Shown here: piece after piece, positions 1 through 64,000 of the stretch
Layout: every line of letters starts with the position of its first letter
How positions within the stretch are numbered: the first letter of the stretch is position 1
Assembly: GCA_003222675.1 (NCBI GenBank)
Contig: QHWT01000072.1
Location: forward strand, 102,338 to 166,337
Source: Acidobacteriota bacterium
GTDB taxonomy: Bacteria; Acidobacteriota; Vicinamibacteria; Vicinamibacterales; 2-12-FULL-66-21
Length of the DNA: 64,000 nt
Direction: 5' to 3'
Program-made: the position numbers and the translations under genes
Notes under the pieces: model-generated
The model's database searches: none
Told to the model about the DNA's origin: nothing
Seen by the model: the letters and a program-made list of their open reading frames with translations, nothing else

Positions 1-1
1 G

Positions 2-412
2 TACGTGGACGTTGTCGATCGAATCGATCGCAAGATCCAGCACGCGGCGCGCGCGGTACCGGCGCCGCTGGTGCGCCTCGCGCCCGGCGCCAAGGCCGGC
101 ATCGTCACTGTCGGGGGCTGCCATGGGGCGTGCATGGAGGCGCTCGATCTCTTTGCCAGGGAAGGTCTCGCGCTCGACTACCTTCGCGTGCGCGGGTTTC
201 CGTTCGGCCAGGAGGTCACCGCGTTCCTCGAATCGCACGATGTCAACTTCATCGTCGAACAGAACCGCGACGGACAGTTGCGAAGCCTGCTGATGCTCGA
301 GACGGGAGTCGCCGTCGAGAAGCTGCAGTCGGTGCGGTACTACGGAGGTTTCCCGATGAGCGCGCATCACGTCGTGTCGGGGGTCAAGGCGAAAATGGAG
401 AAGGCGGCATGA
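2..412 (+). CDS. 2-oxoacid:ferredoxin oxidoreductase alpha subunit, C-terminal part
   Basis: The frame is open at the left edge of the window, so this is the 3' part of a longer gene, about 136 codons. With its partner it would oxidatively decarboxylate a 2-oxoacid (2-oxoglutarate-type) to acyl-CoA while reducing ferredoxin, in the cytoplasm. The visible part matches the end of KorA/PorA-like alpha subunits, with the GGCHGACMEALDL and NRDGQLRSLL stretches of the C-terminal transketolase-like domain. The stop overlaps the next start (ATGA), so the two subunits are translationally coupled. Assignment rests mostly on the beta subunit next door; the substrate cannot be told from this fragment. 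Confidence 0.8.
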   Translation, partial: YVDVVDRIDRKIQHAARAVPAPLVRLAPGAKAGIVTVGGCHGACMEALDLFAREGLALDYLRVRGFPFGQEVTAFLESHDVNFIVEQNRDGQLRSLLMLETGVAVEKLQSVRYYGGFPMSAHHVVSGVKAKMEKAA

Positions 413-1464
413 CCTACATCGCGAAACCGAAGGTCCATCACCCGGCCCTGCAGAAAAACGCCGTCGGTCTCACGCGGCGCGATTACGAAGGGGCGATCAC
501 GACGCTGTGCGCCGGCTGTGGCCACGACTCGATCACCGCGGCCATCGTTCAGGCCTTCTGGGAGCTTTCGATCGAGCCGTACAAGGTGGCGAAGCTTTCG
601 GGCATCGGCTGCTCGTCGAAGACGCCGGCGTATTTCCTGCGCGAGGCGCACGGGTTCAACGGCGTGCACGGCCGCATGCCGGCGCTCGTGGCCGGCGCGA
701 ATGCCGCGAACCGGGACACCCTGTATATCGGCATCTCCGGCGACGGTGACTCGCTGTCGATCGGTCTCGGACAGCTGTGCCACGCGATTCGACGCAACGT
801 CAACGTCCTGTACGTGCTCGAGAACAACGGCGTCTACGGCCTGACGAAAGGACAGTTCTCCGCGTCAGCGGATGTGGGGTCCACGAGCAAGAAGGGGGAA
901 GCGAACACGATGACGGCGATCGACGGCTGCCTGCTCGCGCTGACGCTCGGCGCCACATTCGTGGCGCGCGCGTTCTCCGGCGACAAGGCGCAGCTCGTGC
1001 CGATCCTGAAGGCCGGCCTCACGCACAAAGGCTTCGCGTTCGTCGACGTCATCTCGCCATGCGTGACGTTCAACGATCACGAGGGTTCGACGAAGAGCTA
1101 CGCGTACACGCGGGAGAAGAACGTAGAGGTGGTGCAGGCCGACTTCGTGCCGCCGGCGCACGCGATCACCACGGAGTACGACGCCGGGGCCGTCCGAAAC
1201 GTGATGCTGCACGACGGGAGCTGGGTGCGCCTGCACAAGGTTACCGAGGACTACGATCCGACGGATCGCGATCGCTCCTACACCTTCATCCGCGACAGCC
1301 AGAAGGAGGGGGAGATTGTCACGGGACTCTTGTACCTGTCGTCCGATTCCACCGACCTCCACGAGCAGAGCAACACGGTCACGATGCCGCTGGTGCACGT
1401 GCCCTACGAAGATCTCTGCCCGGGACGCGAGGAGCTCACGAAATTACAACGGCGGTTTCGCTAG
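409..1464 (+). CDS. 2-oxoacid:ferredoxin oxidoreductase beta subunit (TPP-binding)
   Basis: 351 aa beta subunit holding the thiamine pyrophosphate site. Visible motifs: CAGCGH (34-39), SGIGCSS (64-70), GDGDS (111-115; the Mg/TPP-binding GDG) and ENNGVYGLTKGQ (138-149). These are typical of KorB-type subunits of 2-oxoglutarate/2-oxoacid:ferredoxin oxidoreductase. The ATG at 409 overlaps the stop of the alpha subunit (ATGA), which fixes the start; an open upstream extension in the same frame is not coding. No gamma or delta (ferredoxin) subunit follows, as in two-subunit enzymes. The preferred 2-oxoacid is inferred, not shown. Confidence 0.9.
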   Translation: MTYIAKPKVHHPALQKNAVGLTRRDYEGAITTLCAGCGHDSITAAIVQAFWELSIEPYKVAKLSGIGCSSKTPAYFLREAHGFNGVHGRMPALVAGANAANRDTLYIGISGDGDSLSIGLGQLCHAIRRNVNVLYVLENNGVYGLTKGQFSASADVGSTSKKGEANTMTAIDGCLLALTLGATFVARAFSGDKAQLVPILKAGLTHKGFAFVDVISPCVTFNDHEGSTKSYAYTREKNVEVVQADFVPPAHAITTEYDAGAVRNVMLHDGSWVRLHKVTEDYDPTDRDRSYTFIRDSQKEGEIVTGLLYLSSDSTDLHEQSNTVTMPLVHVPYEDLCPGREELTKLQRRFR

Positions 1465-1524
1465 GTCTAATCCAGAGAGCCGCCCTACACTCGATCCCGG
1501 TGGCTTCCGCCACTAGGCGGACGA

Positions 1525-1719
1525 TCAAGATCGCTTCCGATCCCCCTGATCGCCATGGCCGGACTTCACCGACGTCCTCGCGCTCTTCCGGCGATCCGAG
1601 CTGAGCGACCGTCCGACATCGTCCATTTCTCTGAAGCGCCCCTGCACGTCGCGTTTGCCGTACATCGTGTTGCGTCCCGTATCGATCAGTTCGCGCTTGC
1701 TGCTCCCACGTTTGGCCAT
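1525..1719 (-). CDS. small conserved hypothetical protein, basic and hydrophilic
   Basis: 64 aa, very rich in Arg, Lys, Ser, Asp and Gly, with no hydrophobic segment and probably partly disordered. It resembles a widespread small family with a pattern like KRELIDTG...DVQGRF..DDVGRSLS.DRR...KT.VKSGHGD.GDR, known only as conserved hypothetical. A good ribosome binding site (GGAGGT) lies about 6 bases before the ATG at 1719. It is convergent with the oxidoreductase operon and divergent from the lactonase gene. Function unknown; the recognised family pattern and the ribosome site are the reasons to call it real. Confidence 0.65.
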   Translation of the reverse strand: MAKRGSSKRELIDTGRNTMYGKRDVQGRFREMDDVGRSLSSDRRKSARTSVKSGHGDQGDRKRS

Positions 1720-1886
1720 TGCCTACCTCCACTGATACCGGAGCAAGCCTGATGCCGTCCTGGAGAAATGCGAGCGCCATGGATCGGCCGGCCTTCGCAA
1801 CCGACGAATGACCCGGTCGCTTCGGCGAGGCAGGCCGCGACCGGAGCGCCAACCGCGAGCGCCAAAATCGAGTACTATCGCGCGCC

Positions 1887-2816
1887 ATGAAGCATCTTCT
1901 TCTTGCTCTCGTGATCGTGCCAGCCGTTCTCCAGCGGTCCGCGCTTCCTCCAGATACGGCGGTCAAGCCGGTGAAAGTCGCGGAGGTGCCCGGCTACTGC
2001 GAAGGGGTCGTATTCGATCGCGCGGGACTGGCCTACATCTCCGACACGAACCACGGCACGATCTATCGAGTCTCGGCCGCCGGCGAGACGACGATGTGGG
2101 CGAAGACGCCGGCGCCCAATGGTCATAAGATCCTCAACGACGGCACGCACCTGGTGTGTGACAAGGGGGCGGTGCTGCACCTCGATGCGGAAGGAAAGCG
2201 CCTGGCGGACGCGTCGAACGAATGCGACGGCAAGCCGCTGCGCGTGCCGAACGACCTGACGATCGATCCGAAGGGAGGCTTCTACTTCACGGATCCGGGC
2301 GGGTCGAGTCTAAGCACTCCGATCGGGACGGTGCATTACGTGGATCCACAAGGCAAGACGCACCTCGTTGCCGAGGGGCTCGCGTTTCCGAACGGGATCG
2401 TCCTGCGTCCAGACGGCAAGACGCTACTGGTTGGCGAGAGTCAGCAGAACCGGATCCTCGCCTACGAGGTGATAGCACCCGGCAAACTTGGACCGCGTCG
2501 CGTGCTGGCGACCTTGCCGAGGAAGCAAGGGGATCAAATCGCGAACGAGCCGGACGGCATGGCGCTCGACGATCAGGGAAATCTGTTTATCGCGCATTAC
2601 GGCATGCACACCGTGCAGGTCGTCAGCCCGGACGGCACGCTGCTCCGAAGCTATCCCGGGGGAAATCTGACGACGAGCAACGTGGCGTTTGCGGGGCCAG
2701 AGATGGATCGTCTTTACATCACGGGCGCGCTGACCGATGAGAAGACGAGCAAAGGCGCGTTGTGGCGTCTGGATCTCAAAGGGGTGCACGGCCTGCGACT
2801 GCTGGCCGCGAAATGA
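1887..2816 (+). CDS. SMP-30/gluconolactonase/LRE family protein, exported
   Basis: 309 aa with an N-terminal signal peptide (about residues 1-20, hydrophobic LLLALVIVPAVL). The body is a six-bladed beta-propeller of the SMP-30/gluconolactonase type: repeated blade motifs such as VPNDLTIDPKGGFYFTD, FPNGIVLRPDGKTLLV and NEPDGMALDDQGNLFIAHYG. In this family Glu, Asn and Asp side chains bind a divalent metal and the enzyme hydrolyses sugar lactones; the N and D of PNDLT and PDGMA fit such ligands. The role here, hydrolysis of an aldonolactone in the periplasm, is inferred. It is monocistronic, with a weak ribosome site. Confidence 0.85.
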   Translation: MKHLLLALVIVPAVLQRSALPPDTAVKPVKVAEVPGYCEGVVFDRAGLAYISDTNHGTIYRVSAAGETTMWAKTPAPNGHKILNDGTHLVCDKGAVLHLDAEGKRLADASNECDGKPLRVPNDLTIDPKGGFYFTDPGGSSLSTPIGTVHYVDPQGKTHLVAEGLAFPNGIVLRPDGKTLLVGESQQNRILAYEVIAPGKLGPRRVLATLPRKQGDQIANEPDGMALDDQGNLFIAHYGMHTVQVVSPDGTLLRSYPGGNLTTSNVAFAGPEMDRLYITGALTDEKTSKGALWRLDLKGVHGLRLLAAK

Positions 2817-2873
2817 TGCCGAAGGCTGAATGCCGACGCGTTCAGCTTTCAGTCTTCAGCATACGGAAAATCA

Positions 2874-3422
2874 CTAGTCCTCGTCGTCCGAAACGACCCG
2901 CACAGTTCCGCGCATCCACGGATGGATGCAGCACTGGAACCGATGGTTCGACAATGCGCGAATTGGCATGCTGTCCGCACGCAATTTGCGCCGAGGCCCG
3001 TGCCGTCGCGGACAGGCCGCGATGGCAAGTCTCTCACGCGAGTCGGGAGGAGGAATCTTTCCGCCGCCGAAGTTGGCGACTTCCGTAAACGTGTGCGCAC
3101 GGCCGCCCGTGTTGCGGACCCGCAGGCGCTCACCTGCTTCGATTACGAGTAGCCCGGGATCAATGCGCCAGGACGGGTGTCCGACAACCGTTGTTGGGGA
3201 ATTCGGGGAGGAAAGCAAGGCACGGAACTCCGCCAGTGTCACGGTTCCCGCCTTGAAGCATCCGCCAACGGTGCCCCAGGTCAGATCGGTCTGATCGCAA
3301 TCGTCGGTGATCGCGACCTTATGGTTATGCTCTGAGTCTGCTTGTAAGCGCGCTGGACTGTTACCGGCGATAAAAACCGCCACTCCCAAGGATACGCCGA
3401 CCGCGATTAGGAACCTTCGCAT
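2874..3422 (-). CDS. cupredoxin-like exported protein
   Basis: 182 aa with a signal peptide (RRFLIAVGVSLGVAVFIAGN). After a short unknown segment it has a plastocyanin-like fold signature: a His in GGRAHTFTEV and the C-terminal CCIHPWMRG, which supply the His-Cys-His-Met ligands of a type 1 copper centre. It probably carries electrons or binds copper outside the cytoplasm. The stretch between GGGKIPPP and NHRFQCC (about residues 122-157) is arginine-rich and unlike the usual sequence of such proteins, so a pair of compensating frameshifts there is possible. Start at 3422 gives the signal peptide directly. Confidence 0.65.
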   Translation of the reverse strand: MRRFLIAVGVSLGVAVFIAGNSPARLQADSEHNHKVAITDDCDQTDLTWGTVGGCFKAGTVTLAEFRALLSSPNSPTTVVGHPSWRIDPGLLVIEAGERLRVRNTGGRAHTFTEVANFGGGKIPPPDSRERLAIAACPRRHGPRRKLRADSMPIRALSNHRFQCCIHPWMRGTVRVVSDDED

Positions 3423-3619
3423 GCTGCACCTTCTCCATCAGAACCCGTCCAGACGCCGCGTCACCGGTTGAACGCAGCGCCGTGGCAGGCGAGTATCGAT
3501 TTCCCAGACTAAAGGCGGACAGAGGACGCGAGGCAAGGCAGTTCGGGTCTCGCTCGACTTCTCGCAGGTAGGGTCCGGATACTAGCGGAGCCGTTTCGTG
3601 GGGTCAATGCTATTCGGAC

Positions 3620-3690
3620 ATTCGACCTCCGACCTCCGATAACCGACCAACCGACAACCGACAACCGACAACCGACCAACCGACAACCGC
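3620..3690. repeat. degenerate short tandem repeat (CCGACAAC/CCGACCAAC units)
   Basis: Low-complexity DNA built from repeated CGACCTC, then CCGACCAA and CCGACAA words. It lies directly before the receiver-domain ORF and runs in frame into it, replacing the expected start of that protein. Nothing else is seen in 3423-3690. Confidence 0.8.
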
Positions 3691-3715
3691 GCCGTCGCTG
3701 CACCTGCACGCGCGC

Positions 3716-4015
3716 ATGCTGCGCGGACACGGGTTCGACGTGCAGCAAGCCGACAGTGCGGGCACCGCGTTGAAGCTTGCGGCCGAGTGCCGGCCGGAAC
3801 TCGTGCTGCTCGATGTGCACCTGCCGGATGAAAACGGATTTGCGGTGTGCCGGCGGCTACGCGAGGCCTACCCCGACGTGCCGGTTGTGATGACGTCAGC
3901 GACGTATACCGACGACGCCTCGCGCGTCTCGGCAATGTACGCGGGCGCCGCGGAATTCCTGCCCGAGCCGATCAACGCGGCCGCCCTCGCGAAGATCGTC
4001 AAGCGCTACCTCTGA
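3716..4015 (+). pseudogene. response regulator receiver domain lacking its N-terminal strand
   Basis: 99 aa from the ATG. The sequence matches a CheY-like receiver from helix 1 onward: LVLLDVHLPDENGF with the phospho-acceptor Asp, then VVMTSATYT (the conserved Thr/Ser position) and FLPEPI where the usual Lys-Pro is Glu-Pro, so the switch Lys is missing. The first beta strand with the acidic Asp pair is absent: the same frame upstream is a CCGACAAC tandem repeat. No output domain follows. It is probably a recombined remnant; an assembly error at the repeat is the alternative. Confidence 0.6.
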
Positions 4016-4110
4016 CGGTTTATGGAATGGCTGTCTTAGCGTCACGTCGATTGGCGGACAAGGATGGATCTGCCCTGACCGCTTCCGCTCTTCCGAAACA
4101 GGAGACCACT

Positions 4111-5493
4111 ATGAAGCGCCCGTCGCGTCGCGAATTCCTGAAGACTGCCGCCGCGGGCAGCGTGGCGGCGTCGTTGCCGACCACCTTGCTCCGCGCGCAG
4201 GAGCGTCCGCAGGCGGCCGACGTGCCGCCCGGCGACCGCCTCCAGATCGCGCTCATCGGCGCGGGCGGCCAGGGCATGTCCGACACGCGCACCGCGCTCC
4301 GCGTGCCCGGCACGGAGCTGACGGCGGTCGCCGACATTTACGACGGCCGCCTGACGCGCGCGAAGGAATTGTGGGGGTCGCAGGTCTTCACGTCGCGCGA
4401 CTACCACGACGTGCTGGCGCGGCCGGAAATCGACGCGGTGATCATCGCGACGCCGGATCACTGGCACCAGCGCATCGCGATTGATGCCATGAAGGCGGGC
4501 AAGGACGTCTATGTCGAGAAGCCAATGGTGCAGAAGATTGAGGAGGGCCTGCCGCTCGCGGACGTCGCGCGCCAGACCAACCGCATCGTCCAGGTGGGAA
4601 GCCAGCGCGTCAGCTCGATCGTGTATGCGAAGGCACGCGAGTTGTACCGCGCCGGCGCGATCGGCAACCTGACGCTCGTGGAGGCATGGATCAATCGCAA
4701 CTCCGCGCTCGGCGCGTGGCAGTACACGCTGCCGCTCGATGCCTCGCCGCAGACAATCGACTGGGATCGCTTCATCGGCCACGCACCGAAGCGGCCGTTC
4801 GAGCCGATTCGATTGTTCCGGTGGCGCAACTATCGCGACTACGGCACCGGCATCCCCGGCGATCTCTTCGTGCACCTGTTCACGGGCATCCACTTCGTGC
4901 TGGACTCGACGGGACCGACGCGCGTGATTGCGACTGGCGGGCTGCGCTACTGGAACGACGGCCGCGACGTCCCTGACGTGATGCTCGCGCTCTACGATTA
5001 CCCGAAGACGGCGTCGCACCCGCCGTTCACCTTGTCGCTCAAGGTGAACTTCGCGGAAGGGGGCGGCGAGAACCAGGCGTTCCGGTTCGTCGGCCCGGAG
5101 GGCGTTCTCACGATTGGCGGCGCCGGCGTCACGCTCGCGAAGAAGCCGCGACCGAACGATCCGGGCTACTCGATCGACACATATCCGCGGGCCATGCAGG
5201 ACGAAATCCTGAAGCAGCACCGCGCGAAGTATCCGGAGAAGCCGGAGCTGCAGCCGGACAGCGAGGAATTGTTCGCGGCGCCTCCCGGATACTCGGACGC
5301 CTATGATCACTTCGTCAACTTCTTCGACTCGGTCCGGACGCGCAAGCCGAGCGTCGAGGACGCAGTGTTCAGCTTCCGCGCCGCGGCCCCCGCGCTGCTC
5401 ACGAACGACAGCTACTTCGAAGGGCGCGCGATCGCGTGGGATCCTGAGGCGATGAAGCGCGTCACTCGGACGGACACGGGGAGCCGGCAATGA
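4111..5493 (+). CDS. Gfo/Idh/MocA family oxidoreductase with Tat signal
   Basis: 460 aa. Residues 5-27 form a Tat signal (SRREFLKTAAAGSVAAS), so the folded, cofactor-loaded enzyme is exported. A Rossmann fold follows, with the dinucleotide motif GAGGQG at 50-55 and the family motif VEKPM at 135-139; the C-terminal half is the substrate-binding sheet. The start is the ATG behind AGGAGA at 4111; the frame is open far upstream but not coding. It overlaps the DUF1080 gene by 4 bases (ATGA), and that gene overlaps a CehA/McbA gene, forming one operon. Inference: NAD-dependent oxidation of a sugar or glycoside (for example at C3) in a periplasmic 3-keto-sugar pathway. Confidence 0.88.
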   Translation: MKRPSRREFLKTAAAGSVAASLPTTLLRAQERPQAADVPPGDRLQIALIGAGGQGMSDTRTALRVPGTELTAVADIYDGRLTRAKELWGSQVFTSRDYHDVLARPEIDAVIIATPDHWHQRIAIDAMKAGKDVYVEKPMVQKIEEGLPLADVARQTNRIVQVGSQRVSSIVYAKARELYRAGAIGNLTLVEAWINRNSALGAWQYTLPLDASPQTIDWDRFIGHAPKRPFEPIRLFRWRNYRDYGTGIPGDLFVHLFTGIHFVLDSTGPTRVIATGGLRYWNDGRDVPDVMLALYDYPKTASHPPFTLSLKVNFAEGGGENQAFRFVGPEGVLTIGGAGVTLAKKPRPNDPGYSIDTYPRAMQDEILKQHRAKYPEKPELQPDSEELFAAPPGYSDAYDHFVNFFDSVRTRKPSVEDAVFSFRAAAPALLTNDSYFEGRAIAWDPEAMKRVTRTDTGSRQ

Positions 5494-6170
5494 AGCGCGG
5501 CGCGGCAGCCCTTATGATGGCCGTGGCCCTGGGGGTGATGAACATGGCGTCGCCGCGCGAGGCTCCGGGGACGTGGCGGTCGCTTTTCGACGGCAAGACA
5601 ACTGCCGGATGGCGCGGCTTTCTCTCGAAGCAGATGCCCGACGGCTGGAAGGTCGTGGACGGCGCGCTCACGCGCGTCGACAAGGCAGGTGACATCGTCA
5701 CGCTCGACGAGTTCGCGGACTTCGAGCTGACGCTCGACTGGAAGATCGCGAAGGGAGCCAACAGCGGAATCTTCTATCGCGTGGTCGAGAATCAGGAAGA
5801 CGAATCGATGTGGATGGTCGCGCCCGAATATCAGCTCATCGACGACAAGGGATATCCGCAGAAGCTGAAGGACACACAGTACACGGGCGCTAACTACGAT
5901 CTCCAGCCGCCGGCTCGACACGTCTCGAAGCCTGCCGGCGAATGGAATGCAACCCGCATCATCGCGGACGGGAAGCACGTCGAGCACTGGTTGAACGGCG
6001 TAAAGCTTGTCGAGTACGAGATCGGCAGCCCCGCGTGGGAGCAGCTCGTCGCCAAGAGCAAGTTCAAAGATCATCCGCGCTACGCACGCGCGCCGAGGGG
6101 ACGAATCGGGATCCAGGACCACGGCGACTGGGCGGCATTCCGCAACATCAAGATCCGCGAACTACGGTGA
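5490..6170 (+). CDS. DUF1080 (3-keto-disaccharide hydrolase-like) protein
   Basis: 226 aa with a signal peptide. The jelly-roll DUF1080 domain begins at WRSLFDGKTTAGWRGF and contains the hallmarks DGWKVVDGAL, FELTLDWKI, ANSGIFYRV and the C-terminal GRIGIQDHG..AFRNIKIREL. Members of this family act on 3-keto-glycosides made by Gfo-type dehydrogenases, which fits the upstream partner. It is translationally coupled on both sides (ATGA with the oxidoreductase, GTGA with the next gene). The length is normal for a single-domain member. The reaction is inferred from the family and neighbours. Confidence 0.88.
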   Translation: MKRGAAALMMAVALGVMNMASPREAPGTWRSLFDGKTTAGWRGFLSKQMPDGWKVVDGALTRVDKAGDIVTLDEFADFELTLDWKIAKGANSGIFYRVVENQEDESMWMVAPEYQLIDDKGYPQKLKDTQYTGANYDLQPPARHVSKPAGEWNATRIIADGKHVEHWLNGVKLVEYEIGSPAWEQLVAKSKFKDHPRYARAPRGRIGIQDHGDWAAFRNIKIRELR

Positions 6171-8431
6171 AGAAGCATCTCTGGGTGAGCGTGACGGCGG
6201 TGCTGGTCGTGGCCCTGCTGATGCCCGCGTATTCGGCACCGCAGCGGGGCGCGGCACCGTTGCAGCCGTTCGCGCAGCACGTGCGCCGGGTCGAGAGCGC
6301 GCTGGAATCCATCGGCCAGCCGCTGCCTGCAGCGGTCCACCAGGCCATCAACGACGCCATTGGCGACGCTGACGAGCGCGCCGCGGCAACCCGCATCGAG
6401 CAGATCCTCGATCCGCACGTCCTCGTGACCGTCGAGATCAATCCGGAGAGTCGCGTCAAGGTGACGCAGGGCAGTGCGCAAGCCGAGCTCGTCCAGGGAG
6501 GTACGCGCGCCTTTCTGGTCAAGGTGATCAACCAGGCGGGCATTACCGCGCCGCTGGCGGTCAAGAGCCCGAACACCGGACCCATCTCCAAGCGCTCAGG
6601 AACGCGCTCAGCCGACGATCCCCTCAGCCACGCGCCCCCGAGCGAATTGACGATGAGCGACGTGAGGAACCGGTGGGCGGAGATCGCGATCTTCGACAAG
6701 CCGCCGATGGCGCCGCGTCTGAGAGGTCTGGCGATCGAGTACGCGATCCTGCAGGTCTACAGCAGGGACGCGGGGCAGCGGTCGGCCATTCTGAGCTTCG
6801 ATGTCGGGCAGGGAACCGCTGACATCGGGTTCAGGAACGACGTGGAGATCCTGTTTCGCGCGAAGCCTGCATATCCCGTCAAGCTGCGCGTACGCGATGA
6901 ACAGGGACGGCCGACGACGGCGTCGTTTCTGGTCCGCGACGATCGCAACCGCGTCTATCCGAATCGGCTCAAGCGCCTCGCGCCGGATCTGCCGTTCCAG
7001 GATCAGGTGTATCGCTCCGACGGCGACACGATCGACCTTCCCGGCGGGCGGTTCACCGTCACGGTATCGAGGGGACCGGAGTACATCTCCGAAACGCGCG
7101 CGTTCACGATCGAAGGTCCCGCCGAGATCGCATTCGATCTCCGGCGCTGGATCGATCCGGCGACGCGCGGATGGTACTCCGGCGATCACCACGTGCACGC
7201 CGCCGGGTGCTCACACTACGACAACCCGACTGAAGGTGTGGAACCGCGGCACATGTGGCCGCAGGTGAGCGGCGAAGCGCTCAACATCGCATCCGTGCTG
7301 ACGTGGGGCCCGTGCTACTACAGCCAGAAGCGATTCTTCAGCGGCCACGACGACCCCTTGTCGACGTCGAAGCAGCTTCTGCATTACGACCTGGAAATTT
7401 CGGGGTTTCCGTCGAGCCACGCAGGGCACCTCGTGCTGCTCGGGTTGACAGAGCAGGATTATCCCGGCGCCACGCGCATCGAGCAGTGGCCGACGTGGAC
7501 GCTGCCGGTCCTGCGCTGGGCCAGCGCGCAGAAGGCGGTCACCGGCTTTGCGCACTCTGGATGGGGCCTCGAGGTCGCGTCGCGCGACCTGCCGAATTAC
7601 GAGATGCCCGCGTTCGACGGGATCGGCGCCAACGAGTTCATCGTCGACGTTACGCGGCCGGGCGCCGTCGACTTCATTTCGGCGGGAGACACGCCGCCGG
7701 TCTGGGAGCTGAACATCTGGTATCACGTGCTCAACGCAGGCTTCCGCACGCGCATCAGCGGTGAGACCGATTTTCCGTGCATCACCGACGAGCGCGTCGG
7801 TCAGGGGCGGTCGTACGTGAAACTCGACGGAGCCTTGTCATATCGAGGTTGGGTCGATGCCATCCGCGACGGCCGGACGTACGTGTCCGACGGCCGCAGT
7901 CATCTGATGGACTTCCGCGTGTCCAGCGTGGAGTCGGGCGGAGAGGTGCGTCTTGCGCAGCCAGGAACAGTGCGCGCGACGGTGGTTGTTGCGGCCAACC
8001 TGCCTGCCGTTCCCGACGAACAGATCCGCAGTCGTCCTCCGACGGACAAACCCTACTGGCATCTCGAGCGCGCGCGCATCGGGAGCACGCGCGAGGTGCC
8101 GCTCGAGATCGTCGTCAATGGCGTCGCGGTCGCGAACCGAACGCTGATCGCCGACGGCACGCCGCGCGAGGTGAGCGTCGAGGTACCCATCGAGAAGAGC
8201 AGCTGGGTGGCGGCCCGGATCCTGCCGTCATCGCACACAAATCCTGTGTTCGTGATCGTCGGTGACAAACCCGTTCGCGCGTCACGCGCGAGCGCCGAAT
8301 GGTGTCTGGCCGCGGTCAACCAGTGCTGGACGCAGAAATCGACACGCATCGGCGCCGGGGAACTGGAAGAAGCTCGCGCCGCCTATGAGGCTGCCCGCCA
8401 GGTGTATCGAAAAATCATCGGGCAGTCCTAG
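6167..8431 (+). CDS. CehA/McbA-type metallohydrolase domain protein, exported
   Basis: 754 aa starting at a GTG that overlaps the previous stop (GTGA). It has a signal peptide (KKHLWVSVTAVLVVALLMPAYS), then a long beta-rich region with carboxypeptidase-regulatory-like strands (PVKLRVRDEQGRPTTASF). A PHP-type metallohydrolase domain begins near residue 335 with GDHHVHAAG, whose His pair binds metal, and continues through FAHSGWGLEV and GETDFPC. CehA (carbaryl hydrolase) and McbA are named relatives, but most family members in such genomes have unknown substrates. Third gene of the oxidoreductase-DUF1080 operon; the transcript ends at the hairpin at 8608-8640. Confidence 0.8.
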   Translation: MKKHLWVSVTAVLVVALLMPAYSAPQRGAAPLQPFAQHVRRVESALESIGQPLPAAVHQAINDAIGDADERAAATRIEQILDPHVLVTVEINPESRVKVTQGSAQAELVQGGTRAFLVKVINQAGITAPLAVKSPNTGPISKRSGTRSADDPLSHAPPSELTMSDVRNRWAEIAIFDKPPMAPRLRGLAIEYAILQVYSRDAGQRSAILSFDVGQGTADIGFRNDVEILFRAKPAYPVKLRVRDEQGRPTTASFLVRDDRNRVYPNRLKRLAPDLPFQDQVYRSDGDTIDLPGGRFTVTVSRGPEYISETRAFTIEGPAEIAFDLRRWIDPATRGWYSGDHHVHAAGCSHYDNPTEGVEPRHMWPQVSGEALNIASVLTWGPCYYSQKRFFSGHDDPLSTSKQLLHYDLEISGFPSSHAGHLVLLGLTEQDYPGATRIEQWPTWTLPVLRWASAQKAVTGFAHSGWGLEVASRDLPNYEMPAFDGIGANEFIVDVTRPGAVDFISAGDTPPVWELNIWYHVLNAGFRTRISGETDFPCITDERVGQGRSYVKLDGALSYRGWVDAIRDGRTYVSDGRSHLMDFRVSSVESGGEVRLAQPGTVRATVVVAANLPAVPDEQIRSRPPTDKPYWHLERARIGSTREVPLEIVVNGVAVANRTLIADGTPREVSVEVPIEKSSWVAARILPSSHTNPVFVIVGDKPVRASRASAEWCLAAVNQCWTQKSTRIGAGELEEARAAYEAARQVYRKIIGQS

Positions 8432-8465
8432 AGTCTCCTGGCCGCCTGCGTGGCATGCGACGGAC

Positions 8466-8562
8466 GTCCTCACGCGGAGCGCGCAGAGCTCGCGAAGAAC
8501 TTCAATTCGAGTCCGTACGACAACAGGTGCTCCGCGTGCTCTGCGACCTCGGCGTGAAGTCG
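8466..8562. repeat. inverted repeat of the TCACGC-GAG-CGCAGAG type
   Basis: A left arm around 8468-8494 (CTCACGCGGAGCGCGCAGAG) is matched imperfectly in reverse orientation around 8529-8557 (CTCCGCGTGCTCTGCGACCT). The same word family forms an inverted pair at 17257-17432, so this is a dispersed intergenic repeat of the genome rather than a gene feature. Confidence 0.6.
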
Positions 8563-8607
8563 TACGTGGCAAGCAAATGCAAGTGAATGAAGGTCGGATG
8601 GAGTAGG

Positions 8608-8640
8608 AAAGGCCGGCCCCGGGTGATCGAGGCCGGCTTT
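8608..8640. terminator. bidirectional hairpin between convergent genes
   Basis: GCCGGCC and GGCCGGC arms form a strong stem, flanked by AAA on the left and TTT on the right. It sits between the ends of the metallohydrolase gene (plus) and the Gfo gene (minus), as expected for a shared terminator. The T tracts are short. Confidence 0.6.
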
Positions 8641-8646
8641 GGTGTG

Positions 8647-10152
8647 CTACCGCGACGCGGTGGTCGTTGGCGCCGGGAACGACTTCGGAATCTCGAAGCC
8701 CTTGCGGTATTCGCGCGTCAGCAGCGCGTCCGCCTTCTTGTCGTCCTTGAAGGTTTCCGTCTTGCCGTCGAACACGAGCGAGTGTCCAGAGAGGTACGCG
8801 ATGTTGGCGAGATGCGGAAGCGTCGCCGACAGGTGGCCTTCCAGGATGTCGCACGTGAGGATCTTCGGATCGTTCGCGCGGATCGCCTCGACGAAGTTCT
8901 GGTAGTGCGCGAACTCGATGCTGGTCGGCATGTTCGGATCGCTGCCGCCGGTGCCCTCGACTGGTTTATCGGAGCCTGGGCCCTGTTCGTTCTTCGGACC
9001 CATGTACGACTGCCACGTGCGGCCGTCGCCGTCGATCCACACCCATCCCTTCGACCCGTAGAACAGGTTTCCAATGCGCTGCGTGCCCTCGTCGTTCGTG
9101 AACTCGCCGCGCGTGCCGAACTCGAGGATCGTGCCGTCGGCGTACTCGTACAGCGCGGTCTGAACGTCCGGAGTCTCCTGCGATGACGGTTCGTTGAAGT
9201 AACCGCCGAACGAGCTGACCTTCACCGGATGCTCGTTCTTGCCGAGACCCCATCGCGCGATGTCGAACTGGTGGGGTCCCTGGTTGCCGGTGTCGCCGTT
9301 GCCATACTCCCAGTGCCAGTGCCAGTTGTAGTGGAAGTGGTTGCGGTTGAACGGCCGCTTCGGCGCCGGGCCGAGCCACATGTCGTAGTCCACTTTCGAG
9401 AGGTACTCGGCAGTGTAGGGACCTTCGGTTCCGGTTCCGCCCACGGTGAATGAGAACTTTCCGTCGCTCGCCTGCATCGGTCCGTCCGGATACTTGCCGA
9501 TCGGCGGCCGCGGTTTGAAGCACAGGCCGCGCGCCATGTAGACCTTCCCGATGCCGCCGTCCTGCATGAATTTGATCGCCTCCTTGACCTTCGGGCGGCT
9601 GCGGTTCATCGTTCCGACCTGGACGACCTTGCCGTACGCCTTCGCGGCCTCGACCATCTTGCGCCCTTCCCACACCGTATGGGACGCGGGCTTCTCGACG
9701 TACACGTGCTTGCCCGCCTGGAGACCCCAGATGGTGGCGAGCGCGTGCCAGTGGTTCGGGATCGCGATCACGATCGCATCGACGTCCTTGTCGTCGAGCA
9801 CGCGGCGCAGATCCTGCGCGAACGTCGGCTTGAAACTCGGCGCCTTCGCGAGCAGCTGCTGGTCGTGAATTCGCGAGTCGGCGAGGTTGGCGTCGATGTC
9901 GCAGAGCGTCTTGATCTCGACGTTCTTCAGTTGCGCGAAGCCGCGTTTGAGCGCATTGCCCTGACCACGAATCCCGATGCTCGCGGTGACTACGCGATCG
10001 TTCGCGCCGAGAATGCGGCCGCTGCGACCGGCAGCGTAGGCGCTCGGCCGGAAAAATTCGCCGCCGAGCGCGACACCCGCCGCCGCAGCGCCGAGACGCG
10101 TGGCGAAATCCCGTCGTGACATGCCGTTCGAATCCTTCTCGTCGCTGGGCAC
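8647..10152 (-). CDS. Gfo/Idh/MocA family oxidoreductase with Tat signal
   Basis: 501 aa. The start is the GTG at 10152, preceded 6 bases upstream by AGGAGGAGG; a longer open frame upstream lacks a ribosome site. A Tat signal MSRRDFATRLGAAAAGVAL follows at residues 11-29. The Rossmann motif is changed to GIRGQG, and VEKPASHT is the EKP motif. The C-terminal half contains the WHWHWEYGNGDTGNQGPHQFD region typical of large family members in Acidobacteria and Planctomycetes. It is exported and probably oxidises a sugar or cyclitol with NAD(P). It is divergent from the GH95 gene (116-bp gap), hinting at shared control of fucoside use; this is inference. Confidence 0.87.
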   Translation of the reverse strand: MPSDEKDSNGMSRRDFATRLGAAAAGVALGGEFFRPSAYAAGRSGRILGANDRVVTASIGIRGQGNALKRGFAQLKNVEIKTLCDIDANLADSRIHDQQLLAKAPSFKPTFAQDLRRVLDDKDVDAIVIAIPNHWHALATIWGLQAGKHVYVEKPASHTVWEGRKMVEAAKAYGKVVQVGTMNRSRPKVKEAIKFMQDGGIGKVYMARGLCFKPRPPIGKYPDGPMQASDGKFSFTVGGTGTEGPYTAEYLSKVDYDMWLGPAPKRPFNRNHFHYNWHWHWEYGNGDTGNQGPHQFDIARWGLGKNEHPVKVSSFGGYFNEPSSQETPDVQTALYEYADGTILEFGTRGEFTNDEGTQRIGNLFYGSKGWVWIDGDGRTWQSYMGPKNEQGPGSDKPVEGTGGSDPNMPTSIEFAHYQNFVEAIRANDPKILTCDILEGHLSATLPHLANIAYLSGHSLVFDGKTETFKDDKKADALLTREYRKGFEIPKSFPAPTTTASR

Positions 10153-10268
10153 AGAGACCTCCTCCTGATGCGGATCGCGGGGGCCATTCAGAGCCGCCAG
10201 GGTGGCGCGCGGGCCCGCCGCGCATCGTAACACGATGCACGCCGAATTGCCTTAAAGTAAACGGTAAA

Positions 10269-12536
10269 GTGAAACGGCTCACCTTGATCGCGGTCCTCGC
10301 GGTCGTGCTCGCGGCCAACCGCACATCATCAACAGATTTGCGGGCGGGTGCGCCGGATGAGCCGCTGTCGCTCTGGTACCGCCAGCCTGCCGCGCAGTGG
10401 GTCGAAGCGCTGCCGATCGGCAACGGCCGGCTCGCCGCGATGGTGTTCGGCGGCGTCGCGCGCGAGCGCCTGCAGCTCAACGAAGACACGCTATGGGCCG
10501 GCGGTCCGTACGAGCCTGCGAATCCAGCCGCGCTCGAGGCGCTGCCGGCGCTCGTCGCGGACCAGATGATGGGGAAGCCGGTGCGGCAGATGCCCTTCCA
10601 GCCGCTTGGCGATTTGCTCCTGACGTTCCCGGACGCCGGCGCCGTCGAGCGCTATCGCCGTGATTTGAACCTCGACACCGCGATCGCGCGCGTGACCTAC
10701 GCGTCGGCGGGCGTCACGTATACGCGAGAGATCTTTTCGAGCCCGATCGATCAGGTGATTGCGATCCGCTTGTCCGCCGATCGGCCCCGGCACGTGACGG
10801 TCTCGGTCGGCATGACGACCCCGCAGCACGCCCACGTCGCGATCGAGGGAGCGGACACCATTGTCATGCGCGGTGCCAATGCCGAAGCGCAGGGCATCAA
10901 GGGAGCGCTGACGTTCCAGGCGCGCGCACGCGTCATTGCGGAACGGGGGTCGACCATCGTGCATGGCGCGGACGTTGCCGTTCGTGATGCGGACGCCGTC
11001 ACCGTGCTCCTCGCGGCGGCGACGAGCTATCGCAGCTACAAGGACGTGAGCGGTGATCCCGAGGCGACGACGAAGCGCCAGGTTGCGGCGGCGAGCCGGA
11101 AATCGTTCACCACGCTTCGAGCGGCACACGTGGCAGAGCATCGACGGCTCTTCCGGCGCGTGACGATCGATCTCGGCGCGTCCGGCACCTCCGGGCCGAC
11201 CGACGAGCGCATCAGGATGTTTGCGACGCGCCACGATCCCCAGCTCGCGGCGCTGTACTTTCAGTTCGGCCGGTATCTCTTGATCTCCAGCTCGCGTCCG
11301 GGAAGCCAGCCCGCGACGCTCCAGGGGGACTGGAACGATCAGATGAAACCCCCGTGGGAGAGCAAGTACACGATCAACATCAACACCGAGATGAACTACT
11401 GGCCCGCGGAATCGGCCAACCTCTCGGAGCTCGTAGAACCGTTGACAAGTCTCGTGATGGATCTGACGGAGAGCGGCGCGCGCACGGCGAAGGTGCAGTA
11501 CGGCGCGCGGGGGTGGGTCGCGCACCACAACACGGACCTGTGGCGCGCGTCAGCGCCGGTGGATGGTCCCGCGTCCGGCATGTGGCCGATGGGCGGCGCG
11601 TGGCTCTGTCAGACACTGTGGGAGCACTATCAATACACGCAGGACAAGGACTATCTCGCGCGCGTGTATCCAGCGCTGAAGGGCGCGTCGGAATTCTTTC
11701 TCGACACGCTCGTCGAGGAGCCAACGCACAAATGGCTGGTGACGTCGCCGTCGCTGTCGCCCGAGAACCGCCATCCGTTCGGCAACACCACTCTCGTCGC
11801 CGGCCCCGCGATGGACACCGAGATTCTGCGCGATCTGTTCGCGAACACGATCCGCGCGGGAGAGATCCTGGACAAGGATCCGGAACTGCGCGATCGGCTC
11901 ACGGTCACGCACGCGCGGCTTGCGCCCGATCACGTCGGCAAGGCAGGGCAGTTACAGGAGTGGCTCGACGACTGGGACCTGCAGGCGCCCGACCTGCACC
12001 ATCGTCACGTCTCGCACCTGTATGCGCTGTACCCGAGCGATCAGATCACGGTGCGCGGAACGCCGGCGCTCGCAGCCGCCGCGCGCAAGTCGCTCGAGAT
12101 GCGAGGCGACGAGGCGACCGGCTGGGGTCTCGGCTGGCGCCTGAACCTGTGGGCGCGCCTGCTCGACGCCGAGCACGCCTACACGATCCTCGCGCGGCTG
12201 CTCAGTCCCGATCGCACGTATCCCAACATGTTCGGTGCGCATCCGCCGTTTCAGATCGACGGCAACTTCGGCGGGACGGCGGGGATCGTCGAGATGCTGC
12301 TCCAGAGCCACGGCGGCGAGATCGCGCTGCTGCCCGCCGTGCCGAAGGCGTGGCCGACCGGCGCGGTCACGGGCCTGCGGGCGCGCGGCGGGTTCGAGGT
12401 CGATCTCGCCTGGAACGACGGCCGGCTCACGTCAGCGGCCGTGCGCGCGCTCACAACCAACAGCCGGACGCGCGTGCGTTACGACACCGTCAGTCGTGAC
12501 GTCACGATTGCAAAGGGGCACACCTACCGCTGGTAG
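10269..12536 (+). CDS. glycoside hydrolase family 95 alpha-L-fucosidase
   Basis: 755 aa from a GTG that starts a signal peptide (KRLTLIAVLAVVLAAN). The GH95 hallmarks are clear: LWYRQPAAQWVEALPIGNGRLAAM at the start of the N-terminal beta-sandwich (residues 29-50), GDWNDQMKPPWESKYTININTEMNYWPAE in the (alpha/alpha)6 barrel, and QIDGNFGGTAGIVEML near the end, which holds the conserved Asp of the inverting mechanism. It removes alpha-1,2- or similar L-fucosyl (or L-galactosyl) residues outside the cytoplasm. Length fits the family. A frame extends upstream of 10269 but overlaps the divergent gene and lacks a signal. Confidence 0.92.
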   Translation: MKRLTLIAVLAVVLAANRTSSTDLRAGAPDEPLSLWYRQPAAQWVEALPIGNGRLAAMVFGGVARERLQLNEDTLWAGGPYEPANPAALEALPALVADQMMGKPVRQMPFQPLGDLLLTFPDAGAVERYRRDLNLDTAIARVTYASAGVTYTREIFSSPIDQVIAIRLSADRPRHVTVSVGMTTPQHAHVAIEGADTIVMRGANAEAQGIKGALTFQARARVIAERGSTIVHGADVAVRDADAVTVLLAAATSYRSYKDVSGDPEATTKRQVAAASRKSFTTLRAAHVAEHRRLFRRVTIDLGASGTSGPTDERIRMFATRHDPQLAALYFQFGRYLLISSSRPGSQPATLQGDWNDQMKPPWESKYTININTEMNYWPAESANLSELVEPLTSLVMDLTESGARTAKVQYGARGWVAHHNTDLWRASAPVDGPASGMWPMGGAWLCQTLWEHYQYTQDKDYLARVYPALKGASEFFLDTLVEEPTHKWLVTSPSLSPENRHPFGNTTLVAGPAMDTEILRDLFANTIRAGEILDKDPELRDRLTVTHARLAPDHVGKAGQLQEWLDDWDLQAPDLHHRHVSHLYALYPSDQITVRGTPALAAAARKSLEMRGDEATGWGLGWRLNLWARLLDAEHAYTILARLLSPDRTYPNMFGAHPPFQIDGNFGGTAGIVEMLLQSHGGEIALLPAVPKAWPTGAVTGLRARGGFEVDLAWNDGRLTSAAVRALTTNSRTRVRYDTVSRDVTIAKGHTYRW

Positions 12537-12545
12537 GGGGGACTT

Positions 12546-12597
12546 GGGGGTCAGATCTCGATTTTTCGATGCAAATGGAAAATCGAGATCTGCCCCC
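12546..12597. repeat. 19-bp inverted repeat around a short loop (REP-like)
   Basis: Left arm GGGGGTCAGATCTCGATTTT (12546-12565) and right arm AAAATCGAGATCTGCCCCC (12579-12597) pair completely except for one bulged base. The hairpin starts 9 bases after the GH95 stop. It has no T tract after the stem, so it is more like a repetitive extragenic palindrome than a classic terminator, though it could stop or protect the transcript. Confidence 0.75.
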
Positions 12598-12778
12598 GGT
12601 GGCTGGCGACATTTTTGGTCCACCGCTGACAAAAATTGGCGCTGTTTCGGGCCCTGTCCGCACTGCGACTGAGCAGACGGGAAGTACAAAAGTCCTTTCA
12701 GCAACGAGGGTTGCGCGGATTTCCGCTGTGATTCCCACGCGACGGCACTTCCATTGCTATTTCAGCAACAGCCAGGTC

Positions 12779-12991
12779 ATGTTCTATTTTTTTCAAAAGC
12801 AGCAGCAGTTTCTGCAGTGCGAAATCCGCACGGCGGATGCGCCGGATACATTCGCAATCGTTGTCACCGAGCCGAACGGGGCGGAGCGCTCTCAGTACGT
12901 CGTCGGTTCGGCGGAAGTCTCTCGCCGATGGCGGCAACTGCAGCAGGAACTCGTTGGCGAGGGCTGGTGGGGACCGTGCGGACGGGACTGA
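12779..12991 (+). CDS. small conserved hypothetical protein
   Basis: 70 aa, soluble, with the pattern MFYFFQKQQQFLQCEIR...FAIVVTEPNGAE, a basic RRWRQLQQEL helix and a GWWGPCG tail. It resembles a small family of uncharacterised proteins common in Acidobacteria. The start is placed at the ATG at 12779 because the open frame before it is not protein-like and includes the 12546-12597 palindrome. No function is known. Confidence 0.55.
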   Translation: MFYFFQKQQQFLQCEIRTADAPDTFAIVVTEPNGAERSQYVVGSAEVSRRWRQLQQELVGEGWWGPCGRD

Positions 12992-12994
12992 ATC

Positions 12995-13078
12995 GCTAAT
13001 CCCTCATCCCTGATCCGCAATCCCTAATCCTCAATCGTTAATTCCGCACCCCGCACCCCGCACCCCGCACCCCGGATC
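12995..13078. repeat. word repeats: AATCCCTAATCC-type then CACCCCG tandem
   Basis: ATCCCTCATCCCTGATCC words are followed by four copies of CGCACCC/CCCGCAC. The tandem part codes in frame for the end of the minus-strand gene at 13024-13350 (GAGCGVRGAE). It is a low-complexity intergenic repeat, not CRISPR. Confidence 0.8.
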
Positions 13079-13350
13079 GCGGCACGACGCGCGACGGGGG
13101 CGAGGATCTCGATGCGACGCTGCGCGAAGAGACTCTGACGCCGCGCGAAGTATACGGTCATCTGCTCTGCGAAGTCGTCCGTCAGCCTCGTCATGCACGG
13201 GCGATCGACGAGGATGCGGTATCCCCGGTCGATCGACGAATCGTGAGCAATCCGTTCGACGGTGGCGAACCAATCGTCGAAGGCCAGAGATTCAACGAGC
13301 TGCAGCCTCACAATCCTGGCCCCATGGTTCACCGACCATAGCGCGGGCAT
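13024..13350 (-). CDS. hypothetical protein, STAS-like, with a repeat-derived C-terminus
   Basis: 108 aa. The first 90 residues (MPALWSVNHGARIVRLQLVE, DDWFATVERIAHDSSIDRGYRILVDR) look like the small alpha/beta SpoIIAA/STAS-like proteins found singly in such genomes, in which an early strand, a helix and the D-R strand alternate. The C-terminus runs into the CACCCCG tandem repeat and reads RGAGCGVRGAE, so the natural end has been lost or replaced. Function unknown. It faces the 12779 gene across the word repeats. Confidence 0.5.
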   Translation of the reverse strand: MPALWSVNHGARIVRLQLVESLAFDDWFATVERIAHDSSIDRGYRILVDRPCMTRLTDDFAEQMTVYFARRQSLFAQRRIEILAPVARRAAIRGAGCGVRGAELTIED

Positions 13351-13628
13351 TGCTTCCGCCTTCCCTCAACTTCAGTAATGCAGGGTGAGCGTCGACCAAA
13401 TCGTGCGCGGCCGTACGACGTCAAGTACAAGCTCGACCCCGGGTCGTGTAACCGCGCAATAGTTACCGTCGCGAAACGCGACGCGCCTCTCTTCGGTCAC
13501 GGGATGCCAGGAGATCAGGAGAACGGGTTTTCTACACAAGTCTCTTGTTCTCCCTCTCTCTTGTGAGGCTCGAGACGCAATCGAGCGCGCCGGCGAGCGG
13601 ATCCAGTCTTGCTGACTCGGAGGGCCGC

Positions 13629-13784
13629 ATGGGCTGGTTTATTCCTCTTGCAGTTATCGTAGTCGGAGTCGGGTACTTCGCGCGGGCGCGGCGCCGCAGC
13701 GCCGATCACGGTGTCACCTCGGAACCTGTCAGTGGAGACTGGCTCGCGCATGCCAGGTCCCGGGGCGATCATCACTGGGGATGA
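13629..13784 (+). CDS. possible small single-span membrane protein
   Basis: 51 aa: MGWFIPLAVIVVGVGYFA is one hydrophobic helix followed by a basic RARRRS cluster and a polar tail. No clear ribosome site and no recognised family. Listed because the hydrophobic-then-basic layout is typical of real small membrane proteins; it may be chance. Confidence 0.3.
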   Translation: MGWFIPLAVIVVGVGYFARARRRSADHGVTSEPVSGDWLAHARSRGDHHWG

Positions 13785-13793
13785 GATGCAGGC

Positions 13794-13877
13794 GTGGACA
13801 GACGCGCCTTTGTCACCTCGGCCTTCGGGACGACGCTGCTCGCCGCCCCACAAGAACATCCGCATCAAGCCGCTTGA
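13794..13877 (+). pseudogene. relic of a Tat-signal gene start
   Basis: 27 codons from a GTG read VDRRAFVTSAFGTTLLAAPQ then HPHQAA and stop. The RRAFVTSAFGTTLLAA part is a good Tat leader, but no mature protein follows: the frame ends inside the convergent MFS gene. It is probably the surviving 5' end of an exported protein gene removed by deletion. Confidence 0.45.
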
Positions 13878-15157
13878 CTGACGCCGCGACCTCCGCGGAG
13901 CACGACCGCGGCGGTTGCGATCGATAGCACGAGACCTGCGAGAAACACGGTCGTCGCCGTGTGAATATCGAATCGCTGCCAGAGCAGGCCAAAAAACACT
14001 GAGGCGAGCAGCCGCGAGACGTTCGTCGAAGTGGCGAGGAAGGAAAGGCCGCTGCCCGACAGCGACTTCGGCAGGACTGCGGCTGCCGCTGCCGTCAACA
14101 CACCGTCAGTCGCCGCGTAGTACGCGCCCAGCAGCGCAATGCTCGCGACCGCCAGCGCCGGCCCGATCGACGGCCGCAATAGCGCGATGTACAGAAGCGC
14201 AAGCAGCACATGGCCGCCCAGCAGCACGATCGTTCTGCCGGTTCGATCGGCGAGGCGGCCCATCGGCACCGCGAAGAGCGCCGTGAGCAGCGACGTGCCG
14301 ACGTAGAACAATGGGAACGCGCTGGCGCCGATGTGCAACTGTCGTTGCAGCGACAAGAAGATGAACCCGTCGCTGATCGTCGGCAGGCCGAGGACAAATC
14401 CGGCGATCAGGATCCTGCGCAATTGCGGCGTTGCCGCGGTATCGAGCGCGGCCCGCCACGGCAGCGCCGCCCGCGCCGATCCGCTCTCCAGCGACGCTGG
14501 CTCGACGCAGAGGAGAATCACACCCAGCCCTGCGAGCGCCACCGCGAAGCTGACGGCGAACAGCACGTCGAATCTCGAGGGCATCGCGGCGAGCAGCGCG
14601 AAGGCGAGGAGCGGACCGAGCATCGCGCCCGCCGCGTCGAGCGATCGATGGACGCCGAAGGCGGTGGCCAGTTGATCGGATTTGCTGCGCAGCGAGATCA
14701 GCGCGTCGCGCGGCGCCGTCCGCACGCCTTTGCCGATGCGATCCACCGCGACGATCGCCGCGATGGCCGCCGGAGCGGCGCCCACCGCCAGGAGCGCGAC
14801 GCGGCACAGCGCCGAGAGCGCGTATCCGGACGCGGCCGCCTCCTTGTACCGGCTGCGCCGATCGGAGAATATGCCCGCGGCCACACGCACGAGCGCCGCA
14901 ACGCCTTGATACATGCCGTCGATGATGCCGAACGCAAGCGGCCGCATCCCCAGCTCCATGACCAGATACATCGGGAGAATGCTGGCGACCATTTCCGACG
15001 ACACGTCCGTCAGCAGGCTGGTGATGCCGAGCGCCCACACCGTGCGGTGGACGACCGGCACAAGCGACCTGAACCTGCCGCCGCGGACTTCCCGCGGCGC
15101 GGGCTGCCCGATCCGGGCGGGCCGCGTGAGCAGACCCGCCCAATCAATTGCGTACAT
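13865..15157 (-). CDS. MFS transporter
   Basis: 430 aa, about 12 hydrophobic segments. After a polar N-terminus (about 38 residues) the first helix reads WALGITSLLTDVSSEMVASILPMYLV, a pattern typical of one MFS group of drug or metabolite exporters; DRIGKGVRTAPRDALI after helix 4 and PMGRLADRTGRTIVLLGG between helices 8 and 9 are the MFS loop motifs (G..DR.GR). Inner membrane. The substrate cannot be told. The true start may lie a few codons downstream. It is convergent with the Tat-leader relic and overlaps it by 13 bases. Confidence 0.85.
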   Translation of the reverse strand: MYAIDWAGLLTRPARIGQPAPREVRGGRFRSLVPVVHRTVWALGITSLLTDVSSEMVASILPMYLVMELGMRPLAFGIIDGMYQGVAALVRVAAGIFSDRRSRYKEAAASGYALSALCRVALLAVGAAPAAIAAIVAVDRIGKGVRTAPRDALISLRSKSDQLATAFGVHRSLDAAGAMLGPLLAFALLAAMPSRFDVLFAVSFAVALAGLGVILLCVEPASLESGSARAALPWRAALDTAATPQLRRILIAGFVLGLPTISDGFIFLSLQRQLHIGASAFPLFYVGTSLLTALFAVPMGRLADRTGRTIVLLGGHVLLALLYIALLRPSIGPALAVASIALLGAYYAATDGVLTAAAAAVLPKSLSGSGLSFLATSTNVSRLLASVFFGLLWQRFDIHTATTVFLAGLVLSIATAAVVLRGGRGVSQAA

Positions 15158-15317
15158 AAAGGTGTCTCAAAACGGCTGGGTGAGCCGAGATGAGAGGCAA
15201 GGAGCCCGCCACGGCAAAGGGCAGGTTGTCAACAGTTGCGGCGACTGGAACGCGGAAGTCTGCCAAAGCCGGCACTAATATCCGGCGGCCCGCAGACTTT
15301 TCGCGATCTTTCGCTGT

Positions 15318-16285
15318 CTATCGCACGACGATGGGTGAGGTGGCCTGGAGGAGGAAGGCCCGGGCGGGCCCGCCGGCGTCCACCGGTCCGCGACTCGCCC
15401 CGTAAAGCACGTGGCTGTCGTCGAACCACTCGATTTGATCGTCAATCGATCGTGCCTCGGCCGCGAGAGGGTGCTCCGTCATCGTCGCCAGATCGAGCAC
15501 GTAGAAACGCCAGGGAGCGAGGTCACCGCCGACGCGTTTCTTGAAAGCGATACGGCGGTTGTCCGGCGACAGCGATGGGCATTCGACGTTCTCGCGAAGC
15601 ACCGTCAGCTTCCGCGCCGCGACGTCGCCGCCGACCAGGTACGTCTTCTTCGCGCTCCACAGTGACGCGTAGAGCGTGTTGCTGTCGCGCGCAAACGTGA
15701 CGCCCCAGAAGTTGAAATCAGCCGCGCTGAATTTCTCTCCATCACGCCAGGTCTGGAATTGTTCGAGGTCGCTGACGACGGTGCCGCTGCTCATCTCGAG
15801 CAGGGTGGTTTTCGTGGAGAACGACGCGGATGCATAACCGTGCGCCTGACCGGTGAGGAACACCGTGATCGCGCCGAAGCGGCCGTCAGGAGAAATGCGC
15901 GTGCGGCTCGGATTTCCATCGAGCTTCACGGTTGCGCCGGGACGAAAGGCGGAATCGAACAAGACCGCTTCGAACCTGCTGAGGAGCCCGCCCGTTTCGC
16001 GCAGGCAGATGCCTCGTCCTGCCGCGTACGCGATGCGGTCGCACTCCAGGTTCGTGACGCCGAACGGCGCATCGGGATCTTCGATTGAGGCCAGGCTCAA
16101 TCGGCGCGCGTTGGCGCCAAGTCCTGCGTGCCGGACGCGGCGACGTCCCCGCCGGCAACGGGCTCGGGTCGCGGCGGCGCGGGCGCCGCGCGCCGTCCCG
16201 GCGACGCGAGGGTGAAGCCGATGGCGAGGAAAGCGGCAAGCGCAAGCCCGCCGCTCACGAGCACGGTGCGATTCAGTCTGGGCAT
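15318..16285 (-). pseudogene. PD40/TolB-like propeller protein with N-terminal membrane anchor, frameshifted
   Basis: Two frames make one gene. From ATG 16285: MPRLNRTVLVSGGLALAAFL, a signal anchor, then a Pro-rich linker to GTQDLAPTRAD and stop at 16097. The next frame continues the protein: GANARRLSLASIEDPDAPFG, CDRIAYAAGRGICL, SRTRISPDGRFGAITVF, DFNFWGVTFARDSNTLYASL, VECPSLSPDNRRIAFKKRVGG, DDQIEWFDDSHVLY. These are beta-propeller blades with the SPDG signature of WD40-like PD40 repeats. The frames join between about 16100 and 16140 with a one-base shift. Either a real frameshift or a sequence error; whole, it would be an exported propeller of unknown ligand. Confidence 0.65.
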
Positions 16286-16369
16286 TGTTTGGGAAAGGGC
16301 GCTGGGGCGTCCCTGCCTTGAATTGTACCCGCATTTCGCCGATCCTCGACGAGAGGATCTGGGTTTTCC

Positions 16370-17206
16370 TTATCGGTCGACCGGGGCCTGCACGCTCTGG
16401 ACGAACCGTTCGACGGCGACCCAATACGCCTGCGGATCGACGGGCGCGAAGTCGTTGTGATCGCCGCCCGCAATCGTCGCGAACGTCTTCGGTCCCCGAA
16501 TCCCTTCGAACAGCGTGCGGCCCAGTGTATAAGGGATCACGCTGTCGCGATCGCCATGCATGACAAGGATTGGCACGTTGACGGATTGAAGATGGCGGGC
16601 TGTGGCGAACCGGTAGGAAGAGAACAGCGACAGCAGGCGCAACGGGGGCGAGGAGCGAATCACGGCGCGGGCGTCTGGAAAACCCGCCTCGAGGATCAGT
16701 CCTTGGGGGGCGCGCTTACTCGCGGCGTACGCGGCCATCGTGGCGCCGAGCGATCGCCCCCAGTACAGCACCGCCAGCGTACCGTCGACTGACGTCCACG
16801 CGCGCGTCAGTGTCGCATCGACATCGCGATACAGTCCGCGTTCAGTGGGCCGTCCTGTGCTCACGCCGTAGCCACGATAGTCGATCGCCAGCACCGAGAA
16901 GCCATGTCGTACGATGCCGGCGAGAATGGGCGCCCAGATCGAGAGATTGCCGCCGTTGCCGTGGAAGTACACGATGGTCGCGCGCGGGGACGGGGCACGC
17001 ATCAACCAGGCGCGCAGGTGCTCGCCGTCAGCGGTGTCGATCGTGAGCGGCTCGTACTCGACGCCGAAGTGCCGCGGTGTTTCCGTCTCGCCGGGTGACG
17101 GAAAAAACGCGAACCGCGGCTCGAGCCAGCGCACGAAGCCGATGAGCGCGGCAAGTCCGATAGCGAGCGTGATGAGGGAGATGTACACGAGCCGCACAGT
17201 CAGCAT
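16370..17206 (-). CDS. alpha/beta hydrolase, membrane-anchored (BEM46-like)
   Basis: 278 aa. An N-terminal helix (residues 4-24, LVYISLITLAIGLAALIGFV) anchors it in the membrane. The hydrolase core has the oxyanion segment YFHGNGGN, the nucleophile elbow WGRSLGA (GxSxG), the Asp of MHGDRDSVIP and the His of GGDHNDF, so the catalytic triad is complete. Sequence and order fit the BEM46/ABHD13-like group, probably a serine esterase or peptidase of unknown substrate. It ends 85 bases before the frameshifted PD40 gene and may be cotranscribed with it. Confidence 0.85.
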   Translation of the reverse strand: MLTVRLVYISLITLAIGLAALIGFVRWLEPRFAFFPSPGETETPRHFGVEYEPLTIDTADGEHLRAWLMRAPSPRATIVYFHGNGGNLSIWAPILAGIVRHGFSVLAIDYRGYGVSTGRPTERGLYRDVDATLTRAWTSVDGTLAVLYWGRSLGATMAAYAASKRAPQGLILEAGFPDARAVIRSSPPLRLLSLFSSYRFATARHLQSVNVPILVMHGDRDSVIPYTLGRTLFEGIRGPKTFATIAGGDHNDFAPVDPQAYWVAVERFVQSVQAPVDR

Positions 17207-17256
17207 TTACATTTTGCCGTACATGACACGCAGCGTCGCATGATGCGGAAGATGAT

Positions 17257-17432
17257 CTCACGCCGAGGCGCCGAGGCGCAGAGCACCAGGAGAAACGCTG
17301 CGCGCGGCGGCGAATGCGCCAAACGCAGCGCTGCCTCGGTTCTGTACTCCGCAGTTGCGCGCAGCTGTTCGTGTTCGTCTGGGTGATCCGTGGCAAGTCT
17401 TGTCTCTGCGCCTCGGCGCCTCCGCGTGAATC
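17257..17432. repeat. inverted repeat pair (CTCACGCCGAGGCGC... / ...GCGCCTCGGCGCCTCCGCGTGA)
   Basis: Left arm 17259-17284 and right arm 17404-17430 are inverted copies of one sequence differing at few bases, 120 bases apart. The spacer is not coding. The pair belongs to the same repeat family as 8466-8562 and lies between divergent genes. Confidence 0.7.
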
Positions 17433-17487
17433 GTACGTGACCCGTGGAGGTCGCCCGACGGAAGGAAGCTGGTGTAGACTGCGCGCG

Positions 17488-18621
17488 ATGATGCGGCAAG
17501 CCGCTCGCGCACTCGTCGCGATGTTCGCATTCTCGGCGCTGTTGGCGGCGCACGCGCAGGAACCGGCCCTGTCTTCTCAGCCGCTCCGCCTTGCGATTGC
17601 CGGTCTGGTGCACGGGCACGTGAGCGGATTCCTGAGATCGGCGCAGGAGCGCCACGACGTGCAGATCGTGGCCGTGTATGAGCCTGACGCCGCGCTGCTG
17701 AAGAAGTACGGGGAGCGCTACTCACTGCCGGATAGTGTGTTGTTCAGCGATCTCACCCTCATGCTCGACCGTGCGAAGCCGGAAGCGGTCGCGTCCTTCA
17801 CCAGCACGCTCGATCATCCGGCGATCGTCGAAGCCGCGGCGGCGCGTCACGTCACCGTGATGATGGAGAAGCCGCTCGCCGTCAGCAACGCGGACGCGCA
17901 ACGCATCCGCGCGGCGGCGGGTCGCGGCGGCATCGACGTCCTCGTCAACTACGAGACCACCTGGTACGCGAACCACGGCGCGATTTGGACGTTGATGAAG
18001 GAGCGTGCTGCCGGCGGGGAGATCCGCAAGATGGTGGCGCTCGACGGCCACTCGGGACCGAAGAAGATCAACGTGCAGCCCGAGTTCTTCGCGTGGCTGA
18101 CCGATCCCGTGAAGAATGGCGCGGGCGCGCTGTTCGACTTCGGCTGCTACGGCGCGAACCTCATGACGTGGCTGATGGACAACCGGCGCCCCATCGCGGT
18201 GACAGCCATCGCGCAGCAGTTTCAACCGGACGTCTACCCTCGCGTGGACGACGAGGCGACGATCCTGCTCGAGTATCCGCGCGCGCAGGGAATCATCCAG
18301 GCCTCGTGGAACTGGCCGTTCAATCGGAAGGATTTCGAGGTCTACGGCGACCACGGCTCTGCGATTGCGACAACCGGCGGCGGCGGACTCACTATCGCGC
18401 TCCCGAATGAACGCGAGCATGCTGTAACGCCCGATCCGCGTCCGGCTGACGAGCGTGACTCGATTTCGCACTTGATGGCTGTCGTCCGCGGACACAGAAA
18501 GCCCAACGCATTGTCGTCGCTCGACAACAACCTGATCGTCACCGAGATTCTCGATGCCGCGCGCCAATCGGCGCGCACGCACGCGCGCGTGACGCTGGCG
18601 CGCACCGCGGATCGACCATAG
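17488..18621 (+). CDS. Gfo/Idh/MocA family oxidoreductase, Sec signal
   Basis: 377 aa. Unlike the three other family members in this window it has a Sec-type signal peptide (ARALVAMFAFSALLAAHAQ) and no twin Arg. The Rossmann motif is degenerate (LAIAGLVHGHVSGF instead of GxGxxG), which casts doubt on tight NAD binding, but the EKP motif (MMEKPLAV) and the body (GPKKINVQPEFFAWLTDP, GALFDFGCYGANLMTWL) are well kept. Start chosen at the first of two ATGs. The next gene starts 14 bases on, so it probably leads the phosphodiesterase/sulfatase-TPR operon. Confidence 0.85.
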   Translation: MMRQAARALVAMFAFSALLAAHAQEPALSSQPLRLAIAGLVHGHVSGFLRSAQERHDVQIVAVYEPDAALLKKYGERYSLPDSVLFSDLTLMLDRAKPEAVASFTSTLDHPAIVEAAAARHVTVMMEKPLAVSNADAQRIRAAAGRGGIDVLVNYETTWYANHGAIWTLMKERAAGGEIRKMVALDGHSGPKKINVQPEFFAWLTDPVKNGAGALFDFGCYGANLMTWLMDNRRPIAVTAIAQQFQPDVYPRVDDEATILLEYPRAQGIIQASWNWPFNRKDFEVYGDHGSAIATTGGGGLTIALPNEREHAVTPDPRPADERDSISHLMAVVRGHRKPNALSSLDNNLIVTEILDAARQSARTHARVTLARTADRP

Positions 18622-18635
18622 ACCAGCGACCCCCC

Positions 18636-20885
18636 GTGAAGACAGTCATGAGGCACGGCCGGGCGGCCACCGCGATCGCGATCGCAATGGGGCTCGCCCT
18701 GTTCGTGCTGCAGCGGCCTGAGGGCTGGCTCGATGCCGCTGGCGCCATCGAGCGCTCGTCGACACGTCACGTCGTCCTCGTGGGTCTCGATGCGGCGGAC
18801 TGGCTCGCCATCGATCCGCTGGTCGCGGCAGGCAAGCTCCCGACGTTGTCGCGACTCAAGGCACTCGGCCGAACCGGCGTAATGGTGTCCACGCCGCCGC
18901 TGATCTCGCCGATGATCTGGACCACGATCGCGACAGGCCTGGAGCCGGAGAACCACGGGATCACCGATTTCATGATCGACCTTCCCGGCGGGCGGCAGGC
19001 GCCCGTGGGTTCGAGCCAGCGACTTGCGCCGGCAATCTGGAACCTCTTTTCGGCGGCAGGGCGCCGCGTTGGGATCGTGGGCTGGTGGGCGACCTGGCCC
19101 GCGGAGCAGGTGCGGGGCACTATCGTGTCGGACGCGCTCGCGCCGCAGCTGTCGCGGCAGGTACGGCGTGTCGACGCGGGGCTCGTCTATCCTCCGGCCG
19201 CCATGGATCGACTCGCGCGTGCGGTGGTGCGGGCGGACGCGCTGACGCGCGAAGACCTGGCCGCATACCTCGCGCCTGGCGATGGAGAGTCCGACCAGTC
19301 GCGCACTCTGGCCGGTATCGTCGCAGCGACGCGGACGTACGGACGAATTGCCGAGGATCTCGCGCGCACCGAGCGGCCCGATCTGCTGGCGGTGTACCTC
19401 GAGGTCATCGACAGCGTATCGCACGTGTCGGTGCGCGTGCGTGGCGGAAAGCAGGCAATCGATCGCGCCTACGAGGACGCGGACGCGGTGCTCGGGCAGC
19501 TCGCGCGTGCGAGCGAGCCTGATTCGCTCGTATTCGTGTGCTCCGACCATGGCTTCTATCCGCCGACGGCCGCGATACGCGAGGACCCGGCGAATCTTTC
19601 CGGCCCCGCGACCGCATGGCACCGCCCTTATGGCATCGTCGGTGTCGCCACGGCAGCGGCATTGGCGACTGGTGAGTCTTCAGCGACGTTCGCGAGAGCG
19701 GACGTCGGACTGATAACGCCACTGGACATTGCCCCGACGTTGCTTCACGCCGCTGGTGTTGCCGTCTCATCCGAGATGCCGGGACGGATTGTGACTGCGC
19801 TTCTACCGGCGGAGATCGCCGCGCGGCCGCCGGTGCGCGCGGCCGCGCCGAAATTCGTGCCGCCATCGACCGACGGCCTGGTGCGTGCGGACGCTGACGA
19901 CACGCGTCAGCGGCTGCAGGCCCTGGGGTATATCGGCGCAACCGGCTCGTCTCTTGGTCGGCAGAATCTCGCTGAGAGCCTGTTCCGGCGTGGAAAGGAC
20001 GCCGCGGCAGAACGCGAGCTGCGCACTGTGATCGGCGCGCAGCCGCAGAATGTCGCGGCGCAGCTCTGGCTCGCGCAGGTCCTCGCCCGCACCGGGCGCG
20101 CGGGCGAAGCGCTCGTCGCCTACGAGCGCGCAATTGCGCTTCCCGACGGCGCCCGCGACGCGCTGGTCGAGGCGACCGAGCTTGCGGTCGCGAACAAGGA
20201 CGTGGCCCGGGCGCAACGGATGATCGCGCTTGTTCCCGTGGACGAGGCCTTCGTGCACGTCGCGCGAGGGGCGATCGCCGAAGCCCAGCGCGCATTTGCG
20301 ATTGCCGAGCGCGAGTACCGGACGGCACTCGATCGAGAGCCGACGTCGTTCGAGGCGTCGGCGCGTCTTTTCGACGTGCTGTCGCGCGAAGGCCGCGGTC
20401 GCGATGCGCTCAACGCGATCGAACATGCCGTGCAACTCGCTCCGGACGCGCCACGCCTCCTGGCGCTTGCGGGTGACGCACGGCTCGCCGCGGGCGATCC
20501 CGCAGGGGCGGAGCGCGCGCTTCGACGTGCACTCGCCCTGGTACCCGACGCGGATGCCGTGCGCGTCGCGCTCGGGCGCGCCTTGATTGCCGGACATAAG
20601 ACCGGCGAGGCGCTCGAGGAGCTCGGGCGTGCAGCGCCGACGCCGGATCGTGATGTTCTGTTGGGCGCTGCGTACTCCTCCACGCGCGACTGGTCGCATG
20701 TCGTCGTGCACCTGCAGCGCGCGCTGAGCGCCGGCCGCGCCACGCCCGACGTGCTCAACGGCCTCGGCTGGGCGCAGATGCAACTCGGCCAGCGTCGCGA
20801 AGCCGCTGAATCGTTCGAGCGATCGATTGCCGCGAAGCCAGACCAGCCCGAGATTCGTCGCCTCTTGAAAGAGCTCGGGCGATGA
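18636..20885 (+). CDS. alkaline-phosphatase-superfamily phosphodiesterase with C-terminal TPRs
   Basis: 749 aa starting with GTG. An N-terminal helix (ATAIAIAMGLALFVL) acts as signal or anchor. The catalytic domain starts at HVVLVGLDAADW, with the metal-binding Asp, and has SPMIWTTIATGLEPENHGITDF, in which a Thr is the likely nucleophile, as in type I phosphodiesterases/nucleotide pyrophosphatases, then CSDHGFYPP for the second metal. Residues about 425-745 are TPR-like helical repeats (AERELRTVIGAQPQNVAAQLWLAQ and similar). It overlaps the next gene by 4 bases. Probably extracytoplasmic; the substrate could be a phosphodiester or sulfate ester on a glycan. The TPR part suggests binding to a partner. 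Confidence 0.82.
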   Translation: MKTVMRHGRAATAIAIAMGLALFVLQRPEGWLDAAGAIERSSTRHVVLVGLDAADWLAIDPLVAAGKLPTLSRLKALGRTGVMVSTPPLISPMIWTTIATGLEPENHGITDFMIDLPGGRQAPVGSSQRLAPAIWNLFSAAGRRVGIVGWWATWPAEQVRGTIVSDALAPQLSRQVRRVDAGLVYPPAAMDRLARAVVRADALTREDLAAYLAPGDGESDQSRTLAGIVAATRTYGRIAEDLARTERPDLLAVYLEVIDSVSHVSVRVRGGKQAIDRAYEDADAVLGQLARASEPDSLVFVCSDHGFYPPTAAIREDPANLSGPATAWHRPYGIVGVATAAALATGESSATFARADVGLITPLDIAPTLLHAAGVAVSSEMPGRIVTALLPAEIAARPPVRAAAPKFVPPSTDGLVRADADDTRQRLQALGYIGATGSSLGRQNLAESLFRRGKDAAAERELRTVIGAQPQNVAAQLWLAQVLARTGRAGEALVAYERAIALPDGARDALVEATELAVANKDVARAQRMIALVPVDEAFVHVARGAIAEAQRAFAIAEREYRTALDREPTSFEASARLFDVLSREGRGRDALNAIEHAVQLAPDAPRLLALAGDARLAAGDPAGAERALRRALALVPDADAVRVALGRALIAGHKTGEALEELGRAAPTPDRDVLLGAAYSSTRDWSHVVVHLQRALSAGRATPDVLNGLGWAQMQLGQRREAAESFERSIAAKPDQPEIRRLLKELGR

Positions 20886-23122
20886 GCGTGCGGACACTTG
20901 GGGTCGGTTCGGCAATCGTGGTGGCGATCGCGGCCGCGGCCGCGATCGTGATCCGATCGCCCCGCAACGAGAGGGCAGTCCCCGCGCGATTGCCGAACGT
21001 ACTCCTCATCACGATCGACACACTGCGATGGGATCACGTTGGGGCGTACGGCGCTTCCGACGTATCGACACCGGCGCTCGATGGACTGGCCGCGCGCGGG
21101 GTCCGCTTCGAGACCGCGATCATGCATGCGCCGCTGACCGCGCCGTCACATGCGTCGATCCTCACGGGGCTCACGCCCATTCGGCACGGCGTTCGCGACA
21201 ACGGCGCGTTCGTCTTGCCGCCACATCTCCCGACCCTCGCGACGGTTTTCCGCGACGCCGGGTATGCGACGGCTGGATTCATTTCGGGTTTTCCACTCGA
21301 TCGCCGGTTCGGGTTTGCCAAAGGATTCGAGACGTATGACGACAGGCTGCCGCGGGGCCGCACGTCGCGCGGCGGCGGCGACGCGACGGAGCGGCACGCC
21401 GACGAGACGACCACGCGCGTGACCGCATGGATCGATCGTCAGACGACGCAGCCGGACGCCGCGCAGAAGGAACGGCCCTGGTTTGTGTGGGTGCATTACT
21501 TCGATCCGCACGCCGCATACGAGCCGCCCGCGGAGTACCTTCGACGGTTTGCGTCGCGGCCTTACGACGGAGAGATCGCGTTCGTCGACGCACAGATCGC
21601 GCGGCTGCTTGGTCACATTGGCGATCGCGATGCGCTCACCCGCACGATCACGCTTGTCACGGCCGATCACGGTGAGAGTCTCGGCGAGCACGGCGAAGAG
21701 ACGCACGGTGTGTTCATCTACGATTCAACATTGCGGGTCCCCCTGATCATTGCCGGTGCCGGGGTGCCGTCCGGCCGCGTCGCGGGCGTCGTCGCGCGCG
21801 GCGTCGACGTGCTGCCGACGCTGCTGGATCTTGCCGGCTTGCCGGCGCCGCAGTCGCTGGACGGGCGCTCGCTGCGTCCGGCGATCGAAGGTCGTCCGAT
21901 GACGGATGAGCCTGCCTATATCGAGTCGCTGCTCGCGAGCCGGAACTTCGGATGGGCGGCACTTCGCGGCGTGCGCGACGCACGGTGGAAATACATCGAC
22001 GCACCGTCGCGAGAGATGTACGACCTGACCGCCGATCGACGTGAATCGATCAACCGATTCCCGGAGCAGCCAGAACGCGCGGCGACGATGGCGAAGGTGC
22101 TAGCCGCCGCGAGTGACCGAGCGACGCCGGCGGCAACAGAGCCCGTGACGGCGGATACGGCCGCACGATTGCACGCGTTGGGCTATATCGGATCGACGAG
22201 CCCTTCGCGCAGGGCCACTGGCGACGATCCCAAGGATCGCATCGCGCTCATCACGCGACTCGAGCACGCGATCGCGGACACCCGCGTCAATCCCACGCGC
22301 GCCGCATCAGCGTTGCGCGCCCTGCTGGATGAAGACGAGGGGATCACAGTGGCCCGTCGGCAGCTGGCCGCGGCCTTGTCGGCGATCGGCGATCATGGCG
22401 GCGCAATCCAGCAGGTGCGATGGCTCGAGGCGCGCGGCAACGCGAGCGCGGAAGACCTGCTTCTGCTCGGCGAATCGCTCCGCGCCACCGGTGACCTGGC
22501 GGCGGCTGCGGCCGCGCGGCAGCGGGCGGCTCGCATGGATCCCGCGTCGCCGGAAGTTGTGCTCACCGAGGCGCGGGCATCGATGGCCGAACGACGCGGC
22601 GACGACGCGCGGCACGCCTACGAGCGCGCGCTCGATTTGTCGCCGGGTAATCCCGAGGCCCTCGCGGGGCTGGGACAGCTCGCGTTGGCGAAAGGGGATC
22701 TCGATCGAGCATCCACGCTGTTCGAACGCGTGCTCGCTGACGCGCCGCATGACGTGGAGGCGCGGACTGGCCTCGCGCTCGTCCGCGGACGGCAGGGACG
22801 CATGGCGGACGCGGTTGCAATCCTGCAGGAGGTCGTCGCAGATGCGCCCGCCGACGCCCAGGCGCTCGCGGCGCTGGGCGCTGCCCTGGCCCGAGGCGGC
22901 AGGCCGGACACCGCCGTTCCTTTTTTCGAGCGCGCGATCTCGGCGGGGGCGCGCACGCCGGCGGTGCTGAACGGACTGGGCTTCGCCAAGCTCGAGTCGG
23001 GCGATCGGGCCGGCGCGCTGAGCGCGTTGAAAGCATCGCTGTCGCTCGAGCCAAAACAGCCGGGCGTGCAGCAGGCGGTACACGATCTTTCGTCGACGAC
23101 ACCACCCCCAGTCGTGCGATGA
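20882..23122 (+). CDS. sulfatase-fold hydrolase with C-terminal TPRs
   Basis: 746 aa with an N-terminal helix, ending in TPRs (about 440-740). The sulfatase-fold core begins NVLLITIDTLRWDHVGAYG (metal Asp). At the place of the formylglycine signature (C/S-x-P-x-R) it has PLTAPSHASILTG, so Cys/Ser and Arg are absent and a Thr is the probable nucleophile, as in the phosphotransferase/phosphodiesterase branch. HYFDPHAAYEPP and TADHGESLGEHGEETHGVFIYDSTLRVPLI supply the remaining ligands. Coupled to both neighbours by 4-base overlaps. Activity could be a phosphoryl hydrolase or transferase rather than a sulfatase; this is inference. Confidence 0.85.
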   Translation: MSVRTLGVGSAIVVAIAAAAAIVIRSPRNERAVPARLPNVLLITIDTLRWDHVGAYGASDVSTPALDGLAARGVRFETAIMHAPLTAPSHASILTGLTPIRHGVRDNGAFVLPPHLPTLATVFRDAGYATAGFISGFPLDRRFGFAKGFETYDDRLPRGRTSRGGGDATERHADETTTRVTAWIDRQTTQPDAAQKERPWFVWVHYFDPHAAYEPPAEYLRRFASRPYDGEIAFVDAQIARLLGHIGDRDALTRTITLVTADHGESLGEHGEETHGVFIYDSTLRVPLIIAGAGVPSGRVAGVVARGVDVLPTLLDLAGLPAPQSLDGRSLRPAIEGRPMTDEPAYIESLLASRNFGWAALRGVRDARWKYIDAPSREMYDLTADRRESINRFPEQPERAATMAKVLAAASDRATPAATEPVTADTAARLHALGYIGSTSPSRRATGDDPKDRIALITRLEHAIADTRVNPTRAASALRALLDEDEGITVARRQLAAALSAIGDHGGAIQQVRWLEARGNASAEDLLLLGESLRATGDLAAAAAARQRAARMDPASPEVVLTEARASMAERRGDDARHAYERALDLSPGNPEALAGLGQLALAKGDLDRASTLFERVLADAPHDVEARTGLALVRGRQGRMADAVAILQEVVADAPADAQALAALGAALARGGRPDTAVPFFERAISAGARTPAVLNGLGFAKLESGDRAGALSALKASLSLEPKQPGVQQAVHDLSSTTPPPVVR

Positions 23123-25335
23123 CGACACGTCAGGCCGTCCCCTCAAAGCGAGCGCCGACCCGCCGTCCGGGCGTGACCGCGGCGGCCATCGCGGCTATCG
23201 TCCTCCTCGGCGCGGGCGCCTGGATCATATGGTCGTCCCGCGCGCCGGTCGCGAGGCCAGCAGAGCGCGACAATATCCTGCTCATCACAATCGACACGGC
23301 GCGTGCGGATCATTTTGGATCCTACGGTTACGCGCGAGCGCGGACGCGCCATCTCGATCGACTGGCCAGCGAAGGCGTCCGGTTCGATCGCGCTTACAGT
23401 GCCGCACCGATCACGCTGACGGCGCACGCCTCGATCTTCACGGGCCTCTATCCTTTCGAGCACGGTGTACGGAACAACGGCAACTTCTACCTGCCCCAGC
23501 GCTACGAGACGCTCGCGACCGCGCTGAAGGCGCAGGGCTACCGCACCGCCGCATTTGTGAGCGCGTTCGTGCTGGATCGACGATACGGTCTGGCGCGGGG
23601 CTTCGACACCTACGACGATCGCATGCAAGGCGCCCTGCCGCAGGTCGTCAGCCTCGAGGCGGAGCGTCGTGGCGATCGAACCGAACTGGCGCTGACGGCG
23701 TGGCTGGACGCGCAGACGCCCGACCATGGCTCGCCGACGCCTGACAAGCCGCCGTTCTTCGTCTGGCTCCATCTGTACGATCCCCACGAGCCGTATCGGC
23801 CGCCGCCGCCGTTTCGTGAGGCGTTTGCCGATGCACCATACGACGGCGAGATTGCGTTCACCGACGCAATCATCGCGGACGTGCTCGAGAAGCTTCGCGC
23901 ACACGGCCTGCTCGACCACACCATCGTCGCCGTGATTGGCGACCATGGCGAGAGTCTTGGCGATCACGGTGAAGAGACGCACTCGATGTTTGTTTACGAC
24001 GCGGCGATCCGCGTGCCGTTCATCCTGTGGCGTCCGGGGCGCATACCTGCGGGACTCGTTGTCAGAGATCCCGTTCGTGGCATCGACCTGGCGCCTACGC
24101 TGCTGGAACTTGTCGGCGCGCCGGCGTTGCAGGCGCCGCACGCGCGGAGCCTGGTCGGCGTGATGCGAGGTCGTCGTAATGCCGCCATCACGCCCGTCTA
24201 TGCGGAGACGTACCTGCCACAGTTCTATTTGAACTGGGCGCCGTTGCGCACACTTCGTGACGATCGTTGGAAATACATCGATGCGCCGGGTCCGGAGCTG
24301 TACGACGTGTCACACGATCCGGGCGAGATGCGGAACTTGTATGCAAGCCAGCCGCAGACGGCGGCGGCGATGCGGGCCGCGCTCCAGCGCCTGACGGCAG
24401 GGTCCGCGGGCAGCATGAACATCGGGGCAATCGACAGAGAGACGGCGGAGAAGCTCGCCGCGCTGGGCTACGTCGGCGCGGCAGGTGATGTCGTTCCGGC
24501 TCGAGGCGGATACCACGAGGGGGCAGGAGACGCCGCACCGCGCGATCCAAAGGACGTGATTGGACTCTTCAATCGTCTACGTCGGGCAAACAGCGCCGTA
24601 CGTGACCGGCGATACGATGAGGCGTTGCCGATCCTGCGCAGCGTGCTCCAGGACGATCCCCGCAATGCATTCGCTCAGCTCGTGCTGGGAAGCGCGTTCA
24701 TGGGAATGGGACAGTACCGCCGGGCCGTGGAGCAGTATCGCAACTACATCGCGCTGGTGCCAACCAGCTCCTACGCGCATCAGTGGATGGGGATTTGCTA
24801 CGTGCGGCTCGGGGAGCAGGACGCCGCGTTGAGAGAAACAGCCGCGGCGCTCGCGCTCGATCCAGGTTCAACAGACAGCCGCGTGCTGCGCGGCGGCATC
24901 TTTGCGAGCCGCGGACAGTACGACGAGGCGGTGCGCGAGCTGCGCGCCGCTCTCGACGTCGACCCCGGCAAGAACGTCATCCGTCTGGATCTTGCGAAGG
25001 TGCTCGATGAGGCTGGCCGTCACGACGAGGCCGCGCGCGAGTACGCCGCGATCCTTGCGCAACAGCCGCAGGACGGGGCTGCGCTGACGGGACTTGGCGC
25101 GCTTCGAGCGAAGCAGGGACATCTGCAGGAAGGGGTGGATCTTCTGCGACGCGCCGTTGCGACCGATTCGGCGAACGACAGTGCGCGCTTCGACCTCGCA
25201 CAGGCCCTCGAACGTCTGGGTTCGCGAGAAGCAGCCGCCGAGGAATATCGGCGGCTGCTGGATCAAGCGGCGACCTCGCCGCAGGTTCGCCAGGCCGCAT
25301 CGGCACGGCTGGCCGCCCTGCGGGCCAAGCCGTAG
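23119..25335 (+). CDS. sulfatase-fold hydrolase with C-terminal TPRs (paralog)
   Basis: 738 aa, same architecture as the upstream gene: N-terminal helix (AAAIAAIVLLGAGAWIIWSS), core starting NILLITIDTARADHFGSYGY, active-site segment PITLTAHASIFTGLYPFEHGVRNNG with Thr in place of formylglycine, HLYDPHEPYRPP, and IGDHGESLGDHGEETHSMF. TPRs occupy about 480-735. Last gene of a run that seems to have arisen by tandem duplication. The stop codon lies in a small hairpin shared with the convergent TonB receptor gene. Exported or anchored; substrate unknown. Confidence 0.85.
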   Translation: MTTRQAVPSKRAPTRRPGVTAAAIAAIVLLGAGAWIIWSSRAPVARPAERDNILLITIDTARADHFGSYGYARARTRHLDRLASEGVRFDRAYSAAPITLTAHASIFTGLYPFEHGVRNNGNFYLPQRYETLATALKAQGYRTAAFVSAFVLDRRYGLARGFDTYDDRMQGALPQVVSLEAERRGDRTELALTAWLDAQTPDHGSPTPDKPPFFVWLHLYDPHEPYRPPPPFREAFADAPYDGEIAFTDAIIADVLEKLRAHGLLDHTIVAVIGDHGESLGDHGEETHSMFVYDAAIRVPFILWRPGRIPAGLVVRDPVRGIDLAPTLLELVGAPALQAPHARSLVGVMRGRRNAAITPVYAETYLPQFYLNWAPLRTLRDDRWKYIDAPGPELYDVSHDPGEMRNLYASQPQTAAAMRAALQRLTAGSAGSMNIGAIDRETAEKLAALGYVGAAGDVVPARGGYHEGAGDAAPRDPKDVIGLFNRLRRANSAVRDRRYDEALPILRSVLQDDPRNAFAQLVLGSAFMGMGQYRRAVEQYRNYIALVPTSSYAHQWMGICYVRLGEQDAALRETAAALALDPGSTDSRVLRGGIFASRGQYDEAVRELRAALDVDPGKNVIRLDLAKVLDEAGRHDEAAREYAAILAQQPQDGAALTGLGALRAKQGHLQEGVDLLRRAVATDSANDSARFDLAQALERLGSREAAAEEYRRLLDQAATSPQVRQAASARLAALRAKP

Positions 25336-25342
25336 CGGCTTG
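25326..25342. terminator. hairpin spanning the stop between convergent genes
   Basis: CAAGCCG and CGGCTTG pair perfectly around a TAG loop, and that TAG is the stop codon of the sulfatase-TPR gene. Only 7 bases separate the two convergent stops. No T tract, so termination strength is uncertain. Confidence 0.4.
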
Positions 25343-28267
25343 TCAGAATCGGAACCGGATCCCGAACTGACCCTGCCGCTCCGAGTTGTTGATGATCTCG
25401 GTTGGCGTGCTGAAGTCAGGTGACGTGAACCGCGTCTTGTACTGGTCGCGATCGTAGTTCACGTGGTTGGTGATGTTGAAGATGTCGAACATCGCCTCCA
25501 GCGATCGCGCGTGCGTTAGCGGGAACTTGTACGAGAACCGCATATCCCAACTGAAGAAGCCGCCCGCGCGGAACGAGTTGCGCGGGAACATCTGTCCGGT
25601 TGCCGGATCGATGGCGCGCACGCCGTTGCGTGAGCCGCCCAGGCCGGCCGACGCGCTGAACGGCTTCCCGGTGTTCGCCTGGACGATTGTGGAGAGCTGC
25701 AGCTGCTTCCAGACCTGGAACGTGCCGCCGAGCGTGCCGCGATGCCGCACGTCGTTTGGCGTCGGGCCCCAGTCCAGTTCCCAATTCAGGTTCGTGAGAT
25801 CCGAGGGGTTGCTCCCGAAGTCATTCGCGAGGTTCATCGCCTTGGTCCAGGCGTAACTCGTCATCAACTCGGCTCGCGTCATGCGCACCTTGCCGGTGAG
25901 ATACACGCCGTCGAACCGTGAGTGTCCCCGATTGCCTTCGACGCGGACCTCGCCGTAATTCGGGTTGAAGATGCCGACCGGCGACAATCGCGTATTCAGG
26001 TTGACGGCGCGGTTGATCGGCCACCGATGGATCTCGTCCTTGCCGATCGAGTGGATGTAATCGAAATCGAGCGCCACCACCCGCGTCAATTGATGGGAGC
26101 CGCCGATGTTGAAGTGCTGAGCCCAGGGCTGCACGAGATCCGGGGCGGTCAGGCGCATGATGCCGCCCGCGAAGGTCGGATCGATGAAGGAATTGCGGAT
26201 CGTCTCACGGTTGGCCGCGTAGAACGCAGGGGTCCACGGGCTCGGCGAGAACGACAGGAAGTTGAGCGGCGTCCGCACGTCAGTCCAGCGTTCATACAAG
26301 GTGATGTTCTGGAAGATCTCGTCGTAGTAGATGCCGTATCCGCCCCGCACGACGCTCCGGCCATCGCCTTTGACGTCCCAGGCAAAACCGAGCCGCGGAC
26401 CGAAATTGTTCATGTCGGTCTTTCGCTGGTTGTTGAACCCCAGCGCCGCGAGGTCGCTCAGCACCGGCGTCTGAAAATCGTTGCTGTAGGGACCAGCCTG
26501 GACCTCGTACCGAAGGCCCAGGTTCAGGGTCAGATTCTTCGTGGGGTGGTAGTCGTCCTGGAAGTACACGCCCACGTGGGTCCAGTTGTCATCAGCCTCG
26601 TTCGTGCCGGCCGATCCGGTGAACGTATCCGCAACGGTATTGAGGTACGCGTTGATGCTGTTGCCCGGCAACCGGTCGTTGAAGTTGAAGAAGCCGTACA
26701 ACGTCGGGATGAAGAAACCACCGTAGTGCGATTTCACGATCTCGCCGCCGACCTTGAAGTCGTGGTCGCCTCCCCATCCCTGCTTACGGAACGCGAAATC
26801 GTCCTTGAACTGCCAGCGCTTCTGAATGGTCTCCTGCGGCGTGTTGAGGTTCGCGCCGTAGAAGAAATCCGGCGTCTGGATGCCGGGGTTCGTGTTGTCG
26901 TTCGCGTTGATCTTGTTGTCGAAGTACTGGAACAGTACCAGTGCCTCGTTCACCTTGTTCGATCCCCACACCATGGTGTGCTTGCCGATGACGGAATCGA
27001 TCTTGTTCGTGTTGAGCGCACCGGCCGACTTCAGCGTGCTGCCGCCGATGAAGTCGTTTTCTCGCTTGTTGTCCTCGCGCGCGTAGCGCACGAGCAGCGA
27101 GCTCGCGTCCGACAGCTTGAAGTCGGTTTTCGCGGTGAGCAGGTGGTTGCGGAACGGCGCCAGTTGCGGTCCTTCTTCATTGGGCAGCACGCCGTTCGTA
27201 AAGACCGTCCGATAGTCCTGGCGGCGGTTGAACTCGTACGACGCGAAGTAGTGGGAGAAGTCTTTCTTGAACGGACCGCCGACGGTCGCACCCGTCTGCT
27301 GCTGCTGGAACGGCTGCTTCCCGGCGCCTGTCTTCTTCTCGAAGAAGGTCTCCGCGTTGAGCGTGTCGTTGCGGGCAAACAGGAATCCGCTTCCGTGGAG
27401 CTGGTTCGTGCCGCTCTTCGTGATCACGTTGACGACGCCCCCGGTCGAGCGGCCATATTCGGCGCTGTAGCGCCCGGTGGTGACCTTGTATTCCTGAATC
27501 GCGTCTTCGCTGAACTGCTGGAGAAGCAGGCGGACGACGCCATCGTTGTTGTCGCCGCCATCGACCGTGATGTTGACGGCGCGTCCGGTCATGCCGCCGT
27601 AGCTGATGCCGCCGACCTCGGTCTTGGTGGGGTCGTAATAATTCGACGGGCGCGTCCCCGGCACGAGGAGCGAGAGATCCTGGAAACGGCGTCCGCTGAG
27701 CGGCATGTTCTCGACCAGCGTGGCGGTGATCACCTGGCCGACATCCGACTTCGTCGTCTGTACGAGCGGCGATTCGGCCGTAACGCTGACCGTTTCATTC
27801 AGTCCCGCGACCTTCATCGTGACGTCGACGTTGGTCGAGGTGCCGACCTGGACCTGCACCTCCTTGGTGACCACCTTCGCGAAGCCCGTGAGCTCCGCGA
27901 CGACTTCATACGTGCCCGGCGGCAGGAACTCGATCCGATAGGTGCCGAGCGTGCTGGAGACCGTGGAACGCGACAGCCCTGTGGCTGTGTTCCTGGCGGT
28001 CACAGTGGCGCCGGGAACGGGGGCCTTGCTCTCGTCCGCGACGCGGCCGTCAATGACGCCGGTGTCCGACTGCGCCCATACCGGACGCGCACCAATGAGC
28101 AGGAAGACCGTGAAGGCAAGAATCATTAAAGAGAAACGCGAACGAGCATCGCGAGTGAGCCACGCGAGCGGCGCGGGGCTTGGGGCCCCCGCGAACGAGC
28201 GTGTAGGGGGGTCCGGCGGGGCGAAGCCCCTCGGACTAGGAACGATGGACCGTGGGGTCGACGACAT
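25343..28267 (-). CDS. TonB-dependent receptor, Oar-like, with carboxypeptidase-regulatory domain
   Basis: 974 aa. ATG 28267 has AGGAGG 8 bases upstream and is preferred, although the signal peptide (MILAFTVFLLIGARPVWAQ) only begins at residue 48. After it come a carboxypeptidase-regulatory-like Ig domain (GVIDGRVADESKAPVPGATV, about 68-150), a plug (TPLVQTTKSDVGQVIT region, GGRSTGGVVNVITKSGTN) and a beta-barrel ending in a terminal Phe (GQFGIRFRF), typical of outer-membrane insertion. It imports large substrates across the outer membrane with TonB energy; in this order Oar-like receptors often go with glycan or peptide uptake. Residues 11-46 are encoded by a palindromic repeat (see that entry). 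Confidence 0.9.
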   Translation of the reverse strand: MSSTPRSIVPSPRGFAPPDPPTRSFAGAPSPAPLAWLTRDARSRFSLMILAFTVFLLIGARPVWAQSDTGVIDGRVADESKAPVPGATVTARNTATGLSRSTVSSTLGTYRIEFLPPGTYEVVAELTGFAKVVTKEVQVQVGTSTNVDVTMKVAGLNETVSVTAESPLVQTTKSDVGQVITATLVENMPLSGRRFQDLSLLVPGTRPSNYYDPTKTEVGGISYGGMTGRAVNITVDGGDNNDGVVRLLLQQFSEDAIQEYKVTTGRYSAEYGRSTGGVVNVITKSGTNQLHGSGFLFARNDTLNAETFFEKKTGAGKQPFQQQQTGATVGGPFKKDFSHYFASYEFNRRQDYRTVFTNGVLPNEEGPQLAPFRNHLLTAKTDFKLSDASSLLVRYAREDNKRENDFIGGSTLKSAGALNTNKIDSVIGKHTMVWGSNKVNEALVLFQYFDNKINANDNTNPGIQTPDFFYGANLNTPQETIQKRWQFKDDFAFRKQGWGGDHDFKVGGEIVKSHYGGFFIPTLYGFFNFNDRLPGNSINAYLNTVADTFTGSAGTNEADDNWTHVGVYFQDDYHPTKNLTLNLGLRYEVQAGPYSNDFQTPVLSDLAALGFNNQRKTDMNNFGPRLGFAWDVKGDGRSVVRGGYGIYYDEIFQNITLYERWTDVRTPLNFLSFSPSPWTPAFYAANRETIRNSFIDPTFAGGIMRLTAPDLVQPWAQHFNIGGSHQLTRVVALDFDYIHSIGKDEIHRWPINRAVNLNTRLSPVGIFNPNYGEVRVEGNRGHSRFDGVYLTGKVRMTRAELMTSYAWTKAMNLANDFGSNPSDLTNLNWELDWGPTPNDVRHRGTLGGTFQVWKQLQLSTIVQANTGKPFSASAGLGGSRNGVRAIDPATGQMFPRNSFRAGGFFSWDMRFSYKFPLTHARSLEAMFDIFNITNHVNYDRDQYKTRFTSPDFSTPTEIINNSERQGQFGIRFRF
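28170..28240. repeat. palindromic element inside the receptor gene's 5' end
   Basis: Two hairpins lie side by side: GCGGGG (28173-28178) with CCCCGC (28187-28192), and TCCG-GGGGC-gaa-GCCCC-CGGA (28212-28235). In the coding frame they give a Pro/Arg/Gly-rich segment between the start codon and the signal peptide of the TonB receptor. It has the look of a mobile palindrome that was captured in frame. Confidence 0.6.
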
Positions 28268-28416
28268 GCTGACGACCTCCTCGTGAATGGTAGGGTAATC
28301 CGCAGTACGGGCAGTCTATAGCCGGGGGTGAGGGGCCGCAATAGTTCTGTGACCAACAGGGCAGACCTCCTTTAAGATGCGTCCGGGTCCGAAGACGTTT
28401 ACGGCAGGAGTGACGT

Positions 28417-29949
28417 ATGGCGAGCACACCGGCGGGCAGTGCGGTTTCGCGACGGCAGTTTCTGGGAGCGGCCGGCGCCACGGCCGCAGCATTTACGATC
28501 GTCCCGCGCTCCGTGCTGGGCGGGCCGGGGCAGATCCCGCCATCGGCGAAGGTCAACATCGCGTTCCTCGGCGTCGGCGCGCAGGGACTGCGCGTGATGC
28601 TGAACTTCCTGCGCCAGCCTGATGTGCAGGGTGTCGCGGTGTGCGATCCGAACAAGGGCAGCGCCGGCTATCCGCAGTGGAGCAACAACGAGTTCTGCGA
28701 CGGCGTTCGCAAATTGATCGGGACGGACTCGGGCTGGGAGTGGCTCAGTCCGAACGACAAGATTCAGTTGACCCATTCAACCGACGCGACGTCGGGTGTC
28801 GCCGGACGCGAGCCGTGCCAGAAGATCGTGAACGGCTATTACGCGAGCCAGCAGCGGTCGAACGAGTATCGCGGGTGCGCCGCATATGCCGATTTCCGCG
28901 AGCTCCTCGAGAAGGAACGCGGCATCGACGCGGTCGTCGTCTGCACAGCGGACCACTGGCACGCGCCCATCTCCATCGCGGCAATGCAGAAGGGCAAACA
29001 CGTGTTCTGCCAGAAGCCGATGACCCACACCGTCTATGAAGCGCGGCGCATGGCGGAGGTCGCGCGCGAGACGGGTGTCGCGACAACGGTCGCGATCGGC
29101 AACCAGGCGTCGGAAGCTACGCGGTTGCTGTGCGAATGGGTGTGGTCGGGCGCGATCGGTCCCGTGCGCCAGGTGATGAACTGGTCGACCCGTCCGTTCT
29201 GGGCGCAGGGGATCGAGCGTCCTACGGAAACGCATCCGGTTCCGGATGGCCTCGACTGGAACCTGTGGCTCGGCCCCGCGCCCGAGCGGCCGTTCAACCG
29301 CGCGTACCTGCCGTTTGTCTGGCGCGGCTGGTACGACTTCGGTGGCGGCGCGCTCGGAGACATGGGAGGCTACAGCTTCGACACGATCTTCCGCGTGCTC
29401 AAGCTCGAAGCGGCTTCAGCCGTGGAGGCGAGTTCGACCGATCGCTTCACAGAGACGTTTCCCAACGCGGCAATCATTCACTACGACTTTCCTGCGCGAG
29501 GCGACATGCCTCCGGTGCGGGTCACGTGGTACGACGGGCGGTTGAAACCGCCGCGCCCCTCCGAGCTCGAGAGGGAACGCGAGCTGGCCGAGGAAGGGCT
29601 CCTGTTCATTGGTGACAAGGGCACCATCCTGTGCGGTTTCAACGGTCAGAATCCGAAGCTGATCCCGCAGCCGAAGATGGACGCATTCACACAGCCACCC
29701 AAAACGCTGCCGCGCTCGCCCGGCAACGATCGCGAATGGCTCGACGCATGTCTCGGAGGAAAGACGAAGCCAGGAGCGAACTTCGAGTTCGAAGGGATGG
29801 TCACCGAGACGCTGCTCCTTGGCAACGTCTCCCTGCGCGCGGGCCACCGAATCGTGTGGGACCGCGCGAATCTGAAAGCGGTCAATCTTCCGGACGCGGA
29901 CATCTTCATTCGTCCGCCATATCGAACAGGCTGGACCTCAAGCCTGTGA
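28417..29949 (+). CDS. Gfo/Idh/MocA family oxidoreductase with Tat signal
   Basis: 510 aa with the Tat signal SRRQFLGAAGATAAAFT at residues 11-27. Rossmann motif GVGAQG, then VCTADHWHAPISIAAMQKGKHVFCQKPMTHT, where the usual Glu of EKP is Gln (QKP). The C-terminal domain carries the WRGWYDFGGGALGDMGGYSFD region. It is the longest of the four family members in the window. Divergent from the TonB receptor across 149 bases, so the two may share control. Exported; probable NAD-dependent sugar oxidoreductase, substrate unknown. Confidence 0.87.
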   Translation: MASTPAGSAVSRRQFLGAAGATAAAFTIVPRSVLGGPGQIPPSAKVNIAFLGVGAQGLRVMLNFLRQPDVQGVAVCDPNKGSAGYPQWSNNEFCDGVRKLIGTDSGWEWLSPNDKIQLTHSTDATSGVAGREPCQKIVNGYYASQQRSNEYRGCAAYADFRELLEKERGIDAVVVCTADHWHAPISIAAMQKGKHVFCQKPMTHTVYEARRMAEVARETGVATTVAIGNQASEATRLLCEWVWSGAIGPVRQVMNWSTRPFWAQGIERPTETHPVPDGLDWNLWLGPAPERPFNRAYLPFVWRGWYDFGGGALGDMGGYSFDTIFRVLKLEAASAVEASSTDRFTETFPNAAIIHYDFPARGDMPPVRVTWYDGRLKPPRPSELERERELAEEGLLFIGDKGTILCGFNGQNPKLIPQPKMDAFTQPPKTLPRSPGNDREWLDACLGGKTKPGANFEFEGMVTETLLLGNVSLRAGHRIVWDRANLKAVNLPDADIFIRPPYRTGWTSSL

Positions 29950-30075
29950 GCGCGCGGCCGTGAGCTGCTCGCGGACGGCCTCGAGGCGCTTGCGGAGGTC
30001 GTTGACCTGCGAGCTCGGGACTCTATTCGATGCTCCGTGGCCATGGTCGGAAGCATCCACGACGATCTTCATCAT
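29938..30075 (-). CDS. possible small protein with a C-terminal helix
   Basis: 45 aa from ATG ATG at 30075: MMKIVVDASDHGHGASNRVP then a charged amphipathic helix VNDLRKRLEAVREQLTAARS. The same frame upstream (WDFNSDNIDTDLLR) still looks protein-like and ends at a TGA, so the true N-terminus may have been lost by a frameshift. It overlaps the convergent Gfo gene by 12 bases. No family recognised. Confidence 0.3.
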   Translation of the reverse strand: MMKIVVDASDHGHGASNRVPSSQVNDLRKRLEAVREQLTAARSQA

Positions 30076-30185
30076 GCGGAGGAGATCGGTGTCGATGTTG
30101 TCGCTGTTGAAATCCCAGACCGTCGGCCGTCACGCCGACGCCCCTGAAGCTGCAGCCATGCCGTGCCGATAGTGGATGCAACAGC

Positions 30186-30467
30186 ATGTTCTCCGATCCG
30201 GAAAAGGAAGCCGTCCTGCAACTGCTCGCCAATTACGAGAACATGGCGCGCGCCATCGAAACGTTCCTGCACCGCGTGCGATCCGATCCCAATATCGATC
30301 TGCAGGCGCCGCGCTATCGCGCGTTGGTGGCGGATCTCGAACAGGTCGTGCCCGTGTGGAGGGAATACGGCGCGACGACCCGCGTGAAGCTCACGCTCGA
30401 GCGGCGCCAGGCGCCGGATGTCGCGGTTGCGCAGGAGCGCCGTCGATCCAGCACGGAATACCTCTGA
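30186..30467 (+). CDS. hypothetical protein, helical
   Basis: 93 aa, predicted almost entirely alpha-helical: FSDPEKEAVLQLLANYENMA, RAIETFLHRVRSDPNID, ALVADLEQVVPVWREYG. No signal, membrane segment or known motif. Protein-like composition and GC-rich third positions support it; the reverse strand is open too but gives an implausible protein. Function unknown. Confidence 0.5.
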   Translation: MFSDPEKEAVLQLLANYENMARAIETFLHRVRSDPNIDLQAPRYRALVADLEQVVPVWREYGATTRVKLTLERRQAPDVAVAQERRRSSTEYL

Positions 30468-30515
30468 ATTGATGCTTCGGATCCGGGACGGGTGGGAGGC
30501 AGGCGGCAGACGCAA

Positions 30516-30689
30516 TCAATCCGCTTGGTCTTTGAGCTCCTTCACCTCCGCCATCAACGTGCGGAGTTCGATCCGCAGGGCCTCCAGCTGGCGCTGGAGC
30601 GCCTGCACTGTGATCTGGTCCGACTGACGCCGGCCGCCGCGCGGCACGCGGCGCCGGTCCTTGACCGCCCTGCGGTCCTTCTCATCCAT
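30516..30689 (-). CDS. small basic coiled-coil protein
   Basis: 57 aa: a very basic N-terminus (RRAVKDRRRVPRGGRRQ) followed by a heptad-patterned helix (VQALQRQLEALRIELRTLMA, EVKELK). Resembles a class of small uncharacterised proteins with an RRR.PRGGRR head and a coiled coil. It overlaps the gene before it (30682-30801) by a few bases, suggesting a two-gene unit. Confidence 0.5.
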   Translation of the reverse strand: MDEKDRRAVKDRRRVPRGGRRQSDQITVQALQRQLEALRIELRTLMAEVKELKDQAD

Positions 30690-30801
30690 GAATTAATTGT
30701 ACGCTGAGCTCCACGGTCGTGTCTCCCAGCGGTGATCGAACGAAAGGGCAGAAGTCTCCTTTGTAGCGGACTTCCACGGGCCACTTGACAGGTTCGGTCA
30801 T
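30682..30801 (-). CDS. small hypothetical protein
   Basis: 39 aa, MTEPVKWPVEVRYKGDFCPF then a beta-like tail DTTVELSVQLIHG. Short but protein-like, and its stop overlaps the start of the coiled-coil gene (ATGGATGA). A longer start at 30900 is possible but adds a Cys/Arg-rich stretch that looks non-coding. Confidence 0.4.
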   Translation of the reverse strand: MTEPVKWPVEVRYKGDFCPFVRSPLGDTTVELSVQLIHG

Positions 30802-30857
30802 TCGGCAGATTCTACGCGCGCAACACACCCGACAACCCCGTTCCGGAGGAGAGGAAC

Positions 30858-31049
30858 GTGATGCGGCTGTCATCCCAGCAGCGGGAGGGGAGTGATCCAT
30901 CGACTCCCATCCGCTGGGTAGAAATGCGCTGCGTGCGATGCGGGCGGTTGCTCCAGAAAATCGAGGAGCACGCCCTGCGTCCCGGTAAGCGGATCGAGAT
31001 CAAGTGCGCGCACTGTAAGGTGATGAACTATTCGATTGGAACGCCGTAA
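30858..31049 (+). CDS. small zinc-finger protein, Com-like
   Basis: 63 aa. Two CxxC pairs, MRCVRCGRLL and IKCAHCKVMN, separated by 26 residues, give a four-Cys zinc ribbon like that of the phage Mu Com translational regulator and small host relatives. The start at 30858 has GGAGGAG 8 bases upstream. Likely binds RNA or DNA in the cytoplasm; target unknown. A Rho-independent terminator follows at 31097-31144. Confidence 0.65.
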   Translation: MMRLSSQQREGSDPSTPIRWVEMRCVRCGRLLQKIEEHALRPGKRIEIKCAHCKVMNYSIGTP

Positions 31050-31096
31050 CCGCTAGCAGATCAGGTGGCAGGCCCTGCGAGGCCGCCAGGAATTGA

Positions 31097-31144
31097 GGCC
31101 CGTTGCGCGAAGAGGCCCGGCTCGCGCAGCGGGCCTTTTTGTTT
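31097..31144 (+). terminator. Rho-independent terminator
   Basis: Arms GGCCCGTTGCGCGA and TCGCGCAGCGGGCC (one mismatch) followed by TTTTTGTTT. It ends the small zinc-finger gene and insulates the copper operon that starts at 31215. Confidence 0.9.
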
Positions 31145-31214
31145 CTGTGCGCTGGGTCCGAACGCATCGTTTCGTGGCTCAACGTGACACCTCTGCTCCA
31201 GCCAGGAGCAAGGA

Positions 31215-33395
31215 GTGAGCGTCATGGAGATACCAATTCGCGTTCGATTGAACAGGCGGGATCTACTGAAATGGGGAGGTGCAGCCCTCCTCGGTGGCGT
31301 GGCAGACCTCAGACCAACGGCCGCATGGGGCCAGAGTGGACCTGTATGCCCCGCAGGGCCACCAGCACCAAAAGTCGACTTCGAACCGTGCGCAGGCGGA
31401 GGTGCGATTGAAGTGATGCCGACCAGCCCGCTGATCGGCGGCTACGTCGATAGCAACAACGTGGTAAGAGCGTCGGCGTTCACCCAGGAACTGCCGATTG
31501 CGGATCCACTGGTGGCGAGGCCGCTGCCAGCAGGATGGTACGCCCCAGGCCTGCAAGACTCCGAGGGACACTCACACCAGATTCTACCGAAGCAACTTCA
31601 GTTGCCGGAACCGGTGTATTACAAGATCAGGGTGGAAGTAGGACAGCACGAGTTCACGTCGTTAAAGGTGCTGCCAATTGGAGCCGACGGCAGGCCGGTC
31701 ACGCCGCCCAACAAAGACAACGCCAACCCGCGATATCTGCCCACGAGCACAATCTACCGGTACAACGCGAACGATCCTGAGCCGGTACTTTGCCCGCCAC
31801 GATTCCCAGTACCGCTGATCCATGCGCAGTACGGGCAACCGGCGTTAGTGCGGTTCGAAAACCACCTCCACGAGAATCCCTGCTCGTTCGATCGCGGCGA
31901 TTTCGGCGATCCGGGCTTCGGGTTTCTCACGCACCTCCACAATGGTCATACCGCGGCAGAGAGCGACGGCAACCCGAATCACGCGCCACACGGTTATCGT
32001 CCATGTGAGTACGTCGACAACCTGTATCTCAATTGGCCTCCCAATAACGACGACCGAGAGAAGCAGTCATTCCTGTGGTTTCACGATCATAGAGAATCTC
32101 ACACCGGCGCCAACGTGTACAAGGGGCTCGTCGGCTTTTACCTCCTCTACGATCCGAAGCTGGATCCAGGGGACGAACGATCAGCGGGTTCCGAAGGAAA
32201 GGCGCTCCATCTGCCGGGCGTTATGGTGCGCCCGAATGATCCGTACTCACCAAAGTTGTACGACATTCCGCTCGCGTTGTTCGATTGCGCGCTCGATGAT
32301 GGCGTGACGCAGCACAAGGATTTTCACAACGGCTGCGGCGAGACGCATCCGGAGTGGTGGGGGCAGTTGTACTTCCGGCATTTCCCGAATCACGGCTTCG
32401 TCGGCGACGTCTTCACGGTCAACGGGGCCGCTTACCCGGTCCTCGAGGTCAAACGGCGGAAGTATCGGCTCCGTTTCATCGACATCTCTATCGCGCGGCT
32501 ATACAGACTCATGTTGATGAGCTCGGGACCTGGACCAATCGCTGCTCCTGCGAGGGCGGGCCAGTATCAGCTGCCCGACGCCCAGCAGTGCATGCGCTTC
32601 ACTCAGATCGCCAGCGAGGGTGGCCTCCTGCCATTCCCGATCGATCGAGACTCGATCCAAGTGTCTCCGGCCAAACGGCGTGAGGTCATCGTCGATTTCA
32701 CGAGGTACATCGACGGCTCGCCGACGAGCAAAGGCGACGTTCTCTACCTTGTGAATGTCCTCCAGATGGAAAACGGCGGGCGCCGGGAAGAGGATCTCGA
32801 CGGCTTCGATCCAAGCTACGTAGTACCGATACTGAAAATCGTTATCGGCGACTACCCGGCAGAACCCGATGTGAGCCGCGTTCCGCTCACGCTGCGTGAG
32901 CTGCCGCAAATTGACTTCAGCAGGTTCGCGGAACTGAAGCGTAAGCAGTTCAAGCTGGAGCGAGGCGGCGGCGGTGGCGGGACTCCGGAAGATGAATGGG
33001 TGATCAATGGATTGGTATTCGGGGCCGAATTTCCCCTCGCCCTGCCCAACCGTGACCGTCCGCAGATCTGGACCATCGAGAACGGCGGGGGCGGGTGGAC
33101 ACACCCGATGCACCTCCACCAGGAGGAACACCGCGTTCTTTCACGGAACGGGATACCGACTGTTGAACCGCCGCGGCCCACGGTGGACAGCAGGGGCGTC
33201 GTGCATCCGGCGCTCGTGAATGCACGACACGCGGACGACTGGTCGAAGGAAGACACGATCGCGCTGGACCCGGGGGAAGAAGTGGTCATCTACAGGAATT
33301 TCCGGACGTTCACCGGAAAGTACGTGGCGCACTGCCACAACCTGGCTCACGAAGACCACAACATGATGTTCGGGTGGAACATCGTAGAACCGTAA
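31215..33395 (+). CDS. multicopper oxidase with Tat signal
   Basis: 726 aa. A Tat signal (NRRDLLKWGGAALLGG, residues 13-28) exports it folded. All four copper-binding motifs are present: HLHNGH near 240 (HxH), WFHDH near 287, HPMHLH near 630 and AHCHNLAHEDHNMM near 704, the last giving His-Cys-His and Met for the type 1 copper. It is longer than CueO/CopA (about 500-610 aa) with extra segments between domains 1 and 3. First gene of an operon with CusB- and CusA-like genes, so the likely role is oxidation of Cu(I) or organics in the periplasm. The GTG at 31215 or the ATG at 31224 may be the start. Confidence 0.9.
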   Translation: MSVMEIPIRVRLNRRDLLKWGGAALLGGVADLRPTAAWGQSGPVCPAGPPAPKVDFEPCAGGGAIEVMPTSPLIGGYVDSNNVVRASAFTQELPIADPLVARPLPAGWYAPGLQDSEGHSHQILPKQLQLPEPVYYKIRVEVGQHEFTSLKVLPIGADGRPVTPPNKDNANPRYLPTSTIYRYNANDPEPVLCPPRFPVPLIHAQYGQPALVRFENHLHENPCSFDRGDFGDPGFGFLTHLHNGHTAAESDGNPNHAPHGYRPCEYVDNLYLNWPPNNDDREKQSFLWFHDHRESHTGANVYKGLVGFYLLYDPKLDPGDERSAGSEGKALHLPGVMVRPNDPYSPKLYDIPLALFDCALDDGVTQHKDFHNGCGETHPEWWGQLYFRHFPNHGFVGDVFTVNGAAYPVLEVKRRKYRLRFIDISIARLYRLMLMSSGPGPIAAPARAGQYQLPDAQQCMRFTQIASEGGLLPFPIDRDSIQVSPAKRREVIVDFTRYIDGSPTSKGDVLYLVNVLQMENGGRREEDLDGFDPSYVVPILKIVIGDYPAEPDVSRVPLTLRELPQIDFSRFAELKRKQFKLERGGGGGGTPEDEWVINGLVFGAEFPLALPNRDRPQIWTIENGGGGWTHPMHLHQEEHRVLSRNGIPTVEPPRPTVDSRGVVHPALVNARHADDWSKEDTIALDPGEEVVIYRNFRTFTGKYVAHCHNLAHEDHNMMFGWNIVEP

Positions 33396-33414
33396 CGCTG
33401 TTGTCGGTGGCGCC

Positions 33415-34704
33415 ATGAAGAACGCCATTCTGTCGTTGCTTCTGCTCGGTGCACTTGGCGCAGGATTCCTGGCAGGAGCTTGGTACAACCAGCGCGAGCG
33501 TGTGAGCGCGGCCGGCGTGCACGCTCGCAAGGTCCTGTACTACGTGGACCCGATGCATCCTGCGTATAAATCCGACAAGCCGGGCGTAGCGCCCGATTGT
33601 GGGATGCAGCTCGTGCCGGTTTATGCCGGGGACGTCCGGAACGGTGCTTCCAGCCCCCGCCTCGGCGGCGGCGTGGCGCCGATCGAGGCTGGCACGCTGT
33701 TCATCAGCCCGGAACAGCAACAGATAATCGGCGTGCGTGTCAGCCCAGCGGAGAAGAGATCCGCCACCGGGCGACTACGTCTTTACGGCCGCGTCGCACC
33801 CGACGAAACGCGCCTGTACACGATCACTGCGGGTATTTCCGGCTTCATCCGGACGATTTCGGCAGTGACCACCGGCAGCCACGTCCGGAAGAACGACGTA
33901 TTGGCAACGCTCTCTGCGCCCGAGGCGCGGGCGTTGATTCAGGCATACCTGGTTACGCTCGATGTCCTCGAGCGCACGAAAAAATCAGGTGACGGTCCAG
34001 CAGCGATTGATCTCGCCGGCGCCGGACTGCAGCAAACGACCGACCGGCTGCTGACGCTGGGTATGTCCAGCGAACAGATCGAGGAGATCGGCCGCACCCG
34101 TCAGGTGCCCTCCACCATAAGAATTACGGCTCCCGACGACGGCTTCGTGCTCGCGCGCCCTGTGTCAATCGGCCAGAAGTTCGATCGGGGCAACGAGCTG
34201 TATCGCATTGCGGATCTCCGTCGCGTCTGGATCCTGGCGGATGTCTTCGGCCCCGAAGCCGAGCATGTGCGGCCGGGCACGAACGTGCGCGTGTCCATTC
34301 CGGGGCGAACACCGACGCTTACTGCACGCGTCAGCACCGCCGTGCTGCCACAATTCGATCCCGTGAGCCAGGCCGTCAGGCTTCGGGTCGAGGCCGACAA
34401 TCCGGGTTACGTCCTTCGGCCGGACATGTTTGTCGATGTCGACCTGCCGGTCACGCTGCCTCCGGCGATCACCGTTCCCGTGGATGCCATCCTCGATTCC
34501 GGTCGCGAGAAGACTGTCTTCGTCGATCGCGGAGACGGGATGTTCGAAGGACGGCGGGTCCGGACAGGCTGGCGCTTCGGCGAGCGTGTCGAGATCATCG
34601 AGGGGCTGAGCGCAGGCGAACAGGTCGTCGTGTCCGGCGCGTTCCTCCTCGACTCTGAAACCCGCATCCGGCGCGCGGGGGCCGACACCGGATCCCGCCG
34701 GTGA
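33415..34704 (+). CDS. efflux RND transporter periplasmic adaptor, CusB-like
   Basis: 429 aa with an N-terminal signal anchor (ILSLLLLGALGAGFLAGAWY). Residues about 40-70 (YYVDPMHPAYKSDKPGVAPDCGMQLVPVY) form the heavy-metal-binding domain seen in CusB-type adaptors; Met, His and Cys residues can hold copper or silver. A barrel-sandwich/lipoyl part (GRVAPDETRLYTITAGISGF), alpha-hairpin and beta-barrel (VRVSIPGRTPTLTARV) follow. It links the inner-membrane pump to an outer-membrane channel. It starts 19 bases after the oxidase and overlaps the pump gene (GTGA). Confidence 0.9.
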   Translation: MKNAILSLLLLGALGAGFLAGAWYNQRERVSAAGVHARKVLYYVDPMHPAYKSDKPGVAPDCGMQLVPVYAGDVRNGASSPRLGGGVAPIEAGTLFISPEQQQIIGVRVSPAEKRSATGRLRLYGRVAPDETRLYTITAGISGFIRTISAVTTGSHVRKNDVLATLSAPEARALIQAYLVTLDVLERTKKSGDGPAAIDLAGAGLQQTTDRLLTLGMSSEQIEEIGRTRQVPSTIRITAPDDGFVLARPVSIGQKFDRGNELYRIADLRRVWILADVFGPEAEHVRPGTNVRVSIPGRTPTLTARVSTAVLPQFDPVSQAVRLRVEADNPGYVLRPDMFVDVDLPVTLPPAITVPVDAILDSGREKTVFVDRGDGMFEGRRVRTGWRFGERVEIIEGLSAGEQVVVSGAFLLDSETRIRRAGADTGSRR

Positions 34705-37700
34705 TCGGCCGGATCATCGAGTGGTCGGCGGCGCATCGCGCGCTCGTCATCCTCGCGGCGGCCGTAGCGGCAGCCGCGGGCTGGTGGTCGATGCAGCGCG
34801 TGCCCCTCGACGCGCTTCCGGATCTCAGCGACACACAGGTAATCGTGTACTCGCGCTGGGATCGCAGCCCCGACGTCGTCGAGGACCAGGTCACTTATCC
34901 CATCGTGTCCTCCCTGCTCGGCGCGCCACGCGTGAAAGCCGTCCGCGGCATCTCCGACTTCGGGTATTCCTTCGTTTACGTCATCTTCGAAGACGGCACC
35001 GACATCTACTGGGCGCGGTCGCGAACGCTCGAGTATCTCTCGCCGGTGCTCTCGCGCCTTCCGCGAGGAGCAACCACCGAACTCGGCCCGGATGCCACTG
35101 GCCTGGGGTGGGTCTTCCAATACGTGCTCGTTGACGACTCCGGCACCCAGAGCCTGGCCGATCTGCGCTCCCTGCAGGACTGGTATCTGCGATCCCACCT
35201 CAAGACGGTCCACGGCGTTGCCGACGTCGCATCCCTGGGTGGCTACGTCCGGCAATACCAGGTGAACGTCGACCCCAACCGTCTGCACGCCTACGGTCTG
35301 ACCATCGGGAAGGTCGTTGACGCGGTGCGAAGCGGCAACGAAGATGCGGCCGGACGCGTGATTGAATTCGGCGGAACGGAATACATGGTCAGGGCCCACG
35401 GCTACGCGCGATCCGGCCGCGACATCGAGAACATCGTGCTGACGGCCGGCGAGCAAGGACTACCGGTCCGGATCAAGGACATCGGCAACGTGGCGCTGGG
35501 CCCCGATCTCCGCCGCGGCGCATCGGATCTCGACGGCCACGGCGAAGCCGTATCCGGCATCGTCATCATGCGGAACGGCGAGAACGCACTCGACGTGATC
35601 GGGCGTGTGAAGGAAAAGCTGCGCGAGGTGGAGCGGGGGTTGCCTCGCGGCGTGCGTCTGGTTCCGGTCTACGATCGCTCGGAGCTGATCAGGAAATCCA
35701 TCGACACCGTGAAGGCCACGCTGCTGGAAATCATGCTGACCGTCGCCTTCGTGATCCTCCTCTTCCTCTGGCACGTGCCGAGCGCGCTCATCCCAATCAT
35801 CACCGTGCCGGTCGCGGTGGTCGTGTCGTTCATTCCGTTCCGCATGCTCGGGATGAGCGCGAACATCATGTCGCTTGGGGGCATTGCCATCGCCGTCGGC
35901 GCGCTGGTTGATGCCTCAATCGTCGTGGTCGAACAGACCCACAAGAAGCTCGAGCTCTGGCACGGATCGGATCGCCGCGAAGGCTACCGTGACGTGATCG
36001 TCGGCGCGATCCGGGAAGTCGGCGCGCCGAGCTTTTTCGCCCTTCTCGTCATTGCCGTATCGTTCCTGCCGGTGCTCACGCTCGAAGCGCAGGAGGGGCG
36101 CCTCTTCAGGCCGCTCGCATATACGAAGAGCCTTTCGATGCTCGTGGCGGCCGTTCTCGCCATCACCCTCGACCCCGCGCTGCGCGTGCTGTTCATGCGC
36201 GCGGGCACGATCCATTTCGAGGCGAAGCATCCGATCAGCCGCGGCCTCATGGCGATCTACGGTCCGGTCGCGCGATGGGCGCTCGATCGCCCGTGGACTG
36301 CGATCGCGATCGCCTGCGGCCTCCTGGCTGCAACGATTCCGGTCTACGGACGCCTCGGGTCCGAGTTCATGCCCCCACTCGACGAAGGCACGCTCCTTTA
36401 CATGCCGTCGACTACGCCTGGGATCTCGATCGCGAACGCGCAGACGCTGCTGCAGGTCACCGATCGCATCATCTCGAGTTTTCCCGAAGTGAATCGTGTG
36501 CTCGGAAAGGCGGGGCGCGCGGAAACGCCGACCGACCCGGCGCCGCTGTCGATGCTCGAGACCGTGATCACGCTGAAGCCGACGTCAGAGTGGCGCAAGA
36601 TAAAGACATGGTACTCATCGTGGGCGCCCGTCTGGGCGAGCGCGTTCTTGCGCCACATCACGCCAGATCACATCTCGCAGGACGAGCTGGTCCGGCAGTT
36701 GGACGAAGCGCTCGAGATACCCGGCGTCTCGAACGCGTGGACGATGCCAGTCCACGGCCGAATCGCGATGCTGACGACGGGTCTTCGCACGCCGGTTGGT
36801 CTCAAGATTTCAGGCGCGGACCTGCAGACGATTGAACAGATTGGCGGCCGCGTTGAAAAGCTTCTCGCGGGAGTCGCGGGAACCCGCACCGTATTTGCGG
36901 AACGGACAGCCGCGGGTCATTTCATCGACATCGACTGGAAGCGCGAGGAGCTTGCGCGCTATGGCCTCAGTGTCGCCGAGGCAGGAACCGTGATCCAGAA
37001 CGCAATTGGCGGCGAGAACGTGACGATGACGGTCGAAGGGCGAGCGCGATATCCCGTCAACGTGCGCTATATGCCGGACTTTCGAGACGAGATCGGGGAG
37101 CTCGGACGCCTGCCGGTGACGACGCCGGACGGCCACCGGCAGGTGCGCCTCGCACAGCTCGCGACGATCAACGCGGCGACGGGCCCCTCAATGGTGCGTA
37201 ATGAGAATGGGCTGCTGACCGGTTACGTATACGTGGACCTCGCCGGACGGGACGTCAGCCGCTATGTCGCCGAGGCGCGCCGTCTGCTCGACGAGAAACT
37301 GACGCTCCCGGCCGGGTACGCTGTTGCCTGGAGCGGTCAGTACGAGGACATGCGGCGCGCGCAGGAGCGCCTCATGTTCATCGTGCCGCTCACCGTGCTG
37401 CTGATCGTGCTGCTCCTGTACGTGAACACCCGCTCAATGGTCCGCACGTCGATCATCGTGCTCGCGGTGCCCTTCTCGGCAATCGGCGCCATCTGGTTTC
37501 TGTACTTCCTCGGATACAACATGAGCGTCGGCGTCTGGGTCGGGCTCATCGCACTGCTCGGCGTGGACGCGGAAACCGGAGTGTTCATGCTCCTGTATCT
37601 GGACCTCGCGTACGAAGAGGCCAAGCGGGACGGTCGTCTTCGCACCGTCGCCGACTTGCGCGACGCGATCATGCAGGGCGCGGTGAGGCGCCTGCGTCCA

Positions 37701-37898
37701 AAGTTCATGACCGCCGCGACGATGTTCCTGGGCCTGGTGCCGATCATGTGGGCCACAGGGCCTGGATCCGACGTGATGAAACGGATCGCGGCGCCGCTCG
37801 TCGGCGGGATTCTCACGTCGTTCCTGCTGGAACTGGTGATCTACCCACCGGTGTACCAGATGTGGAAATGGCACGCGGAGGTGAAGCGACAATCGTAG
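34701..37898 (+). CDS. heavy-metal efflux RND pump, CusA/CzcA family
   Basis: 1065 aa, the usual length for the family. N-terminal helix then the porter domain start PLDALPDLSDTQVIVYSRWD, and VEDQVTYPIVSSLLGAPRVK is characteristic of the metal branch. Twelve membrane helices in two groups; the helix-4 region contains GALVDASIVVVE, close to the proton-relay Asp. It exports monovalent copper/silver (CusA type) or divalent metals (CzcA type) using the proton gradient; copper is favoured by the neighbouring oxidase and adaptor. No CusC-like outer-membrane gene follows. GTG start coupled to the adaptor. Confidence 0.92.
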   Translation: MIGRIIEWSAAHRALVILAAAVAAAAGWWSMQRVPLDALPDLSDTQVIVYSRWDRSPDVVEDQVTYPIVSSLLGAPRVKAVRGISDFGYSFVYVIFEDGTDIYWARSRTLEYLSPVLSRLPRGATTELGPDATGLGWVFQYVLVDDSGTQSLADLRSLQDWYLRSHLKTVHGVADVASLGGYVRQYQVNVDPNRLHAYGLTIGKVVDAVRSGNEDAAGRVIEFGGTEYMVRAHGYARSGRDIENIVLTAGEQGLPVRIKDIGNVALGPDLRRGASDLDGHGEAVSGIVIMRNGENALDVIGRVKEKLREVERGLPRGVRLVPVYDRSELIRKSIDTVKATLLEIMLTVAFVILLFLWHVPSALIPIITVPVAVVVSFIPFRMLGMSANIMSLGGIAIAVGALVDASIVVVEQTHKKLELWHGSDRREGYRDVIVGAIREVGAPSFFALLVIAVSFLPVLTLEAQEGRLFRPLAYTKSLSMLVAAVLAITLDPALRVLFMRAGTIHFEAKHPISRGLMAIYGPVARWALDRPWTAIAIACGLLAATIPVYGRLGSEFMPPLDEGTLLYMPSTTPGISIANAQTLLQVTDRIISSFPEVNRVLGKAGRAETPTDPAPLSMLETVITLKPTSEWRKIKTWYSSWAPVWASAFLRHITPDHISQDELVRQLDEALEIPGVSNAWTMPVHGRIAMLTTGLRTPVGLKISGADLQTIEQIGGRVEKLLAGVAGTRTVFAERTAAGHFIDIDWKREELARYGLSVAEAGTVIQNAIGGENVTMTVEGRARYPVNVRYMPDFRDEIGELGRLPVTTPDGHRQVRLAQLATINAATGPSMVRNENGLLTGYVYVDLAGRDVSRYVAEARRLLDEKLTLPAGYAVAWSGQYEDMRRAQERLMFIVPLTVLLIVLLLYVNTRSMVRTSIIVLAVPFSAIGAIWFLYFLGYNMSVGVWVGLIALLGVDAETGVFMLLYLDLAYEEAKRDGRLRTVADLRDAIMQGAVRRLRPKFMTAATMFLGLVPIMWATGPGSDVMKRIAAPLVGGILTSFLLELVIYPPVYQMWKWHAEVKRQS

Positions 37899-38250
37899 CT
37901 TGGGGATGGTGTTCGTGCAGCCTCTTTGTGCTGCGTTGGTGCGATCGAGCGGCGGCCGTAACGTCCCGGATGGCCTGCGCGACCGCTTCGGGCGCTTCCA
38001 GATGCATACTGTGACCGCTCGCGATGATGCGCTGCGTTCCTGCTGACGAGAGGTCAGCGAGCGCACGCTGGGCGTCGAGGCGGTTGCGTTCCAGAGCCGC
38101 GGCCGGCAGATCGAGATCGTCGCCGTACCCTCCGCGCTCGCGCGTCAAGACGATCAGAGGAACGTTGCGAGCGTGCCTTTCTGCGACGCGCCGCGCAGCG
38201 CGCGAAATATTCAGCCGACCAGTCACGTTTGACGGAAAAGGCCGGTCGCC
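37870..38250 (-). pseudogene. C-terminal remnant of an alpha/beta hydrolase
   Basis: The stretch NVPLIVLTRERGGYGDDLDL, DAQRALADLSSAGTQRIIAS, GHSMHLEAPEAVAQAIRDVT matches the end of alpha/beta hydrolases, with the catalytic His in SGHSMHLEAPE. The N-terminal two thirds, including the nucleophile elbow, are missing. The frame runs into the end of the RND pump gene. Probably inactive. Confidence 0.6.
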
Positions 38251-38309
38251 GTTCACATGAATACGCGAATCGACGTGTATCGATGGTGAGCGGCGGGCGA
38301 GGTGGGACA

Positions 38310-38555
38310 TCAGGCGATCACGTATTGTCCGTCGTCCGTGCGGCGCAGCGTCCCTTCATGAACGAGAGCGTTCAGCACGACCTTACACGTGGTGGCGCGA
38401 AGGCCGAACAGGCGAGCGGCCTCGGCCACGTCGAGACGCAGGCCCGGCATCTCCCGATACGTTCCGAGAATCATCGAGACGAGGTGTTCACGAGGAGCTT
38501 CGGCGGAGAGTGTGTCCCGGCGGCGTGCCCGGCGTTCCTGGATATTCGTAGGCAT
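38310..38555 (-). CDS. small winged-helix-like DNA-binding protein
   Basis: 81 aa. LVSMILGTYREMPGLRLDVA then EAARLFGLRATTCKVVLNALVHEGTLRRTDDGQYVIA: a helix-turn-helix followed by a wing-like strand pair, as in small winged-helix regulators. A conserved small family in Acidobacteria; target unknown. The N-terminus is basic. It could regulate the neighbouring copper operon, but nothing in the sequence shows this. Confidence 0.6.
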   Translation of the reverse strand: MPTNIQERRARRRDTLSAEAPREHLVSMILGTYREMPGLRLDVAEAARLFGLRATTCKVVLNALVHEGTLRRTDDGQYVIA

Positions 38556-38756
38556 TCTCTAAGATGTCTGTCCGTGGATGATGGCGCTCGAAGAGCGCAA
38601 AATCTCGACAATATTGCGTGTTCCTCCCGAAGAGGAGACCAGAGGCAAACCTGAGTGTACAACACCGTAAACGAAGCGAGAAGCGAGTTCGCAGCAGAAC
38701 AGGACTTCGGTTCATCGCGCTAGGGACCTGGACTGGGAAGTGTTGAGCCACGCATC

Positions 38757-39287
38757 ATGCTGATTATTTTCGCCGGCCGGTCTGGCGCAGGGAAGACGAC
38801 GATTGCGCGCGAGCTGGCGCGAGCACTCGCCGCGGTGTACTTGCGCATCGACTCGATCGAACAGGCGATTCGTGAGACAGGCGCGATCGTTGATGGCTCC
38901 GGCTATCGCGTCGGCTACCGAGTGGCCGAGGACAACCTTCGTCTCGGGCGCAGCGTCGTGGCAGACTCGGTCAACCCGTGGCCACTGACCCGCGAGGCGT
39001 GGCGCGACGTTGCCGATCGCGCCGGGGTGAGCGCGATCGACGTCGAGGTCACGTGCTCCGATCTCGCCGAGCATCGGCGCCGTGTTGAGACGCGGACCTG
39101 GCACATTCCAGGATTGCGGCTTCCGACGTGGCAGGAAGTTGTCGAGCGGGATTACCGGTCATGGGACCGCGAGCGCATCGTCATCGATACGGCGGGCCAG
39201 AGCGCAGAGCAGAGCGTCAAGATGTTGCGTGCAGCGCTTGCCGCGGCCGGCGACGCGAAGAGAAACGGAGTGTGTGACAAGACCTGA
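38757..39287 (+). CDS. P-loop kinase-like AAA protein
   Basis: 176 aa. Walker A GRSGAGKTT at residues 7-15 and a nucleoside/shikimate-kinase-like layout: LRIDSIEQAIRETG, VADSVNPWPLTREAWRDVA (Walker-B-like region with the lid), RRRVETR. Typical of small zeta-toxin/gluconate-kinase-like proteins that phosphorylate small molecules in the cytoplasm. Substrate unknown. No obvious ribosome site, so the start rests on the family pattern, which begins MLIIFAGRSGAGKT. Confidence 0.8.
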   Translation: MLIIFAGRSGAGKTTIARELARALAAVYLRIDSIEQAIRETGAIVDGSGYRVGYRVAEDNLRLGRSVVADSVNPWPLTREAWRDVADRAGVSAIDVEVTCSDLAEHRRRVETRTWHIPGLRLPTWQEVVERDYRSWDRERIVIDTAGQSAEQSVKMLRAALAAAGDAKRNGVCDKT

Positions 39288-39315
39288 GCGAAAATGCCAG
39301 AACGGCAATTGACAG

Positions 39316-39359
39316 ACCGGCAATTGCCGGTTGACGGCCGCGCCGCGCTCGCCTACTTT
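39316..39359 (+). promoter_or_regulatory. palindromic operator and sigma70-like promoter before the PRC-barrel gene
   Basis: ACCGGCAATTGCCGGT (39316-39331) is a perfect 16-bp palindrome; a partial copy, AACGGCAATTGAC, lies just upstream. TTGACG (39331-39336), 17 bases, then TACTTT (39354-39359) would make a promoter whose -35 box touches the palindrome. A bound repressor would block it. Confidence 0.45.
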
Positions 39360-39382
39360 TGTGCCTTCGAGGAGGTCACGTC

Positions 39383-39826
39383 ATGGAACTGCTGTTCGGG
39401 AGCCATGTTCGTTCGGGCGGCCGGCGACTCGGATACTTGGCCGGCGTGGAGGTCGATGGGGTCTCGCGGCGCGTGACGAAGATCGTCTTCAGCCAGGATG
39501 GGAAACTTGGATCGCAGGCGCACACGCAATCGCTTGAGGCCGTGCGTGTTGAACGTGGAACCCTCGTCCTTGGTGATGCGCCGGCGCCGTCATCCGCATC
39601 GGCCGCGGCGGAGCCGATCTTGTTGAGCCGATCAGTGCGCGTCGTCCGTCAAGGAAAGCACGCCGGACGTGTCGCCGGAGTGGTGGTTGGCGAGCTGGGC
39701 GCCATTGAGGCGGCCGTAGGCCGTCAGCACTGGTGGAGCGGACGTTACCGTGTGCCGGCGGCAGCCCTCGATCTCTCACACCCGGGCGAGATTCGCACCG
39801 GCGCCGTCACGTCGCGCGCCGTCTAG
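39383..39826 (+). CDS. PRC-barrel-like protein
   Basis: 147 aa from the ATG with GAGGAGG 8 bases upstream. Two PRC-barrel-like halves: MELLFGSHVRSGGRRLGYLA..GVSRRVTKIVFSQDG and a second, LSRSVRVVRQGKHAGRVAGV with a WWSGRYRVPAAALD end. PRC-barrel proteins bind RNA, pigments or other proteins; free-standing ones like this have unknown roles. A palindrome overlaps its likely promoter. Confidence 0.6.
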   Translation: MELLFGSHVRSGGRRLGYLAGVEVDGVSRRVTKIVFSQDGKLGSQAHTQSLEAVRVERGTLVLGDAPAPSSASAAAEPILLSRSVRVVRQGKHAGRVAGVVVGELGAIEAAVGRQHWWSGRYRVPAAALDLSHPGEIRTGAVTSRAV

Positions 39827-40406
39827 TCCTGCCGTTTGGACAGTTGCGATCCCGTCACGGCACGGAAACCGAGCACGCAGCAACTCGCGAAGAGTCGCAT
39901 GATGCCGTCCGCGAGAGAGTTTGCGGCGCGGCTACGGCTATACGATGCGACGCTGTCGCGCACCTCGTATGACCGCGCAAGCCAAGCGCACGCCGAGCAG
40001 CGTGCGCGTACAGGCTCCATACCGAGCTGACGGGCCCAATCAACGCCGCACGTGCGCTGCCTGCATCCGCGCCGGTGGGGAGAAGAGCAACACGCGTACC
40101 GCACCGAGGAGACGGATTGTCGGACAAAGCCGTTGGCTTGGGTGAAAAAGTGGGTGGTCCGCCCGAAAGTCTAGGTAGATCTCGCCACAGAGTTCCATGA
40201 CAACGAGAAGTTCGCCGGACCTGCAGTGCGCGGATCGCTGAGCCGCATCCGGGCGCCGAATGATGGTCGATAACTCAACGGTGTCGACCAGACTGAACGA
40301 GAACCCCCAGGGGATCTGCGACGCGTCTCTCGCGTCGGGAATCAGGAACAGCGGCGGTCCGCTGGCGTCCGGCGGATGAGGCGTGGGATCGGCTCAGGGA
40401 TGCCGC
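39827..40406. other. 580-base stretch without a convincing gene
   Basis: No ORF with a start and good composition is seen. On the minus strand about 40150-40392 stays open with a protein-like segment (PPLFLIPDARDASQIPWGFS, FSLVDTVELSTIIRRPD) and GC-rich third positions but no start codon, so it may be the relic of a gene downstream of the family-9 domain gene. Confidence 0.4.
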
Positions 40407-41153
40407 TCAGCGATCCACGAATAGGAGCTCGCCGAACTTTTCGTACTGATGGAAGCTCTCACCGACGCGCGCCCACTCCCACTGCGTACGCTTCCCCTCG
40501 TCGTAGTCCATGCGGTAGAAGTTCGCCCGCCAGCGCATGCCCGGCGCGGGCGGAACGTTTTGTAGTGGTTTCAACAGCGTATAAGGAATGAAGAACTCGG
40601 CGCGCCAACCCTGAATGGACGCGTTCGGCGTCTTCGGCCCACCCATCGTGATGGTGGCTTTCTGCGTCAGGCGATCGCGTTCGTAATGCCACGGCCGCCA
40701 GCCGAGGAACTGGCCGCCGAAGTTCGGGACCATGATCGGCAGCTCGTGATTGAGCGGCGAGATTTCGTACTCGAAGTACATGGGATAGCGCTCATCCGTC
40801 CAGAGGAACACCTCGAAGACATCCTCGTTCCAGAGATCGAGAAAATCGTCGTTCATGGACGCGGTGAGCTTTCGATCCGTGCCCTCCATCAGAAAGTACA
40901 CACCGGTGGGCGAGTGGAGCATCTTGAAGCGAGTGTCGTAGGGGTGGCCGTCTGCCTGGCGGCGGCGGAGCACCGTCCACTCGGTCTTCTGCCAACTCGC
41001 GTCTTCAGCGGCGCCGGTGATCTCGAAGTCCCCGGTCGGCTTCACGGATAGGCGCGGCCGTTCCTCGTCTTGCGCGTGCACGCCGACAGAATAGCCAGTC
41101 GGCGTCATCAGCCATAGCGCGATCAGTCCTATCAGCGAGGCAGCGCAGCGCAT
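40407..41153 (-). CDS. carbohydrate-binding family 9-like protein, exported
   Basis: 248 aa with a signal peptide (CAASLIGLIALWLMTPTG). The single domain matches the CBM9-like group: ITGAAEDASWQKTEWT, YDTRFKMLHSPTGVYFLMEG, DLWNEDVFEVFLWTDERYPM with YFEYEISPLNHELP, and ANFYRMDYDEG. The WNEDVFEVFL segment is the hallmark of this fold. Such free-standing proteins probably bind sugars at the cell surface or in the periplasm; ligand unknown. Monocistronic. Confidence 0.85.
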   Translation of the reverse strand: MRCAASLIGLIALWLMTPTGYSVGVHAQDEERPRLSVKPTGDFEITGAAEDASWQKTEWTVLRRRQADGHPYDTRFKMLHSPTGVYFLMEGTDRKLTASMNDDFLDLWNEDVFEVFLWTDERYPMYFEYEISPLNHELPIMVPNFGGQFLGWRPWHYERDRLTQKATITMGGPKTPNASIQGWRAEFFIPYTLLKPLQNVPPAPGMRWRANFYRMDYDEGKRTQWEWARVGESFHQYEKFGELLFVDR

Positions 41154-41697
41154 CGGTCGCTATTCTACTTTTATCTACATCGGAAGTCTGGCGGCTCCTT
41201 ACTGCAAATTCATGTCGAGCGTTCCCACGTGTTCACGCATGTGCGACTCTCGCGCGTTCATACACAGGGATGATCCAGTTCGGGCCATCCTGCCGTACCG
41301 TCCTGGCGATCGCTCGTCGCTCGACATCGACGCACGTCAGCGCAGTTGCGAACGCCGTCCGCGGCGCAGTTCCGACCGCGATGCGTCTTAGCTTCCAGTT
41401 ATGGACCCGCAGCTGAACCGTAGAGGTGGGGCGCACGATCATCATCGCACCGCGGAAACGGCTGAGCTCTTCCAAACATGAAACAGAAGTCCGCTGCGCG
41501 TTCGATATCGTGTTCGACGGGCGCGCGAGAAGCAGACGTCGAATAAAGATGCCCGTGACCTATATTTCGCGAACTCGCGCGCGACCCTCTCGTTTACTGC
41601 TGATCGCCGCGTGACGCGAACAAGTCACGCGGCAGGCAGAGAACCGGGTGTCGCGCGACTCTTTTCTTGCATGCTATCGCGCGCGGAGGGTTACGCT
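41154..41697. other. intergenic stretch; one weak ORF only
   Basis: A minus-strand ORF at 41233-41475 (80 aa, QLRVHNWKLRRIAVGTAPRT and RTVRQDGPNWIIPVYE) might be a small protein, but it has no ribosome site or recognised family. The rest shows nothing. Confidence 0.35.
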
Positions 41698-42276
41698 ATG
41701 CGATCACGCACATGGGCAACAGTCACGGCCGCCGTCATACTCGCCGTTCTCGGCGCTGCTTCGGACGCGCAGGCGCAGATCGTGTCGTTCAGATCAATCA
41801 GAGATGCGGTCCCCGGCAAGTTCTTCGATGCAGCGACGACCGCGCGCGACCCCGCGAATCTGAATAGGTTGTTGATCGGCTTCAATACCGGGTTCAATCT
41901 TACGACCTTCATCGCGAACGACTTCAGAGCCTCCGCCCTTCCGTTCAGCAACCGGAGTGCGATGGACACGATCAGTTTCACCGTGAAAGCGCCGATCGGC
42001 TTCTATATAGCGAGGATCACCTACACCGAGCGAGGCACGGGTTTTACGGGCCGCACCGACATCTCGGCGGGTGGCGCGACGTGGGTCGTCGCGGGTCACC
42101 CGTTCAGCCTGGGTGTTTTCTCGAACAATCCGAACTTATCGAGGACAGTCGACCTAACCGGTTCCAGGCCGACGTCTGTCCCGGTCTCGATCACCGTCAG
42201 CCTGTTCGCGTCGACTGGGAGCGTCGCGGTCACGAGCGCCGATGTGGTCGTCACGGTGCTGCCGCTCGTGCAATAA
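41698..42276 (+). CDS. exported hypothetical protein
   Basis: 192 aa with a clear signal peptide (ATVTAAVILAVLGAASDAQA, cleavage after AQA). The mature part is beta-rich (ITYTERGTGFTGRTDIS, VPVSITVSLFASTGSVAVTS), like a beta-sandwich secreted protein; no family recognised. ATG 41698 has GGAGGG upstream and begins the signal; the open frame before it is ignored. Confidence 0.65.
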   Translation: MRSRTWATVTAAVILAVLGAASDAQAQIVSFRSIRDAVPGKFFDAATTARDPANLNRLLIGFNTGFNLTTFIANDFRASALPFSNRSAMDTISFTVKAPIGFYIARITYTERGTGFTGRTDISAGGATWVVAGHPFSLGVFSNNPNLSRTVDLTGSRPTSVPVSITVSLFASTGSVAVTSADVVVTVLPLVQ

Positions 42277-42570
42277 CAAGCAAACAGCTTCTTCTGTCAG
42301 TTTTTCATCCCGCCGCCGCGCGCGTGAGCGCGCGTGGCACGCCGGCTGTCCGTCACGCCAACGTGGCGCACTCGCTGCCGGACCTGCCGTTCATTGCCGT
42401 CGCGTAGGCCGGCTTCTGCGGTTGGCAGGCTCCGGTCCGCTCCTGAGCCTTACGCTATACTCGCCGCGTCGACTCGTCGTGCTTACGCCGCTGGGTAGAA
42501 GACAAGCGTGCGGTCGAAGGCCACTCTCGAGGATCTGCACGGACCCGGCAACAAACTCGGCGGAGAGACG

Positions 42571-43312
42571 TCACTCGACGAGCATGGCAATTTCCTGCTC
42601 GCCAACGTCCACGACATTCTGACCGGATCGAACGCTGACGGGTAGAACGAGCGTCTCGGTGCTCAACCCGAGGGCAATGATTACCGCTCCGATGATCATC
42701 ACGACGGAGCCGAACAGCCGCTGCGCGATATTCCGTTCCTCGAAATATCGGTAGCCGAGGAATACGCTGAACAACGTCGACAGCTGGAATAACGCGAGAG
42801 AATACCCGACCTGCAGGACACCGAAGGTCAGAAGTGTCTTCACTTGCATCAGACCGGTCGTGACCGCCAACCATCCATAGGTACTCCAGTGCTGCCGGAG
42901 CGTTTGCATTTCCGTGCGAACCTGCCCGCTGAGGAGTATCGCCACAAACATGAATGCGACCAGCAGTCCGAGGGTGGACCACAGAAAAAACGCCAGCAGC
43001 GGCGACGACTGCAACACGGCGCGCTTCAGGAACACCGCCTCAGGGGCGGAGCATGCGAGCGCCGCGAACCGGTATGACACGCCGCGCTCGCGAAAGAACT
43101 GCACAAACGCGCGACAGTACGGCCGGCCCTCGGTCCGATCCACCACGAAGTAGCTGCCGAACAGGATGAGCAGGACGCCAACCAGGCCGAGAGCGCTCGG
43201 CACTTCACCGATCAAGAAGATACCCAGGACGAGGCTCACGACTGCCTTGTAGGCATTGATCGATCCGAGGATTCGCGATGATTCTCGTTGCGACAAAGAG
43301 CGCCGTGATCAT
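42571..43312 (-). pseudogene. DMT/EamA-type transporter with internal deletion and frameshift
   Basis: ATG 43312 starts ITALFVATRIIANP, the normal first helix of a DMT transporter. The frame then shifts to GSINAYKAVVSLVLGIFLIG, the last helix of the first EamA half, so about 70 residues (three helices) are gone. The second EamA half is whole: VLQSSPLLAFFLWSTLGLLV, QVKTLLTFGVLQVGYSLALF, LFGSVVMIIGAVIIALGLS. As it stands it could make only a six-helix fragment from a TTG start at 43296. Probably inactive. Confidence 0.65.
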
Positions 43313-43514
43313 CGTGGCTGGATACTCGCATCCGGTCGACGACCGCTTGCCGCGATCGCGCGCGACTCATAAGGGTAGCGCGCGCGCCGCGATTTCGCGG
43401 CTTCGACAAATCGAGGACCCGTTGCGCAGAGTGAACGGCTGCCCGGCACCACTGGTCGCTCGGTGCCAGCAGGCGCGCTACACTTGGCGGTTTCCGCAAC
43501 CACAGGAGGACCTG

Positions 43515-44525
43515 ATGTCGACGCAAACGGTACCATCCGCAGAGGTCGTTTTCGACACCCTGTTTGCGTACCAGCGTTCCGCAGCGCTCAAGAGCGCGAT
43601 CGATCTCGAGGTGTTCACGGCCCTTGACGATGGCGCCCGGACGGCCTCGGCGATCGCCAAGCGGTGCGGCGCATCGGAACGCGGCGTACGAATTCTCTGC
43701 GATTACCTCTCGACCATCGGACTCCTCAGGAAGTCCGATGGCGCATATCAGCTCGTAGTGGAATCGGCTACGTTCCTGAGCAAGCGGTCGCCGGCCTATC
43801 TCGGCACGACGGCGCGGTTCCTCCTGCGGCGGGAGCTGAAGGGGAACTTCGACGATCTCACCGAGGCGGTTCGGCGCGGCGGCGTGGCGCCGTCGGGCGA
43901 CAATGCGGTCGCGGACGAGAACCCGATCTGGGTGGAGTTCGCGCGTTCGATGATGCCGATGATGGTTCCCGCCGCGCATGCGATCGCGGAGCTCGTCGCG
44001 AAGCCGTCGACGCAAGCGCTCAAGGTGCTCGATATTGCGGCGGGGCATGGTCTGTTCGGCATCACGATCGCGCAGCGGAACGTGCGCGCCGAGATTGTCG
44101 CCGTGGACTGGAAGCCGGTGCTGGCTGTTGCGGAGGAGCACGCCGCTGCCGCCCAGGTGCACGACCGCTATCGCACGCTGCCAGGCGATGCCTTCAAGGT
44201 GGACTTTGGCACCGGCTACGATGTAGCGCTCGTCACCAACTTCCTGCACCACTTCGATGCCCCGACGTGTACCAATTTTCTAAAGAAGGTCTATGCCGCA
44301 CTCGAGCCCGGCGGCAAGGTGGTCGTGCTCGAGTTCGTGCCGAATGACGATCGTGTGTCGCCGCCGGTTCCAGCCCGATTCAGCCTCACGATGCTGGCGG
44401 GAACGCCGGGCGGCGACGCATATACGTTCGCGGAGTTGCGACGACAGCTCCAAGACGCGGGGTTCGGCAACGTCTCAGCGCACGCGCTCCCGACGCCTGA
44501 AACGATCCTCCTGGCGGAGAAATAG
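43515..44525 (+). CDS. class I SAM-dependent methyltransferase, O-methyltransferase-like
   Basis: 336 aa; ATG with AGGAGG 6 bases upstream, which removes a non-coding extension. N-terminal winged-helix dimerisation part (residues 1-90: LFAYQRSAALKSAIDLEVFT, ERGVRILCDYLSTIGLLRK), then the SAM fold with LDIAAGHGLFGITIAQ (motif I), VDWKPVLAVAE, TNFLHHFD and PGGKVVVLEF. This is the layout of acetylserotonin/hydroxyindole and bacterial antibiotic O-methyltransferases. Substrate unknown. No pathway partner nearby. Confidence 0.85.
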   Translation: MSTQTVPSAEVVFDTLFAYQRSAALKSAIDLEVFTALDDGARTASAIAKRCGASERGVRILCDYLSTIGLLRKSDGAYQLVVESATFLSKRSPAYLGTTARFLLRRELKGNFDDLTEAVRRGGVAPSGDNAVADENPIWVEFARSMMPMMVPAAHAIAELVAKPSTQALKVLDIAAGHGLFGITIAQRNVRAEIVAVDWKPVLAVAEEHAAAAQVHDRYRTLPGDAFKVDFGTGYDVALVTNFLHHFDAPTCTNFLKKVYAALEPGGKVVVLEFVPNDDRVSPPVPARFSLTMLAGTPGGDAYTFAELRRQLQDAGFGNVSAHALPTPETILLAEK

Positions 44526-44754
44526 GAGCCGCGCCCATAGGATTGTGCATGGTCGCCTCGGCGGATGTCCTTGTCGCGCTGATCGTCTGCTGCGGTCCTG
44601 CCCGCGATCGCCCGCGTCCATCAACCTGTCGACCGGCCGTCGCCGGGTAGGATGTGCGGTAGGTGCCTCATGCAACCGCGCCGTTCGGAGCGCAGCCGGG
44701 AAATGGGCGATGAGACGCGGTCCGCAGGGTTTGTTGTCGGGGCAGGACAACCGC

Positions 44755-44886
44755 GGCATCCCTGTGGATACGCTACCGACCATGCGGCGGGCACAGGCCC
44801 TATACGTATCTCTGGGCTTCCAGCGAGTTGCGGCTTACCGCTTCAATCCCGTTCCCGAGGCGACATTCATGAAGCTCGATCTTTGA
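44755..44886 (+). pseudogene. C-terminal remnant of a GNAT acetyltransferase
   Basis: VDTLPTMRRAQALYVSLGFQ then RVAAYRFNPVPEATFMKLDL and stop: the last 40 residues of a GNAT N-acetyltransferase, including the ALY.SLGF helix that closes over acetyl-CoA. The acetyl-CoA-binding loop and everything before it are not readable in any frame. Confidence 0.6.
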
Positions 44887-45385
44887 TCTTCGTGCAGCGG
44901 AAAATCGATTTGGTACGTCCCCAACGGAGATTCCACGAGTGGGCGGCGTGGCGCCCAGGACCTTTATCGGGCGCCACATTGCTGCGTGACTTTCGGCATC
45001 TCAGTTTGAGGGAGGGACAGGTCTACCCGCCATAGGCGGGCGGGATGTCGAGATCGCTTCGGCGCTCGCTTAAAACGCCCGCGCCCAAAGGCGTGACGCG
45101 CATGCTGCCGTCTTGCAACAGAGCCTGACGTCACAGCGACCGAACATCAGTTGCAGCTGGAAGCGGACTTCGATATCGCCCGAACTTGTCGGTGCCGCAA
45201 CCGTCGCAAGTTGCGCATGAAACACCGTGGGGCCGGTCGTGCGCCTGGAAGATCCTGAGGGTCCGGGCTCCCATCACCAGACTCCTTGTGCATCAGTAGG
45301 ATCGACTGCAAGGCAAAGCCCCGGGTGGGCGGCGCCGACCAACCTGCGGTGGCGCATTTGACGGACGCCTGACGCACTTCCTTCG
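44887..45385. other. 499-base stretch without a gene
   Basis: No credible ORF or RNA. A short CCCGCC-GGCGGG hairpin lies near 45026-45045. Confidence 0.5.
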
Positions 45386-46326
45386 TCAACAGCCGCTGAT
45401 GTCGGCCGACGTGAGTTTCCGGACTCCTTTCGCGGATATATCGAACAGCACGATCGTCTGAGATTCCTTTCCCACTTCCGACATCGCCCAGATCGAGCCC
45501 ACGCCGAGGCGCAGGATCCCGATCGGTGTATACCGCGGCAACTTGTCTTCCGCGGTGGAAAAGGCGGCGACGGACGTGCTGATCGGGATCAGTGCGCCGC
45601 CACGGTCCCTCCTGAACCAGCCGCCGTACGAAAGTGCGTCGTAGTCGGTATCGGCCGGAATCCCGCCAAATTTGCGCTGCGCTTCGATGAAAAAGACCGG
45701 GAATCGTGCATCCCGGAACACGGCCTCGACGACCACAGTGTCATCGGCAAGCTTGTCAGCGCGCGCGAGTGCGCGAACTTTGGCCCCATCTCACGCTGCT
45801 CACTGCCGGGCTGCGGAAGCACGGTCTTGGTGATCGCGGTCCTGAAATGGGACGCCACCTCGCGACGCAACAGATCCCATTCCCGCGAACTCTGCTCCAA
45901 CGCGACGATCGCGTCGACCGTCGTCGGCCGGTTGAACGCGAGACCGCCGGATCGCGGGTCCGGCTTGAGGGACGTGGCCAGCGTGATTGCTTCGACGCAG
46001 GCACCATCACAGTCGACGCCCGTCACGGTCACGCGCTGCTGCTTCCCCGTCGCCTGCGACCACGCCGTCCACGTCAACGGAACCGGTTGACCGAGCCAGC
46101 CCCTTGGTATCTCGCTGACGGTACGCACCGGAAGGGGAGCGCCATTCGGAATAGGCTCTGGCCACGTATTCCGCCAGACCCTGCCATCGTACCGAGCGAT
46201 CGGCACCAGCTCTCCGTCTGACGTCATGTACGCGACGATGAGCGGCGCCTGCGCCTGGCCGGCCAAAGCAGCAGCAGCCGCCGTGCTCACGAGGGCCCCA
46301 TGGATGACGATAACCGCGCGATTCAT
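45386..46326 (-). pseudogene. exported hypothetical protein split by a one-base deletion
   Basis: ATG 46326 (GGAGGA upstream) gives a signal peptide (NRAVIVIHGALVSTAAAAALAG) and a mature part with PLTWTAWSQATGKQQRVTVT, GVDCDGACVEAITLA and RREVASHFRTAITKTVLPQ. The frame breaks at the run of four G at 45784-45787 (minus strand ATGGGGCCA). Adding one G restores MGAKVRALARADKLADDTVV VEAVFRDARFPVFFIEAQRK-type sequence to the stop at 45386. Total would be about 313 aa. Family unknown. It is either a very recent mutation or a sequencing error, since both halves are well kept. Confidence 0.65.
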
Positions 46327-46901
46327 CGATTTCCTCCATCGCGCAGCCGCTATTTCTTGTCCCTCGGCGGCGACGGCGCGGCTTGAATTGCGCCGACGGA
46401 GTGGATGTAATCTCTCGATTACCACACCGGCTCCCGATCTGAAAGTGGAGCGGATGCTTCAAGAAGACAACATAGAAAGCATCGTCGAGCATCCGGGAAA
46501 GCTCCGACGGAAGCTCGAAGTCAATGATCATTCCTGGTCGCGACGTGTTGCGCGCGGCGTTGCGGCTGCGCGGCTTCGAGTGGGCGCGACGTGCTGCGGG
46601 GAAAGCACGTCCAGCAAGCGCGCCTGTGCTGCAATATCTGCTCGATCTCCCGATCTGTATCGCGAATCAGCCAGTGCCCCAACACGTCAAACGCGGCGAC
46701 ACACGCGGCGCGGAGAACATCGGTACATGAGCAATGACGACGCGGCCCGGCGGGTTGTTGATGGGGCTAGTAGAAAACGTAGCGTCCCTGATGCCTGCCA
46801 GTTCGAACCACGTGGCCCTCTGGCTCGGACAGATCGACGGTCTGCGTCGTGCGGCCTGATTCCTTGTCGGGCACTCGCGGAGGGCTTTACACTCCCCCCT
46901 A
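46327..46901. other. 575-base stretch without a convincing gene
   Basis: Short ORFs exist on both strands but none has a ribosome site, normal composition or a recognisable family. It separates two damaged genes. Confidence 0.4.
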
Positions 46902-47148
46902 TGCAAGTGCGGGTCACGCCCGAATTGGCCAGGAAATTAAGCGACGTCTCGCCGCAAGTGCCGGTCGCGCGCCCGGATGAACTCGTCGCGGCCGCATTGA
47001 CTGGTTACGTCGAAAACTGGTCGCTCTCCGTGAGACGCTCGACCCTCGCTATGACGAACTGAAGAGCGGCCGCGTGGCGCCGATCGACGGCGAGGAGGCG
47101 GCCAGGCGCCTGCGTGACAGGAGCGAGCGCCGACGTGCGGGCGGATGA
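46902..47148 (+). pseudogene. ParD/CopG-like antitoxin gene, frameshifted
   Basis: MQVRVTPELARKLSDVSPQV..PDELVAAALTGYVE is the ribbon-helix-helix-like head of a type II antitoxin. One base is missing near 47018-47022; the next frame continues LRETLDPRYDELKSGRVAPI DGEEAARRLRDRSERRR-type sequence, which is the usual tail (SGRV.PIDGEE) of this antitoxin family. The stop overlaps the ATG of a toxin-like remnant (GGATGA), as in real toxin-antitoxin pairs. Confidence 0.65.
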
Positions 47149-47351
47149 GCGGTTACGCTCTCCATCCTGAGGTGCCGAGACGACCACTTCCGCTCTTCTC
47201 CGAGCACGTGCGTCTGGTGTCGCCAACGGAGCTGCACGTCATCGCCACACCCGGCCGCGTGGAGCGCTCGTGCCAAATGACATGGCACAATCAAACGCCG
47301 ATATGCCAGCCTTACTATTCCATCTCCACGAACAGACGATCTCATCTGTGA
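47145..47351 (+). pseudogene. remnant of a ParE/RelE-type toxin
   Basis: Starts MSGYALHPE, the typical start of RelE/ParE-family toxins paired with such antitoxins, and overlaps the antitoxin stop. After nine residues the match is lost; the remainder shows none of the catalytic-core pattern. Probably inactive. Confidence 0.45.
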
Positions 47352-47731
47352 TATTCGACGACGAGACGTATGAGTGGGTGTTTGCCTTCACAGGCGGCCG
47401 AACGCTTCGGCTTTCGTCCCATTGGCGGCTCGCCTCCGCGAATCAGATCATCGTCGGTTCCGAGGACGAGGGTCAGCGCTTCGGTCTCGATACTGAGGTT
47501 GACGTCAAACAACGCATTGCAGCAACGGTCGGGTCCAAAGAGGTCACGGCAGCGTCAGTCGATGAACATGCGGACCTCGAAGTGCGATTTGGGACGGATG
47601 TGAAGCTGCAGGTCTTCAACGGGTCTAGCGGCCACGAAGGCTGGCAGCTCCTTGGCCCTGGAAAGCGATACGTGGTGGGTCAAGGGCGGAGGATCCGTCG
47701 TCGATTCGGGCGACGAACGGTGAAAGCCTGA
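47282..47731 (+). CDS. DUF6188-like protein with shifted C-terminus
   Basis: 149 aa. WVFAFTGGRTLRLSSHWRLA, GSEDEGQRFGLDTEVDVKQR, LEVRFGTDVKLQVFN and GHEGWQLLGPG match the small all-beta DUF6188 family, of unknown function and often found in variable loci. The last 17 residues are odd and basic (RRIRRRFGRRTVKA). Adding one G at the GGG run 47684-47686 would give GGGGSVVDSGDER and a stop at 47723, which is the normal family ending. So a one-base deletion, real or technical, is likely. Confidence 0.6.
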   Translation: MAQSNADMPALLFHLHEQTISSVIFDDETYEWVFAFTGGRTLRLSSHWRLASANQIIVGSEDEGQRFGLDTEVDVKQRIAATVGSKEVTAASVDEHADLEVRFGTDVKLQVFNGSSGHEGWQLLGPGKRYVVGQGRRIRRRFGRRTVKA

Positions 47732-47922
47732 TAAACGACGCCGGGAAACCGGCGATGGTACTACAACCCACCACGCTCTCGAGAGAACGAACGCAGCCTC
47801 CGCTATCCATTCGGATTCGGTGAGGTCGGGCCTGTCTGTCGGTATCGTCGCAGGACGGCGCGATCCAGAATCACACCGACGGCGCGCAGACAGGATACCG
47901 GTGGACTGCGTTCGGATGCGTT

Positions 47923-48198
47923 TTAACTGCCGCCCACCTTGCGCGGCCCGCGCGGGCGGGGCACGAACACGCGCGAGGTTGACGCCTTCCACGGTTGCTC
48001 GGTCTGATGGATAGTTGTCCGCTTCGGCACTTCACGGTCCGCATCTGCCGGCTGCGCAGCTGCGTCTGCCGCAGCCTGAGCGTTAGCGGCGGTCAGCGCG
48101 GCATTGTCCTTTTCCAGACAGCACAGCTTGTATTTGCGCCCGGAACCGCAATGACACGGCTCGTTGCGCCCCGGCCTTGCGGTGGTCTTGGCAGTCAT
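47923..48198 (-). CDS. SEC-C motif protein
   Basis: 91 aa. The N-terminal PGRNEPCHCGSGRKYKLCC is a perfect SEC-C zinc-binding motif as at the end of SecA. A linker rich in Ala and Asp and a basic C-terminal tail (VFVPRPRGPRKV) follow. Free-standing SEC-C proteins may bind ribosomes or nucleic acids. Start gives MTAKTTARPGRNEPC, the usual form. Confidence 0.8.
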   Translation of the reverse strand: MTAKTTARPGRNEPCHCGSGRKYKLCCLEKDNAALTAANAQAAADAAAQPADADREVPKRTTIHQTEQPWKASTSRVFVPRPRGPRKVGGS

Positions 48199-48371
48199 TG
48201 CGAACAGTGTACATCGCTCGAGCGGCGCGGATTCTTTCCGCCCTCGGCCGCGTGGGTCGCTGTGCGGCCTGAAGAACTACTTGTGCTTGTCAGCGGCCTG
48301 TCGGATGAGTCCGGGGTCGACCCAGGTGGCAGCTGAGCCGATCCTGCGCGCCGCTGCGCCTTGTTGTACAT

Positions 48372-48770
48372 ATGCGCCGACGTGCGATCGCTCTCGCGCT
48401 GCTCGGAGTCGCCGCAGCCGGTTGCGCGACGATCCAGAACCGGGTGCTCGAGCAGGCCTCAGCGTACGCATCAGACGCCGCGCCCATCGGCGCGTGGACC
48501 GATGCCAGAATGACGCCGCTCGGCCCTGCGTGGGTGCGCGTCTCGTTCGCGGCCGACTGTCAGTTCACCATGCGCATTTAGCTGCTCTACGCGAGGATTC
48601 GGGAGAGTGGACGCTACGTCATCAAGGACGGCGTCGTAGTCTTCGAGCGTCGCTCAGGGACGAGGCGATGGCCCTATCGAGTGGACGGCGTTCGGCTGGA
48701 ATTGCAGGAAGCGGCGGACGAAAGGTACGTCTATGAACGAGGCGGTCTCGATCGCTATCGCGGAGCGCGC
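48372..48770 (+). pseudogene. lipoprotein gene interrupted by an in-frame TAG
   Basis: MRRRAIALALLGVAAAGCAT has a lipobox (AAGC), so it would be an outer-membrane or periplasmic lipoprotein. The frame stops at TAG 48579-48581 after CQFTMRI, then goes on in the same frame with LYARIRESGRYVIKDGVVVF, RRWPYRVDGVRLELQEAA, DERYVYER. The whole looks like one small beta-rich lipoprotein of about 125-130 residues. A nonsense change or an error; readthrough is less likely. Confidence 0.55.
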
Positions 48771-48787
48771 CCCCGGGCCCGCCCGAA

Positions 48788-48845
48788 GGTGTTACCGATG
48801 TCCCGGGCCGGAATGAACTGTCACCCATGTGACCGCAATAGACCA
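48788..48845. repeat. two degenerate direct repeats, possible insertion-sequence end
   Basis: GGTGTTACCGATGTCCCGG and CTGTCACCCATGTGACCGC are related 19-base units about 27 bases apart. Repeats of the TGTtACCxATGT kind occur at ends of some insertion sequences. No transposase is present, so this could be a solo end. Confidence 0.35.
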
Positions 48846-48853
48846 AAATCAAG

Positions 48854-48865
48854 TGGCGTCCCCAA
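48854..48865. other. left attachment-site core
   Basis: TGGCGTCCCCAA, identical to the complement of the tRNA-Glu 3' end including CCA. Similarity continues weakly (GGG..AT..GGA.CC against the T-arm), as expected of an attachment copy. Confidence 0.65.
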
Positions 48866-49058
48866 TGGGTATCGGATCCTGCCCGACAGAGCAACGGCTA
48901 CTGATTGCGGCCGCATAAACGGCGCTAGAATCCACTTTCGGCGGCACGGGCTTGCAAACCGCGTCCGCGCTTCTCCTCGGGGCGCGGCTGCCGCCGAATC
49001 TTCCTTTTCCCCCCATCACCCGAGGATCTCTACCGCTGCGCCCGAGGAAGCAGCGTAC

Positions 49059-49547
49059 ATGGCACGGCCGCATCTATCGTTTCTTCCCAATCTAAAAACC
49101 ATTGAACGCGAGTACAAAGCCGGCGATCTGACCGCGCTGTATCTCGCCCTCGGCGTTCTGTACGAGCGACGCGACATACCAAACTGGCTATGGATCGCGC
49201 TCATGAATGCTGTGGACCAATTACTCAGGCAGCGGAAGCTGAATCGCAAAATGGATCAACTCAGCGATCTGCGAGCACGGGCTGAACACCTTGGCCGTTA
49301 CTTGATGGTGGAGCGCTGTTTAAAAGACGGCATGGCACCGAATGCCGCATATCAGGCCGTGCGCGATGAACGCGAACGGATCACCGGGATTTCGGTCACG
49401 CCAGGTGCCATTCGCCAAAGCTATCGTCGCCTTGCTCGTCAAAAGCGAACGCTCGGAAGTCTTGTCCGCATGGGCGCTCTCGAGGGTGAGAAGTATGCCC
49501 TTTCGGTCTTGCGTACAAAATCCCGCGTAATCGGTACCCGCAAATAA
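49059..49547 (+). CDS. hypothetical protein, helical and basic (first gene of the element)
   Basis: 162 aa, all-helical prediction and strongly basic. MARPHLSFLPNLKTIEREYK, DIPNWLWIALMNAVDQLL, ALEHLGRYLMVERCL-like and VTPGAIRQSYRRLARQKRTL suggest a DNA-associated protein; GAIRQSYRRL could be a recognition helix. No family recognised. It is first inside the left attachment site. The ATG at 49059 fits; the open frame upstream crosses the junction. Confidence 0.6.
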   Translation: MARPHLSFLPNLKTIEREYKAGDLTALYLALGVLYERRDIPNWLWIALMNAVDQLLRQRKLNRKMDQLSDLRARAEHLGRYLMVERCLKDGMAPNAAYQAVRDERERITGISVTPGAIRQSYRRLARQKRTLGSLVRMGALEGEKYALSVLRTKSRVIGTRK

Positions 49548-49588
49548 GTACCTACCTACCCGCGGCCAGTCCTGTTTAGCCTTTCGGA

Positions 49589-49789
49589 ATGCGGTTTCCG
49601 AAAGACCTCATCGAGACGGCTGACGCGGCCCGCATCCTCGGGGTGACTCCCGACGCCGTCCGACAAATGGCCAGGCGAGGCGACCTGCGCGTGCAGTTCA
49701 CGAGTCCGCGCGGTTGGCGCTTGTACCATCGCGCCGTGGTGGAACGGCTCGCCGCTGTGCGACGACGCTTCGCGGACGATGCCGCGTAG
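49589..49789 (+). CDS. excisionase-like helix-turn-helix protein
   Basis: 66 aa. LIETADAARILGVTPDAVRQ, MARRGDLRV and SPRGWRLYHRAVVERLAA match the MerR/AlpA-like HTH_17 domain used by excisionases and small phage regulators. Probably binds the attachment site to aid excision with the serine recombinase, or regulates early genes. Four short genes in a row start here. Confidence 0.75.
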   Translation: MRFPKDLIETADAARILGVTPDAVRQMARRGDLRVQFTSPRGWRLYHRAVVERLAAVRRRFADDAA

Positions 49790-49800
49790 TCGAGTGGACC

Positions 49801-49992
49801 ATGGGAGAAAACGCCGAGGACCCAGGACCACCGGACGTGCGCGCCGAGTACGACCGTCAGCTTGCGGAACGGCTCGCCGAGTTGCTCGTCATCGAGCACC
49901 GACGGCGTGCGGCCCTCCGCGCAAACGTCGACGGCCCCGACGCCGCGGCACACCCCCCGACACACAAAGGCGGCGCGCAGGACACCACGTGA
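49801..49992 (+). CDS. small hypothetical protein
   Basis: 63 aa, acidic, central helix VRAEYDRQLAERLAELLVIE HRRRAALR-type, no signal or membrane segment. Starts 11 bases after the excisionase-like gene and its stop overlaps the GTG of the replication gene (GTGA). Unknown function. Confidence 0.55.
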   Translation: MGENAEDPGPPDVRAEYDRQLAERLAELLVIEHRRRAALRANVDGPDAAAHPPTHKGGAQDTT

Positions 49993-50798
49993 GCTTCGAC
50001 GCGATGAAACGCGTCTACGCGTCGCACCTCGAGCACTCTCTCCGCTTTCTGGCAATCACATTGGCGTGGTTTGCAAACGATGACGGCAGTCGCGTGTTTC
50101 CAAGCGTCGAGACGCTGAGCGATTACCTTGGAGTCAGCGATCGCCAGGTGCGGGCGGGTCTGAGTCGATTGCGTGACTTGGAGGTGCTCCTCGTCGAGCA
50201 ATCCGGCGGAGGTACCGGCCGCAGTACGCGATATCGCATCAACCTGCCGGTCCTCGAGCAGATTCCGCCGCCGCGGAAACACCGCGTGGTGAGCTCGACG
50301 ACAGTTCTCAGACACCGCGAAAAAATGGGCCGCAAACCCGGAAGTCTACTTCAGGGTTTAACGTCCGTAAACATTGACGAATCTAGTGTCCCGGGATCTG
50401 TCCCTCAGGGACAAACCCTGAAGTGTACTTCCGCGAACCCTGAAGCCGGCTTCCGCCAAACCCTGAAGCCGGCTTCCGCGGAACCCGGAAGTGTACTTCC
50501 GCGAACCCTGAAGCCTACTTCAGGGGATCAGTACATAGATCCGTCAATTGATCCCCCAGTGGATCCGTCACGGAGCGTACATAAAGATCACCGCGCGCGC
50601 GCAAACGCCGCTGCGCGGGATTCTCTCGCTGATAAAAGCAAGCATCCCTCTCCTCAGTCGCAGCGCCTGGCCGACGATCCCGCAGCGCTCGAGCGCGTCA
50701 AACAGCAACTCGACGAAGTCAAGAAACAGCTTCGAATCAAAACGATCGCGCCCCCGATCGTGTCCAAACGAGCGAAGGCGCGATATCCGCGGCAATGA
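49989..50798 (+). CDS. replication-initiator-like HTH protein containing iterons
   Basis: 269 aa from a GTG coupled to the previous stop. Residues about 8-80 (HSLRFLAITLAWFANDDGSR, VFPSVETLSDYLGVSDRQVR, AGLSRLRDLEVL) form a winged helix like those of phage replication proteins (DnaD/lambda O-like helix-turn-helix_36 type). A disordered middle (about 110-190) is encoded by DNA iterons; a C-terminal helix (LERVKQQLDEVKKQLRIK) ends it. Layout parallels lambda O, where the origin lies inside the initiator gene. Inferred role: binds the iterons and recruits host helicase. Confidence 0.65.
   Translation: MSFDAMKRVYASHLEHSLRFLAITLAWFANDDGSRVFPSVETLSDYLGVSDRQVRAGLSRLRDLEVLLVEQSGGGTGRSTRYRINLPVLEQIPPPRKHRVVSSTTVLRHREKMGRKPGSLLQGLTSVNIDESSVPGSVPQGQTLKCTSANPEAGFRQTLKPASAEPGSVLPRTLKPTSGDQYIDPSIDPPVDPSRSVHKDHRARANAAARDSLADKSKHPSPQSQRLADDPAALERVKQQLDEVKKQLRIKTIAPPIVSKRAKARYPRQ
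50334..50526. repeat. iteron array, candidate replication origin
   Basis: Units AACCCTGAAGnnnnCTTCCGC begin at 50414, 50436, 50459, 50482 and 50504 (spacing 22, 23, 23, 22), each with an inner GAAG-CTTC dyad; a separate unit at 50334-50360 is a longer palindrome (AAACCC...GGGTTT). TGTCCCTCAGGGACA (50400-50414) is a perfect palindrome between them. Spacing not divisible by three shows that DNA, not protein sequence, is conserved. Confidence 0.75.
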
Positions 50799-50819
50799 CG
50801 ACCAACCGAGGAGACCGTG

Positions 50820-51029
50820 ATGCCCACACATGAAGCCGCGATCGTCGCTGAAGCCCGACGCGTCGCGCGGTTACAGGAGCGGCAGCGACGCTTTCGACGC
50901 GAGCTGAAGGCGTGCGCCGCGGAGCTCAAGACCGCGAAGAAAAATCTGCGCGTCCTGGCGTCCGCCGCGCGCGATCCGTTCGAGCAATCACCGCCGCTGC
51001 GCGTCTTCGGCGAGCGCGCCGGGGGCTAG
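50820..51029 (+). CDS. small basic coiled-coil protein
   Basis: 69 aa after GAGGAG. A single long basic helix, EARRVARLQERQRRFRRELK then ACAAELKTAKKNLRVL. Possibly DNA- or protein-binding. It follows the initiator gene by 21 bases, so likely the same transcript. Confidence 0.6.
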   Translation: MPTHEAAIVAEARRVARLQERQRRFRRELKACAAELKTAKKNLRVLASAARDPFEQSPPLRVFGERAGG

Positions 51030-51580
51030 ATGGCGACGCCGGCGCCGACGCGATCGCCACGGCGCCACGGCGCCACGGCCGGCGCGCCTGTGAGGACCTG
51101 CAATGGCTCGAGCTCGTCACGGCGCAGAGCAACGGGCCGGGGAAAATCGACGCTCTGGAGCCTGCACGAGGCCTGGCGGGACACGGCGAGCACCTTTTCC
51201 GAAAAACCGGGGGAGGCGTCAGCTTTCGCGTAAGGGGGCAGGACGACGTGACTGTTGCACCGAATCCGCCATCGCCGCGGCGAGGCCGCCGTGTGTGCTT
51301 CTGGATGGCCGGTGAGGCGGGACGAAAAGCAAACGGGCGACGTTGACGAAGACAATGTTGACGGCGCTCGACGCGCTCAGCCTGGAGTTGTTCGATCGCC
51401 GTGCCCGTCAGGCGCCCGTCGCCGTCGATCGGCGCGCCTCCGCAGGCGGCCGGCGCCGCTATGACGATGCCCGCACGGCCGTGTTGTCGACCGTCCTCGA
51501 GGCGCAGCGTCGCCGGCGGCGATCGCCCGATTTGAAAACCCGTCCAATCTGAAACTTTTGAATTCGCGGTCGCATACAGA

Positions 51581-51728
51581 GGGGGAGGCTGAGGTTCTGA
51601 GGCGATGATCTGTAGAAAACGCGATACCCCAGGGGTCCAAAGCAGTGCGGCACCCACGCGACGACGCCTAGGCCCCCAGGGGATAGGCATTTTCTACAAT
51701 CGTTTCACCTAAGAACCCTGAGCCCCCC
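51581..51728. repeat. long imperfect inverted repeat, potential 148-base hairpin
   Basis: Left arm 51581-51635 and right arm 51673-51728 are inverted copies; exact blocks include GTAGAAAA (51612-51619) with TTTTCTAC (51690-51697), CCCC/GGGG at the base of the loop and GGTTCT/AGAACC outside. No ORF. It could be a packaging or nicking site, a single-strand origin, or a structured RNA. Confidence 0.65.
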
Positions 51729-51767
51729 GTCGCTGTCAACGTGCAGCAAATGAATTCGTGAGTTCGC

Positions 51768-51783
51768 CGGTGTACGTACACCG
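51768..51783. promoter_or_regulatory. perfect 16-bp palindrome, candidate operator
   Basis: CGGTGTACGTACACCG lies 28 bases before the start of the XRE-like regulator gene, where an autoregulatory operator is expected. Confidence 0.55.
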
Positions 51784-51811
51784 CAGCGGACTGGCCTGAA
51801 AATCTTTTCCT

Positions 51812-52114
51812 ATGCACGACAAGCCTTCTGCGCAGCAACTCAGTGACGCGCTCATCGCCGCGATTCGGACGTCGGACTACCGCGGGTACGCCATCGCGTA
51901 TGCGATCGGCGTGTCGCCGTCGCAGTTGTCCGCGTGGGTGAATCGGATTCAACCGGTACGCGCGGATGATGCCCGCGTACGTAAGCTTGCCGCCCTGATG
52001 GGCGTTGAGACGTCCGATGCGTTCCGACCGTGGCGCAGCACAACTCCATCCACGGTCGGGACCGCCGGCGTCGAGTTCCGCGGCGGCCGTCGAGACCCTA
52101 TCTGGAGACTCTGA
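51812..52114 (+). CDS. XRE-like helix-turn-helix regulator
   Basis: 100 aa. Helices LSDALIAAIRTSDYRGYAIA, YAIGVSPSQLSAWVN and DARVRKLAALMGV give a lambda-repressor-like DNA-binding domain (recognition helix SPSQLSAWVN). The C-terminal 30 residues are unstructured. Placed before the structural-like genes and behind a perfect palindrome, it probably controls its own promoter and the late block. Confidence 0.7.
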   Translation: MHDKPSAQQLSDALIAAIRTSDYRGYAIAYAIGVSPSQLSAWVNRIQPVRADDARVRKLAALMGVETSDAFRPWRSTTPSTVGTAGVEFRGGRRDPIWRL

Positions 52115-52118
52115 CCGA

Positions 52119-52595
52119 ATGTCCACCAAACCCGATTTCCGATTTGCCCACATCCGCGCATCCGTCGCCAGCGAGATGTTCGCGTTCGCGCCCGATCACG
52201 TGCTGGAGCTCGCGCCCGGCGCGACGCGCTGGCCGGACAGCCTCCGCGGGCTCCTGTTCAACGGCCACACCGCGGACCTCCTCGAGACGCGGCCGACCTG
52301 GTGTCGGCGGACAATCGTCATCGACCCGGCGACATTCCGCAGCGTGCCCCCGCCGGCGCCGACCTCGGAGCCGTTGCTCGACGAAGCGGCGGTCTGCGCG
52401 CGGCTCGGCCTCACGGCGGCCGCCTTCCAGCGTTTGGCGCTCAGTCGTGGCTTCCCCCATAACCGATCGACCCGGTTCGCGTTCAACCACGAGACGAACA
52501 GCAGCACGTACGCGCCGCTCTGGGTGGCCCGGGAAGTCGACAACTGGTACGCCGGCATTCGCGCGCTCGCGCCGGTCGCTGGGCAATCGTTGTGA
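52119..52595 (+). CDS. hypothetical protein of the element
   Basis: 158 aa. ASEMFAFAPDHVLELAPGAT, RPTWCRRTIVIDPATFRS, DEAAVCARLGLTAAAFQRLA (HTH-like) and APLWVAREVDNWYAGI. No family recognised; mixed alpha/beta and soluble. It starts 4 bases after the regulator and its stop overlaps the protease gene (GTGA). Confidence 0.55.
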   Translation: MSTKPDFRFAHIRASVASEMFAFAPDHVLELAPGATRWPDSLRGLLFNGHTADLLETRPTWCRRTIVIDPATFRSVPPPAPTSEPLLDEAAVCARLGLTAAAFQRLALSRGFPHNRSTRFAFNHETNSSTYAPLWVAREVDNWYAGIRALAPVAGQSL

Positions 52596-53302
52596 CCCCG
52601 TACGAAACGGCCACGAAGCGCGCCGGTCTACCGCCCTGGCTGCCGGCCGGGTACGCGCGTGTGCTCGCCTGGCGCACCCGACCGGAACTGTGCGCCCGCT
52701 GTCACCGGCGCGCGGCGGACATCCTCGAGGGCACGCAGGCGCTGTGCCGCGGCTGTCACACGACGGGGCGGGGCGACGCCGCCACACGCCAGCGGCAGCA
52801 CCGCCAGGCCGCGATCGAAGTCAGTCTTCGCCAGGACGACACGGGACGCGGGGTCGTCGGATTGGCCGTGCCATTTGGCGAGCCGGTTGAACTGAAGGCC
52901 GGGCACTGGGAGCAGTTCGAGCGGGGCGCGTTCCGCTACAGTCCGACTCTGGTCCCGTTGACGCGGAGTCACGGCGGTCCGGAAATCGCGCGGGCGCGCG
53001 CCTTTGAATTGCCGCACGGCTTGTTCTTCGAAGCGTCCGATCTGCGCCATCAGGCGGATGTGCTCCGCGGGGCGTCGCTCGTCTCCATTGCCTTCGATCG
53101 CGACAACGTGCAGTCCACCTACGAATCGTTCCGCGGCGGCCGCTTGCGCCGCATTCACGAAGCCCGGTTGAGCCAAATCTCGCTAGTCGCCTCGCCGGCC
53201 TATCGCATGACGTGGGCCGCGGCCCGAACGCCGGAGGCCTGGCAGAAGGTGTACCGCGGTATGCAGGCCGCGCTCGATCGCATCGTCGAGGAGTGCGCGT
53301 GA
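52592..53302 (+). CDS. HK97-type prohead protease with N-terminal zinc ribbon
   Basis: 236 aa. Residues about 32-56 (CARCHRRAADILEGTQALCRGC) are a CxxC...CxxC zinc ribbon. Residues about 85-215 match the HK97 prohead protease fold: VVGLAVPFGEPVELKAGHWE, QFERGAFRYS, PLTRSHGGPEIARA with the likely catalytic His, DVLRGASLVSIAFD with the nucleophile Ser, and EARLSQISLVASPAYRMT. In phages it cleaves capsid protein during maturation. No capsid gene is seen nearby, so it may process a helper phage's capsid or have another use. Confidence 0.75.
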   Translation: MTPYETATKRAGLPPWLPAGYARVLAWRTRPELCARCHRRAADILEGTQALCRGCHTTGRGDAATRQRQHRQAAIEVSLRQDDTGRGVVGLAVPFGEPVELKAGHWEQFERGAFRYSPTLVPLTRSHGGPEIARARAFELPHGLFFEASDLRHQADVLRGASLVSIAFDRDNVQSTYESFRGGRLRRIHEARLSQISLVASPAYRMTWAAARTPEAWQKVYRGMQAALDRIVEECA

Positions 53303-53448
53303 CGGCCACGGTGTGCCTGATCGCCGGCTTCGTGCTCGCGGTCCTCGGGATCGCGCTGTGGTCACTCCCGGCAGCGTGTCTCGTCGCCGGCGTGACGCTG
53401 TTTATCAGTGGCGGCCTCGAGCATCGGCAGCAGGCGCCGCGCAAGTAA
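53299..53448 (+). CDS. small two-helix membrane protein, holin-like
   Basis: 49 aa: two hydrophobic helices (VCLIAGFVLAVLGIAL and PAACLVAGVTLFISGG) and a charged tail HRQQAPRK. GTG start coupled to the protease gene (GTGA). Size and layout fit a holin or a small membrane protein of a phage-like element; no direct proof. Confidence 0.55.
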   Translation: MTATVCLIAGFVLAVLGIALWSLPAACLVAGVTLFISGGLEHRQQAPRK

Positions 53449-53454
53449 GGGGGA

Positions 53455-53856
53455 ATGCCCATGGAACCCATCGCCGTCCTGCCGCGCGCGCTGCTCGACG
53501 CATACGCGGCCTTTCATATCCACGCGCGCGCGCTCTTCGACGTGCTCAACGCGCAACACCGGGCCGGCCATCTGCGCGCGAGCGCCGAGGATGTCGCGGC
53601 CATTCAGACCGCCACGGACGCGTTCAACGCAATCGGCGCGGAATCCCGGCGGGCCAATGCGACAGTCGCCGAGCGCCAGGCATGGCTCAAGACCGTCCAC
53701 ACGGCGCTCGACCGCCGCGCGTCGCAAGCGATCGATCTGAACATCAACCTGGCCCCCAAAGGCCGGATGCTCAAGGCCGTGACGCGGAACGCACAGGGCC
53801 AGGTCGAGATGGTGATCGAGACGCCGATCAACGATGACCCCGTGAAAGGTGAGTGA
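53455..53856 (+). CDS. hypothetical element protein
   Basis: 133 aa. Long helices in the first 90 residues (PRALLDAYAAFHIHARALFD, ASAEDVAAIQTATDAFNAIG), then a strand-rich end (GQVEMVIETPIND). Soluble, no family recognised; in a row of structural-like genes with small gaps. Confidence 0.55.
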   Translation: MPMEPIAVLPRALLDAYAAFHIHARALFDVLNAQHRAGHLRASAEDVAAIQTATDAFNAIGAESRRANATVAERQAWLKTVHTALDRRASQAIDLNINLAPKGRMLKAVTRNAQGQVEMVIETPINDDPVKGE

Positions 53857-53860
53857 GTGA

Positions 53861-54229
53861 ATGGGAACGAAGGATGATTTCCGCGGCGTCGGCTACTGGA
53901 ATGAAACGCTCGTCGCGTCCGCGGCACGCACGACGACCGGCAACACCGGCAACATTTTCGGCTACGGCGCGGCGACGTCGCTGCGCGTGCTGCTGGACGT
54001 CTCGGCCGCGTCCGGCACGACGCCGTCCCTGACCGTGCTCGTCGAAGACAGCTTCGACGGCGGCACCAACTGGAACACGATCGGCACGTTCGCGGCGAAG
54101 ACCGCGGTCAGCCGCGAAGCGATCAACATCACGACGCCGTTCAGCGAGTTGATCCGCGTGAGCTGGACGATCACCGGCACGACGCCGTCGTTCACGTTCA
54201 GCGTGAACACGATCGCCCGCACGCGGTAA
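53861..54229 (+). CDS. virion-like beta-sandwich protein
   Basis: 122 aa, beta-rich and Thr/Ser/Gly-rich: LVASAARTTTGNTGNIFGYG, LRVLLDVSAASGTTPSLTVL, EDSFDGGTNWNTIGTFAA, ITGTTPSFTFSVNTIAR. Resembles small phage decoration or tail-associated proteins by composition only. Starts 4 bases after the preceding stop with GGTGAG upstream. Confidence 0.5.
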   Translation: MGTKDDFRGVGYWNETLVASAARTTTGNTGNIFGYGAATSLRVLLDVSAASGTTPSLTVLVEDSFDGGTNWNTIGTFAAKTAVSREAINITTPFSELIRVSWTITGTTPSFTFSVNTIARTR

Positions 54230-54233
54230 GCGG

Positions 54234-55409
54234 ATGGCACCTCCGAGCACGCCGGCAACGCCGACACCTGCGGACGGCGCCACGGCTGTCTCTGGGAACG
54301 CGCCGCCGGCCTTCACCTGGACCGCCCCGGGCGCGACCTCGTGTGAGATGTATTTTGGCCCATTCCCGCCGGGCGGCGATTCGATCATCGGCGGCGTGCG
54401 ATTTCCGGCGCAGGGGTTTGCGAGTCCTTGGCCGCCGCTCACCTGGACGCGCAACGGCGTCGGGAGTCTCTCGGGCGGCACGTTCACGTTTGACGAAGAA
54501 CCCAATACGGCCGGCGTGCAGGCCATGGCGCCGCTGAAGCGCGCGAAACGCTTCTACTGGCAGGTGTACGCGAGTAACGCCGACGGCACGACCGCCGGCC
54601 CGGTCTGGTCCTTCGTGACGGACGGCGCCGACGCGCCGGTACTGGTTGCCCCGGACAACGCGTCCGTGACGGATCTCAATCCGACGCTGTCGTGGAGTGC
54701 CGTCGGGGCCGAGTCGTATGACGTCTTCTTCGGCACCGTGAACCCGCCGCCGCTCGTGTCGTCGGGTCAGGCGGCGAGCGGGTACACGCCCGCAGGACCG
54801 CTGATTGATCAGCAAACGTATTACTGGCAGATCGTCGCCAAGGTTGGCGACGCCACGACGGCGGGATCTGTGTGGAGTTTCACCGCCGATGCCACTGCGG
54901 GGGACATCTTGGTTCTAACGAAAGACGTGACGACGCACGACATCGTGAACACCGGCGCCGCCACGACTGCGTGGTCCTACACCGTCCCGGGCGGCACGTT
55001 ATCGACGGATCGGGCGCTGCGGCTCACGGTCACCGGCGACTATCTCAATAACAGCGGGAGCAGTGACACCTTCGTCGCGCGCGTGAAGTTCGGCGGCGTG
55101 CAGATCGCCACACTGGTGTGCAACACCGTGCCGACGAACGCGAATCGTCGGGCGTTGCTGCTCGAGGCGCTGATCTCGGCTGCGGGCACGACGAATGCGC
55201 AGACGGTTCGAGGACGGACGTCGTTAGGGGTGACCGGCTCGAACAGCGGCTCCGGCGATGTGCCGGCCTTTGGCGAAATGCATGATGTGCACAACGCGCT
55301 GACGGTTGATTCCACGGTGAATCAAACGCTGCTGGTTGAGTTTGACCACACCGCGGCGAACGCGAACCTGAGCGCGCGCACGCTGGCGGTGTGGGTCGAG
55401 AAGTTGTGA
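54234..55409 (+). CDS. surface or tail-fibre-like protein with FnIII-type domains
   Basis: 391 aa. Two fibronectin-III-like repeats: PTPADGATAVSGNAPPAFTW...KRFYWQVYASNADG..GPVWSFVT and VLVAPDNASVTDLNPTLSW...QTYYWQIVAKVGDA..GSVWSFTA. The C-terminal 170 residues are a beta-rich domain (ALRLTVTGDYLNNSGSSDTF, VARVKFGGVQIATLVCNTVP) such as occurs on virion surfaces. Starts 4 bases after the previous stop. Likely a decoration or receptor-binding protein; inference. Confidence 0.6.
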   Translation: MAPPSTPATPTPADGATAVSGNAPPAFTWTAPGATSCEMYFGPFPPGGDSIIGGVRFPAQGFASPWPPLTWTRNGVGSLSGGTFTFDEEPNTAGVQAMAPLKRAKRFYWQVYASNADGTTAGPVWSFVTDGADAPVLVAPDNASVTDLNPTLSWSAVGAESYDVFFGTVNPPPLVSSGQAASGYTPAGPLIDQQTYYWQIVAKVGDATTAGSVWSFTADATAGDILVLTKDVTTHDIVNTGAATTAWSYTVPGGTLSTDRALRLTVTGDYLNNSGSSDTFVARVKFGGVQIATLVCNTVPTNANRRALLLEALISAAGTTNAQTVRGRTSLGVTGSNSGSGDVPAFGEMHDVHNALTVDSTVNQTLLVEFDHTAANANLSARTLAVWVEKL

Positions 55410-55410
55410 T

Positions 55411-55650
55411 CTAGTGTTCGAGCAGCGCGACGACACTGCTCTCGGGGATCCGCGTCGTGCGCGGCGACAACGTGATCGCGCGCAGCTGCCCGGACGCAAT
55501 CAGTTTGCGGACGGTGTTGACGGTGCAATTGAGATGCACCGCGACCTCGGGCAGCGTCAACAGGCGCGTGCCCTCGAGGCGTAACGCTTGCTGATCGGGA
55601 TGCCGCCGATCGGCCGCGACGGGATCCGACACACGTATGTTAGGCTGCAC
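55411..55650 (-). CDS. helix-turn-helix protein, excisionase-type, on the opposite strand
   Basis: 79 aa. LLTLPEVAVHLNCTVNTVRK, LIASGQLRAITLSPRTTRI and PESSVVALLE match the HTH_17/excisionase fold. The only minus-strand gene within the element, convergent with the fibre-like gene (1-base gap). A terminator-like hairpin lies in its leader (55697-55745), which suggests attenuation. Confidence 0.7.
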   Translation of the reverse strand: MQPNIRVSDPVAADRRHPDQQALRLEGTRLLTLPEVAVHLNCTVNTVRKLIASGQLRAITLSPRTTRIPESSVVALLEH

Positions 55651-55696
55651 GTCGCCTGCGCATGGACGCGACTCGTTTCGTCAGCGTAAGGAAGTA

Positions 55697-55745
55697 GAAG
55701 AAAACGGCCCGGCGCCGCGTGATGATGGAAACGCCGCGCCAGGCC
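55697..55745 (-). terminator. Rho-independent-like hairpin in the leader of the minus-strand HTH gene
   Basis: On the minus strand GGCCTGGCGCGGCGT pairs with GCGCGGCGCCGGGCC-like sequence, followed by GTTTTCTTCT. No minus-strand gene lies upstream of it, so it can act only on leader transcripts of the HTH gene or on antisense RNA. Confidence 0.5.
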
Positions 55746-55835
55746 TGAGCAGTCAGCAAGCGTTCACCTTGCCGACGACGCCTGCACCAAAGTGTAGCAG
55801 GCCTCTCGCCGGCCTCTTTGCCAGAGGGAGGCCAC

Positions 55836-56066
55836 ATGGAACTCGTCAAAGATGCCCCGCTCCTCCCACACACGCCGTCGTCCGGCGAACGCGTGTACCG
55901 CTCGATCAATCGTCTGTCGTTGCTGTCGTCGTTGCTGTTCACGTCGAGCAGTGATGGCACCAACACGCTCGACGCCGATCACATGCGCGCGCTCTCGGAG
56001 TACCTCGAAGAGATTCGCGATGATCTACAGGAGGTGCACTGTGTGGACGACGGCGGTGTGCGATGA
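55836..56066 (+). CDS. small acidic hypothetical protein
   Basis: 76 aa, ATG with GAGGGAGG upstream. A helical middle (YRSINRLSLLSSLLFTSSSD) and an acidic helix (LSEYLEEIRDDLQEVH). Overlaps the next gene (ATGA). Confidence 0.55.
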   Translation: MELVKDAPLLPHTPSSGERVYRSINRLSLLSSLLFTSSSDGTNTLDADHMRALSEYLEEIRDDLQEVHCVDDGGVR

Positions 56067-56362
56067 CGGCCACGCTCGTCTCGTTCACGACGGACGAGCC
56101 TGCTGCAAAGGAACGCCAACTGAAGGACCGGTGGCGCCAGTGCTACGACGAGTTGCGCACCACGGCGCGCGCCGGCGTGCTCGCTCCGCGCGGGGGCGGC
56201 CCCACCAAAGATGCACTGGAGTCGATGTGGCACGCGCATGAGCGGTACACGAGACATCGCTGCGCCGGGTACTGGATCGCGTGGATGACGCGGAGCGTGC
56301 GCAGATCCTCCAGCAGTTGTACGGGCCGACCCGAACTAAGCTGCGGCACACCAGCGAACTGA
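56063..56362 (+). CDS. hypothetical protein, probably the first part of a frameshifted gene
   Basis: 99 aa. The start overlaps the previous stop. KERQLKDRWRQCYDELRTTA and KDALESMWHAHERYT are helical; after residue 64 the sequence becomes Cys/Arg/Ser-rich and odd. The next frame from about 56252 reads HETSLRRVLDRVDDAERAQI and joins smoothly to the ORF 56281-56481, so one gene of about 139 codons with a one-base shift is likely. Confidence 0.5.
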   Translation: MTATLVSFTTDEPAAKERQLKDRWRQCYDELRTTARAGVLAPRGGGPTKDALESMWHAHERYTRHRCAGYWIAWMTRSVRRSSSSCTGRPELSCGTPAN

Positions 56363-56481
56363 TCCCGCCCGAACGAAAACTGATCACCGACTATCGCGCG
56401 CTCGACGACCAGGCGCGCGCGATCGTGCGGCTGTTGATGGATCGCCTGGCCATCGTTCCTGATGCGGACGGGGCGCGATGA
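56281..56481 (+). CDS. hypothetical protein or second part of the frameshifted gene
   Basis: 66 aa from a GTG: DDAERAQILQQLYGPTRTKL, LIPPERKLITDYRALDDQAR, AIVRLLMDRLAIVP. Helical and well composed. It may be separate, with its own GTG start, or the true C-terminus of the 56063 gene. Confidence 0.5.
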   Translation: MDDAERAQILQQLYGPTRTKLRHTSELIPPERKLITDYRALDDQARAIVRLLMDRLAIVPDADGAR

Positions 56482-56603
56482 TGCGAGATCATCCGTTCAG
56501 CATCTGGACCTTAGGGGGGATTCCCGGAGGCGGCACAGGTGTCCCAGCACCCGGCGATCTTGAGTCGTGGGGCTCCACGTGGAGAACCGCGTCGCCGCAT
56601 TGA
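56478..56603 (+). CDS. possible small Gly/Pro-rich protein
   Basis: 41 aa starting at ATGATG that overlaps the preceding stop: MRDHPFSIWTLGGIPGGGTG VPAPGDLES-type composition. The end may be shifted, because another frame nearby reads VENRVAALNASMAKLNRR, a typical helix. Weak evidence. Confidence 0.3.
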   Translation: MMRDHPFSIWTLGGIPGGGTGVPAPGDLESWGSTWRTASPH

Positions 56604-56676
56604 ATGCCTCGATGGCCAAACTCAATCGGCGCTGACTTTCAAGTTGTCGAGGGAAGCGGGCGAACAAACCACAACG

Positions 56677-56754
56677 ATGATCCGACTGACATGGGCTATC
56701 GCGGCGCTCACGGTGATGATCGCCGTGCTGACGGCGGTAACGCTATGGAAATGA
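56677..56754 (+). CDS. possible single-helix membrane peptide
   Basis: 25 aa: MIRLTWAIAALTVMIAVLTA VTLWK, one membrane helix with a Lys end. It overlaps the start of the recombinase gene (10 bases). May be the membrane part of a larger broken accessory protein. Confidence 0.35.
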   Translation: MIRLTWAIAALTVMIAVLTAVTLWK

Positions 56755-58487
56755 TGATCGCTGCCATCTACGCTCGCAAGAGTACGGAACAAACCGGCAT
56801 GGTCGACGAACAGAAATCCGTCGCACGTCAGGTGGCGCACGCGCGTGACTACGCGCAGCGCAAAGGCTGGACGGTCGACGAGGCCTCCGTCTACATCGAC
56901 GACGGGATCTCCGGCGCCGAGTTCGCGAAACGTCCCGGCTTCGTCCGGCTGATGAACGCCCTGGCGCCGCGGCCGCGGTTTCAGGTCCTCGTCATGTCGG
57001 AGGAATCACGGCTGGGGGGCGAAGCGATCGAAACTGCGTACGCGCTCAAGCAGTTGCTGCGCGCCGGCGTGCGCGTGTTTTTCTATCTCGAGGACCGCGA
57101 GCGCACACTCGATACGCCGACCGACAAGATCATGCTGTCACTCGCCGCGTTCGCCGACGAACTCGAGCGCGAGAAAGCACGCCAGCGCACGTACGACGCA
57201 ATGCGGCGGAAAGTGGAACAGCGCCAGGTCACCGGCGGGCAGTGCTTCGGCTATCGCAACGTCGACGTGACGGCGGCCGGACCCGACGGCCGACCAAAAC
57301 GGCAATACGTGCGGCGCGAGCTCGAGGAGCACGAGGCGGCCGTCGTGCGTCAAATTTTTGAACTCTGTGCCATGGGGGAGGGGTTCAAGGAGATCACGAA
57401 GCGACTCAACGCCGATCGTGCACCGGCGCCGCGATCGCAGCAGGGGCGGCTGCGCGCTTGGACGCCGTCCTCGATCCGCGAAATTCTGCTCCGCGAGAGT
57501 TACCGCGGCGTGCTCGTCTGGAACAAGACGCGGAAGCGGAACGCGGACGGCCAGACCCGGCCAACCGCACGTCCGCCGTCGGAATGGCTGCGCATTCAGG
57601 CAGATGACCTACGGGTTGTCTCGGATGCGCTGTGGCAGGCCGCGCATACACAGCTTGCGAACCGACGCACGCGCTACGCAAAAACCGCGTCAGGCGCGGC
57701 GCAGGCGCTCGATCCGTGCGCCAGGCGCCGGAGCTATCTCCTGAGCGGCTTCGCGCGCTGCAACGTCTGCGGCGGCGCCATACAGGCCGTCTCGCGGTCG
57801 TCTACGACGGGACGGCTGTTCCGGTACGTCTGCGGCCAGTACGTGAACCGCGGCGAGCACGTCTGCGGCAATCGCCGCATGGCGCGGATGCAGACCGCCG
57901 ACGCGGCCATCCGGGAGCTGCTGGCGAACGAGGTGCTTCGGCCGGGCGTCCTGGAGCGGGCGCTCGACCTGGCACTCGAGACGCTCAGCGGCGATCGCCA
58001 GCAGGACGAACGCGAGCGGCAGCGGCGCGAGCTCGAGCAGCGACTCGCGAAGCTCGAAACGCAGCTCGCGAACCTGGCAGACACGGCGGCGCGCGGCGGC
58101 GCGGTACCGGTCATCCTCGAGGCGCTCACGCGCACCGACGACGAACGACGTGCGGTCCTGGCGCAGCTTGAGGCAGAAGCCCGTAACCGACCTGTTACGG
58201 CCATTCCAGCAACGGCCGCACTCCGGCGCGAGTTGCACACCTACGTGCGCGAGTGGGAGCAGCTGACAACAGCCACGACGGATCACGTGCGCGCGACGCG
58301 CGGCTTACTCGAAACGGTGCTCAGTCGTCGGATTGAGTTTCGGCCGTTCGATCGCGCCGATGGTGCCGCGATGTACGAGTTGATTGTTCCACTGCAGTTC
58401 GATCGCTTGCTGACGATCGCGGTCCCATCACTCGCTCGGGTAGGACTGGCGTCCCCAACGGGATTCGAACCCGTGTTTTGGCCTTGA
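56745..58487 (+). CDS. large serine recombinase (integrase of the element)
   Basis: 580 aa. The resolvase domain has the catalytic Ser in IYARKSTEQ (about residue 13), YIDDGISGAEFAKRPGFVRL and MLSLAAFADELEREKARQRT. Then the recombinase domain (HEAAVVRQIFELCAMGEGFK), the zinc ribbon CNVCGGAI...YVCG...HVCGN from residue 339, and a coiled coil (RRELEQRLAKLETQLANLA). It would insert and, with a directionality factor, excise the element. The last 14 codons (about LASPTGFEPVFWP) are the complement of tRNA-Glu, so the natural C-terminus may differ in the free form. Start could also be the ATG at 56754. Confidence 0.9.
   Translation: MEMMIAAIYARKSTEQTGMVDEQKSVARQVAHARDYAQRKGWTVDEASVYIDDGISGAEFAKRPGFVRLMNALAPRPRFQVLVMSEESRLGGEAIETAYALKQLLRAGVRVFFYLEDRERTLDTPTDKIMLSLAAFADELEREKARQRTYDAMRRKVEQRQVTGGQCFGYRNVDVTAAGPDGRPKRQYVRRELEEHEAAVVRQIFELCAMGEGFKEITKRLNADRAPAPRSQQGRLRAWTPSSIREILLRESYRGVLVWNKTRKRNADGQTRPTARPPSEWLRIQADDLRVVSDALWQAAHTQLANRRTRYAKTASGAAQALDPCARRRSYLLSGFARCNVCGGAIQAVSRSSTTGRLFRYVCGQYVNRGEHVCGNRRMARMQTADAAIRELLANEVLRPGVLERALDLALETLSGDRQQDERERQRRELEQRLAKLETQLANLADTAARGGAVPVILEALTRTDDERRAVLAQLEAEARNRPVTAIPATAALRRELHTYVREWEQLTTATTDHVRATRGLLETVLSRRIEFRPFDRADGAAMYELIVPLQFDRLLTIAVPSLARVGLASPTGFEPVFWP
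58447..58458. other. right attachment-site core in tRNA-Glu
   Basis: TGGCGTCCCCAA, identical to 48854-48865. Integration here leaves the tRNA whole. Confidence 0.65.
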
Positions 58488-58522
58488 AAGGGCCACGTCC
58501 TGGGCCTCTGGACGATGGGGAC
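58447..58522 (-). tRNA. tRNA-Glu(TTC), CCA encoded
   Basis: Acceptor GTCCCCA/TGGGGAC, D arm, anticodon arm GGCCCTTTCAAGGCC with anticodon TTC, T arm CGGGTTCGAATCCCG, then G and CCA. It is complete, 76 nt with CCA. The 3' end is the right attachment core of the 9.6-kb element, whose integrase gene overlaps it antisense. Confidence 0.93.
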
Positions 58523-58769
58523 GCGTGCGCGATCGGCGCCTCCGGGGCGGGCACCCGGATCCGCGAGATCATAGCATAGCGGTCCGTGCACGGTCGCGAA
58601 GCGCCGCCGGCCGTACTCGGTCCTTGACCGAGTCGACGGCGACGTGCGCGCCACGGTTTGAGCTCGGCGCTGTACCTGACGCACCTCCGGTCCGCGCTCC
58701 GCATGCCGCGACTAAGATGTCCGCCATGAACGGCAGACATCTACGCATTGTGCCGCTCGGGTTCACCTG

Positions 58770-59600
58770 TGTTGCGCGATCGAGGCCGCCGCGCGCGAGC
58801 TGCCGCGGCTGAAGGTCTCCGACAACAAACGGTTCCTCGTGACCGACGCGGGGCGCCCGTTCTTCTGGCTCGCGGACACCGCGTGGGAGCTCTTTCATCG
58901 ACTGACTCGAGAAGATGCCGATCGATATCTTCGCAACCGTGCCGCGCTTCGGTTCACCGTGATCCAGGCGGTCGCGCTTGCCGAATTCGATGGCCTGACG
59001 GCGCCGAATGCGTACGGCGAGACGCCCCTTCGCAGCAACGACCCCACACAGCCCAATGAGACGTACTTCGCGCACGTGGACTGGATCGTCGCGCGCGCGA
59101 ATGCGCGCGGCCTCTACATCGCCTTCCTGCCGACGTGGGGAGACAAGTGGAACAAGAAGTGGGGCACTGGTCCGGAGATCTTCACTCCCGCCAACGCCGA
59201 GCAGTACGGTGAGTGGCTCGGGCGACGATATCGTGAGCGGGGATCGTGTGGATTCTTGGCGGCGATCGGCCGATCGAGACGGATCTCCATCGTGAGATCC
59301 TTCGCGCGATGGCGCGCGGGCTGCGCCGCGGCGACGGCGGGGCGCACCTGATCACGCTGCACCCGGCCGGAGGACAGGGCTCCTCGACATGGTTTCATGC
59401 AATCCGCTGCAGCCGTGGACGGATGCGATCAATCAGCCGGGCCAGAATAGCGGTGAGCGAGAGTTCTCACCGCCCGATGCAGGCGAGATGTTCGACCGGG
59501 TGCTCGTCGTTGATGACGAGGCGAAGAATTATCCGCCGCCGGGCAGTCGTGACAGACGTGGAGTCGGCTCATTTCCGCGTTCGCGGCGGCCGCGCCGCGT
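58770..59600 (+). pseudogene. GH140-like (DUF4038) glycoside hydrolase, multiply frameshifted
   Basis: Three frames are needed. Frame 1 (to about 59240): [65 protein letters not shown], the apiosidase-like barrel start. Frame 2: [40 protein letters not shown]. Frame 3: [20 protein letters not shown], typical of the collagen-binding-like C-terminal domain. Roughly 150-200 middle residues are missing. A dead gene for a secreted pectin- or glycan-acting enzyme. Confidence 0.65.
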
Positions 59601-59886
59601 GACGCTCGGGTGGCGGCTTTGCCGTCTCGCCGTCCGGCCTGGACGCATGAACCGGAGTGCCGTCGATTATCCCTCTTGGGCCCGTCACCGCTGGCAGATG
59701 CCGCAGCGGCTCGGAGTAATGGAGATACGTATCGAAGGACGCGACCATCACGCGCGATTCGATCGTAATCATGTCAATGCCCGCAAGCGACACCCGCGTC
59801 CAGGCGTCGATCACGATACCCTTGTCGAGCACGCGGTCGAGCACATCGATGAGACTCGGTCCTTCTGTAGGGTGCTGGACCGCCAT
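59569..59886 (-). CDS. gas vesicle structural protein, GvpA/GvpJ family
   Basis: 105 aa. Residues 10-60 ([51 protein letters not shown]) match the GvpA-type shell domain helix-strand-strand-helix almost end to end. A basic, Pro-rich tail of about 45 residues follows, as in GvpJ/GvpM-like minor proteins. In gas vesicle clusters these build or nucleate the protein shell. No other gvp gene is near, so flotation is doubtful. Its 3' end overlaps the GH140 pseudogene. Confidence 0.8.
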
Positions 59887-59974
59887 CGCTGGCTCCTTCG
59901 GGCAGTAGTAGCTCTTCGTCCTCCGCTAACCGGCTCGGCAGCCGACGAGTCGGCGACTACAACTGGTAACCGAT

Positions 59975-60145
59975 TTACTTCTGCAACCCCTTCATCTCGC
60001 CCTGCAGCTGCCGCAGTTCCTCTTCTTCATATCGGAGGATCAACTTCACGGCGTCCGCGTTCATCTCTTTCGGCAGCTCCTTCAGCATTCCCGACTTCTG
60101 AAGGCTCGCCGCGAACGGCGCGCCGAGCATTGCGATGTCGAACAC
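59975..60145 (-). CDS. possible hypothetical protein, N-terminus uncertain
   Basis: 56 aa from a GTG: VFDIAMLGAPFAASLQKSGM, LKELPKEMNADAVKLILRYE, then an acidic helix EEELRQLQGEMKGL. The frame upstream still looks coding (ERPHVGARVFDI) and another frame gives DIAAYRLAVQLQH just before, so a one-base shift may have split a longer gene. Unknown family; upstream of the gas-vesicle gene on the same strand. Confidence 0.4.
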   Translation of the reverse strand: MFDIAMLGAPFAASLQKSGMLKELPKEMNADAVKLILRYEEEELRQLQGEMKGLQK

Positions 60146-60425
60146 TCGCGCGCCGACATGCGGGCGTTCGTCAGTGCTGAAGCTGCACGGCCAACCGGTA
60201 CGCCGCGATGTCCTTTCGCATCCGCCTTTGGTCTGGGCCGGATGATGAACAGAGCGGTACCGGACATAGGCATAGTTCGACTATAGCATCCCGGAGGGAT
60301 GAACAGACGAGCTGTGGCCTCTTTTCGGATTGAGGACTGGCGGCCCGATCGATCCTGCATTACAATCGCGGCCCCGGCTCATGCCGGACTCCCCGACAAC
60401 TGAAGGATTCTGAGGAACCGATCCG

Positions 60426-62561
60426 GTGGCCGACCAGTCGGAACTCGAAGCTTCGGCCGAGCTCATGCGCCAACTCGCGCAGGCGCTGCACCATCGCATC
60501 GACGAGCTCGAAGCGCTGTTCGACATGCTCCCGATCGGCCTGGCGATCGCCGACGACGCCGCCTGCAACCACATTCGCGTGAATGCGGCGCTCGCGCGGC
60601 TGCTCGATCTTGCGCCGACCGCGAACGCGTCGCTCGGCGCGCCCGCAGGGGAGCGGCCGTCTTACCGCATGTTGCGTTCGGGCCGCGAAGTGCCGGTCGA
60701 TCAACTCCCGTTGCACCGCGCGGCAAGCGAAGGTGTCGCCGTCAGCGACTTCGATTGCGAAATTCTACGCGCGGACGGCCGATCGATCCCGATCCGCATG
60801 CAGGCGTCGCCACTCTTCGACGAGCACGGACACGTGCGCGGCGCGCTGGGCGCGGTCGTGGAAGTCGGCGAACGCGTGCGCATCGAGCGCGAGCAGCGCT
60901 TTCTCGCGGACGCGAGCCGGGTGCTGGCCTCGAGCCTCGATCACGACACCACGCTCGGCGCTCTTGCCGAGCTCTCGGTGCCGATGCTCGGCGACTACTG
61001 CCTCGTCGACGTCGTCGGTGAAGACGAGACCGTCCGCCGCGTTGCCGTCGCGACCGCCGAGCCGGAGAAGATGGACACGCTCCGCGAACTGCAGCGCTAT
61101 CCGCCGCTGTTGAGCGTGGAGAGCGTCGCCACGCGCGTGATCCGTTCCGGCGATCCGTTCGTGTGCGAAGACGTCACCGACGATCTCGTGCGCGAGGCCG
61201 CGCAGAACGCGGAACACGAGGATCTGCTGCGGGCCTTCGGCGTCCGATCCTTCGCAATGGCTCCCTTGCGCGCACGGGGACGGACGCTCGGCTTGTTCAC
61301 CGTGGGCATGCTGAGCAGCGCGCGCATGCTGCATCAACGCGAACTGCCGCTGCTGATCGATATCGCGTCGCGCGCCGCGCTCGCGCTCGACAACGCCATC
61401 CTTTACCGTAACGCGCAGGACGCGAACCGATTGAAGGACGATTTCCTCGCGACGCTGTCGCACGAGCTGCGGACGCCCTTGAACGCGCTTCTCGGCTGGG
61501 CGCAGATCCTGCGCGCGCAGCTGCCCGAGGGCGCCGTCGTCGGGCGCGCGATCGACAGCATCGATCGCAACGCGCACGCGCAGCTCGTCCTCATCAACGA
61601 TCTGCTCGACGTCTCGCGCGTGATCAGCGGCAAGCTGCGAATGGAGCAGAAGCCGGTCGACGTCGCCGGCGTAGTGAGCGCGGCGATCGAGGCGATCCGT
61701 CCTGCCGCGCGCGGGCGCGAGATCGAGCTCGCGGTCACGGTCGCGCCGCTGCGGCTCGAAGTAATCGGCGATGCCGATCGCCTCCAGCAGGTGGTATGGA
61801 ATCTCGCGTCGAACGCGGTGAAGTTCACCCCGCGCGGCGGGCGCGTCGACGTGACCGTAGACGAACGCAGAGGAGCCGTGCAGATTACGGTCTCCGACAC
61901 GGGCGTGGGCATCGACCCCGCGTTTCTCCCGTACGTGTTCGATCGTTTTCGCCAGGGCGACAGCAGCACGACGCGCGCGCAAGGCGGCCTCGGGCTCGGC
62001 CTGGCAATCGTACGTCACCTCGTCGATCTGCACGGAGGATCCGTGACCGCCAACAGCGCCGGACGCAACCAGGGCACACGGTTCGTCGTCACGCTGCCGG
62101 CACGCCAGCCGGAGCTCATCGCGTCAGCCCGGCCGATGCCGATCACACCAGGGCCATCGACGCTGCGCGGCGTGCGCGTGCTGGTGGTCGACGATGATGC
62201 GGATGCGCGCGAGCTGCTGCAGCTCGTGCTCGAATCAGCGGATGCGGAGGTGTGGGCGGTCGATGCGGCGACGACTGCGATCGACGCGCTCGCGCCGTTC
62301 CGGCCGCACGTCGTGATCGCCGATATTGCGATGCCGGATCTTGACGGCTACGCCCTGCTGCGCCGAATTCGGGATGTGGATCCGACGCGCGCGCCGCTGC
62401 CGGTCATCGCGGTCACGGCGTATGCGTCGGAAGAAGATTCGCGGCGCGCCCTCGCGGCGGGGTTCGTGCGCCACATCGGTAAGCCCGTCGATCACGACCT
62501 CCTGATCAAGAACGTCGCGGAGGTCGTGCCTGACGTGTCGAGGACCGCTTTTGCTGAATAG
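60426..62561 (+). CDS. hybrid sensor histidine kinase (PAS-GAF-HisKA-HATPase-REC)
   Basis: 711 aa, soluble, no membrane helix. PAS-like domain about 28-150 (FDMLPIGLAIADDAACNHIR), GAF about 160-320, HisKA with the phosphorylated His 346 in LSHELRTPLN, ATPase with NLASNAVKFT (N box about 459), DTGVGI and GGLGLGLAI, then a receiver from about 584 (VLVVDDDADA) with acceptor Asp 633 in ADIAMPDLDGY and GKP. A cytoplasmic kinase sensing small molecules or redox by PAS/GAF; autophosphorylates and passes phosphate to its own receiver. Start is a GTG. No dedicated output regulator is adjacent. Confidence 0.9.
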   Translation: MADQSELEASAELMRQLAQALHHRIDELEALFDMLPIGLAIADDAACNHIRVNAALARLLDLAPTANASLGAPAGERPSYRMLRSGREVPVDQLPLHRAASEGVAVSDFDCEILRADGRSIPIRMQASPLFDEHGHVRGALGAVVEVGERVRIEREQRFLADASRVLASSLDHDTTLGALAELSVPMLGDYCLVDVVGEDETVRRVAVATAEPEKMDTLRELQRYPPLLSVESVATRVIRSGDPFVCEDVTDDLVREAAQNAEHEDLLRAFGVRSFAMAPLRARGRTLGLFTVGMLSSARMLHQRELPLLIDIASRAALALDNAILYRNAQDANRLKDDFLATLSHELRTPLNALLGWAQILRAQLPEGAVVGRAIDSIDRNAHAQLVLINDLLDVSRVISGKLRMEQKPVDVAGVVSAAIEAIRPAARGREIELAVTVAPLRLEVIGDADRLQQVVWNLASNAVKFTPRGGRVDVTVDERRGAVQITVSDTGVGIDPAFLPYVFDRFRQGDSSTTRAQGGLGLGLAIVRHLVDLHGGSVTANSAGRNQGTRFVVTLPARQPELIASARPMPITPGPSTLRGVRVLVVDDDADARELLQLVLESADAEVWAVDAATTAIDALAPFRPHVVIADIAMPDLDGYALLRRIRDVDPTRAPLPVIAVTAYASEEDSRRALAAGFVRHIGKPVDHDLLIKNVAEVVPDVSRTAFAE

Positions 62562-62594
62562 CATGGTGTTGACAAACGCCGTAAGCACTGACGC

Positions 62595-62670
62595 GGAGTG
62601 CTGAATGCTGAATACGGACAACATTCAGATTTGGCCATCGGCATTCAGGGTACGGTCCTTCAGCAGCCTG
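62595..62670. repeat. GCTGAATGC-type word repeats
   Basis: GCTGAATGCTGAATACGGACAAC, then ATTCAG and GGCATTCAGGGTACGG: direct and inverted copies of one short word. A similar string lies at 2823-2865 after another gene (GGCTGAATGCCGACG, CTTCAGCATACGG). Confidence 0.5.
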
Positions 62671-62677
62671 CCAGCTC

Positions 62678-63082
62678 TTACCGCGGCGCGACTCCCGCCA
62701 GAAGCCGCGCGGGTATGCGCCGCCCACGCGTTAACCGGACGACAGGGATGTGCGCCGTCGCCGGGCACATCGCCAGCAGATGCATCGTCTCCTGCACGTC
62801 AGTGTCGCCGAGCGACGCGTCGACCAGAATCAGATCGGGAACGTGGCAGGAGGCCTTGACGATCGTCTCGAATGCCGTGCGGGCGATTGACACGCGGAAG
62901 CCGTGCGATTGAAGCTGACGGGCGCGGCGCACGCGTGAATCGCCATCCGCATCCGCGACGAGCACGAGCGGCAACGCAAGGGCTGTCGCCGCAGACGCCA
63001 AGGTGGCGCCCAGTTCCGCTGCTGCTGTCTGCAATTCGGACATCTGGCCGCCTTCCGTGAGCATGGCCGACACGCTCAGCAA
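62678..63082 (-). CDS. receiver-like protein lacking the switch lysine
   Basis: 134 aa. VLVADADGDSRVRRARQLQS, PDLILVDASLGDTDVQETMH and HIPVVRLTRGRRIPARLL are the receiver strands: acidic pair and phospho-acceptor Asp (LVDASLG) are kept, but the usual Lys-Pro is not found. Preceded by a hydrophobic helical stretch (GATLASAATALALPLVLV). It may take phosphate from the neighbouring hybrid kinase (convergent) or be inactive. The start could be an internal ATG. Confidence 0.65.
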   Translation of the reverse strand: MLSVSAMLTEGGQMSELQTAAAELGATLASAATALALPLVLVADADGDSRVRRARQLQSHGFRVSIARTAFETIVKASCHVPDLILVDASLGDTDVQETMHLLAMCPATAHIPVVRLTRGRRIPARLLAGVAPR

Positions 63083-63096
63083 GAACTAAACCGCTC

Positions 63097-63327
63097 CTAC
63101 GAACGCAATGCGCGGTTGATGCCCACCGCCACCAGCGCGCCCGCGATGAAGCTGACCGCATCCATGTCGGTCACTTGACCATGCGGGTCAAAGCCAATCA
63201 GAGTGAGCCACGCCACGAGTCCGCCGCCGATCGCGCAGGCGATGATCTCGGCGGCCACCAGGCTTTGACGGCGCGGGCAACGATGGCCTTCCGTCAGGTG
63301 CCCCTTGCAACGGGGACAGGTCGCCAT
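63097..63327 (-). CDS. small zinc-ribbon membrane protein
   Basis: 76 aa. ATCPRCKGHL...GHRCPRRQSL is a short CxxC...C zinc-ribbon head, followed by two membrane helices (IIACAIGGGLVAWLTLIGF and AVSFIAGALVAVGINRAL). Family of small zinc-ribbon membrane proteins with unknown roles. It precedes the receiver-like gene by 14 bases. Confidence 0.6.
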   Translation of the reverse strand: MATCPRCKGHLTEGHRCPRRQSLVAAEIIACAIGGGLVAWLTLIGFDPHGQVTDMDAVSFIAGALVAVGINRALRS

Positions 63328-63461
63328 TAAAGGGAAAGGGAGTCTCGGTCCGCGCCAACCATAGCACAGCGCGCGCAGCTCCGGCCACCCGCGATCATTC
63401 CCACTGATGGTTGAGGTGAGATCGAACCCATTCAGCGTATTATGTCGGCCGCAGAGCGACG

Positions 63462-63929
63462 ATGACCCAGAGGCACCAGATCGTATCCACGGTATTGCTG
63501 CTCGCGGGCGTGGGACTCGTGTTCGCCGGCATGAGCTCCGCCCTGAATTTTTCGCTTCCGGGCATTATCGCCACGGTCGCGACTATCGCCGGCCTGCTCT
63601 ACGCAGGCAGCGTCTGGTTCGGCGGTGGCGCGCCCAGCGAGCCGTCGGTGCTGATCTTCGATCGACACCTGATCATTGTCAGCGGGGCCCACCCCGGGCG
63701 GCCGGTCGGTGATCTCTTTCCCCTCGGCGTGCGCCGCGACGTGGAGCAGCGCTGTCGCGACGCCTTCGACGGGCGCAGCACACGATTCTCGATCCCCGGA
63801 GACGCGCCGCGAAGACGGTTCGAAGTCGCGCCGATTCGTACGGCGGACGGACTCGTCGCGTATGGAATCCTGCTCTCCGGCGCGATGGTGCCGCTGATCT
63901 CGCAGGAACAACTGACACCGGTCGCATAA
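63462..63929 (+). CDS. hypothetical membrane protein with a periplasmic or cytosolic tail
   Basis: 155 aa: two N-terminal helices (IVSTVLLLAGVGLVFAGM and GIIATVATIAGLLYAGSVWF), then about 100 soluble residues (VLIFDRHLIIVSGAHPGRPV, RFEVAPIRTADGLVAYGILL). The tail may be a PAS-like or roadblock-like domain; not certain. No family recognised. Confidence 0.55.
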   Translation: MTQRHQIVSTVLLLAGVGLVFAGMSSALNFSLPGIIATVATIAGLLYAGSVWFGGGAPSEPSVLIFDRHLIIVSGAHPGRPVGDLFPLGVRRDVEQRCRDAFDGRSTRFSIPGDAPRRRFEVAPIRTADGLVAYGILLSGAMVPLISQEQLTPVA

Positions 63930-63930
63930 A

Positions 63931-64000
63931 TCAGGCCCGAACACGCGCGCCCGCTGCTGGTTTTGCCTGCGGCACCACGAGGATGGCGACGCCGAGCACC
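63931..64000 (-). CDS. 3' end of a gene running off the window
   Basis: Minus-strand open frame from the right edge: VLGVAILVVPQAKPAAGARV RA then stop at 63931. A hydrophobic segment followed by a short tail; too little to identify. Confidence 0.3.
   Translation of the reverse strand, partial: VLGVAILVVPQAKPAAGARVRA

Follow-up and report, generated by a model that had tools for sequence, protein, structure and literature searches.

A 9.6-kb element integrated at a tRNA-Glu gene of an Acidobacteriota bacterium: a candidate phage satellite with a large serine integrase

What kind of mobile element occupies the 3′ end of a tRNA-Glu gene in an Acidobacteriota genome (assembly GCA_003222675.1, contig QHWT01000072.1)? 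The window analysed here, a stretch of 64,000 nucleotides, contains a compact block of 9,593 bp in which an integrase, a replication module and virion-like genes lie together. Here we show that this block is a real integrated element. Among the readings tested, a helper-dependent phage satellite of no named family accounts for it best, and on the sequence evidence we lean towards that reading. If it is true, a satellite in Acidobacteriota whose serine integrase targets a tRNA gene would extend the host range and the integration mode of such elements.

The element is delimited by exact copies of a 12-bp direct repeat, TGGCGTCCCCAA, at 48854 and 58447 (Table 1). Because tRNA-Glu(ttc) spans 58447-58522 on the minus strand, the right copy is exactly the 3′ end of the tRNA, and the direct repeat that a first-pass annotation of this DNA had described as bounding a block at tRNA-Glu is confirmed. 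With one mismatch allowed, the repeat has 3 matches in the 64 kb against 0.30 expected, and none of 100 shuffles contained 3 or more. A second core matching its partner is also present in the parallel elements G057, G004 and L049. A comparison with 26 loci yielded no aligned empty site: ordered DNA matches with G092 (L040) were found on the 5′ side of the tRNA, but on the 3′ side G001 and G018 alone matched, over short stretches of the left flank that resemble an antitoxin gene and were not counted. As predicted from its sequence, the block would integrate site-specifically with its own integrase and would use its own origin or replication gene, both general properties of satellites.

Table 1. 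Coordinates of the features of the element, in positions of the window
Feature	Positions	Strand	Basis or remark
attL core TGGCGTCCCCAA	48854..48865	+	repeat search; compared with cores of other elements
p01, 162 aa, no assigned function	49059..49547	+	first gene after att
p02, MerR/HTH_17 excisionase-like	49589..49789	+	PF13411 31.4 bits
p03, O-like replication initiator (HTH_36)	49989..50798	+	phrog_270 2.7e-12; PF13730 6.9e-10
iteron-like repeats inside rep	50313..50525	+	5 copies of 40-nt reference at 50313-50521
p04, 70 aa, no assigned function	50817..51029	+	ORF list; family searches
long imperfect inverted repeat, between early and late genes	51585..51740	.	arms by inspection
p05, HTH regulator, weak	51812..52114	+	phrog_2328 2.4e-4
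p06, 158 aa, no assigned function	52119..52595	+	family searches including NCBIfam
p07, S78 prohead-protease-like, N-terminal CxxC...CxxC stretch	52592..53302	+	profile matches
p08, 49-aa membrane protein	53299..53448	+	phrog_502 4e-5
p09, 133 aa, no assigned function	53455..53856	+	family searches
p10, beta-rich phage virion protein	53861..54229	+	phrog_9522 5.5e-10
p11, 391 aa, Ig/fibronectin-like patterns, fibre-like by inspection	54234..55409	+	no family above cut-off
p12, HTH_17 excisionase/AlpA-like	55411..55650	-	PF12728 39.8 bits
p13, 76 aa, no assigned function	55836..56066	+	family searches
p14b, 66 aa, no assigned function	56281..56481	+	overlaps alternative ORF 56063-56362
p15, large serine integrase, 580 aa	56745..58487	+	3′ end inside tRNA-Glu, antisense
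attR core = tRNA-Glu 3′ end	58447..58458	+	repeat search and tRNA position
tRNA-Glu(ttc), integration target	58447..58522	-	tRNA call; Rfam RF00005

The integrase p15 has the complete Resolvase, Recombinase and zinc ribbon domain set of large serine integrases (PF00239, 87 bits; PF07508, 79.3; PF13408, 33.2). These Pfam domains bear out the earlier claim that the element has its own integrase, here a large serine recombinase, and rule out a tyrosine integrase. The earlier annotation overlooked that a serine recombinase is used at a tRNA gene here, which is among the more unusual features of this DNA. According to a 2014 database paper, tRNA genes are not known as targets of serine integrases, and no literature on serine integrases in tRNA-Glu was among the matches listed. 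The last codons of p15 read antisense into tRNA-Glu, and at 19 of 42 related integrase loci from Acidobacteriota, Nitrospirota and IMG/VR the 3′ end of a tRNA (tRNA-Glu, tRNA-Ala or tRNA-Ser) likewise lies within the integrase frame. The p15 family appears to use tRNA genes repeatedly, and this repeated use means that it can also supply integrases whose landing sites are conserved. The integrase tree does not place p15 in a supported small clade. Integrase alignments retrieved relatives from IMG/VR; scans of the same collection with p15 as a lone query, or with p01, p07 or p11, retrieved none. At G003, three cores within 4.8 kb accompany three partial or interrupted integrase stretches, and this stack clearly consists of remnants of the same integrase family.

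Genes for excision and replication are predicted as well. Excisionase-like proteins had been proposed, and two excisionase/MerR-like HTH proteins, p02 and p12, are indeed present; the overlap of p02 with phrog_57 is limited to the HTH (20.4 bits). The replication initiator is likewise borne out, p03 being O-like. The iterons are borne out as iteron-like repeats, five copies of which lie inside rep, 60-100% identical to the reference and with start spacings of 101, 23, 22 and 23, values given without a chance control. Inverted copies also occur, the one at 50339-50359 pairing with later ones that reach 50525. Neither 22 nor 23 is divisible by 3, so the repeat seems to be maintained at the level of DNA and not of protein. 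The proposed regulator corresponds to p05, which has a weak HTH match. Upstream of p05, the region 51540-51810 folds with z -2.88, and 2 of 200 shuffles were equally stable. Third-position GC is low in p01 (0.58) and p03 (0.62), and a simple codon-based gene caller missed p01, p03 and p05, which counts against these gene calls and against the satellite reading.

The late genes p06 to p11 form a run of open, closely spaced frames with third-position GC of 0.82-0.93, in which the p06 stop overlaps the p07 start by 4 nt, as p07 does p08. So compact a run would rarely be left behind by chance deletions. Protein p07 scores 21.1 bits against PF04586 (cut-off 21) and matches phrog_2263 (1.4e-6) and phrog_80 (3.8e-4); its N-terminus reaches 20.4 bits with a doubled-CXXCH model (cut-off 20.6), and its structure model, at pLDDT 40, is unusable. 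The label of prohead protease gains from Pfam S78 matches that recur in the related contigs L083, L085 and L086, but p07 itself is borderline, and Pfam is the sole support for the S78-like proteins in L086 and L083, for which PHROGs at E 0.01 gave no match. The label of virion-like proteins holds for p10, whose phrog_9522 is a tail family, but not for p11. The p10 model (pLDDT 54.5), which like that of p07 is poor, suggests a beta sandwich; its caudovirus matches are weak, and it is supportive only. PDB searches with p10 and p11 gave nothing significant. In G006, a putative protease and a putative capsid gene, the latter named by inspection, precede a p10 relative lying directly downstream of the capsid gene. 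Neither p06 nor p09 had a significant match among the families searched or in the retrieved loci; p09 reached 13.7 bits with NCBIfam MCP_Sipho, where the cut-off is 75, and so is not a match. Neither capsid, portal nor large terminase was recognised among the PHROGs and Pfam matches of the called proteins or the NCBIfam matches of ten proteins (p09 sub-threshold only). This upholds the claim that the block lacks recognisable capsid and terminase genes, and a full prophage is rejected on this ground. Mobilisation and conjugation families were absent from the Pfam/PHROG matches of the called proteins, and PADLOC gave no defence gene in 10 proteins at E 0.01.

A p07 search of the host genome returned this copy only. 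The other 148 genomes of the order gave no relative of p07, and neither did phages, plasmids or IMG/VR by pattern; p11 has none in phage records. Five Arthrobacter phage records match p10, which within 396 genomes of the phylum occurs in this one and one other. Phage_portal and phrog_9 terminase gave no match in the host genome, which thus contains no resident helper of that type. This result, the lack of p07 relatives and the threshold score of p07 count against the satellite reading.

Related elements place this gene content in a wider setting. L086 (G506; IMGVR_UViG_3300012041_000640) is a metagenome record of 15,270 bp, and its 123-bp exact terminal repeat marks it as a circle of 15,147 bp. 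Its serine integrase is 47% identical to p15, its attP contains TGGCGTCCCC, and its order of integrase, attP, p01 place, xis and rep matches the circular order of the 9.6-kb element. It has an S78 match (22.4 bits, cut-off 21), and terminase, portal and capsid families were absent from the 8 of its 17 called proteins that were scanned (those above 115 aa, integrase excepted). L086 differs in being larger, with its own 1,255-aa tape measure (3e-95) and a 1,063-aa protein without known family, and its late genes have no BLAST match at E 1e-4 to those of the 9.6-kb element. Likeness beyond the integrase is short, which counts against the satellite reading: p02 is 52% identical over 48 aa to the xis downstream of the L086 attP, and the p03 N-terminus is 30% identical over 71 aa of rep (E 7.3e-5). 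The place of p01 is taken by a 195-aa protein, for which a forced alignment gives a non-significant 27%.

L049 (JAUXWO010000030.1, 163-10815), from a Vicinamibacterales MAG, occupies the same tRNA-Glu with an integrase 48% identical, and its 10,652 bp include a replication gene with a head maturation protease after it. Here the protease is ClpP-type (1.1e-41), not S78, the replication gene is DnaB/primase-like, and there is a tape-measure-like protein of 249 aa. No capsid or terminase was recognised in the 5 of 16 called proteins scanned; its 248- and 222-aa proteins could conceal an unrecognised capsid. G057 (9,957 bp) shares the integrase family and core, and no head protease was found in G057 (4 of 12 called proteins scanned) or G004 (5 of 19). 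Thus three of the five examined small elements with both ends known have a head protease without a recognised capsid, and the proteases are of two unrelated types. This count omits the candidate second cores L051 (3.9 kb), L055 (4.2 kb) and L069 (10.0 kb), and also the stacked cores at G003 (1.9 and 4.8 kb), left out as remnants. The same tRNA is also the site of L084 (G504), a record of 50 kb that has genes for terminase, capsid, protease and tail; in the tree, its integrase and the one of L049 are sisters (support 100/99).

Size, gene content and relatives make the earlier proposal, a phage satellite that borrows a helper capsid, the best reading tested, but a deleted prophage remains its rival. 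The suggestion of a new type is plausible: the element has relatives, L049 and L086, but for p07 and p11 the collections searched with them yielded none, and p06 and p09 lack significant matches. A prophage of the L084/L086 kind, deleted for terminase, portal, capsid and tail and stranded with an intact integrase, would leave the observed gene order of early module, protease-like, decoration-like and fibre-like genes and integrase. The arrangement in G006, the G003 remnants and the host without a resident helper of the type tested are also consistent with it. This origin nevertheless requires two or more independent deletions, which fits poorly with open frames and two neat start/stop overlaps, and it has to accommodate the three protease-bearing elements without a recognised capsid. 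The circular L086, with a protease but no recognised capsid, argues that such forms occur as circles. We consider a deleted prophage less likely than the satellite, while giving it more weight than the two remaining alternatives.

One of these is a self-replicating integrative plasmid-like element (a phage-plasmid or mobile island), moved by transformation or vesicles, whose virion-like genes were repurposed. A rep-like gene, iteron-like repeats and an integrase without any recognised packaging gene fit this description, as does the absence of both helper markers from the host, but a protease-like protein together with a phage beta protein suggests a role in virions, and no mobilisation or conjugation family was matched, leaving this origin improbable. 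A degenerate island at a hot spot of integration, with labels of protease, decoration and fibre that mostly over-read weak profile matches, is very improbable: p07 at the Pfam cut-off, p11 without family, two poor fold models and three genes uncalled by composition speak for this, but the PHROG matches of p07, the recurrence of Pfam S78 in three contigs and the match of p10 to a tail family speak against it.

If the element is a helper-dependent satellite, its integrase and an excisionase-like protein would recombine the cores into a circle, which rep and the iterons would replicate with the host helicase. A helper phage would supply capsid, packaging motor and tail, while the element's protease and p10/p11 may modify the helper virion, through capsid maturation, decoration or host adhesion, in favour of the 9.6-kb genome. 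Upon delivery, the integrase would re-insert the element at tRNA-Glu. Because the reading frame of the integrase includes the att core, integration would swap the C-terminal tail of the integrase for tRNA-read codons: the tail is encoded by the tRNA antisense in the integrated state and would read ...GLASPMGIGSCPTEQRLLIAAA in the circle. A broader and more doubtful proposal, offered tentatively, is that of a new satellite group in Acidobacteriota, and probably in related phyla, carried by large serine integrases that target tRNA genes. Its mark would be an orphan S78/ClpP head-maturation protease without a capsid gene, which would act proteolytically on the helper shell, mistiming or altering procapsid maturation, and not through a scaffold or decoration protein, and the integrase tail swap would be a possible state switch. 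Orphan head proteases provide a testable idea for a new route to divert a helper capsid.

P4-like satellites are defined by Psu, Sid, Delta/Ogr and an alpha primase, PICI feature an AlpA/HTH regulator, a primase and their own small terminase or packaging redirector, and cfPICI carry capsid, portal and terminase (packaging) genes. The 9.6-kb element misses at least one defining feature of each of these and of PICMI, so the view that its gene set fits no known satellite family stands for the named families compared. The helper capsid would be altered as by P4, whereas the integrase is of the serine type and Pfam/PHROG gave no match to Psu, Sid, Delta/Ogr or alpha primase. The AlpA/HTH regulator of PICI has a counterpart in p12; their primase and small terminase or packaging redirector were not found with Pfam/PHROG, apart from the HTH overlap of p02. 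Unlike cfPICI, the element has no recognised capsid, portal or terminase gene.

The literature consulted (PMC11389934, PMC4383910, PMC10803314, PMC10654092, PMC12884075) names P4-like, PICI, cfPICI, PLE and PICMI as satellite families and mentions others proposed for marine and soil bacteria; none of the matches listed concerned satellites in Acidobacteriota. Psu and Sid of P4 are named as capsid-size proteins (PMC11389934). The present element and cfPICI are alike in having phage-derived morphogenesis genes within a small integrated element. According to PMC10803314, PICMI lie at fis and need a DUF3987/DUF5906 primase, whereas the 9.6-kb element lies in tRNA-Glu and has no primase match. The PICMI of Vibrionaceae are small elements that, like ours, combine an integrase, HTH_17/AlpA and their own replication without capsid-remodelling genes, and the PICMI search model admits serine recombinase families (PMC10803314).

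The element is bounded as the first-pass annotation had claimed: the two copies of the 12-bp repeat are identical, the interval between them is 9,593 bp, and the copy on the right coincides with the 3′ end of a tRNA-Glu(ttc) gene on the minus strand. The integrase attributed to it is likewise confirmed by profiles. Its final codons are an antisense reading of the tRNA T-arm (tail ...ASPTGFEPVFWP). Because its frame crosses the core, ending ...GLASPTGFEPVFWP in the integrated form, the tail differs between that form and the circle, where it would read ...GLASPMGIGSCPTEQRLLIAAA.

Features of the element and its flanks, in window coordinates
Feature	Position	Description
Antitoxin-like coding remnant	47000-47170	Left flank, by inspection; resembles sequences in genomes G001 and G018
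Left core	48854	12-bp repeat
Imperfect inverted repeat	51585-51740	Arms of ~50 nt, by inspection; lies in the element's longest non-coding stretch; possible regulatory or packaging site
CxxC...CxxC stretch	52640-52770	N-terminus of p07; near-threshold doubled-CXXCH match; perhaps the fused remnant of a zinc-finger protein
Integrase	56745-58487	Large serine recombinase; phrog_95, 2e-83
Right core	58447	12-bp repeat
Apiosidase-like gene portion	58839-59351	Immediately past the tRNA; PF13204, 4e-53

A search at E 1e-60 across 297 genomes from the phylum returned five integrases, including that of the element. Paired cores at tRNA-Glu were found here and in genomes G057 and G004; G071 has a core-like sequence at the integrase end, with no ARAGORN tRNA. 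In G003 (L019, G003:C1:6850-13325), tRNA-Glu is followed by three cores in 4.8 kb, of which the third has one mismatch, and by three partial or interrupted integrase stretches, the remnants of successive insertions. Scans with integrase alignments gave 35 loci in genome contigs and 4 IMG/VR contigs; a wider alignment gave 28 IMG/VR loci, the four earlier records included. Forty-eight chosen loci retained an integrase match at E 1e-30, and removing six loci that duplicated a place already included (L013, L014, L015, L016, L023, L026) left 42. An ARAGORN tRNA 3′ end lies within the integrase frame in 19 of these (12 Glu, 6 Ala, 1 Ser), and in 25 a tRNA T-arm motif (≤2 mismatches) occurs between 90 nt before and 60 nt after the stop, the background rate being 0.009 per 150 nt. 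Three further loci have an antisense tRNA within 1 kb: L050, counted in the 19, and L066 and L069, whose integrase frames are cut short. Fourteen of the 42 have neither feature, among them the circular L086, the contigs L083 and L085, both of which end in the gene, and G004, whose core stands at the integrase end in the opposite orientation.

In the integrase tree (39 rows, without the fragments L019, L066 and L069) the tRNA-Ala users cluster together (97/97), and Acidobacteriota, Nitrospirota and viral rows intermix; L022, L071, L099 and L100 have long branches. The element's own integrase falls in no supported small clade, and the tRNA-Glu users are not a single group. Related large serine integrases in L051-L059, L061, L063-L065, L067, L068 and L072, mainly from Nitrospira and other Nitrospirota MAGs, have 3′ ends running antisense into tRNA-Glu, tRNA-Ala(CGC), tRNA-Ser or the T-arm motif. 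This family of tRNA-targeting serine integrases appears to extend beyond Acidobacteriota. L069:10795-11740, where a truncated integrase frame immediately precedes tRNA-Arg(tcg) and a 12-bp repeat occurs 10 kb upstream, may be a further element of 10 kb. L051:7747-11748 (Nitrospira MAG) is perhaps a very small one: 13 bp of the tRNA-Glu 3′ end recur 3.9 kb upstream of the gene.

Within the element, profiles support two HTH excisionase-like proteins, as first annotated, together with an O-like initiator, a weak repressor-like HTH protein, a protease-like protein and a virion beta protein. The claimed replication initiator stands as p03, matched by nine replication-initiator or primosome PHROGs (each E ≤0.0011), and its iterons as iteron-like repeats inside rep. 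These are spaced 22-23 bp apart, not in register with the codons, which suggests putative DNA binding sites comparable to those of lambda O. The claimed regulator is retained as a weak match, and the virion-like proteins in one case, p10. The prohead protease is protease-like by profiles, and much of the argument for it in this element leans on weak matches. However, p01, p03 and p05 were not among the genes found by a codon-based caller trained on long ORFs from the window and nine loci; third-position GC is 0.58 in p01 and 0.62 in p03. Of the listed genes, all but p03, p07, p11 and the integrase encode 162 aa or fewer.

The reported lack of capsid and terminase genes held up: proteins called in the element gave no PHROGs or Pfam match to large terminase, portal or capsid. 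NCBIfam models were searched with 10 of the proteins, and p09 reached 13.7 bits with a capsid model (cut-off 75). The HTH of p02 overlaps a small-terminase family at 20.4 bits. The best PHROG for p07 is named 'major head protein' because the family fuses protease and capsid; the aligned part is the protease end (family positions 15-171 of 551).

For comparison, a simple script was used to call proteins at the other loci, and a subset of these was scanned. Among the five elements examined with both ends known, this one included, three have a head protease and no recognised capsid, and in two no head protease was seen. L049, a 10,652-bp element in a Vicinamibacterales MAG (5 of 16 called proteins scanned), carries in order a DnaB/primase-like gene, a head maturation protease (phrog_133, 1.1e-41), unknowns with a tape-measure-like 249-aa protein (6e-6), and the integrase. 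The IMG/VR record L086 (15,270 bp) begins and ends with identical 123-bp sequences, which are not low-complexity, implying a circle of 15,147 bp; terminal repeats of this sort may be assembler overlap, which likewise implies a circle. Its attP has 17 bp in common with the tRNA-Glu of G004, G057 and G097, and its integrase-attP-xis-rep order is like that of our element's circular form. It encodes a tape measure (3e-95) and an S78 match (22.4 bits, cut-off 21) with no PHROGs match; no terminase, portal or capsid family was found among 8 of 17 called proteins, the scan covering those above 115 aa other than the integrase. G057, with 9,957 bp between cores and a second left match 99-100 bp farther out, encodes a primase-helicase (phrog_1156, 1.9e-28) and a restriction-like nuclease (8.8e-4), and no virion gene was recognised among 4 of 12 called proteins. 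The 21.4-kb G004 element (L017:7482 to L018:8898, G004:C40) encodes both terminase subunits (small, 8.9e-16; large, 1.4e-23) and a 2,042-aa protein (phrog_9880, 1108 bits); the 5 proteins scanned, out of 19 called, include no protease or capsid. It also has an internal tyrosine integrase, with a serine integrase at the end distal to the tRNA, and may be composite.

We lean modestly towards reading the element as a phage satellite, since the late genes are compactly arranged (4-nt overlaps at p06/p07 and p07/p08, then short gaps through p11) with third-position GC of 0.82-0.93, the integrase and ends are intact, and the pattern of a protease without a capsid recurs across two protease types that are unrelated, in one case in a circle. 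A phage reduced by deletion could also account for it, with p07 and p10 as leftovers of a head module: the gene order is what deletions would leave, clear remnants exist in the same integrase family (G003), and in G006 the gene directly before a p10 relative is, by inspection, a putative capsid gene. Both readings may hold, because satellites may arise through phage reduction, one of two models discussed in PMC11389934.

Site, integrase, origin-like repeats, regulators and protease-like and virion-like genes can all be read in the sequence. As a satellite, the element would excise from tRNA-Glu, replicate in circular form and be packaged by a helper phage, on whose capsid p07 would act. A helper-type phage with this kind of integrase is found in G504 (L084; 50,390 bp), which encodes a large terminase (9.8e-61) and a tape measure (3.4e-11) together with a capsid (6.3e-21) and an S49-type protease (1.5e-73). 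Its integrase end lies within tRNA-Glu and its integrase is sister to that of L049 (100/99); thus phage and small element have site and integrase lineage in common. A second exact TGGCGTCCCC is absent from the G504 record. Neither Phage_portal nor phrog_9 was matched in the host genome (completeness 99.9 %, contamination 3.9 %); each search was positive for 4 of 14 control genomes. Among families, phrog_9 scores best with the terminases of L083, L084 and L095 though not with that of G004, so a helper of another type is possible.

Three partial contigs with related integrases carry further phage genes. L083 has a large terminase (1.5e-78) with S78-like and S49-type proteases, and L085 a protease-capsid fusion near the integrase. 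L095 (IMGVR_UViG_3300049734_000600) has a tyrosine-integrase-like frame, by inspection, at one end and a serine integrase at the other. With a terminase, a portal and an S78-capsid fusion, and no tail gene noticed within 12.2 kb, it resembles a capsid-forming satellite.

Follow-up and report, generated by a model that had tools for sequence, protein, structure and literature searches.

A dyad array inside an HTH_36 initiator gene as the putative core of a replication origin in an integrated element of an Acidobacteriota genome

In the genome of an Acidobacteriota bacterium, a gene for a replication initiator of an integrated element carries a series of regularly spaced palindromes within its coding sequence. 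Are these repeats kept for the peptide they encode, for the RNA or as DNA, and, if as DNA, which protein would bind them and for what function? We examined the question in the window (the whole 64-kb stretch of DNA analysed) and in relatives of the initiator gene.

Layout and reading frames of the dyad array

The initiator gene (49989–50798, plus strand, GTG start, 269 aa) contains six units of the form AACCC(T/G)GAAGnnnnCTTC, five of them in an array and one separate upstream. The separate unit 1 (50334–50359), located 79 bp upstream of the array, is a near-perfect 26-bp palindrome, AAACCCGGAAGTCTACTTCAGGGTTT. The array spans 50414–50525, its units starting at 50414, 50436, 50459, 50482 and 50504 with spacings of 22, 23, 23 and 22 bp: unit 2 (50414–50435; AACCCTGAAGTGTACTTCCGCG), unit 3 (50436–50458; AACCCTGAAGCCGGCTTCCGCCA), unit 4 (50459–50481; AACCCTGAAGCCGGCTTCCGCGG), unit 5 (50482–50503; AACCCGGAAGTGTACTTCCGCG) and unit 6 (50504–50525; AACCCTGAAGCCTACTTCAGGG). 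An earlier note on this DNA had described five iterons at 22–23 bp; the repeats are real and their spacing was given correctly, but the upstream unit brings their number to six. Placement on one helical face every two turns, claimed in the same note, holds approximately and not exactly, 22.5 bp corresponding to about 2.14 turns. The dyad symmetry within each unit, which had been thought to separate them from simple iterons, is present, but lambda iterons also have dyad symmetry and the distinction falls away.

The 810-bp gene contains six GAAG-N4-CTTC sites. In 20,000 shuffles, in which synonymous codons were permuted while the protein and codon usage were kept, the number of sites averaged 0.16 and was at most 4; none of the trials reached six. 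Other N4 dyads with 4-base arms form no cluster anywhere in the 64-kb window. Across the 7.16-Mb genome, units flanked by AACCC are limited to the initiator gene, plus one stray single site elsewhere.

All three codon frames are used by the units (registers 1, 2, 0, 2, 1 and 2 for units 1–6), and one DNA unit encodes the peptides NPEAGFR, TLKPAS or, in register 1, a proline followed by a stop, AACCCTGAAG being read there as CCC TGA. Exactly two units, precisely those in register 1 (units 1 and 5), possess CCCGGAAG instead of CCCTGAAG, a T-to-G replacement, and both have AACCCGGAAG. This is the pattern expected for an array kept as DNA, with coding merely avoiding stops. The array and its constraint at the DNA level are thereby established, in agreement with the earlier argument that 22 and 23 are not multiples of three. 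Selection of a repetitive peptide at the protein level could appeal to tandem coding repeats being common (many 21-bp arrays were found in a genome-wide scan), but it is contradicted by the three frames, which give different peptides from the same DNA, and by spacings without a codon period; the array-encoded region is also predicted to be disordered, and we give this explanation next to no credence. The locus is a clear example of DNA binding sites, putative here, overriding the peptide inside a gene, with a stop codon dodged by one base.

A candidate unwinding region (50527–50606) adjoins the array and is weakly enriched in AT (46% versus 41% for the gene); an AT-richer stretch is found at the same place in relatives (41 of 49 and 25 of 27 genes). 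GC skew, which had been suggested as a check, has no turning point at the array. The main array is also flanked by a 13-bp inverted repeat (92%), located at 50373–50385 (ATTGACGAATCTA) and 50536–50548 (TAGATCCGTCAAT).

The encoded protein and its element

The initiator comprises an N-terminal winged HTH (wHTH) domain, a linker encoded by the array and C-terminal helices. Its N-terminal part matches PF13730 (HTH_36) at E 6.9e-10, scoring 39 bits where the cut-off is 25; the domain covers residues 13–64 (50025–50180, plus strand), and the recognition helix corresponds approximately to residues 51–63, within SDRQVRAGLSRL. Two PHROG replication initiation families described as 'O-like' are matched as well (2.7e-12 and 2e-11), which bears out the reading of the gene as encoding an HTH replication protein. 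AlphaFold2 produced pLDDT values above 90 for most of residues 1–90 and of about 46–62 for residues 101–200, including the array-encoded part; the wHTH is predicted to be well folded and the array-encoded stretch to be a disordered linker. As the sequence of such a linker hardly matters, the DNA array would be free to run through all three frames.

Assignment to a narrower family is limited: the initiator has no Pfam match to Phage_rep_O at E 0.1, matching only the broad PHROG 'O-like' groups, and none to PF06970 (RepA_N). Its wHTH structural matches include 4pql and 4pt7, the former with a Z score of 8.9 that is tied with many unrelated wHTH proteins. No recognisable helicase-loader domain was found in the C-terminus, and no gene resembling DnaC/P was identified next to the initiator gene. 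The 12 genomes of the family contain no full-length close homolog besides the protein itself, while searches of IMG/VR, phages and plasmids gave weak N-terminal matches at most.

The 9.6-kb element (48854–58465) is integrated at tRNA-Glu and bounded by a 12-bp direct repeat. The putative attL (48854–48872; TGGCGTCCCCAA) repeats the 3′ end of the tRNA-Glu (TTC) gene (58447–58522, minus strand), which in turn forms the putative attR. An empty attachment site was not found in relatives, the flank matches consisting of the tRNA alone or starting beyond it. A large serine recombinase, or integrase, is encoded at 56604–58487 on the plus strand (PF00239, PF07508; phrog_95 integrase, 3.5e-84), and its ORF extends into the tRNA-Glu gene. 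A small MerR/HTH_17 excisionase-like protein is encoded upstream of the initiator (49589–49789, plus strand), and the element's other strand encodes a second excisionase-type HTH protein (55411–55650, minus strand; TIGR01764, 4e-8). A lone prohead-protease-like ORF (52592–53302) matches PF04586 at threshold and phrog_2263 with 1.4e-6, and has a weak match of the CXXCH type close to its N-terminus. Genes for terminase, portal or tail were not recognised among the proteins scanned. We infer that the element resembles a phage satellite or a remnant prophage.

Dyad arrays in related initiator genes

HTH domains from two groups, used as queries, fetched 157 loci, and a third query added 55. The array finder accepted any even-centred dyad repeated at 16–27 bp and scored it against the shuffles of each gene; in 110 of 166 relatives, the dyad array of the gene exceeded 95% of them. 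In 64 non-redundant genes (below 80% HTH identity), 98 of 138 spacings fell at 22–24 bp, a peak that is informative, whereas the range is not, as the finder is limited to its own spacing range. The spacings divisible by three numbered 44 of these 138, about a third, and hence have no codon period. In loci L205, L206, L207 and L209, a part of the array has an 18-bp pitch followed by 22/23 bp. The Leptospira p74 HTH gene contains no clear dyad array.

The N4 spacer is mostly kept in the dyads of relatives while the bases vary (GAAG, GCAA, GAAC, TAAA). Read from the centre outwards, half-sites include nnCTTC, nnTTGC, nTGTTCC, nnCTTTA and nnnGTCAC, the geometry being constant and the bases not. 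The HTH domains of L205 and L206 are 71% identical, yet their arrays consist of GCAA and GAAG dyads, respectively; their recognition helices are of the K-D-R-N (L205) and T-Q-R-N (L206) types. The earlier note had likened the locus to the lambda O gene, with the origin lying inside the initiator, and had proposed checking whether iterons persist in homologs while the encoded peptide drifts. The analogy with lambda O holds as a working principle, and homologous initiators have dyad arrays at the same place; the array layout does persist, but the DNA bases change together with the peptide. Among the homologs compared, none kept the peptide while losing the repeats.

In relatives, these comparisons point to a joint change of site and protein. 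Recognition helices starting with K-x-R-N pair with TTGC/TGC half-sites, and those starting with S/T-x-R-N with CTTC. A C at half-site position 6 is found in 21 of 25 genes whose recognition helix has Arg at the position of window residue 52 and in 12 of 29 without it (called bases; Fisher p 0.002). This association is exploratory: part of the data had already brought it to notice, the 55 added loci contributed few informative arrays, clades were partly corrected and the test of all columns was confounded. The initiator in the window, with Arg52 and C6, has the same combination. At this exploratory level, the association supports binding of the sites by the encoded protein. Column-by-column covariation, given a first look, was set aside as confounded by clade structure, and residue 52 with position 6 is the only pair quoted.

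The same data bear on an RNA-level explanation, in which the palindromes act as hairpins in the initiator mRNA and control translation, termination or plasmid copy number. The transcript indeed folds far better than its shuffles (z −8.7), but equally good folding is expected of RNA from any repeated DNA dyad array, and the fixed 22–24-bp spacing, the N4 spacer and bases that partly track the recognition helix are a better fit to protein–DNA contact. We consider control by hairpins very unlikely.

Another search ignored the protein and scanned 2.9 million viral contigs of IMG/VR for three GAAG-N4-CTTC units lying 8–14 bp apart. It returned 30 contigs with arrays, mostly with a pitch of 22–24 bp, and 27 of the 30 arrays use more than one frame. 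Of 28 ORFs covering such arrays, 24 have a match to HTH_36 and one to RepA_N; a match to the replication initiation protein phrog_270 was likewise obtained for 24 of the 28. Array searches by DNA alone thus retrieve replication initiators, and both the association of the arrays with HTH initiators and the conserved geometry of arrays in relatives are established. Loci L037, L022 and L017 are the closest in unit sequence, with CCCCTGAAG..CTTC-type units.

A genome-wide scan for the pattern was not counted as evidence on initiators, since Bacteroidales arrays located outside long ORFs, together with 21-bp coding repeats, made up the bulk of its output. In Bacteroidales (Bacteroides, Parabacteroides, Prevotella, Tannerella; L053–L170), GAAG-N4-CTTC arrays are numerous, with units spaced by exactly 22 or 23 bp, and lie mostly outside long ORFs and not in initiator genes. 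Their number per genome and their location lend some plausibility to a selfish or structural palindromic repeat of the REP/BIME type that has invaded a coding gene. The confinement of the AACCC-flanked unit to the initiator gene and one stray site speaks against this, as does the fact that arrays in viral contigs lie mostly within initiator genes, and such an invasion seems to us extremely improbable.

A putative origin within its own initiator gene

The reading that we consider very probable is that the array forms the core of the element's replication origin, located inside its own initiator gene and bound by the encoded wHTH. Each 12-bp GAAG-N4-CTTC dyad is probably occupied by a dimer of the protein through its N-terminal winged HTH, and dimers on adjacent sites, at a pitch of about 22.5 bp, would assemble into a nucleoprotein complex on the array. 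This complex may cause the adjacent DNA to melt and a helicase of the host or of a helper to be recruited; since we recognised no helicase loader, this step would depend on a factor of the host or of a helper.

Alternatively, the encoded HTH may bind the array mainly as an operator for autoregulation or copy control and not as an origin. Palindromic dyads that bind wHTH dimers typically serve as operators, and an integrated element could be silent. The array, however, is situated about 350 bp into the gene and not at its start, and the unit has no further genomic copies except the stray site. Widely differing phages also have arrays at this place of their initiator genes, and a precedent of the pPR9 type replicates. 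We regard a mainly regulatory array as unlikely.

Read as an origin core, the window array is an additional case of an arrangement already described in phages and a few plasmids and represented by lambda O, pSK41 RepA_N and pPR9. Lambda has four iterons in O, its Stx-type relatives six, an AT-rich tract lies beside them, and initiator dimers form the O-some on the iterons (PMC3985674, PMC7466680). In a lambdoid phage, iteron mutations leaving the O protein unchanged abolished replication (PMC7466680). The window gene shares with lambda O the location of iterons within the initiator gene. The iterons of lambda are 19 bp long and number four; the window protein belongs to HTH_36 without a Phage_rep_O match, and AT-richness is slight.

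A closer precedent than lambda O is provided by the pPR9/pUSA03 HTH_36 type and by pSK41 RepA_N. In pSK41, the origin is central in rep; its four Rep boxes are bound by the N-terminal wHTH of the initiator, and the protein can dispense with the linker peptide that the origin encodes (PMC5703833). Sites lie within the initiator gene in both cases; the window protein, however, lacks PF06970, and the likeness in fold is at the level of any wHTH. The N-terminal domain of the pPR9 protein is a phage-type pfam13730 HTH, its rep region supports a mini-replicon, and pUSA03 is of the same type (PMC5703833). In the rep gene of pUSA03, we found that the HTH is followed by four TGTC-N5-GACA dyads at a 23-bp pitch and then by an AT-rich stretch. 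The window gene resembles pPR9/pUSA03 rep in its N-terminal PF13730-type HTH, in dyads that follow the HTH inside the gene and in the 22–24-bp pitch, while the core sequence is different and the spacer is N4 instead of the N5 of pUSA03. Moreover, pPR9/pUSA03 represents a staphylococcal conjugative plasmid, and the C-terminus of its rep product, related to pSK41 Rep, has no match in the window protein. Phage HTH_36 and PHROG O-like initiators (phrog_270, 391, 678) share the HTH family and the place and spacing of the array, although many have other dyad bases and many are longer proteins. A pfam13730 replication protein has also been described in the helper prophage AH14a of a helper–satellite pair (PMC4936722).

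Beyond this locus, we hypothesize, at about even chances, that, throughout their class, HTH_36 initiators harbour their own binding sites in the coding sequence, with a fixed geometry (an even-centred dyad, mostly with an N4 spacer, at a pitch of about 22.5 bp), freely drifting bases and co-evolution of helix and site in one gene. What could be new is the combination, within one gene, of a fixed site geometry and a joint change of protein and site; our literature search, covering few subscription papers, found no published statement of it. If the hypothesis is true, the origin specificity of thousands of phages would be readable from one gene, which would amount to a natural code of protein–DNA recognition and would serve to mark origins and incompatibility. 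As array searches retrieve initiators, origins of uncultivated phages and satellites could be placed, and their specificity predicted, from a single gene. Should the pairing of helix and site be confirmed across the class, a recognition code for a large wHTH family could be tested directly.
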